From: Acidobacteriota bacterium
GTDB taxonomy: Bacteria > Acidobacteriota > Terriglobia > Acidiferrales > UBA7541
Direction: 5' to 3'
Assembly: GCA_003140295.1 (NCBI GenBank)
Contig: PLJR01000368.1
Span: 14,159-46,638 of the forward strand
DNA length: 32,480 bases
Part shown: positions 1 through 32,480 of the stretch, piece by piece
Position numbering within the stretch: the stretch's first letter is position 1
Layout: the number at the start of each line of letters is the position of its first letter
Made by a program: the position numbers and the translations under genes
Notes under the pieces: model-generated
The model's input: only the letters and a program-made list of their open reading frames with translations
Database searches by the model: none
Told to the model about the DNA's origin: nothing

Positions 1-26
1 GCTTCCGGCCGGAAGCCCTTTTTTGT
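1..26 (+). terminator. Rho-independent terminator-like hairpin for a + strand gene lying left of the window
   Basis: GCTTCC-GGCC-GGAAGC perfect inverted repeat followed by CCTTTTTTGTTTT; U-tract on the + strand side. Left part may be cut by the window edge. Confidence 0.6.
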
Positions 27-65
27 TTTCGGAAATTTCAACGTCCAAGCACTATTGTCGATGAG

Positions 66-3000
66 CTACCAAATGGCCTTCAGTGCGAATTGTATTTGCC
101 GCATCGGTACTTGCGTCTTGGTGAGTATGCCGAAATTCTGACCCACGGATCCATCCGGATTAAGTGAGTTGAGATTGTTAGCAATGGGGGGAGCGTAGTT
201 AACGCGATTGGTTATGTTGAAGAACTCGGCCCGGAATTGGATATCGAAGCTTTCCGAGATTTTCCGGATGTGGTTGTCTTTGGTCATGGAGAAATCAAGG
301 TTGAGCAATCCCGGCCCGATGATCGCGTTGCGAGGGTCGTTGCCCAAAAGATTGATACACGTGGGATACGCGAAGGTTTTATCGCAACCCAACGGCTTGG
401 CCGCATTATAGTAGGCCATGCTTGGCGCCTGGGGAAGGGTATAGCACGCCGTGTTGATGTACTGGAGACCTCCCGTGCGTCCCGTCGAAGGAAGTGTTCC
501 TTGGCACCCAGGTACAAAATTTGGAACGGCATAGGCGCCTGTGATGTCCATGCCCACCGAGTCGCCGCCGACCATCAGTGGCCACAGCGGAATGCCGTCG
601 CTGGCCTCGAAGTTTGCTCCCACTCCCCAGCCTCCAGCTACCCATGCCAAGGGTCCGTGAAGCGATGCGGGTGTGGGGACCTGCCACAGGCCGTCAATAC
701 TCAAGTTTTTTGTGACATTGAAGTCGGACAAGCCTTTGTCGAGTGCCAAGTCGTAATATGGGGTGATGGCGCTGGGGTTGTTCGAGTAGTTGTCGCTCGC
801 GAAGCTGCTGGAGCTGGTGTCAATCGACTTACTCCAGGTAAATGATCCTCCCATCTGAAGACCATGGCTCATGCGCTTGTCAACCCTCACCTGCATAGAG
901 TTGTACCAGGACGAGACTGGGAATATGGTCGACTGGATCTGGGCGGTGTGGGAGTTGATCAGCAGGCCGGGTGTAATCCCGTTATTGTTACTAATCGTAC
1001 CATTGGAATTAAAGGTGGCGGGAAGGCCCAGGGCCAAATCCGTTTGGCTGCAGTCCGGCGGCCCCGGCAAACATCCAGAGCCAACGGGGTTCGGATACAG
1101 GTAGCCAGCGGAAGTCTTATAGGGCACCACAGTATTGAGGTCGTCGGACTGATACGGATCGTGCCACGACCTCGATCCGGCATAGGCAAGCATTACCGAG
1201 AGGTTGGATGTCAGTTGTCTCTGGATGTTGAAATTATACTGCACGACGTCATTGCGCTTCGGGAATGGGTCAACGTACTGCCACCTTGCGGCGGCACCCG
1301 AATTCGATACAGCCGCACCGCTGATAGCGTCGTTAGCTTCCAGGAGCGGGAAGTGACCCTGGCCTGATGTGCCGTTGTACTTCAGATCAACTTCGGCGCC
1401 GTTGGGAGCGGTTTGCAAGGAATTGAGCGCAAACATGTACGAAAGGGGCAAAACATCAAAGAGCCCGATTCCTCCGCGTACGGAAGTCTTGCCGTTGTGG
1501 AACGGATCCCAGGCAAAACCTATCCGCGGCTCAAAGTTATGTAGCGTGGGGTTGCGCTGAAACGTCGTGTGGTAAAAACCAGCACACTGCCCAACGCCGT
1601 ACGCATCGGACACACAAGCGCCGGTAGGAAGGTTTTGAGAGAGCGTCTCCAAATTATTAATCTTGCCGTCGGCTTCGGTGGGAATGGTAGCCATTTCGTA
1701 GCGCAAGCCGAGGTTCACAGTAACATTGGAAAGCATCTTCCAATCGTCCTGAACATATCCGGCGTAAACCTTGGAGCGGTAATGGTGTACCGAACCTTGC
1801 GCAGCGAAGGGTTCGATCACCGGCATGCGGACCGACTTGGGTATATTCTGGAGATACGCCGCTACTCCGCCGCCGGGAAAACCGGCAACCGCGGAATAGG
1901 ATGGCCCACCACCGCTGGGCCCGACTGGCCCATCTAGCCAGTTTTCATGGTCGTCGAGCCCCATAAAGCCGATCTTCACATTGTGTTTTCCAACAGTACG
2001 AGAGAGGTCGTCAAATATTTCATACTTGGCGGTTCGGGCGCTGAAACCGGGAGCGCCCGTAAACCCTCCCATGGCACCCATAACTGCCGTACTGTTGCCA
2101 GAATTTCCGTTACCACCAATCGAGCCTCCTCCCGCGAACCACCCCGGCTCAATACCGATTTGCGTGCCGTTAAGAGTTGTTAGATGTGTTGCGGGGTTAT
2201 CGTTGGAAAATGACGGGCTGTAGAGGTTGGATACGTCTTTCCCGACTCGCAGGGAATTGACCATGGCGGAACTGAAGATATGGGTTTCCTCAATCATGCC
2301 GGCACCGTGCGGAACTTGGTAGCCGCTATAGGACAAACTGGGCTCGTTGTACAGACCGGGCCTTTTCCACGTCGAGGTATCGGAATACCAAGTGGCATCC
2401 AGGCTGTCCCTGGTCGAGATCTTGAAGTCGCCGCGGATGGTGGCGTAGTTGTCTTTCGCGTATTGCCCGAGGTCAGAAAAGTAAAAGGCGTCGTCGTTGT
2501 TGTTCGGCGAGATCAAGGCTCCGTTGGGCAGCGGGGCGAGAAGCCCGGCGGGGGTTGCAGCAGGGTTTATTTGGCTAAAAATAAAATTATCAACGCATAT
2601 GGCCGCACGTCCCGGCGCCTCGTTGGTCATGCCATTCGGGTCTATCCCATTACCCCGGCTCGGGAGCGTACCCGGGGGCCCGGTAACCGGTCCCGGGTTC
2701 GCGGCAGTAAAGGGGCACGCGACGCCCGAGCCGGGAACGCCGGCCAATGTCGGGGGAAGGGGGTTGCCATTCGCGTCGTTGATGATCCCGAGTCTCGCGT
2801 TAGCTGTTAAGACCGCGCCCTGTTGGGGTACGGCCTGCACCTGGCGGAGCCCTTCGTAGTTCCCAAACAGGAAGACTCTGTCTTTTATGACCTTCCATCC
2901 AGCCGACGCTCCGAACTGGTTACGGACGAAGTTGCCCTTAGGAGTACCGGCGGGAGCTTGAGGATTCGGATCCTCAAAGCGATCTTTCGCGTCGAATGCG

Positions 3001-3824
3001 CTGTTGCGCACAAACTCATAAGCGCTTCCGTGGAATGTGTTGGTGCCGGATTTGGTGACGGCGTTGATGACACCGCCAGAAGTAAATCCATACTCCGCCG
3101 AGTAGTTACTGCTCAATACCGAAAACTCTTGAATCGCATCCACACCAGCGTTGGCGCCCAGCACGCTCCCCGGACCCGCATTTGAGTAGTCGTTGACGAT
3201 TACGCCATTTAGCCTGTAAACGTTCTGCTGGGGGCGAGATCCGTTAACGACCATTTGTATTCCCAGCCCGCGCGTCGAGCCGCCAGGTGCGGTGACCTCT
3301 TCGTGAGGCCGCACGGAGTACACCCCAGGCGCCAGCGCGGCCAAGCCGACCCAGTCGCGGCCGTTCAGCGGCAACTGCACGATCTCTGAACCCTGAACCT
3401 CGCCGCTAAGGGTGGCGTTCGTCGTTTCCACAATCGGAGCCGCGCCAGTGACCTCAACAACTTGGGTTACCTGACCGACGGTTAAAGCGAGGCTAAGCTC
3501 CTGCTTGGCGCCCACGGTGAGTGTCACTTTGCTGGCGGCGGTACTAAATCCCTGGGCGGACACCGACACGTCGTAATCGCCAGGGTTGAGGTTCACGATG
3601 CTATAGGCACCGGAACCGTTTGTGGTGGTGTCCGTCGATACGCCGGTAGCGACATTTTTAGCGGATACTTTCGCATCGGCAACCGCACCTCCTTGCGCAT
3701 CCGTAATCGTGCCCAATAGGGTTGCGCCGGCAACCTGCGCTCGCGACGGCGACGAAAGGATCAGGCATATCCCCAGAATCGAAAGAATCGAAGCAAAAAA
3801 CGCGGACTTCGCTTTCAGATTCAT
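66..3824 (-). CDS. TonB-dependent receptor, Oar-like, with N-terminal carboxypeptidase-regulatory-like domain
   Basis: ORF 66..3881; start at MNLKAKSAFFASILSILGICLILSSPSRAQ (signal peptide) preceded by a GGGGGG Shine-Dalgarno-like run; GTITDAQGGAVADAKVSAKN...NLNPGDYDVSVSAQGF regulatory domain; plug-like region (PLNGRDWVGLAALAPGV) and beta-barrel-like C-terminus. Confidence 0.9.
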   Translation of the reverse strand: MNLKAKSAFFASILSILGICLILSSPSRAQVAGATLLGTITDAQGGAVADAKVSAKNVATGVSTDTTTNGSGAYSIVNLNPGDYDVSVSAQGFSTAASKVTLTVGAKQELSLALTVGQVTQVVEVTGAAPIVETTNATLSGEVQGSEIVQLPLNGRDWVGLAALAPGVYSVRPHEEVTAPGGSTRGLGIQMVVNGSRPQQNVYRLNGVIVNDYSNAGPGSVLGANAGVDAIQEFSVLSSNYSAEYGFTSGGVINAVTKSGTNTFHGSAYEFVRNSAFDAKDRFEDPNPQAPAGTPKGNFVRNQFGASAGWKVIKDRVFLFGNYEGLRQVQAVPQQGAVLTANARLGIINDANGNPLPPTLAGVPGSGVACPFTAANPGPVTGPPGTLPSRGNGIDPNGMTNEAPGRAAICVDNFIFSQINPAATPAGLLAPLPNGALISPNNNDDAFYFSDLGQYAKDNYATIRGDFKISTRDSLDATWYSDTSTWKRPGLYNEPSLSYSGYQVPHGAGMIEETHIFSSAMVNSLRVGKDVSNLYSPSFSNDNPATHLTTLNGTQIGIEPGWFAGGGSIGGNGNSGNSTAVMGAMGGFTGAPGFSARTAKYEIFDDLSRTVGKHNVKIGFMGLDDHENWLDGPVGPSGGGPSYSAVAGFPGGGVAAYLQNIPKSVRMPVIEPFAAQGSVHHYRSKVYAGYVQDDWKMLSNVTVNLGLRYEMATIPTEADGKINNLETLSQNLPTGACVSDAYGVGQCAGFYHTTFQRNPTLHNFEPRIGFAWDPFHNGKTSVRGGIGLFDVLPLSYMFALNSLQTAPNGAEVDLKYNGTSGQGHFPLLEANDAISGAAVSNSGAAARWQYVDPFPKRNDVVQYNFNIQRQLTSNLSVMLAYAGSRSWHDPYQSDDLNTVVPYKTSAGYLYPNPVGSGCLPGPPDCSQTDLALGLPATFNSNGTISNNNGITPGLLINSHTAQIQSTIFPVSSWYNSMQVRVDKRMSHGLQMGGSFTWSKSIDTSSSSFASDNYSNNPSAITPYYDLALDKGLSDFNVTKNLSIDGLWQVPTPASLHGPLAWVAGGWGVGANFEASDGIPLWPLMVGGDSVGMDITGAYAVPNFVPGCQGTLPSTGRTGGLQYINTACYTLPQAPSMAYYNAAKPLGCDKTFAYPTCINLLGNDPRNAIIGPGLLNLDFSMTKDNHIRKISESFDIQFRAEFFNITNRVNYAPPIANNLNSLNPDGSVGQNFGILTKTQVPMRQIQFALKAIW

Positions 3825-4085
3825 ACGTGTGTCCCCCCAGTTGTAAACGCCGATCGTTGAGTGCGGGTCCCGGACGATCAATGCGCGTCATGTAGCACGC
3901 AGCAAATACGGAGTCAAGTATTTTTTGCTACAGCATTTACCTTACCGGTGTAAGCCGGAGTCTGCTCATTCTGCATCGACAATAAATCATGTTCTCGAAG
4001 CGGCAGGATGCGAGATTAGGCCGACAGTGCTGACGCGAATTTATGAGCTACCTGTGTACAGGTTTTACTTTGCCGGTGATTCTGA

Positions 4086-4196
4086 ATGCTGAGAGCCTGT
4101 GACTTTTTTGATTTTTTGCGAAAAGTGATGCTGAAAACAATTGCCTTACACGCGAAAGAATCGCCTTTTCGCAATTTAGTCACAGCCTCTGAGGAT
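4086..4196. repeat. Nested inverted repeat (outer 19 bp arms, 16/19 paired; inner 10 bp perfect arms)
   Basis: Outer ATGCTGAGAGCCTGTGACT (4086-4104) vs reverse complement of 4178-4196 ATCCTCAGAGGCTGTGACT; inner TTGCGAAAAG (4116-4125) / CTTTTCGCAA (4165-4174). Confidence 0.75.
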
Positions 4197-4433
4197 GACA
4201 CGCAAGCATCAGGTCAACATGCATTGAGCACGTGCGGGTTGAACCATTCGGGTGATCCATGAAATGAACTGTACGTCGGAAAATGAACTCCTGGTCGGGG
4301 AGATCCTGAATTGGCGAGTGCAGAAACTTATCCTGCACCCACAGGCGCAAGTTTCGCTTGGGGTGGTGAGGCGACTGCCGAAGCCGAATCATCCTAGACC
4401 GGTAAGAAAATCCGGGCTGAATCTGTTGCCCGG

Positions 4434-5702
4434 TTACCTCGCCAGCAGGAATCTCTGCACTCGCTCGCCGTCGAACACTTCACCGGTATAAAGATTGCCC
4501 TTGGAGTCGGTCGCCTCCATATGAACGCCGAAGAACTGGCCGGCGTTTTGGCCCATACTGCCCATGGTGCCCAGGATCTTGCCGGTCTTGCGGTCGAGGA
4601 ACCATATGTGGTTGTTGGTGAGATCGGAGATATACAGAAACTTCTGGTCTTTGTCGTTCGAGAACATTACGCCGCCGGCCGCGCCGCCTATGCCCGTCCA
4701 TTCGGCCATCTTGATTTCCTGCTTGAAATTGCCTTGCTTATCGGTGACGTGAATCCGGTTGCCGGCGCGGTCGGCCGCGTAGACCAGCCCGTCGTTAGAG
4801 AAATTAAAGGTCAGGTGGCCGACGAACTCCTTGGCCATCGGACCATTGGGCGTGTAGGCGTGGTCGGCAGGCTTGGTGCTTATTTCCGAGAGTTTGTGTC
4901 CGTAGGCGCCCCAACCTCTCTTGAACTGGAACGTATCCAGCGAGAGCACCATTACGCGGCCGCCGAAGGCGTTGTCCGCGATGTAAATCTCGTTGGCGGC
5001 ATCGTCGGTGCGGATCTCTTCGATTCCTCCTATGATCATGGGCGTGGTCGGCGGATACTTGGCAATGAAGGCCGTCTGTTGCAATGCGGCCGCTGTATTC
5101 GCGGCTTCTCCGCGAGCTCGCTCAGGAGCGCCAGGCACGGTGATAAATCCGGCCACTGGCCCCGCGCCGCCCTGACCCGGCGCACGCTTCGGAAGGGCGG
5201 GCTCGGTAAACGGCTGGCCGTTAGGCGTCTCGGGTACGTGAGGCACCGCCATCATCATCTTGCCGGTCTTAGGGTCGTATTTGCGGACCGTGTTCTGCCC
5301 CAGGTAAACGAATCCTTGTTTGTCCACCGCCATGCCATGACCTTGCGGCGCCTCAAAAGAGCCGATGACGTCGCCATCCTTATAGCCCGGGCCATCATGC
5401 CCTGCGATATGGATCATCGACGGAGGGTGGACGCAACAATCGGCGATTGGAGGGTTCAACTCCGCTTCGAGCTCGATGGATGTCAGGTCGTTCGGACGGT
5501 CGTAAACCCAAACGTTATCGTCCTTGTCTACGGCGAGTCCCGTGACGCCTCCCATCTTCCACTTGTTGGGCAGGGGCTTGGGCCAGGTCGGATCGACGTT
5601 GAACTTGGGCGCTGTTTGCGCCTGCTGTGGCGGAGCTGCCGCCAGGAAAAAGGCGAAACTAAGGCCGAGTGCGCCTGCACAAATCGATTTGTAAGTTGCC
5701 AT
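4434..5702 (-). CDS. NHL-repeat / six-bladed beta-propeller secreted protein (peptidyl-alpha-hydroxyglycine lyase-like)
   Basis: 422 aa; signal peptide MATYKSICAGALGLSFAFFLAAAPP; repeated blades (VTGLAVDKDDNVWVYDR, GHGMAVDKQGFVYLGQNTVRKYDPKTGK, ATDSKGNLYTGEVFDGERVQRF); strong SD AGGAGG upstream of the ATG. Confidence 0.8.
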   Translation of the reverse strand: MATYKSICAGALGLSFAFFLAAAPPQQAQTAPKFNVDPTWPKPLPNKWKMGGVTGLAVDKDDNVWVYDRPNDLTSIELEAELNPPIADCCVHPPSMIHIAGHDGPGYKDGDVIGSFEAPQGHGMAVDKQGFVYLGQNTVRKYDPKTGKMMMAVPHVPETPNGQPFTEPALPKRAPGQGGAGPVAGFITVPGAPERARGEAANTAAALQQTAFIAKYPPTTPMIIGGIEEIRTDDAANEIYIADNAFGGRVMVLSLDTFQFKRGWGAYGHKLSEISTKPADHAYTPNGPMAKEFVGHLTFNFSNDGLVYAADRAGNRIHVTDKQGNFKQEIKMAEWTGIGGAAGGVMFSNDKDQKFLYISDLTNNHIWFLDRKTGKILGTMGSMGQNAGQFFGVHMEATDSKGNLYTGEVFDGERVQRFLLAR

Positions 5703-5909
5703 CGCAATCTCCTCCTGTGTCAGACGAACTCCCCGAGCTAAAGGACTGCGGCGCGCAGTCTATTCCGCCCCAAGCGAAACGTCAACGGCGGAAAGCTCCA
5801 GTGGGAATGCGCCGGGCCCGACGTGGTACTGGCCGCGGAATTATTAACAGTTTGCGGCCGACCTTTCACCGTAACACCAACCGGTGCTCCCTGTTATCAT
5901 TACGGACCA

Positions 5910-7094
5910 ATGCGGCTCCGGCATTTTGGCTACCTGGTGGTTTTGACCGTTGGATTCCTCCCTTGGGCGAAGGGGGCTATCGCTCAGGATCAGGCATCCT
6001 TCGACGCGATCGGCTTAGATGCGGCCCTCCCGCTGGACAAACTCGCTGCGCAGCTCGCAACCAAACAAGTGGTTTTCGTCGGCGAGGAGCATACTCGCTA
6101 TGACCACCATCTAAATCAGCTTGAAATCATCAGACGGCTTCATGAACTCGACCCCAACATGGCGATTGGCGTCGAATATTTCCAACAACCCTTCCAGCAG
6201 CAGGTGGACGACTACATAGCCGGACGAATTCCGGAAAACGAGTTCCTGCGCGCCACCGAATACTATCCGCGTTGGGGATACGATTATCGCCTCTACGCTG
6301 CGATTTTTCGATATGCGCGGGAGCAGCGCATTCCGGTGCGGGCTCTCAATGTGCCCACAGCGCTGGTTTCGACCGTCGCAAAAGTCGGCATTGCCGGCCT
6401 GTCCGAGAAGCAGCGCGCCTACTTACCGCAGGACATCGAAGCCGCTGATGAAGACTACAAGAATCGCCTGCGCAACGCGTTTGAGGCACATCCTGGTTTA
6501 AAACCCGATGCCTTCAACCATTTTGTGGAAGCGCAACTGGTGTGGGACGAAGGAATGGCTGAGAGCGCGGCCGCGTATCTGAATGCAAATAAAAGCCGCC
6601 GGCTGGTGATACTTGCCGGCTCCGGGCATGTGGCATTCGGTTCAGGGATTCCAAAACGTCTGGAACGTCGAACAAATGCAACGTATGCCATCGTGCTCAG
6701 CAGCGGAGAGGAAGTCGAACCCCGAATGGCCGACTATCTTCTGCTCAGTAAGGAGCAAGAACTACCGCCAGCCGGCGTCCTCGGTGTGAGCCTGGCGGAA
6801 AGCGGTGGACAATGCCGCATCGAAGCATTAAGTCCGGGAGGCGCCGCGGAAAAAGCCGGATTGAACAAGGGCGACGTCCTGGTCGCGATCGATGCTCAGA
6901 CGATTGAGACGATTGCCGATGTACACTTGGCTCTTTGGGACAAAAAGCCGGGCGACAAAGTACGTGTCGAAGTGGGCCGCGAGCACCGTCTGCGGGCGAT
7001 AACCAAGCTTGGCTTAGAGGTCGAATTAGCAACATCACCTAAAGCCGCAGGAAAAATGTCAGAATCGCGCGAATTGGCGGGACCCGAGTTCTAA
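5910..7094 (+). CDS. ChaN-family (heme-binding-like) lipoprotein domain fused to C-terminal PDZ domain
   Basis: Start at MRLRHFGYLVVLTVGFLPWAKGAIAQ; VVFVGEEHTRYDHHLNQLEIIRRLHE...AIGVEYFQQPFQQQVDDYI ChaN-like; C-terminal LGVSLAESGGQCRIEALSPGGAAEKAGLNKGDVLVAIDAQTI PDZ. Confidence 0.85.
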   Translation: MRLRHFGYLVVLTVGFLPWAKGAIAQDQASFDAIGLDAALPLDKLAAQLATKQVVFVGEEHTRYDHHLNQLEIIRRLHELDPNMAIGVEYFQQPFQQQVDDYIAGRIPENEFLRATEYYPRWGYDYRLYAAIFRYAREQRIPVRALNVPTALVSTVAKVGIAGLSEKQRAYLPQDIEAADEDYKNRLRNAFEAHPGLKPDAFNHFVEAQLVWDEGMAESAAAYLNANKSRRLVILAGSGHVAFGSGIPKRLERRTNATYAIVLSSGEEVEPRMADYLLLSKEQELPPAGVLGVSLAESGGQCRIEALSPGGAAEKAGLNKGDVLVAIDAQTIETIADVHLALWDKKPGDKVRVEVGREHRLRAITKLGLEVELATSPKAAGKMSESRELAGPEF

Positions 7095-7265
7095 TCGCCA
7101 CGTTTCTGGGCAGAGGACAAGAAACCTCCAACGGCGGCGTGTCTCGAATTGTTTTATGGCCCAGTGAGTCATAAGCCAAAAATAGGGGTGGGTGTCTTCG
7201 AAGACCCTACGGGCTTCGGACCTCACCTTTGTGGAGTTAACATTTCTGGCTGATCGGAGTAATTC

Positions 7266-8336
7266 GTGCTTGGTCTCGATCGTCGGACAGCCCAACAAAC
7301 TTGGACAGTCGTTTTCATTGTTTTGTTACTTGTTGCGGTTTATCTCATTCGAGAGACTCTGTTTGTTTTTACTGCCTCCCTCTTGTTCGCGTACCTGTTG
7401 TGGCCTTTAGTCAAATTACTGGATCGGAGAATTCCCGGTGGCTCTAAGGTGTGGGCCTTGGCTGTAGTCTATCTGTCACTTCTCGCATTATTAGTGGGCG
7501 TTGGAATTATCATTGGTTCCCGGATCGAGGAGCAAGCGAGTGCGTTTGCGGTACGGATTCCGGAACTTCTCTCAAGATTCGAAAAGGTGAGCCAGCCAGT
7601 CGGTTCATCGTCGCTCCAGACAGCCAGGGCTGCAATCATTTCAACTTTGGGAAAGCAGGTATCCGAACATTCGCAATATTTTGTCTCACTTCTGCCCAAC
7701 GCGGCCTTGGGCGTTTTGTCTCATGTCAGAATTCTTATTTTTATCGTGCTGGTTCCGATTCTGAGTTTCTTTTTCCTGAAAGATGGCGAACGGATCAGCA
7801 GGGCGATCATGGGCATCGTTGCTTCGGGACCTAGACGCGATAGCGTCAATGAAGTCGCCGGCGAACTGAATCTGCTTTTTGCGCAGTACATGCGAGCCTT
7901 GGTGTTGCTCGCGTCTGTCGCGTTTATAGCCTACGGATTGTTCTTCTCCTTGATCGGAGTCCCGTTCGGAATCTTGTTGGCGGCTATCGCTTTCCCGCTG
8001 GAATTCATCCCGATGGTTGGACCGTTCACAGGAGCCGTTATCATCTTGGCCGTCGCGGGATTAGGCGGCTTTCACCATTTGCTTTGGCTCATTGCTTTCC
8101 TCTTGGGGTTTCGCGTTTTTCAGGATTATGTCTTGTCGCCGCAACTGCTCAGCAAAGGGATGGAGCTCCATCCTCTTATCGTGATCTTCGGCGTGCTGGC
8201 GGGGGGGTCGGTCGCAGGAATTGCTGGAAGCTTCTTGTCCGTTCCAGTTCTAGCTACTCTACGTATTATTTTCAGACAGCTGCGCAAAGGGTATGGTAAT
8301 TCCGCTGGCGACACTGGCGAAATTCGGAACCTGTGA
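7266..8336 (+). CDS. AI-2E family transporter (PerM/YdiK-like permease)
   Basis: 356 aa multi-TM protein, GTG start with GGAG upstream; PILSFFFLKDGERISRAI and GVPFGILLAAIAFPLEFIPMVGPFTGAVII motifs typical of the family. Confidence 0.85.
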   Translation: MLGLDRRTAQQTWTVVFIVLLLVAVYLIRETLFVFTASLLFAYLLWPLVKLLDRRIPGGSKVWALAVVYLSLLALLVGVGIIIGSRIEEQASAFAVRIPELLSRFEKVSQPVGSSSLQTARAAIISTLGKQVSEHSQYFVSLLPNAALGVLSHVRILIFIVLVPILSFFFLKDGERISRAIMGIVASGPRRDSVNEVAGELNLLFAQYMRALVLLASVAFIAYGLFFSLIGVPFGILLAAIAFPLEFIPMVGPFTGAVIILAVAGLGGFHHLLWLIAFLLGFRVFQDYVLSPQLLSKGMELHPLIVIFGVLAGGSVAGIAGSFLSVPVLATLRIIFRQLRKGYGNSAGDTGEIRNL

Positions 8337-8390
8337 CTGTCCTTTTGGTACAAATAACGGGCTCGTTGATCATCCTGATTTCGTTCGCAG

Positions 8391-9539
8391 ATGTGGATTT
8401 ATTTTGGGGCGTCTATCCTGGTCGAATCATCGCACAAGGCACGGTGGGGCCACACTCCGTGGACGATTGACTTCCATCCGGTGACGCGCGCATTGCCGGA
8501 AGAAGTGGATTTTGTAGTCCTCGGGGGAGGCTTTTCGGGATTATCGGCGGCCACTTGGCTGCGCCTACTCGAGCCGCGGAAAAGTGTGGCCTTGCTGGAG
8601 GCCCGATCGCTCGGCGCAGGCGCCAGTGGCCACTCGGGGGGAATGACTCTGGCGGAATCCTCCGCAGGGGATTTGCCGGGCTTGGGAGATGTGCTCACGG
8701 GTTTTTCTTCTATCCTGCGGGAGTTGGAGGTTGATTGCGACTTGGCGCTTCCGGGCGCGTTTGAGCTGGGCCGAAAAGACCCGCTGCCGGATTCTCCCAT
8801 CGCCTGGGATGACTCGGGCGATCTCCGCGCCGTAAAGCAGGTTCCGGGCGGCTCCGTCGACCCTGGCAAACTTGTTAGCGGCCTGGCGCGCGCAGCGCAT
8901 CATGCCGGTGTGTTGCTGTTTGAAAATGCGAATGTCGAGAAAGTCGTATTCGATGAGCCTCTGCGTCTGTACGCAGGAGGCCGACAAATTCGAGCGCACC
9001 GCGCCATTTTCGCCACCAACGCGCAATCCCTGGAGGTAAGCGGCCTCGCGGGCGGCGCGCTCCCGAAATTCACCTTGGCCCTGGCGACCGCGCCGCTGAC
9101 TGCGGCACAACTCACGGCCGTAGGGCTGGCATCTCGAAAACCGTTTTACACCACGGATTTTCCATATCTTTGGGGACGCCTGCTGTCGAATGACGGCATC
9201 GTTTTCGGCAGTGGACTGGTGCACCTCGACGACTGGCGCGGATTTTCCGAAATCGACATTGACGTGGGAGAGCCCGCGGCGCTGATGGCCCGTCTGGAAA
9301 GCCGGGTTCACGGCTTGCATCCGTTATTGCGCGATATTCGCATCACACATCGCTGGGGCGGGCCAATTCTGATCGGCGAGCAGTGGCGCCCTATCTTTGG
9401 GACGCATCCACAGAGTTCGCAAGCGCTGGTGTTCGGCGCCTATGCCGGCCACGGCGTGGCACTTTCGGTTTATCTGGGCCGGTGGGCGGCGGAAGCGATG
9501 CTGGGACGGCGGGCGCTGCCTGAATGGGACGAATCGTAG
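8391..9539 (+). CDS. FAD-dependent oxidoreductase (DadA/glycine oxidase-like)
   Basis: Dinucleotide-binding VDFVVLGGGFSGLSAATWLRLLEPRKSVALLEARSLGAGASGHSGG; C-terminal FGAYAGHGVALSVYLGRWAAEAMLG. Confidence 0.85.
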   Translation: MWIYFGASILVESSHKARWGHTPWTIDFHPVTRALPEEVDFVVLGGGFSGLSAATWLRLLEPRKSVALLEARSLGAGASGHSGGMTLAESSAGDLPGLGDVLTGFSSILRELEVDCDLALPGAFELGRKDPLPDSPIAWDDSGDLRAVKQVPGGSVDPGKLVSGLARAAHHAGVLLFENANVEKVVFDEPLRLYAGGRQIRAHRAIFATNAQSLEVSGLAGGALPKFTLALATAPLTAAQLTAVGLASRKPFYTTDFPYLWGRLLSNDGIVFGSGLVHLDDWRGFSEIDIDVGEPAALMARLESRVHGLHPLLRDIRITHRWGGPILIGEQWRPIFGTHPQSSQALVFGAYAGHGVALSVYLGRWAAEAMLGRRALPEWDES

Positions 9540-9580
9540 CTTTGTAGTTCCGTTTGCGTTCCCCCGAAAAGCGAGCGCGC

Positions 9581-10702
9581 TTAGCGGCGACCGTACACTC
9601 TGTGATCGAAATCGCCCTCTTGAATTTCCGCCAGGCCGATCTCGGCACGGGAGATGCGGTTTTGCTGCGAGGCGATCAGCCTCTCTTGATTGAGCGCGTC
9701 GCTCCAGACCCGCGGGGCATGATCGACATGGTATTCCACGATCTTGTGGCGCAGGATTTTTATTCGTACTCCAACGAGCTGCAATCGGAAATCGATATCC
9801 GTGTCTTCCCATCCGGGCCCTACAAAAGCAGCATTGAATCCGTTGATTTTTTCCAGATCTTTCTTCCACAGGGAAAAGTTGGAGCCGAGGATGCCGCGCC
9901 CGTAAACTTCCCCGGCGAAGGGAAACACGAAGCCATGCTCAATCATGTGGACTCGACCGCGAAGCCACAACCAAACCAGGCGCGCCGGGCCCAGTCCTAC
10001 TCCTCGCTTGAGGATTTGCTCGGCCGAGGGAATGTCCTGGCGGGCAACCTCGGTACGCCGTCCCGCCAGAGCCATGTCCGGCTCAACGTAGCCCAGATGA
10101 TTGCGCACGAAATTGTGGTGGGGGAGGCAATCGGCGTCGATGAAAATAAGGTAGGCGGACCTGCTGACCAGGACGGCCCGATTTTGAATGCGCGTTTTGC
10201 GAAAGCCCAAATCTTCATGCCTGACGTGCTGGATGGGATGGGCGAATCGAGGCGTCCAGCGCTCCAGCATTGGGCGGTATTCCTGGGACGAACCATCGTC
10301 AGCAATGACGATCTCAAAATCCTGGCGGGATTGGCGCGCGAAGGCGGCCAGATTCCGCTCGACGATATCGGCATCGTTGTAACAGGCGATGATTACGGAA
10401 GCGCTGGGAATATCCCCCGGAAGAGAACGGTCTCTAAGCTTGGGAGCGGCGGGATGTGAAATCGAAAAGTGCAGATCAAATTCCCCAGGGCCCTGCGACG
10501 CACCGGCCGCAAACCACGCAGCATCTGAATATACGTAGAACCGCGAGGGACAGTCAAACCTTCGCGATAGGCGCGACAGGCGCGACGCGCGGGACGCGCG
10601 CGCCGAGGCAACAGGAAACCAGGTGATGATCGCCAGGAAGCGAGTAGAATCCAATATTTGTACCAATGGTAAAAATATTTGCGATGCAAATGCCGCCAGC
10701 AT
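9581..10702 (-). CDS. Glycosyltransferase family 2 with galactosyltransferase-like C-terminal segment; start uncertain
   Basis: SASVIIACYNDADIVERNLAAFARQSRQDFEIVIADDGSS, YLIFIDADCLPHHNFV, GSNFSLWKKDLEKINGFNAAFVGPGWEDTDIDFRL. The ORF stays open to 11101 but that part overlaps the glucosidase gene; 10702 is the first in-frame ATG outside it. Confidence 0.75.
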   Translation of the reverse strand: MLAAFASQIFLPLVQILDSTRFLAIITWFPVASARASRASRLSRLSRRFDCPSRFYVYSDAAWFAAGASQGPGEFDLHFSISHPAAPKLRDRSLPGDIPSASVIIACYNDADIVERNLAAFARQSRQDFEIVIADDGSSQEYRPMLERWTPRFAHPIQHVRHEDLGFRKTRIQNRAVLVSRSAYLIFIDADCLPHHNFVRNHLGYVEPDMALAGRRTEVARQDIPSAEQILKRGVGLGPARLVWLWLRGRVHMIEHGFVFPFAGEVYGRGILGSNFSLWKKDLEKINGFNAAFVGPGWEDTDIDFRLQLVGVRIKILRHKIVEYHVDHAPRVWSDALNQERLIASQQNRISRAEIGLAEIQEGDFDHRVYGRR

Positions 10703-10738
10703 GGCGAAGCGGCAAGTTAACAGAAAGCAGGGACTGAT

Positions 10739-13396
10739 TTGTCCATGGGCGCTGAAGAACAACGTTTGGCCGAGTCGCAGAAACGGACCGTGCATTGGAA
10801 GCGCTGGGGCCCGTACGTCAGCGAGCGCCAGTGGGGCACCGTCCGCGAGGACTACAGTGCGAATGGAAGCGCCTGGGAATATTTCCCTCACGATCATGCA
10901 CGCTCGCGCGCCTATCGCTGGGGGGAAGACGGCCTGGGCGGCCTCTGCGACCGCCACCAAGAAATTTGCTTCGCTCTCGCTCTTTGGAATCGGCGCGACC
11001 CTATTCTGAAAGAACGCCTGTTCGGCCTCACGGGGAACGAGGGAAACCACGGCGAGGACGTCAAGGAGTACTACTTCTATCTCGACGCCACGCCCACACA
11101 TTCTTACCAGAAGATGCTGTACAAATATCCGCAGGGCGAATTCCCGTACGCGCGCCTGGTGGAAGAAAACCGCCGGCGGGGGAAGGCCGATGCCGAATTC
11201 GAGCTTTGGGACACCGGAATCTTTAGCGAGAATAGGTACTTCGATGTCTTTATCGAGTACGCCAAAGCCGCTTCCGAAGATATTCTCATCCGCATAACCG
11301 CGTGGAATCGCGGACCCGAGAAGGCCTCTCTCGATTTGCTGCCGACGATTTGGTTTCGCAATACCTGGTCCTGGGATTTGCAGTCCACGCGGCCGAAACT
11401 ATGGCGGGAACCGGATCGTGAGGGGATGCGCGTTATCGGGCTGGAAAATGAAACCTACGGAAAACGCTGGCTCGCCGCCGAGGGTGCGCCGCAACTGCTG
11501 TTTACCGAGAATGACACGAACTACCGGCGCCTGTTCGGAGTCGATAATAAAAGCCCCTACGTCAAAGACGCATTTCACGAATATCTCATTCACGGGCGCA
11601 AAGAGGCCATCAATCCCGCGGAAACGGGCACCAAAGCGGCCAATTGTTACCGTCAGGAAATTCTTCCGGGCGCCTCGGCGACTCTGCGTTTGCGTTTTAC
11701 CAATGACCCGCCCGAAAAAATTGCAGCGGGTCCCTTCGGTAAAACCTTTGATGAGACTTTCACCGCGCGAATCGGGGAGGCCTGTGAGTTTTACGGCAAG
11801 CGCATTCCAGGCAGGCGCACGGAAGACTCCGTGGGCGTGCAGCGGCAGGCGTTCGCGGGACTGCTTTGGTCGAAACAGTTTTACCACTACGATTTGAAGC
11901 GCTGGCTCGAAGGGGATCCGGCTCAGCCCGTCCCTCCGCCGGAGCGACTGCACGGACGAAATCATAAGTGGACACATCTGTACAACGGTGATGTGCTTTC
12001 CATGCCGGACAATTGGGAATTTCCGTGGTATGCCTCGTGGGACATGGCGTTTCATTGCGTTGCCCTGGCGACAATCGATCCTGATTATGCCAAGGACCAG
12101 CTCATCCTGCTGCTTCGCGAATGGTATATGAATCCCAACGGGCAGCTCCCGGCATACGAGTGGTCTTTCGCCGATGTGAACCCGCCGGTGCACGCGTGGG
12201 CTGCATGGCGCGTTTATAAGATCGAAAAGCGCATTCATGGCCATGCCGACCGGCAGTTTCTCGAACGCGTCTTTCAAAAGTTGCTGATCAACTTCACCTG
12301 GTGGATTAATCGCAAGGACCTCGAAGGCATGAACGTCTTTGAGGGCGGTTTCCTGGGACTCGACAATATCGGATTGTTCGACCGTTCCGCGCCTCTGCCC
12401 ACCGGTGGGCATCTGGAACAGTCCGATGGAACCAGCTGGATGGGCATGTATTGCCTGAACATGCTCGCCATGGCCCTGGAACTTTCGCGGGAAGATCCAG
12501 CCTACGAAGATGTTGCCAGCAAGTTTTTCGAGCATTTTATTTACATCGCGCAGGCCATGAACGATTACGGCAGGGACGGAATCCAGCTATGGGATGAGGA
12601 AGACGGGTTTTACTACGACGCGCTGCACCTTCCCAACGGCGCGCAGTATTTTTTGAAGGTGCGTTCGCTCGTGGGGTTGATACCGTTGTTTGCGGTACAG
12701 ACACTCGAGCCCGAAATGCTGTCAAGACTCCAGGGATTTAATCGCCGCATGCAGTGGTTCCTCGATAACGTTTCCGAGGCCAAGATGCACATCGACATGA
12801 GCCAGCGTTCGGCGCAGGGCGTGCGCTGCCTACTTTCGCTGGTGACGCGCGAGAGGTTGTTGCGGGTGTTGCGCTACATGCTGGACCCCCAAGAGTTCCT
12901 TTCACCGCACGGCGTCCGCGCGCTTTCAAAGGTGCATCAGGATCATCCGTACGTATTTTACGCCGACGGCGCCGAGTACCGAGTAGGATATGAGCCCGGC
13001 GAATCCCGCACCGGTGTCTTTGGAGGCAATTCGAATTGGCGCGGTCCAGTGTGGTTTCCGACGAACTTTCTGATCATCGAGTCGCTACAGAGGTTTCACT
13101 ACTATTTTGGCGATGAATTACAGGTCGAATATCCGACCGGCTCGGGCCAAAGGGCCACGCTGTGGCAGATCGCCGCATCATTGTCGCGTTCGTTGTCCGG
13201 CATATTTCTTCCTGATAAGACCGGACGGCGTCCCGTTTACGCCGGCAGTGAACCTTTTCAAAGCGACCCCCACTGGAAAGACTTGATCTTGTTCTACGAA
13301 TATTTCCACGGGGACACGGGCGCCGGCCTCGGCGCCAGCCATCAAACTGGTTGGACGGCCTTAGTAGCGAAATTAATCGAGCAGAATGGCGTATAG
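10739..13396 (+). CDS. Glucosidase, GH63/MGH1-like (alpha/alpha)6 glycoside hydrolase
   Basis: 885 aa; [21 protein letters not shown]...[97 protein letters not shown] 10739 or ATG 10745 start. Confidence 0.85.
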
Positions 13397-13425
13397 ACAG
13401 TTTCAGCGAACCCGGAGAATGGCGA

Positions 13426-14151
13426 ATGAATCATTTTGACGACAAAGTGGCGCTGGTCGCTGGAGGTACCGGAGCGCTGGGCCGTGAGGTGTGCATTGCG
13501 CTGCTCGGCGCCGGCGCTCGCGTAATTACTACCTATCGTCAGCAGCAGGAGTTTCAAAATCTGATCGCCGACGCGCCTAGTGCTCGCGGCGGCAAACGAG
13601 GAACGCTTACGGGTGTTGATGCAGATATAACTGACCCGGCCTCCGCCGCAGCCCTCGTGAACGAGCACATGCGCGCGGGCAACATCGACATTCTAGTCAA
13701 TGCCGTGGGCGCCTATGCCGGGGGCAAGAATGTTTGGGAGGAAGATTTAACAACGTACGAGCGCATGCTGGCGCTGAATTTGAAGTCGGGTTTCGTGTTG
13801 GCGCGAGCCGTGCTTCCCGGCATGATTCGACAAAATCGCGGGTGGATTGTGAATATCGCCTCCCGCGCGGGCTATGGACACTCCGCAGGGGCGGCACTTT
13901 ACTCGGCCTCGAAGGCCGGCGCGCTCGCACTCTTCGATTCACTGGCCGACGAAGTAAAGCCTTACGCCATCAATGTAAACTCCGTGGTTCCCAGCATATT
14001 CGATACGCCGGCGAACCGGCGCGCAATGCCTTCAGCCGACCCGGCCCTGTGGCCCAAGCCGGCGCAGATCGCGCAGGTGATTCTGTTTTTGTGCTCGCCG
14101 GAATCGAGCGTGATTCACGGCGCCGCCATCCCTGTGTACGGCAGAACCTGA
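13426..14151 (+). CDS. SDR family NAD(P)-dependent oxidoreductase
   Basis: VALVAGGTGALGREV Rossmann motif, DILVNAVGAY, catalytic S...YSASK; GGAG SD upstream of ATG at 13426. Confidence 0.88.
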   Translation: MNHFDDKVALVAGGTGALGREVCIALLGAGARVITTYRQQQEFQNLIADAPSARGGKRGTLTGVDADITDPASAAALVNEHMRAGNIDILVNAVGAYAGGKNVWEEDLTTYERMLALNLKSGFVLARAVLPGMIRQNRGWIVNIASRAGYGHSAGAALYSASKAGALALFDSLADEVKPYAINVNSVVPSIFDTPANRRAMPSADPALWPKPAQIAQVILFLCSPESSVIHGAAIPVYGRT

Positions 14152-16362
14152 GTGAGCGCACCGCTCACAGTCGATTTGGGCGCGGAAATTTGCGGCTCGC
14201 TTGCATCAGCAGCCGCGCGCGAGTGGTTGGTCACCAATGGATTGGGTGGCTTCGCCTGCGGAAGCGTCGCGGGCGTGCTCACGCGCCGTTACCATGGGCT
14301 TTTGATCGCCGCCTTAGATCCGGCAGGCGCTTCGGGCGCGCCGCAGACCTGCCTGGGCGCACGCACCCTGCTGGTTTCGAAATTCGATGAGACGCTGCAC
14401 TACGATAGCCGCAGCTACGAGCTGGGCGCCAACTGTTGGGCGAGCGGCGGTCCAGAACCCACAATTGCTCCCGAAGGATTTCGCTACATACAACGTTTTC
14501 AGCTTCAGGGAACAACTCCGGTGTGGACATTTGCATGCGCCGACGCGCTGCTGGAAAAGCGCATATGGATGGCGGATGGCTCCAATACGACTTACGTGCG
14601 TTACGACCTGGTGCGCGGCTCGGCTGTCCCGGCACAGCTGGAAATAAAGGTGCTTGTAAATTATCGCGACTTCCATTCCACCACCCATGTGGCACAAATC
14701 GGAGATAGCGGGCGCTTTCAAATCACCCCGGTTGACCATGGGTTGCGCGTTATTGCCGGTCCGGGCGCAACGCCCTTTTACCTATTGAGTGATTCCGCGC
14801 AGGCCGAGCCTCAGCACGAGTGGTACTTGAATTTCGATTTGGCTGAGGAGCGTTTTCGCGGGCTCGATGACCGCGAGGATCATCTTCTCGCGGGAATTTT
14901 CAGGGGACGGCTGGAACTCGGCGGATGGTTGACGATGGTGCTCTCAACCGACGCCGACGCACCGCTCGATGGACACGCAGCTGTGGCCGCGCGGACGAAC
15001 CTCGACGAGAAGCTACTGGATTACTGGGTGGCGGCGCAGCCGCGGCTTTCGTTGGATGCGCCACCGTGGATTCGACAGCTCGTGCTGGCGGCCGCGCAAT
15101 TTCCCGTCCGCTCGCAGCCATGGCAGCCCGCGGTTTCGGTAAACCGCGATGAAGTTTCTAAAAACGACGAACTCGCTAAAAACACGATGCTCAATACTGG
15201 CGGCGATGCATCCCCAGGAGGGAAGTCTGATGCCGCCGCCAAGCTGGCGCCGGTTACCGGCTCGGTCATCGCCGGCTATCCGTGGTTTGGCGCTTGGGGG
15301 CGAGACACGATGATTGCGCTGCCCGGCCTGCTGCTGGAGACCGGCCGCCGCGACTTGGCGCGCGCGATTTTGCGAAGCGCCGCGAACTTTGTAGATCAGG
15401 GAATGCTCCCTAACGTTTTTGCGGAGGCGGGCCAACCGGCGCAGTATAACTCCGTGGACGCATCGCTATGGTATTTCGATGCGCTGCGGCAATACTACGA
15501 CGCCACTTCAGATGGCACGCTGCTCCAGGAACTCTTCGCAACGCTTGAGGAGATCATAAATCGCTACGCCCGCGGCACGCGCTATTCCATACGCATGGAT
15601 GAAGCTGACGGACTGCTGCACGCGGGCGAATCAGGAATGCAGCTCACGTGGATGGACGCGAAAGTCGGCAGCCAGGTGCTGACTCCCCGAATTGGCAAGC
15701 CGATCGAGGTGAACGCGCTGTGGTATAACGCCTTGCGCACGATGGCGCGGTTTGCATTCATCCTTGACAAGCCGACTTGGGAGTACAACCGCCTGGCCGA
15801 GCGCGCTCTGGCCGGATTCGCGGGTTTTTGGAACGCGAACGCGCACTGCTGCTTTGATGTGCTCGACGGGCCGGGCGGGGGCCACGATGATGCGATTCGG
15901 CCAAACCAGATCTTCGCCGTATCGCTGCCCGAAAGTCCGCTGGCACCGGAGCAACGCGCAGCGGTCGTGGACGTTTGCCTGCGGCGCCTCGTCACGCCGT
16001 ACGGCGTGCGCACCCTGGACCCGGCTGACCCGCGTTACATCGGGCATTACGGCGGGCCCCAGGCGCAACGTGACACTGCGTATCACCAAGGAACGGTGTG
16101 GGCCTGGTTGGTGGGACCCTTCGTGCTGGCGCATTTGCGCGTGTATCAAGATTCACGGCTGGCTTTCACGTTTCTCGAGCCCCTCGCCCATCACTTACTT
16201 GCGCGCGGTCTGGGCACGGTAAGCGAAATTTTCGATGGTGAGCCGCCTTTTGCTCCACGCGGAGCAATCGCGCAAGCCTGGAGTGTCGCGGAAATTTTGC
16301 GCGCCTGGCGCGCCTGCCACAGTGCGGCATTCGAAGGAAAGCGCCTGCGCGCTGCTCGCTAA
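14152..16362 (+). CDS. Amylo-alpha-1,6-glucosidase / glycogen debranching enzyme
   Basis: GTG start directly after the SDR stop; REWLVTNGLGGFACGSVAGVLTRRYHGLL; GYPWFGAWGRDTMIALPGLLLETGRRDLAR; AYHQGTVWAWLVGPFVLAHLR. Confidence 0.9.
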   Translation: MSAPLTVDLGAEICGSLASAAAREWLVTNGLGGFACGSVAGVLTRRYHGLLIAALDPAGASGAPQTCLGARTLLVSKFDETLHYDSRSYELGANCWASGGPEPTIAPEGFRYIQRFQLQGTTPVWTFACADALLEKRIWMADGSNTTYVRYDLVRGSAVPAQLEIKVLVNYRDFHSTTHVAQIGDSGRFQITPVDHGLRVIAGPGATPFYLLSDSAQAEPQHEWYLNFDLAEERFRGLDDREDHLLAGIFRGRLELGGWLTMVLSTDADAPLDGHAAVAARTNLDEKLLDYWVAAQPRLSLDAPPWIRQLVLAAAQFPVRSQPWQPAVSVNRDEVSKNDELAKNTMLNTGGDASPGGKSDAAAKLAPVTGSVIAGYPWFGAWGRDTMIALPGLLLETGRRDLARAILRSAANFVDQGMLPNVFAEAGQPAQYNSVDASLWYFDALRQYYDATSDGTLLQELFATLEEIINRYARGTRYSIRMDEADGLLHAGESGMQLTWMDAKVGSQVLTPRIGKPIEVNALWYNALRTMARFAFILDKPTWEYNRLAERALAGFAGFWNANAHCCFDVLDGPGGGHDDAIRPNQIFAVSLPESPLAPEQRAAVVDVCLRRLVTPYGVRTLDPADPRYIGHYGGPQAQRDTAYHQGTVWAWLVGPFVLAHLRVYQDSRLAFTFLEPLAHHLLARGLGTVSEIFDGEPPFAPRGAIAQAWSVAEILRAWRACHSAAFEGKRLRAAR

Positions 16363-16365
16363 CAT

Positions 16366-16977
16366 TTACCGCTTTCGGGATTTAGGCGAAGGATTTTCGA
16401 CCAGCTCAATAAGCGCTTTTCGCCCTTCGGCGACCGGGACCAGGAAAAAGTTCACGCGCGTTCCGTCAGCGCCGGCTCGCCCATCGGGGCTTTCTGAATC
16501 AGGAGAGACCGGCTCAAGGCCAAAGGCATCCCGTAGAATTTGGGTGGCCCGCCGAACGTCAGCGACATTGCATTCCACCTGCTGTATTCCTTCGCCGAAG
16601 CGCTCCAGGAAACGCGCAATGGCGCCGCCTCCACTGGGATTTAGGGTGGTCAGCACATCGATGCGCACACCGTGCGCGAATTCCATCTCGAATTCGCGCG
16701 CGTCTTGGCCAGGCGGCACTTCGGCCAAGCGCGGCTGGCCGCAGCTTGCGCGAATCTGCTCGAAATGAGCGGGTGTCACCGCAATGCCCACGGTGAGCAG
16801 AGGTCTGCCGGCACGAATGAGTGCGCGAAATTCGGGGTGCGCAAACCAATCTCGTAGCGCGGGCTCCGCGGCGGCGCAACCCTGGCGAAACAGTTCCCGT
16901 GCGGCTTCTTCGCGCTCGGTGGCCTGCGAGCTGGACAATTGCGCAATACACTGGGCTGCGGAGTTGCGCTGCTCCAT
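16366..16977 (-). CDS. VOC/glyoxalase-like domain protein with helical N-terminal extension
   Basis: Start at MEQRNSAAQ with GGAGAG SD; C-terminal VECNVADVRRATQILRDAFGLEPVSPDS...VNFFLVPVAEGRKALIELVE resembles a VOC half-domain. Confidence 0.55.
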   Translation of the reverse strand: MEQRNSAAQCIAQLSSSQATEREEAARELFRQGCAAAEPALRDWFAHPEFRALIRAGRPLLTVGIAVTPAHFEQIRASCGQPRLAEVPPGQDAREFEMEFAHGVRIDVLTTLNPSGGGAIARFLERFGEGIQQVECNVADVRRATQILRDAFGLEPVSPDSESPDGRAGADGTRVNFFLVPVAEGRKALIELVENPSPKSRKR

Positions 16978-17107
16978 CTCCACTCTCCTCTGGATTGAGA
17001 TGGAAGTTTCAAAGAGAGGATCGCAGATCGAGCGCAGGTTTCGCAACCGCGCCGCACAGGATCGCAGTTGCTATTTTCACCGGGGATTTTTGGCTATCTT
17101 GCGGCAG

Positions 17108-17968
17108 TCACTGCGCTTCGTGTTCCGCCGATTCAATGGCATTCACGTTGGAGAGTTCCAGACGTGCAGTTTCACCGGCGCGAATCGTAACCAGGCGATC
17201 CCAGCGCAGGCGAACGTCTCCCGCAAGTGCGGGTATATCGAGGGTGGTGATCCAATAAGTCCCTGGCGCGACGCCCGTAAACGCGCCATGGCCTTCCAGG
17301 TCGGACTCCGTGGTGGCTGCAAGATACCGCGTCTGCGCGATTTCGAGTGTGCGCCTATCGGCACGCCGCTGCTGCTCGACCCGTACTTTTGCCCATGCGC
17401 GTCCAGGATTTTTGTCGCCGAGTTCGGCGTCCAGGCCATCGAGCGTGTCCGAGTTCGCCGTGATGTAGTGGCGCATGGCCTGCTGATACTGTTCCTCGGC
17501 GTGCTGAAACTTGTCGGGATTCTTCTGCCGATCGCGTTCCTTTGAGGTCGGGGAGGGGACGCTGGCATTCAAGGAGGCGCCATTAATGTTTTTGTAGGCT
17601 TCCAGGAATTCCGGAACTGTCATCACGTCATCGGCTGTCAGGTTCTTGGTAAAGTCCTTGCCCGTCAAATCGAGAGTGCGGTGTTTCTTCAGCCAAGTCT
17701 TCAATTCCTTTGAAAGCTCCAGCGCATCGATGAAATGGTCCATGTCGGGCGGGGGGTCGTTGGACTCCACTTCGCTGCGTATGTCAGCAAGACTTTTGCT
17801 GAGCAAATAGAAAGACATCTGGCGCGCGGGCTCACCGCGACCGTCGGCAGGCGTGACGCGCGCACTGAATTCCAGCGTACCGTTCGCGGGCGTATGAGTG
17901 GCGAATTGGGGACCTGCAAAAAGTGCCAAACTGCACGACAGCGCGGAAAGAAGCCAAAAGGATCTCAT
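17108..17968 (-). CDS. Secreted hypothetical protein with C-terminal carboxypeptidase-regulatory-like segment
   Basis: Signal peptide MRSFWLLSALSCSLALFAGPQFA; GHGAFTGVAPGTYWITTLDIPALAGDVRLRWDRLVTIRAGETARLELS. Confidence 0.6.
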   Translation of the reverse strand: MRSFWLLSALSCSLALFAGPQFATHTPANGTLEFSARVTPADGRGEPARQMSFYLLSKSLADIRSEVESNDPPPDMDHFIDALELSKELKTWLKKHRTLDLTGKDFTKNLTADDVMTVPEFLEAYKNINGASLNASVPSPTSKERDRQKNPDKFQHAEEQYQQAMRHYITANSDTLDGLDAELGDKNPGRAWAKVRVEQQRRADRRTLEIAQTRYLAATTESDLEGHGAFTGVAPGTYWITTLDIPALAGDVRLRWDRLVTIRAGETARLELSNVNAIESAEHEAQ

Positions 17969-18108
17969 GCGGGCATCGTAGCAGAATCACTTCTCGCGGG
18001 GGGGAGGGTGACGACTTGGTGTTCGCGTCAGTCACCTGTGGGTTGGCACGAACGGCTCTCGGTGACAATCAAGTAATGGAAAACGGGAAAACAGGGCGAT
18101 CTACACAC

Positions 18109-19335
18109 TCACAGAAGGCGGAAAGTCACTTCGATAGGCGTAATGGTCGCCACTGGCGTGCCATTCGGCCCCAACGCCGGCTTGAACCGCCACGTGCGAA
18201 CTGCTTCAATGGCTTTCTCTTCCAGTCCCAGCCCCGGACCCTTAACAATTTCTATGTTCGTGGCGTGGCCGTCGGGCTGAATAACCACTTGCAGCACTAC
18301 AGTGCCTTGATACTTCGCTTTGCGCGCATCTTCGGAATACTGCGGTTCCGGGCAGTACAAGCAACTCGGGTAGCCAACGCCACCCGTTCCCGGACGGAAA
18401 GCGCCGCCTCCCGTTCCGCCGCCAGTACCCGGTCCCAGGCCGCCGCCACTTCCGCTGCCGATTCCGCCGCCTTCTCCCGTGCCGATGCCGCCACCTCCAC
18501 CGGGGCCGCCCGAAGCAGTCATCATCTTGGCCAGCGGGTCGCCGAAATTCGCGTCATTGGGGCTGGGAATCTTCAGCTCCGGCGGCCCCAGCAGGGTCGG
18601 CTCCGCGGGCAGCTTCGGTTCAAGGTTGCGCGGCACCGCCATCGGCGGCGTGATCTGCGTCATGCTCCAACGCGGAAGTTTTCCGCGCGTAGGAGGCGTG
18701 GGCAACCGCTCACCACCGCCGCCGCCTCCGCCGGCCTTGTCTTTGCCCGCGGGAAGTTTCGCCAGATAGGGGGAGATATCGTCGACCAACACCACCGGCT
18801 GTACCTTGAGCTGCGATTGCACGATCTTGCGCGCGAAGGGCACGATGATCAGAAGGGCCACCAGCGCATGCAACCCGATCGAAATTCCCTGCGCCAGGCT
18901 GAACTCTTTTCGCTTGTCCCATAGCGGCCGCACCGGCACCGGCTTGCTCGTAAGCTTCAGCGGGGGCAGCTTCGGCGGTGAAATCAAGTCGCGAAGGTTG
19001 TGCCAGAAAACAAGGTAACCGGGCTCCAGATCCACGACCATTCCGGCAGGTAAAGCGCCATCGGTGGCCGGACCTTTTCGGGGAGCGGGCCGGAAAAATG
19101 CCTTGAAGCTCTCGGAAAAACTAGTGTCGAGACCATCGTTGCGAAATACGTCTTGTTGCGCATTCCGCGGAAGCCGGACGGAGCGCTCCGTTAGAAAGTC
19201 TTTGAGGTTGGTCCAAAAGCTCGGTGGACGCAATTGGCGCCCAGGCGCAAAACGTGGTCCGGACTGCCCGGCAGGGAGTTGAACCGCGCCCGTTTGCGGG
19301 TCGCGAGCCGTCGGATTGATATTGAACGTCTGCAT
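18109..19335 (-). CDS. TonB family energy transducer with long cytoplasmic N-terminus and Gly-rich linker
   Basis: TM helix GISIGLHALVALLIIVPFARKIV near residue 150; Gly-rich linker; C-terminal PEPQYSEDARKAKYQGTVVLQVVIQPDGHATNIEIVKGPGLGLEEKAIEAVRTWRFKPAL TonB-C domain. Confidence 0.88.
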   Translation of the reverse strand: MQTFNINPTARDPQTGAVQLPAGQSGPRFAPGRQLRPPSFWTNLKDFLTERSVRLPRNAQQDVFRNDGLDTSFSESFKAFFRPAPRKGPATDGALPAGMVVDLEPGYLVFWHNLRDLISPPKLPPLKLTSKPVPVRPLWDKRKEFSLAQGISIGLHALVALLIIVPFARKIVQSQLKVQPVVLVDDISPYLAKLPAGKDKAGGGGGGGERLPTPPTRGKLPRWSMTQITPPMAVPRNLEPKLPAEPTLLGPPELKIPSPNDANFGDPLAKMMTASGGPGGGGGIGTGEGGGIGSGSGGGLGPGTGGGTGGGAFRPGTGGVGYPSCLYCPEPQYSEDARKAKYQGTVVLQVVIQPDGHATNIEIVKGPGLGLEEKAIEAVRTWRFKPALGPNGTPVATITPIEVTFRLL

Positions 19336-19523
19336 AAACTAAAGCCTTACAGGACGAGCGTACGCTCTTTTGGCCTCAGAAGCGTTAGATTCAGCCCCGT
19401 CTGAAAGGATGCCCGCTTTCGAAAAGCTGACTTGCTCGCAATTCCATTGTACCATGTGACGTTTATTGTGAAAAACGCGTTTCGATTCGAGCAGGGACCG
19501 GAGCATCACCTGCAAAGAGCGTA

Positions 19524-19588
19524 AGCCCGCATCGATGCCGTTTAACGTGGATTTTACTCGATAGAACGCCCATGTTAAACCGCGGGCT
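19524..19588 (+). promoter_or_regulatory. Candidate structured leader upstream of ileS (nested inverted repeats)
   Basis: AGCCCGC (19524-19530)/GCGGGCT (19582-19588) and GTTTAAC (19540-19546)/GTTAAAC (19574-19580), ending 40 nt before the ileS ATG at 19629. Confidence 0.4.
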
Positions 19589-19628
19589 GGCTTGAGTATT
19601 GCAGAATCGCACGGGAGTTCGTCCACGA

Positions 19629-22541
19629 ATGCCGAAAATTGTTGACCTGAAAGGTACCCTTAGTCTCCCTCGCACCTCCTTTCCGATGAAGGCGGGCCTG
19701 CCGCAAAATGAGCCGCGCATGCTTGCGCAGTGGGAGAGTGGGGGCCTGTATCAGCGTATTCAAGAAGCGCGCGCCGACGCGCCGAGCTACGTTTTGCATG
19801 ACGGCCCGCCTTATCCGACGGGCACGATTCATCTGGGCACGGCTCTGAACAAAATTCTCAAGGACATGGTCGTGAAATCCAAGTCCATGGCCGGTTTTCG
19901 CGCCCCCTACGTCCCGGGCTGGGATTGTCATGGTCTGCCCATCGAAACGCAAGTCGAGAAAGAGCTGGGCGGCAAAAAGGGCAGCGTCCCGCCGGTGGAG
20001 TTCCGCCGGATGTGCCGCGAATTCGCGCTGCGCTACGTAGATCAGCACCGCCGCGATTTCAAGCGCCTGGGAGTTTTGGGACGGTGGGACGATCCTTACC
20101 TGACCATGAGCAATAGCTACGAGGCCTGCATCGCGGAAACATTTCTTACCTTTCTCCAAAGCGGCTACATCTCGCGCGGCTTGAAGCCCGTCTATTGGTG
20201 CCTCCAAGACCGTACCGCTCTGGCCGAAGCGGAAGTCGAATATGAAGATCACACCAGCCCGTCGATCTGGGTTAAGTTCCCGCTGATCGATGGCCAATCG
20301 TCGAAGCTTGCAAACGCCTCGGCCGATAATGCAAATGATGCCAATTCGAATGTCGCCGCAGTCATCTGGACGACTACCCCATGGACCCTGCCACATAACC
20401 GCGCGCTGGCCTTCCATCCTGATTTCGACTACGTCGTGGCCGAAACGCCCGCAGGAGACTTATTGATTGCGACCGAGCGGCTGGCGGCGCTGCCTGAAGA
20501 ACTCGGAATCGCGGGTGCCCGCCTGCGCGGTCCGTGGAAGGGCCGCGATCTTGCCGGGCTCGAATTCCAGCATCCCTTCCTGGATCTGCGCGTTCCCGCC
20601 GTGCTAGCCGATTACGTGACCCTCGATCAAGGCACCGGAATCGTGCATACCGCGCCGGGCCACGGCCTGGAAGACTTCCAGACCGGGCAGAAATATGGGC
20701 TCGAGACCTATGCCCCGATTGACGACGCCGGGCGTTACGTCGAAGGACTCCCCGAATACAGGGGTAAAACGGTTTTTGAAGCGAATCCCATCGTTATCGC
20801 GCTGCTGCGCGAACGCGGCATGCTTCTCGCCGAAGGGAAACTGACGCACAGCTATCCCCACTGCTGGCGCTGCCATAACCCGGTGATTTTTCGCGCCACC
20901 GAGCAGTGGTTCATCAATTTGGACCGGCCGGGGGGTGGCCCGTCGGGAGGGGACGCCGGCGCCCTTCGACCGCGAGCGCTTGCAGCCATTGCCGAAGTGA
21001 AGTGGACGCCGGAATGGGGCGAGGAGCGCATCTATTCGATGGTCGCGACGCGCCCGGATTGGTGCATCTCGCGCCAGCGTGTGTGGGGCGTGCCCTTGGT
21101 GATTTTTTATTGCGACGAGTGCGGCCAAATGCTCGAAGACTTCGCCGCGCTGCGCCACGTGATCGGCTGGTTCCGGCGCGAAGGCGCCGACGCCTGGTAT
21201 CAGCATTCCGCGGAAGAATTGCTGCCTGCCGGAACGCGCTGCACCTGCGGCAAAGCGCGTTGGCGCAAGGAACGCGACATCCTCGACGTCTGGTTCGACT
21301 CGGGCTCCTCAAATCTTGCCGTGCTTGACCCGCCCGGAGCGAGCAAGGCCGATTTGCCTTGGCCTGCTGATATGTACCTGGAAGGTCCTGATCAGTACCG
21401 GGGCTGGTTCCACAGCTCGCTTCTGATCGGTGTGGCCGTGCGCGGCGCCGCTCCCTACAGGCAGGTTTTGACGCACGGCTGGACGCTCGACGAACACGGC
21501 CGGCCGATGTCGAAATCACTCGGCAACACCGTGCTTCCTTCGGAGATATGCGAAAAATGGGGCGCCGATTTGCTGCGGTTGTGGGTCGCCTCGCAGGATT
21601 ATCAGTCCGATGTGCGCATGTCGGACAACGTCATGACGCAGCTTTCCGAGGCTTACCGCAAAATCCGCAACACGTTTCGCTTCGCGCTCGGTAATCTTTT
21701 TGACTTCGATCCCGCCGCCGATGCCATTCCGGAAACCGATCTCGAGGAAATCGATCGCTGGATGCTGCAGCGAACCCGGCAACTGATTTTTGAAGCTGAG
21801 AACTTTTACCGGGCCTTCGATTTTCACCGCGTCTACCACGCGTTGCACGATTTTTGCGTGGTCGAGCTGAGCGCCTTTTATTTCGACATCCTCAAGGACC
21901 GCTTGTACACGTCCGCGCCAAAAAGCTGGGCGCGGCGTTCGGCGCAAACTGCCGTCTATCGCATCGCCAATGCCCTGGTGCGAATGCTGGCGCCCATTCT
22001 GGCATTCACCTCCGAGGAAATCTGGACGCACTTGCCGCATACCGCCGATGAACCTGATAGCGTGCACATCGCACTTTTCCCGCGCCCTGCAGAGTGCCGG
22101 GCGTTTCCTGACGAGGCGCTCGACGAGCGCTGGGCCCATCTGCGCGAGGTACGCACGGAAGTCCTGAAGGCCCTCGAGCAGGCGCGCGCCCAAAAGCGAA
22201 TCTCGGGCGCTCTGGAGGCGCGCGTGGTGCTTGCGGTCGAGGGCACCCTGGCGGAACTGCTGGAGCTATACGCCGCGTGGCTGCCCGCGCTCTTTATCGT
22301 TTCGCAGGTGGAGCTACGCCTGCCGGGTGCTGCCTGCGATCCGGAACCGGACGCCATCCGCTCGCAAACGCTGCCAGGGCTCAGCGTGGCGGTGCGCCGT
22401 GCTGACGGCACGAAGTGCGAACGCTGCTGGAATTACTCGATACGGGTGGGCGAGAGCGGCGACTACCCCTCGCTTTGCGAGCGCTGCGTCGCGGCCCTTC
22501 GTGAAATCGACCCGCCGGCAAATAGCGGCGCGAATTACTGA
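19629..22541 (+). CDS. ileS: Isoleucyl-tRNA synthetase
   Basis: PPYPTGTIHLGTALNKILKDMVVKSKSMAGFRAPYVPGWDCHGLPIE; VIWTTTPWTLPHNRAL editing domain; DEHGRPMSKSLGNTV; C-terminal zinc-binding CERCWNYSIRVGESGDYPSLCERC. Confidence 0.97.
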   Translation: MPKIVDLKGTLSLPRTSFPMKAGLPQNEPRMLAQWESGGLYQRIQEARADAPSYVLHDGPPYPTGTIHLGTALNKILKDMVVKSKSMAGFRAPYVPGWDCHGLPIETQVEKELGGKKGSVPPVEFRRMCREFALRYVDQHRRDFKRLGVLGRWDDPYLTMSNSYEACIAETFLTFLQSGYISRGLKPVYWCLQDRTALAEAEVEYEDHTSPSIWVKFPLIDGQSSKLANASADNANDANSNVAAVIWTTTPWTLPHNRALAFHPDFDYVVAETPAGDLLIATERLAALPEELGIAGARLRGPWKGRDLAGLEFQHPFLDLRVPAVLADYVTLDQGTGIVHTAPGHGLEDFQTGQKYGLETYAPIDDAGRYVEGLPEYRGKTVFEANPIVIALLRERGMLLAEGKLTHSYPHCWRCHNPVIFRATEQWFINLDRPGGGPSGGDAGALRPRALAAIAEVKWTPEWGEERIYSMVATRPDWCISRQRVWGVPLVIFYCDECGQMLEDFAALRHVIGWFRREGADAWYQHSAEELLPAGTRCTCGKARWRKERDILDVWFDSGSSNLAVLDPPGASKADLPWPADMYLEGPDQYRGWFHSSLLIGVAVRGAAPYRQVLTHGWTLDEHGRPMSKSLGNTVLPSEICEKWGADLLRLWVASQDYQSDVRMSDNVMTQLSEAYRKIRNTFRFALGNLFDFDPAADAIPETDLEEIDRWMLQRTRQLIFEAENFYRAFDFHRVYHALHDFCVVELSAFYFDILKDRLYTSAPKSWARRSAQTAVYRIANALVRMLAPILAFTSEEIWTHLPHTADEPDSVHIALFPRPAECRAFPDEALDERWAHLREVRTEVLKALEQARAQKRISGALEARVVLAVEGTLAELLELYAAWLPALFIVSQVELRLPGAACDPEPDAIRSQTLPGLSVAVRRADGTKCERCWNYSIRVGESGDYPSLCERCVAALREIDPPANSGANY

Positions 22542-23059
22542 TGGTCGCGGCGCCGACCTCTGATTGGCGCGGACGCTGGCTGTGGCTAACGCTGACGCTG
22601 GCGATAGTAGCGGCCGACCGCGCCGTCAAATACGCGGTTGAACGCTACACCTCCGAGGGATTTCGGCGCGATCTGGTGCCGAACATCATCGTGCTGGTGC
22701 ACAATGTGAATTCCGGCATCGCCTTCGGATTATTTTCTGAATCCGCTTCCCGATGGATTTCGGTCCTGTTGATCGGAAGCTCCGCCGCCGTGATTGTTAT
22801 GCTGTTGTGGCTGTTGATCGCGGGCTGGGCGGGGGACACGTTGTGCCAGGCGGGCCTGGCCTTGATCGCCGGAGGAGCAGCAGGGAATTTGCTCGACCGG
22901 TTGCTGCATGGCGGCGTAACCGATTTTCTCGAGCTGCACGCCCGCTCCTTTATATGGCCCGCGTTCAATCTCGCCGACACGGCCATAACGGTGGGCGCAT
23001 TCCTGGTGATCCTCGATCTTGTGCACGGCGGCCAGCACGCCAGTCGCGAGCGCGTCTAG
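22541..23059 (+). CDS. lspA: Lipoprotein signal peptidase II
   Basis: Start overlaps ileS stop (TGATG); VHNVNSGIAFGLF, GGAAGNLLDRLLHGGVTDFLE, FNLADTAITVGAFLVI with the catalytic Asp motifs. Confidence 0.95.
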   Translation: MVAAPTSDWRGRWLWLTLTLAIVAADRAVKYAVERYTSEGFRRDLVPNIIVLVHNVNSGIAFGLFSESASRWISVLLIGSSAAVIVMLLWLLIAGWAGDTLCQAGLALIAGGAAGNLLDRLLHGGVTDFLELHARSFIWPAFNLADTAITVGAFLVILDLVHGGQHASRERV

Positions 23060-23072
23060 AGCCGGGCGCCGA

Positions 23073-24098
23073 ATGCCAGAACGAATATCCGGTCAAGCCT
23101 TGCATTCCTCCTCAGGAACGCCACAGCGCGTAACCGTTTCCGTGGCCGACGCAGGGCGCCGCCTCGATCTGTACTTAGCGTCACGCCTTCCTGAGCTGAG
23201 CCGCACGCGCATCCAGGAATTGATCGACGAAGGACGCGTGCGCGTCGGCGACCTGCCGCCGAAACGTGCGCAGCGTATTGCCACCGGTGACGTAATCGAG
23301 ATCGAGATGGCCCCGCGCGCCGCGCTGGCGGCGTCACCCGAAGAAATTCCCATCGAGCTGCTGTACGAAGACGACGACCTGGTCGTGGTGAACAAGCCCG
23401 CAGGCATGGTCGTCCATGCCGGCGCGGGGGTATCCAGCGGGACTTTGGTGAACGCGCTCCTGTATCGCCTCGGAAAGTTGTCCGCGGAGGCTGGCATGGT
23501 CCGTCCCGGAATCGTGCATCGGCTGGATCGCGGAACCTCCGGTGTGCTCGTGGTGGCGCGTCATGATGTCGCGCATCGCGCCCTTGCGGAGCAATTTCGC
23601 GCCCGCACCGTGCACAAAACCTATATTGCGTTGTTGACCGGGCGCCTCGCGCGAGATGCTGGCACCATCGGTTTACCCATTGCGCGCGATCCCCGCCGCC
23701 GGACGCGTATGACCGCGCGGCTGCGTTCCGGCCGCGAGGCTCGGACCGATTGGCGTGTGTTGTTTCGCCTGGGGAACTTCACCCTGGTCGCCGCCGAGCC
23801 GCACACTGGACGCACCCACCAGATTCGCGCGCATTTCGCCGCAGCCGGCCATCCGCTCGTCGGTGACACTCTCTACGGCGCACCCGCACGCGCACACGCC
23901 GGTGGCATCTCGTTTGCGGCTCTCGGCCGCGTTTTCTTGCATGCCGCGAAACTGGGGTTTGCGCATCCGCATTCCGGTGTGCCCCTCGAAGTACGCGCTC
24001 CCCTCGCTAAGGAACTGCACGCCTATCTTTACGAACTTGCCGGCGCGCTGGGAATCGACCGGCGTCAGGTTGACGCGGCTCTGCGCGGGTACCTATAA
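23073..24098 (+). CDS. rluD: RluA/RluD family 23S rRNA pseudouridine synthase with S4 domain
   Basis: S4 domain RLDLYLASRLPELSRTRIQELIDEGRVRVGD; catalytic GIVHRLDRGTSGVLVVARHD; GRTHQIRAHFAAAGHPLVGDTLYG. Confidence 0.93.
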   Translation: MPERISGQALHSSSGTPQRVTVSVADAGRRLDLYLASRLPELSRTRIQELIDEGRVRVGDLPPKRAQRIATGDVIEIEMAPRAALAASPEEIPIELLYEDDDLVVVNKPAGMVVHAGAGVSSGTLVNALLYRLGKLSAEAGMVRPGIVHRLDRGTSGVLVVARHDVAHRALAEQFRARTVHKTYIALLTGRLARDAGTIGLPIARDPRRRTRMTARLRSGREARTDWRVLFRLGNFTLVAAEPHTGRTHQIRAHFAAAGHPLVGDTLYGAPARAHAGGISFAALGRVFLHAAKLGFAHPHSGVPLEVRAPLAKELHAYLYELAGALGIDRRQVDAALRGYL

Positions 24099-24099
24099 T
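24070..24099 (+). promoter_or_regulatory. Sigma70-type promoter candidate for the first VWA gene
   Basis: TTGACG (24070-24075), 18 bp spacer, TATAAT (24094-24099), overlapping the end of the rluD-like gene; ATG at 24107. Confidence 0.55.
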
Positions 24100-24106
24100 C
24101 ACGGCA

Positions 24107-25198
24107 ATGCGCTTTCACCTGATTCCCGCCGTTCTGATAGTTTTATGTATTTCGTTGGTGCCTGGAGTTCCGGCCGACCGCGCGCAGTCTGCGCAGCCTG
24201 CTCCGCCGCCCGCAGCCCAAAACGCACCGCAAACTACGCCCGATCAGGGTGGCTCGATCCGCCAGAACGTCAACCTGGTGGACGTGCTGTTTACGGTGTT
24301 CAACCAGCGCAATAAAATTGTTTCCGATTTGGAGAAAGAGAACTTCAAGGTCTTCGACGACAATGTTCCGCAGGAGATACGCTTCTTCAACCGGCAGACC
24401 GATCTTCCCTTGCGCGTGGGACTGCTTCTCGACACCTCGAACAGCATTCGCGCCCGCCTGCAGTTCGAGCAGCAGGCGGCCACCGATTTTCTTTTCAACG
24501 TGATTCGCCGCGATAAGGATCAGGCATTTCTGATGAGCGTGGACGACAGCCCGGAGGTGATCCAGCCGTTCACGAATGACTTGCAGCACCTGCGCGACGT
24601 TGTGATGCGCCAGCGCGCTGGCGGAGGCACCGCGCTCTATGACGCGGTCTATCAGGGCTGCCAGGAACTGCTTCGTTCGCCGGCGCCCGTACCGCCGGCA
24701 GCCACGGTTCCCGATGTGCGCCGCGTCCTCGTGGTCATCAGTGACGGTGACGATAACCTAAGCCGCCATTCGCGCGGCGAAGCCCTCGACATGGCCCAGC
24801 GCGCCGGAATCGTCATTTACACCATCAGCACCAGCATCGACTGGATCGTTACCGACCAGGAAACCAATGCCGCCAAGAGTTTCGACCGCAAATACCAAAA
24901 AACAGGTGGCGACAGCGTTCTCCAGCAATTCTCCGTGGATAGCGGCGGACGCGCTTTCTTTCCTTACCACGTCGACGACTTAGCGCAATCGTTTCAGGAC
25001 ATCGGGGAGGAGTTGCGCAGCCAGTACTCGATCGCATACGTGCCCGCCGGCCGGTTGCCTGACCGCAAATTCCATTCGATTCGCATTGCAGTGGATACTA
25101 AAGGCCTGCAGGTTCACGCCCGCAAAGGCTATTACGCGGCGCCATCGGATACGCCTAACCCGGTTCCCGGGCCGCCACGTTCTGGCCCCACTTCATAA
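24107..25198 (+). CDS. VWA domain-containing secreted protein (Acidobacteria VWFA-related family)
   Basis: Signal peptide MRFHLIPAVLIVLCISLVPGVPA; NLVDVLFTVFNQRNKIVSDLEKENFKVFDDNVPQEIRFF; MIDAS LLLDTSNS; SQYSIAYVPAGRLPDRKFHSIRIAV...HARKGYYA. Confidence 0.9.
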   Translation: MRFHLIPAVLIVLCISLVPGVPADRAQSAQPAPPPAAQNAPQTTPDQGGSIRQNVNLVDVLFTVFNQRNKIVSDLEKENFKVFDDNVPQEIRFFNRQTDLPLRVGLLLDTSNSIRARLQFEQQAATDFLFNVIRRDKDQAFLMSVDDSPEVIQPFTNDLQHLRDVVMRQRAGGGTALYDAVYQGCQELLRSPAPVPPAATVPDVRRVLVVISDGDDNLSRHSRGEALDMAQRAGIVIYTISTSIDWIVTDQETNAAKSFDRKYQKTGGDSVLQQFSVDSGGRAFFPYHVDDLAQSFQDIGEELRSQYSIAYVPAGRLPDRKFHSIRIAVDTKGLQVHARKGYYAAPSDTPNPVPGPPRSGPTS

Positions 25199-25284
25199 GC
25201 GATCGCTTGACGCTAAGCTAATGAACGGCACGCGCCGACTGTGGCGGAATCGTGCAATTGGCGCGACCTAAGCCGTTTGGGCCA

Positions 25285-26289
25285 CTAGCCTTTCGGGGCG
25301 TAATATCCGCGGCGCGTGAGAACATCGAGTTCTTTGCGGTTTGTCTCCACCTTTATCTTGCGGTAGCTGCCGTCTCGCGCCGGGTTCGTCGACGTATAGC
25401 CTATGGTGTACTGGCTGCGCAGCTCTTCGCTGATCTGATCGAATGCCTGCTCCAGGTTTTTTTCATTCCGGACCACAATCGTCCGGCCCCCAGTTTCGTC
25501 GGTAATCTTTCTGGCCACGCCTTCATTCACATTGAAGTGATATGGGTCCCCGATCAGCAGGATGTGCACCACCGTATCGGTGCGCTGCGCCACTTCAATG
25601 GCGTCTTGCACGCGCAACTGGCTGCCTTCGTCCTGGGCGTCGGTGAGTATGATCAGCGCCTTGCGCCCCGCTTCTCCCGCCAGCTTGTCATGGCACGCGA
25701 GGTAAACTGCGTCGTAAAAAACGGTCCCCGGTCCCTGTTGCGATAGGGGACCCTGGCCGCTGGGCGCATTGATGCGCGTGCGGCGGACGGCGCGGTCCAG
25801 CACGCCGATATCATCGGTAAAATCGGCGAGCAAATCGGTGTCCGTGTCAAAGCTGAAGACTGCCGTCAGATCGCCTTTGCGCATGATGCGAGACAAAAAG
25901 CGCGCCGCGGCCTCCTGTTCCGCTCCCAGCGTGTTTTGTTCGCTGCCACTGGTGTCGACCAGCAGCCCCAAGGTGACCGGCAGCTTGCTGTCCTTCGAGA
26001 AAAAGGAAATCTTCTGCGCGACCCCGTCTTCGCTGACATTGAAATCGCTCTGTTCCAGTGTGGAGATGATCTGCTTCGAATGCTTGTCGCGAACCGTGGC
26101 AAACAGGTTCACCAGGCTTACTTCGACGCGAATGGGCTGCTGCGATTGTTGTAATTGCGGTTGCGCACCCTGGGGATTTTGCGCCGCCTGAAGCGACGCA
26201 CTGGAACGAATTGCGGATGAACCTGCGGCCAGTATTATCGCGATGACGATGAATAGAATACAAACTGGCGTAAACCCGCGGTTTCGCAT
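25285..26289 (-). CDS. VWA domain-containing secreted protein, second paralog
   Basis: Signal peptide if started at MRNRGFTPVCILFIVIAIILAAG (ORF opens at 26358); EVSLVNLFATVRDKHSKQIISTLEQSDFNVSEDGVAQKISFF; MIDAS LLVDTSGS; SQYTIGYTSTNPARDGSYRKIKVETNRKELDVLTRRGYYAP. Confidence 0.88.
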   Translation of the reverse strand: MRNRGFTPVCILFIVIAIILAAGSSAIRSSASLQAAQNPQGAQPQLQQSQQPIRVEVSLVNLFATVRDKHSKQIISTLEQSDFNVSEDGVAQKISFFSKDSKLPVTLGLLVDTSGSEQNTLGAEQEAAARFLSRIMRKGDLTAVFSFDTDTDLLADFTDDIGVLDRAVRRTRINAPSGQGPLSQQGPGTVFYDAVYLACHDKLAGEAGRKALIILTDAQDEGSQLRVQDAIEVAQRTDTVVHILLIGDPYHFNVNEGVARKITDETGGRTIVVRNEKNLEQAFDQISEELRSQYTIGYTSTNPARDGSYRKIKVETNRKELDVLTRRGYYAPKG

Positions 26290-26558
26290 CGTATAATGGG
26301 CGTCGTCACCACTTCCGTTGTGGTGCCCTGGGCCAGTCCGGCTATGTTCAATTCGCATGGTTTTTTAGGATGCGCGGTGGCTGTCCAGGGTTGCGGTTCG
26401 TGAGGGGCGCGAAATGCCCGTAACCGCGGTGTCTTGTAAGCGCCATCGCAGTAATCAGCCAAATGGACAGCAAATGGGCGTTCCCTCCAGATATCCCGCC
26501 GCCAGGCTCGAGGGGAAGACTATGCCAATATACTCGCAATCGTGCTTTTAGGCCGCCG

Positions 26559-27635
26559 ATGATTTCCTCACCCAAGAACGTCACCGTGGCGGTGACTCTG
26601 GCTTTCGGTTTGCTCCTGGCCACCGCGCCGATCGCGCCGCAATTCACCCAAGCCGCTCAAGCGCCTCAAGCTCCACAAAATCCTGCTCCGCCTGCGCCGC
26701 AAGCCCCACCCAGCGGGGGTATTCGCACCACTGTCGAACTCGTGGTCGTCCCGGTCACTGTGAAAGATTCCCGGGGCGGTCTGGTTAGCGACCTGCGCCA
26801 GGACGAGTTTCGCGTACTCGAAGATGGCGTCGAGCAGCGCATTTCAATTTTCTCCGTGGAGGCAGTTCCGCTTTCCGCCGTCGTGCTCGTCGATGACGAC
26901 TTAAAAACCAAAACATCCGCGCACGTTAAGGACAGCCTGATGGCGGTTGCCGGCGGGTTCAGCGCCTCCGATGAAGTCGCGCTCGCGCGCTTCGATGCCT
27001 TTTATACTCCGGTGCTGGACTTCACGGCCGATAACGACCAGCTCATCACGCAGCTCAAACACATGGATTTGAACAGCACCATCCCCGGTGTCGGCTCCGA
27101 GCCCATGACCGCTGGCCCTACGATCAATGGCCACGAAGCCCCTGGCGCCCCTTCGGTCGCCGAAAAACCTCTTCGCGCGGGAGAATCCACCAAGCACATG
27201 AACGACGCCATTCACGCCGCAACGGAAGTCTTGCGCACCCGCGGACGCGATCGGCGCAAGGTGATCGTGGTCATTTCCGATGGAATCAACGCCAGGAACA
27301 ATACCTTCAGCTATGACGACACTTTGAAACTACTGCTTTCCGCCGACATCTCCGTCTACGCAGTCGGAGTGGATGCCGCCGTACTCAATCGCGGCACCAC
27401 CGTTATGTCCCATTACGCCCATGCCACCGGAGGCGACGTCTATTACGCGGCGCATCCCGACGACCTATCGCGGCTGTACGCGCAAGTCTCCGAGCAAGCC
27501 CGCCATCAGTACACCATCGGCTACGTACCCACCACCGATCGCACCAAGGATTACCACACCATTGAAGTTCGCATACGCCGTCCCGGCCTCACGCTTCTCG
27601 CCCGCGACGGTTACTACCGCATTCCGCGGCCGTAA
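26559..27635 (+). CDS. VWA-like secreted protein, third paralog, with non-canonical MIDAS
   Basis: Start MISSPKNVTVAVTLAFGLLLATAPIAPQ; VELVVVPVTVKDSRGGLVSDLRQDEFRVLEDGVEQRISIF; VVLVDDDLKTKT in place of DxSxS; HQYTIGYVPTTDRTKDYHTIEVRIRRPGLTLLARDGYYR. Confidence 0.88.
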   Translation: MISSPKNVTVAVTLAFGLLLATAPIAPQFTQAAQAPQAPQNPAPPAPQAPPSGGIRTTVELVVVPVTVKDSRGGLVSDLRQDEFRVLEDGVEQRISIFSVEAVPLSAVVLVDDDLKTKTSAHVKDSLMAVAGGFSASDEVALARFDAFYTPVLDFTADNDQLITQLKHMDLNSTIPGVGSEPMTAGPTINGHEAPGAPSVAEKPLRAGESTKHMNDAIHAATEVLRTRGRDRRKVIVVISDGINARNNTFSYDDTLKLLLSADISVYAVGVDAAVLNRGTTVMSHYAHATGGDVYYAAHPDDLSRLYAQVSEQARHQYTIGYVPTTDRTKDYHTIEVRIRRPGLTLLARDGYYRIPRP

Positions 27636-27706
27636 AGCACGGCGCGAACTAGCGCAGGCGCAACCATTCACCCCTTCTGCTTTGTCGCGTTATGGTTCCG
27701 AGGCGC

Positions 27707-30700
27707 TCAGCGGCCGGTCGTTACCTTGGCATTCCCGGCCCGTTCCGCGCGCTGCGAATCGCCCTCCGGCTCGAGCGATTGGCCGCACCACGATTCCTGT
27801 GACGGGCACAAAAACCGGTATTCGCAGGTTTTGCAGATAAACCCCGGCTTAATAGGAAATTCGCGGGCGCGGATATCGGCTGCCACTTCCTGGATGGCGC
27901 CACGCACCTGGTGGAGCGCATTTTCATCGCGAGTTGCCGCGACCACCTCGTTCGTTTGTAAGTTGTAGTAGACCAGCCGCACGGGCTCGAGTTCGAGATC
28001 TTCCCGCGCCGCCATCGCGTAAACGCTCAACTGCAGATCCTTCTGCGCTTGCGCTGCGGTCCTCGGCTTGCCGGTTTTGTAATCGACGATTTCCACTTCG
28101 CCGGCAGCGACCTGGTTGACCTGGTCCATGCGCCCCAGCACTTGCACGCCATTATCCAGTTCCAGCGTGAAGCGCCTCTCCAGCGCCAGCACGTTCGGTG
28201 GAGCCGCTACGCAACTGGCGTGAAACGCCCGCAACTGCGCAACACCGTCATCCAGGTAACACTGTTCCTGGTAATCGTCCTCAAATCCCGCCGACGTCCA
28301 CTCACGCCGGAAGATGGTCTCCAGCTCTTCGCATGGCAGCGTCAGCCCCTTGCGCATCGCCGCAATGAATTGCCGGATGGTTACGTGCATGACATTGCCA
28401 AACGTTGTAGCCGCCCACGGCCCTCCGCGAATCCCCCAAACGTTGTTGAACAGGTATTTCTGCGGGCATTTCCAATACGATTCGATTGCCGACGCGCTCA
28501 ATTGCAGCGGCTCGAAAACCGGAGGCCGGTACTGCGTCGCCCACGCTCCAATGCGCGAATGGACCCGCGAATGGACCCGCGAATGGACCCGCGCATCGGC
28601 TTGTGAATGTCCGCCAGCTTCCTCATATTTGTCCGTAAAAAGCTCATCCCCGAATAAAAGTTGCTCGCCGGCGCGCCCGCCGCTCTTGACAGGCGTCGCC
28701 GGAACCACCGGAGCCAATTGCTTCACATTTTCCCGGGCGATTCTTGGCGCGCTCAAAATGTCGTCGAGAAAAACCGAAGGCTTCGAGCGCTTGTGCACGA
28801 CGGTCGAAAGCGTCAGTCGTTCGCGCGCGCGCGTCACCGCTACATAGAAAAGGCGGCGCTCCTCCTGGATATGAAAATCGCCCTTGGGCACTTCTTCCTT
28901 CATCAACGCTTCCGGAAACTCCAGCACGCGGCTGCGCGGCACCATCGGGAATCCCCGAGCGGTCAGCCGCAGCACGAACACATGATCGAATTCCAGCCCC
29001 TTGGCGGCATGCACGGTCATCAACTGGACCGCATCGCCCCCCTCCTGCTCGAGATTGATCTGCCCGCCGGCCTGTACGAAGTAATCGAAATACTCCACGA
29101 ATTCCGCCAGCCGCGAGGTCTCACTTTTCAGTTGCCACTCGAGCACGAAATGACGCAGCCGGTCGACATAGCGCCGTTCGGTCGGCGACACCACGGAATG
29201 AAGTTCCAGCCATTCGGCGAGCGCGCCAAATAATTCCACGGCGGTCAACCGCCAGGCCCGCTGTCGCAGATCGTGGATGTCCAGGACCAGTGCATCCGTG
29301 CGGCGTTCGATTCCGTTGAACGGTAGCTCGCCCTGCCGCGCTTGCAATGCGTCCCACAGCGCCGGCTGGTTCTTCGAGGTTTGTTCGCAAAGCCTTACTA
29401 AGTCCGCCGCTTCCAGGCCCCACGCCGGTGCTGCCAGCACGCGCGCACACGAAACATTATCCGAGGGTTTCGCCACCAGCCGCAGGTATGCCAGGACGTC
29501 CCGAACCAGCGGATGCCCCAGAATGGACAGATTTCGAATGACGAACGGGATCCCTCGTTCTCCGAGAGCCTCCACCAGGGCGTCGCGGTGATTGTGAATG
29601 CGATACAGCGCCGCGAAAGTGCGCCACGGCTGGCCGGCCGCGTGGAGGCGTGCAATTTCGGCCGCAATCCAGCGAGCTTCTTCGCTCGCCGACGCGAACT
29701 CCACGATGCGAACCTTCTCGCCGTCAGGCTTATGCGCCGCCAGCTCTTTTGCTGGCAATAGCGGCGAACGCTCCATCAGGCTGGCCACTTGTGCGGCCAC
29801 GCGCAAGATTCGTCCCGTAGAGCGGTAATTATCGATCAGCGGCCGCACAAAACGCGCCGCTGCCTGGGTGTTGGATCTGGGCACGCCGGCAAAGCGCTGC
29901 AGAAATATCGTAAAGCTGCCGAACGACGCGCCGCGAAACCGGTAAATCGCCTGGGCGTTGTCCCCTACGGCAACGATGTTGCGTTGCTCCCCACCCAGGC
30001 GCCAAAGCAGCTCGATTTGTGCGACGTTGGTGTCCTGGAACTCGTCCACCAGGATGTACCGAAAACGCCGGCGCACACTCGCCGCAAAAGCCGGGTCAGC
30101 ATCGAGCGCGCGCACTGCGTCCAGCAATTGCATACCAAATGTAAGCAGATGGCGTTCGCGCAACAGCCGGTCGCTCGCCCGGTAAGCCCGCGCAATCTCC
30201 TGCTGCCTGCCAATCTCTTCTTTGCGCAGCCGGCGCTCGTCCTCGGGAAGCGCTTCGCGCTCGCTCGCATAGTGCTCCGCAAGCGACGCCACGTAATGTT
30301 CGTAATCGTCCGGAGTGACTAACTCGTCCTGGCAGCGCGAGAAAAACTGCACGAAGTCGCCCAAAAACTGTCCCGGCTCGGCCAGCCGGCGGTACCGCTC
30401 GAGCGCCAGAACCGATAGATTGCGGCGGAGCAGTACCCAGTGGTCCTCCTTTTCCAGAGTCTTCAGTTGCGGATCACGTTCGAGCAGCAGGCTGTTGCAG
30501 AACCCGTGAAACGTTCCCAGGCATACGGCACGTCCTCGTTCGCCGGCCGTTTTGGCGACCCGGTGCTTCATTTCCGCCGCTGCTTTGTCGGTGAACGTCA
30601 GGCCGAGGATCGCGGTGCCAGGAAGTTCCGGATCGCAGGCCAGCAGGTGCCGGATGCGCTCGGTGATGACACGTGTTTTGCCCGTGCCGGCGCCCGCCAC

Positions 30701-30805
30701 CACCAGTAGCGGCCCCTCCCCGTGTTCCACTGCCGCTTTTTGCTGTGCATTGAGTTGCTCGCCGAAACCCGTGGACACCGGCGCCAGTTCAAAAAGATTT
30801 GCCAC
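27707..30805 (-). CDS. UvrD/Rep-type superfamily 1 helicase fused to C-terminal RecB/AddB-like PD-(D/E)XK nuclease with Fe-S cysteines
   Basis: GPLLVVAGAGTGKTRVITERI Walker A; YILVDEFQDTNVAQIELLWRL Walker B; VQLMTVHAAKGLEFDHVFV; YWKCPQKYLF ... VEIVDYKTGKPR ... CKTCEYRFLC. GTG start. Confidence 0.93.
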   Translation of the reverse strand: MANLFELAPVSTGFGEQLNAQQKAAVEHGEGPLLVVAGAGTGKTRVITERIRHLLACDPELPGTAILGLTFTDKAAAEMKHRVAKTAGERGRAVCLGTFHGFCNSLLLERDPQLKTLEKEDHWVLLRRNLSVLALERYRRLAEPGQFLGDFVQFFSRCQDELVTPDDYEHYVASLAEHYASEREALPEDERRLRKEEIGRQQEIARAYRASDRLLRERHLLTFGMQLLDAVRALDADPAFAASVRRRFRYILVDEFQDTNVAQIELLWRLGGEQRNIVAVGDNAQAIYRFRGASFGSFTIFLQRFAGVPRSNTQAAARFVRPLIDNYRSTGRILRVAAQVASLMERSPLLPAKELAAHKPDGEKVRIVEFASASEEARWIAAEIARLHAAGQPWRTFAALYRIHNHRDALVEALGERGIPFVIRNLSILGHPLVRDVLAYLRLVAKPSDNVSCARVLAAPAWGLEAADLVRLCEQTSKNQPALWDALQARQGELPFNGIERRTDALVLDIHDLRQRAWRLTAVELFGALAEWLELHSVVSPTERRYVDRLRHFVLEWQLKSETSRLAEFVEYFDYFVQAGGQINLEQEGGDAVQLMTVHAAKGLEFDHVFVLRLTARGFPMVPRSRVLEFPEALMKEEVPKGDFHIQEERRLFYVAVTRARERLTLSTVVHKRSKPSVFLDDILSAPRIARENVKQLAPVVPATPVKSGGRAGEQLLFGDELFTDKYEEAGGHSQADARVHSRVHSRVHSRIGAWATQYRPPVFEPLQLSASAIESYWKCPQKYLFNNVWGIRGGPWAATTFGNVMHVTIRQFIAAMRKGLTLPCEELETIFRREWTSAGFEDDYQEQCYLDDGVAQLRAFHASCVAAPPNVLALERRFTLELDNGVQVLGRMDQVNQVAAGEVEIVDYKTGKPRTAAQAQKDLQLSVYAMAAREDLELEPVRLVYYNLQTNEVVAATRDENALHQVRGAIQEVAADIRAREFPIKPGFICKTCEYRFLCPSQESWCGQSLEPEGDSQRAERAGNAKVTTGR
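28553..28596. repeat. 12 bp tandem repeat (ggacccgcgaat, 3 units plus partial) inside the helicase-nuclease gene
   Basis: gcgcgaat-ggacccgcgaat-ggacccgcgaat-ggacccgcgcat; encodes RVHSRVHSRVHSR in the linker between the helicase and nuclease domains. Confidence 0.9.
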
Positions 30806-30873
30806 AGCGCCATCCTAGCCGATTTGCGCTGGCGGCGCACGCCACCACCGGGTAGGCCGCGACTGGGCCTAAG

Positions 30874-31686
30874 CTAGAAAAGTTTCACCCGGCCTTTACG
30901 CAGCTTGGTTTTGAACGTCCAGAACGAATCGGTTCCACGTATCGCGATGCGCTTTAATTCATAGGGATCCTTGGGCGGCAGCCTGTTGATGCGCGAGCCG
31001 ATCCGCAGCGCAAACTCAATTCCGTGTTTCCGGAAGCAATTGCGCATCGCCTGGTTGACGCTTTGCTCTCTGGGCATGCGGCCATAAGGGTACGCGAAGA
31101 CTCGCGTAAACGGGCAACCCTGCTCTTCGAGAGCGCGCACACATGCGGTCACATCCGCTTCGATTTGTGCCGCCGAATAATGCTCATAGTTTTCGTGCCG
31201 GCAGGAGTGCAGCCCGAATTCAATCTGCCCACCAGCGATCTCCTGTATGTCCTGGTAGGACATCAGCGATTCGTTCGCGCCGTCCCATTGGTTTACGCCC
31301 CCGATAAAGCCCACGGGCAGCAAAATGGTGGCCTTCACTTGATGTTTAAGCAGCAGCGGGTGCACCAGTTGAACCGTCCTCAAGTACGCGTCGTCGAATG
31401 TCACCAGGATCGGTTTCGCCGGCAAATCATGACCGTGGTTCAAGGCGTCGCTTAGTTCTGAAAACGAGATCGCTGTGTAGTTCTGATCTTTGATAAAAGC
31501 GAGCTGGCGATCCAGGCGGTCCGCGGATATCGTCAATGCGTCGTTTTCTTGTGGAGAAACCTTATGATAAAGCAAAATAGGCAGGCCTTGAGGCGCCGGC
31601 ACGAACAAGCTATAGCGGTAGACCAGCCACACGAAAAGCAACAGCGCAGCGCCGGTTATCCACCATATTCCCGCCGGCGATATCAA
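30874..31686 (-). CDS. Membrane-anchored polysaccharide deacetylase (NodB-like, CE4)
   Basis: N-terminal TM ITGAALLLFVWLVYRYSLFV; LPILLYHKVS; LVTFDDAYLRTVQLVHPLLLKH; GLHSCRHENYEH metal-binding motif; FAYPYGRMP. TTG start inside a tandem repeat. Confidence 0.87.
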   Translation of the reverse strand: MISPAGIWWITGAALLLFVWLVYRYSLFVPAPQGLPILLYHKVSPQENDALTISADRLDRQLAFIKDQNYTAISFSELSDALNHGHDLPAKPILVTFDDAYLRTVQLVHPLLLKHQVKATILLPVGFIGGVNQWDGANESLMSYQDIQEIAGGQIEFGLHSCRHENYEHYSAAQIEADVTACVRALEEQGCPFTRVFAYPYGRMPREQSVNQAMRNCFRKHGIEFALRIGSRINRLPPKDPYELKRIAIRGTDSFWTFKTKLRKGRVKLF

Positions 31687-31729
31687 CGGCCCCCCAGTGA
31701 TATCAACGGCCCCTCGGCGATATCAACGG
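31670..31729. repeat. Three 20 bp tandem repeats (core gatatcaacgg) spanning a gene junction
   Basis: cccgccggcgatatcaacgg / ccccccagtgatatcaacgg / cccctcggcgatatcaacgg, exact 20 bp period, invariant 11 bp core. Confidence 0.92.
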
Positions 31730-32478
31730 TATGTTTGCTGCCTGCCTTTGTAAATCAGCAAGCCGATCAGCATCGACATAGCCGCGAAAACTACAAGCTG
31801 CGCTAACCCATCCGCGTCAGGCACGCAAAATTCCCCTCGTGGCTCAATTGCAAAGTAATCGAGCCCCGCCAGTGCCAGCACCGCCGCCACGAAGCCTGGC
31901 CGCACTCCCCAGAACCAAACCGTGGCTCCTATGGCCGCCAGCAGAACTACCGAATAATTCCAGGGGTTATCCCCGCCGAGTAGAACCATCAGCAGCAGCG
32001 CCACGGACACGGCCGCAGTCGCCAGGGCATAACCAAAAAGGCGAGTTTGATACACTCGACGCACGGCAGCCGCGCCCGGCAACCGCAGCGGACGCAAAGT
32101 CGCGCCCAGGGCCGCGCCGGACACCGTGGCCCACTGTCGGCTGGCCCCCTGTTGTTCGCTTTCGATCGGGGCCGGCGATGCTGTTTTCCCCGCCACCTGC
32201 GATCTTGCACTGGCCTCGGTCCGCCGAAGCTCCAGCACTTTAAGAAATTTAACCATCGAGTACAAAGATGAGAACAAACTCCAGACCAAGCCGACGGAGC
32301 CATCTCTGAAGAATCCTTTCAAGAAATACATACGAAAGAACGTCAATGGGAAGCGTGCGGCTGCTCCCAAGAAACTCGGGCGCGGTTGGTGCGCCGAGCA
32401 TTCCAGCGCCGCCGCGCTCGTGTAGCGATTGAACTTCTCGAAATAATCGGCAATATTGGCGTAGGAATAGTTGTACAT
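31723..32478 (-). CDS. Glycosyltransferase family 2 (WaaE-like) C-terminus fused to DUF4118/KdpD-like four-TM domain; 5' end outside the window
   Basis: YNYSYANIADYFEKFNRYTSAAALE...FPLTFFRMYFLKGFFRDGSVGLVWSLFSSLYSMVKFLKVLEL resembles GT2 C-termini; then FGYALATAAVSVALLLMVLLGGDNPWNYSVVLLAAIGATVWFWGVRPGFVAAVLALAGLDYFAIEPRGEFCVPDADGLAQLVVFAAMSMLIGLLIY resembles DUF4118. Confidence 0.75.
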   Translation of the reverse strand: MYNYSYANIADYFEKFNRYTSAAALECSAHQPRPSFLGAAARFPLTFFRMYFLKGFFRDGSVGLVWSLFSSLYSMVKFLKVLELRRTEASARSQVAGKTASPAPIESEQQGASRQWATVSGAALGATLRPLRLPGAAAVRRVYQTRLFGYALATAAVSVALLLMVLLGGDNPWNYSVVLLAAIGATVWFWGVRPGFVAAVLALAGLDYFAIEPRGEFCVPDADGLAQLVVFAAMSMLIGLLIYKGRQQTYR

Positions 32479-32480
32479 CG

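Follow-up and report, generated by a model that had tools for sequence, protein, structure and literature searches.

A tandemly copied stop/start overlap that probably gave a polysaccharide deacetylase gene its ribosome-binding site in an Acidobacteriota genome

Architecture of the repeated overlap

On the minus strand of the window (the whole stretch of 32,480 nucleotides analysed here), two genes are joined by a chain of three TTGA stop/start overlaps, raising the question of how such a chain arose and what it does for the downstream gene. Direct reading of the sequence at 31670-31729 gave three 20-bp units in an exact 20-nt register, which on the minus strand from 31729 to 31670 are CCGTTGATATCGCCGAGGGG / CCGTTGATATCACTGGGGGG / CCGTTGATATCGCCGGCGGG. 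Unit 1 (31710-31729) carries the stop codon of the upstream ORF, in which a GT2 glycosyltransferase is extended by a DUF4118 domain (GT2-DUF4118), unit 2 occupies 31690-31709, and unit 3 (31670-31689) carries the start and first codons (MISPAG) of a polysaccharide deacetylase. The units were 85-90% alike in ungapped comparison and make three full copies; TRF reported a period of 20, 2.7 copies and a score of 85, and the core CCGTTGATATC was invariant throughout. A TTGA lies at 31726, at 31706 and at 31686, once per reading frame, and G-rich runs lie 5' of the second TTG (GAGGGG) and the third (GGGGGG). Mini-ORF 1 (31703-31726, minus strand; TTG ATA TCG CCG AGG GGC CGT TGA) begins with a TTG that overlaps the GT2-DUF4118 stop and has no SD sequence, and mini-ORF 2 (31683-31706, minus strand; TTG ATA TCA CTG GGG GGC CGT TGA) has the SD-like GAGGGG upstream. 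This reading confirmed the layout given in the original prediction: a three-unit array with the upstream stop in unit 1, two seven-codon mini-ORFs and the downstream start in unit 3.

Because 20 is 2 mod 3, the TTG of each unit and the TGA of the following one automatically share a frame. A chain of mini-ORFs comes with any NTGA-containing repeat whose period is 2 mod 3, barring another intervening stop; one period length in three will therefore produce it. Unit copy number is likewise unable to alter either protein, because the first unit retains the stop and the last retains the start. An NTGA overlap is present for each adjacent frame pair in the array, as it is for the homologous gene pair of a Bacteroidia relative (L070, below), and the two full-length genes themselves do not overlap, with about 36 nt between the GT2-DUF4118 stop and the deacetylase start. 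In addition to what had been predicted, we found that the two genes share one frame, in which the TGA of unit 1 is the sole separator. Read-through to a GT2-DUF4118-deacetylase fusion was considered and rejected; there was no sign that it is programmed, because related junctions are either separate genes with differing spacers or direct fusions.

A genome search for the unit with 0-1 mismatches returned only the three units of the array. The remaining matches have 3 mismatches, and a control search with the reversed pattern gave an equal total number of matches, so no copies beyond chance were found elsewhere in the genome. Searching 31300-32100 against the Rfam covariance models produced nothing at E<=1, and the array was rejected as a known RNA element.

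Flanking genes and related junctions

The deacetylase gene (30874-31686, minus strand, start TTG 31686) encodes a 270-aa protein with an N-terminal membrane anchor and a PF01522 match (E=3.2e-15). Among 84,980 species genomes, a pattern scan found relatives in a Bacteroidia MAG (L070, 42% identical) and a Cytophagales MAG (L071, 40%), and the C-terminus GTDSFWTFKTKLxKGRV was conserved among the deacetylase relatives. In the alignment, the ATG of the L070 and L071 proteins (M followed by I or L, then a membrane segment) stands opposite the unit-3 TTG (MISPAG, then a membrane segment). This TTG is the sole start codon in the open stretch preceding the membrane anchor, and any in-frame start further downstream would truncate the anchor. 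The start had been placed at the third TTG from the letters alone; with the initiator methionines of two homologues (40-42% identical) aligned to it, homology supports the TTG of unit 3 as the deacetylase start. The deacetylase was closer to the two Bacteroidota proteins (40-42%) than to the best own-phylum match among the genomes searched (38%), and for this reason the GT2/deacetylase pair may have been horizontally transferred.

The upstream ORF (31723-32478, minus strand, stop TGA at 31723-31725) encodes the C-terminal part of the GT2 (about 32230-32478) and, continuing in the same frame, a DUF4118 membrane domain, for which Pfam gave a match at 31732-32031 (E=2e-16); the N-terminal part of the GT2 lies outside the window and matches PF00535. 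The GT2 C-terminal part is 38% identical to the L070 GT2, a protein that ends 7 residues past the match, whereas the window GT2 continues in frame for about 165 residues with DUF4118. GC content is 62% in the DUF4118 segment versus 51% in the GT2 part and 55% in the deacetylase. GT2 and DUF4118 (KdpD-type) are thus joined in an in-frame fusion, with a domain missing from the homologous L070 GT2 and an inserted part whose GC exceeds that of either flank; among the matches in the family genomes searched, no comparable fusion was seen. A target-site duplication around the DUF4118 segment was rejected, as there is no copy of the unit at the other end of the segment. The DUF4118 segment is flanked on either side by the GT2/deacetylase neighbourhood seen in L070, which makes a double assembly chimera unlikely. 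Just outside the window (G000:C358:46639-46640, beyond position 32480), a two-base N gap splits the GT2 gene, and the frames differ across it; the true gap may be of another length.

In L070, the gene preceding the deacetylase is also a GT2 glycosyltransferase (PF00535), and the two genes overlap once, as ATGA, at a junction that has neither the array nor DUF4118. No close orthologue of the junction, and no second genome carrying the array, was found in 3 same-genus, 89 family (own included) or 396 phylum genomes. More distant GT2/deacetylase pairs (L010, L011) are separated by a short plain spacer. In L071, the deacetylase abuts another gene, not a GT2, that looks like a transporter gene. At two further loci (L004:1402-3165 and L007:1426-3177), a single protein of about 585 residues combines a GT2 domain with a polysaccharide deacetylase domain. 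As overlap (L070), spacer (L010, L011) and fusion (L004, L007) all occur, homology indicates that the GT2/deacetylase pair is recurrent, closely linked and variously joined. The suggestion that a single ancestral stop/start overlap had been duplicated in tandem gained support from the nearest homologous pair (L070), with its one ATGA and no array, and the comparison thus supports derivation of the array from one overlap.

Predicted SD pairing and mRNA structure

Pairing energies were computed against the canonical anti-SD ACCUCCUUA, an assumed sequence that may differ from the 16S of this genome. On that assumption, predicted pairing was -2.8 kcal/mol for TTG1, -7.2 for TTG2 and -9.3 for TTG3, the deacetylase start; among random sites, pairing of -7 is attained by 4.1% and of -8 by 2.6%. 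The SD-like GGGGGG responsible at TTG3 (31690-31695, minus strand) is the tail of unit 2 and ends 3 nt 5' of the deacetylase TTG. A single unit would leave CAGGCAGCAAACATACCG 5' of the TTG, a sequence that lacks an SD and has a predicted pairing of -2.8 kcal/mol, and the unit-3 tail as upstream sequence would give -5.5, weaker than the tails before TTG2 and TTG3. All four variable columns of the repeat fall in the G-rich tail and none in the 11-nt core (p = 0.026, a post hoc value from three units).

Units 2 and 3 are also predicted to form an mRNA hairpin (31673-31710, minus strand; -20.7 kcal/mol) that begins about 13 nt past the GT2-DUF4118 stop and takes in the SD together with most of the codon at which the deacetylase starts. 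Folding of the 45-mer alone gave z -2.2; in longer contexts z ran from +1.2 to -0.8, no better than shuffled sequence. Such a hairpin, if formed, could insulate the genes from each other, or ribosomes translating mini-ORF 1 could open it.

Frequency of repeats and overlaps in the genome

The draft genome comprises 4.1 Mb in 418 contigs, is 73% complete and has a gene content suggestive of Acidobacteriota. We surveyed 571 kb (the window plus sampled contigs) for tandem arrays with a period of at least 10 and a score of at least 50, using crude ORFs as gene calls. This yielded 71 arrays (about 124 per Mb), 8 of them with a score of at least 85 and 24 not wholly within ORFs. Chains of at least two occurred in 5 of the 71 and chains of at least three in 3, this array counted, and 24 of 216 co-directional gene pairs had NTGA junctions. 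As a rough estimate, this scales genome-wide to about 500 arrays, which would occupy about 0.6% of the sequence, and to about 170 NTGA junctions; about one array would be expected by chance over an NTGA junction, and in about a third of cases its period would be 2 mod 3. Among the arrays listed, the one described here was the only one recognised whose first TGA ends a gene and whose last NTG begins one. The repeat itself is not a chance similarity, and its presence is ordinary for this genome.

Origin and effect of the array

The account that we hold to be somewhat probable is that the overlap was copied by slippage with both proteins intact, that the mini-ORFs are a by-product, and that the deacetylase gained a new ribosome-binding site. 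We infer an initial state in which an ordinary 4-nt TTGA overlap joined the glycosyltransferase gene, extended here by DUF4118, to the polysaccharide deacetylase gene, after which replication slippage duplicated the surrounding 20 bp twice. With the stop always supplied by unit 1 and the start always by the last unit, both proteins would have stayed unchanged, and for that reason the copying would have been tolerated; the two seven-codon mini-ORFs would be an arithmetic by-product of the 2 mod 3 period. Since duplication sets the G-rich tail of each unit before the next TTG, the likeliest effect is a repeat-born ribosome-binding site: the tail of unit 2, just 5' of the deacetylase TTG, would be that site and the probable main effect on expression, with the deacetylase initiated directly and less reliant on coupling to the upstream gene. 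Going by the predicted pairing, the array probably gave the deacetylase a ribosome-binding site. Counting against this reading are the short 3-nt spacing from G-run to TTG and the position of the same G-run in the predicted hairpin, which could hide the site. If the reading is correct, slippage at a stop/start overlap would be a simple route to a downstream ribosome-binding site with neither protein harmed, as the tail of each unit would become the SD of the next while stop and start remain with the first and the last unit.

The original prediction had proposed a translational-coupling relay or a copy-number rheostat, with ribosomes restarting at TTG1, TTG2 and TTG3 in turn through the mini-ORFs and the number of units tuning deacetylase yield. 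In such a scheme the mini-ORFs would also melt the hairpin. We consider this unlikely. The chain is automatic at a period of 2 mod 3, and chains of at least three occur in 2 other arrays of the 571 kb; TTG start codons are weak, TTG1 has no SD, and ribosomes would presumably be lost at each step. A relay is also unneeded, because TTG3 is itself preceded by a strong predicted SD. What speaks for it is that neighbouring genes are coupled by 4-nt overlaps (PMC6728339, PMC10666635, PMC12548453), and that in the case of phage fr the ribosome takes the nearest start 3' of the stop (PMC12548453). MIRU elements offer a precedent for short ORFs that deliver ribosomes (PMC12548453). Moreover, a relay would be a way to preserve coupling, because little coupling would be expected across about 36 nt leading directly from stop to start, 38 nt costing 80-100% of reinitiation in E. 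coli (PMC10666635). The predicted hairpin might instead act in the opposite direction, hindering reinitiation just past the stop and uncoupling the genes like a ribosome termination structure; such structures are enriched at stop-start gaps of at least 25 nt and reduce reinitiation (PMC7518266), and the -20.7 kcal/mol hairpin starts about 13 nt after the stop. Insulation of this kind is nevertheless quite improbable, given that the hairpin would also conceal the deacetylase start, that tandem repetition of a palindromic core (TGATATCA) always yields such a hairpin, and that its advantage over shuffled sequence disappears in longer contexts.

The array may also be neutral debris of slippage at a tolerant junction, with expression unaffected, as the abundance of arrays in this genome and the third or so lying at least partly outside ORFs would allow. 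We give this little credence: the array occupies the region where deacetylase translation initiates, and copying strongly shifts both the predicted SD strength and the stop-start distance. Equally doubtful is a reversible switch based on repeat length, in which one unit would leave the genes coupled and two or more would make the deacetylase independent, via the repeat-born SD or a mini-ORF relay, the proteins remaining intact throughout.

Comparison with known systems

Among overlapping or closely spaced neighbouring genes, the spacing met most often is the 4-nt NTGA overlap (PMC12548453). As in known overlaps with termination-reinitiation coupling (PMC6728339, PMC10666635, PMC12548453), TTGA here links a stop to the next start, three times over, where the L070 pair does so once (ATGA); the array differs in its three tandem copies and in the distance of about 36 nt between the real genes. 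By analogy, the known element that comes closest, as a repeat whose short ORF is linked through a 4-nt overlap, is the mycobacterial interspersed repetitive unit (MIRU), which lies at gene starts, contains a short ORF coupled by such an overlap and leaves proteins intact after insertion (PMC12548453). The array shares with MIRU an internal short ORF and a 4-nt overlap with a neighbouring gene, but MIRU are dispersed and apparently mobile, whereas the 20-bp unit occurs at one locus only in this genome and does not form a dispersed family. There was no sign of mobility, with no second locus here and neither an empty nor an occupied site seen in the relatives searched, among which no close orthologue turned up. 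The TAACTGA direct repeats of Beggiatoaceae are likewise tandem and intergenic, carry stops in all three frames, lie beside start codons and can overlap the upstream stop; they have a 7-bp unit, 169 loci and little SD character, in contrast to the 20 bp, single locus and G-rich SD-like tail seen here (PMC4679880). In the Salmonella mgtC-mgtB region, the short intergenic ORF mgtQ promotes translation of the next gene, mgtB (PMC8092293). As there, short ORFs lie here between two operon genes, and translation of such an ORF could open structure over the next start; mgtQ is one regulated ORF with a demonstrated role, whereas the two mini-ORFs described here are repeat-born and known from the sequence of one genome.

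Other short tandem repeats were seen in this genome. A further 20-bp tandem repeat with a GTGA chain lies just 3' of an ORF (L096:2823-2868), and within the window a perfect 12-bp tandem repeat of 3.3 copies is located at 28554-28593 in a UvrD-family helicase/nuclease gene, where it gives RVHSRVHSRVHS.
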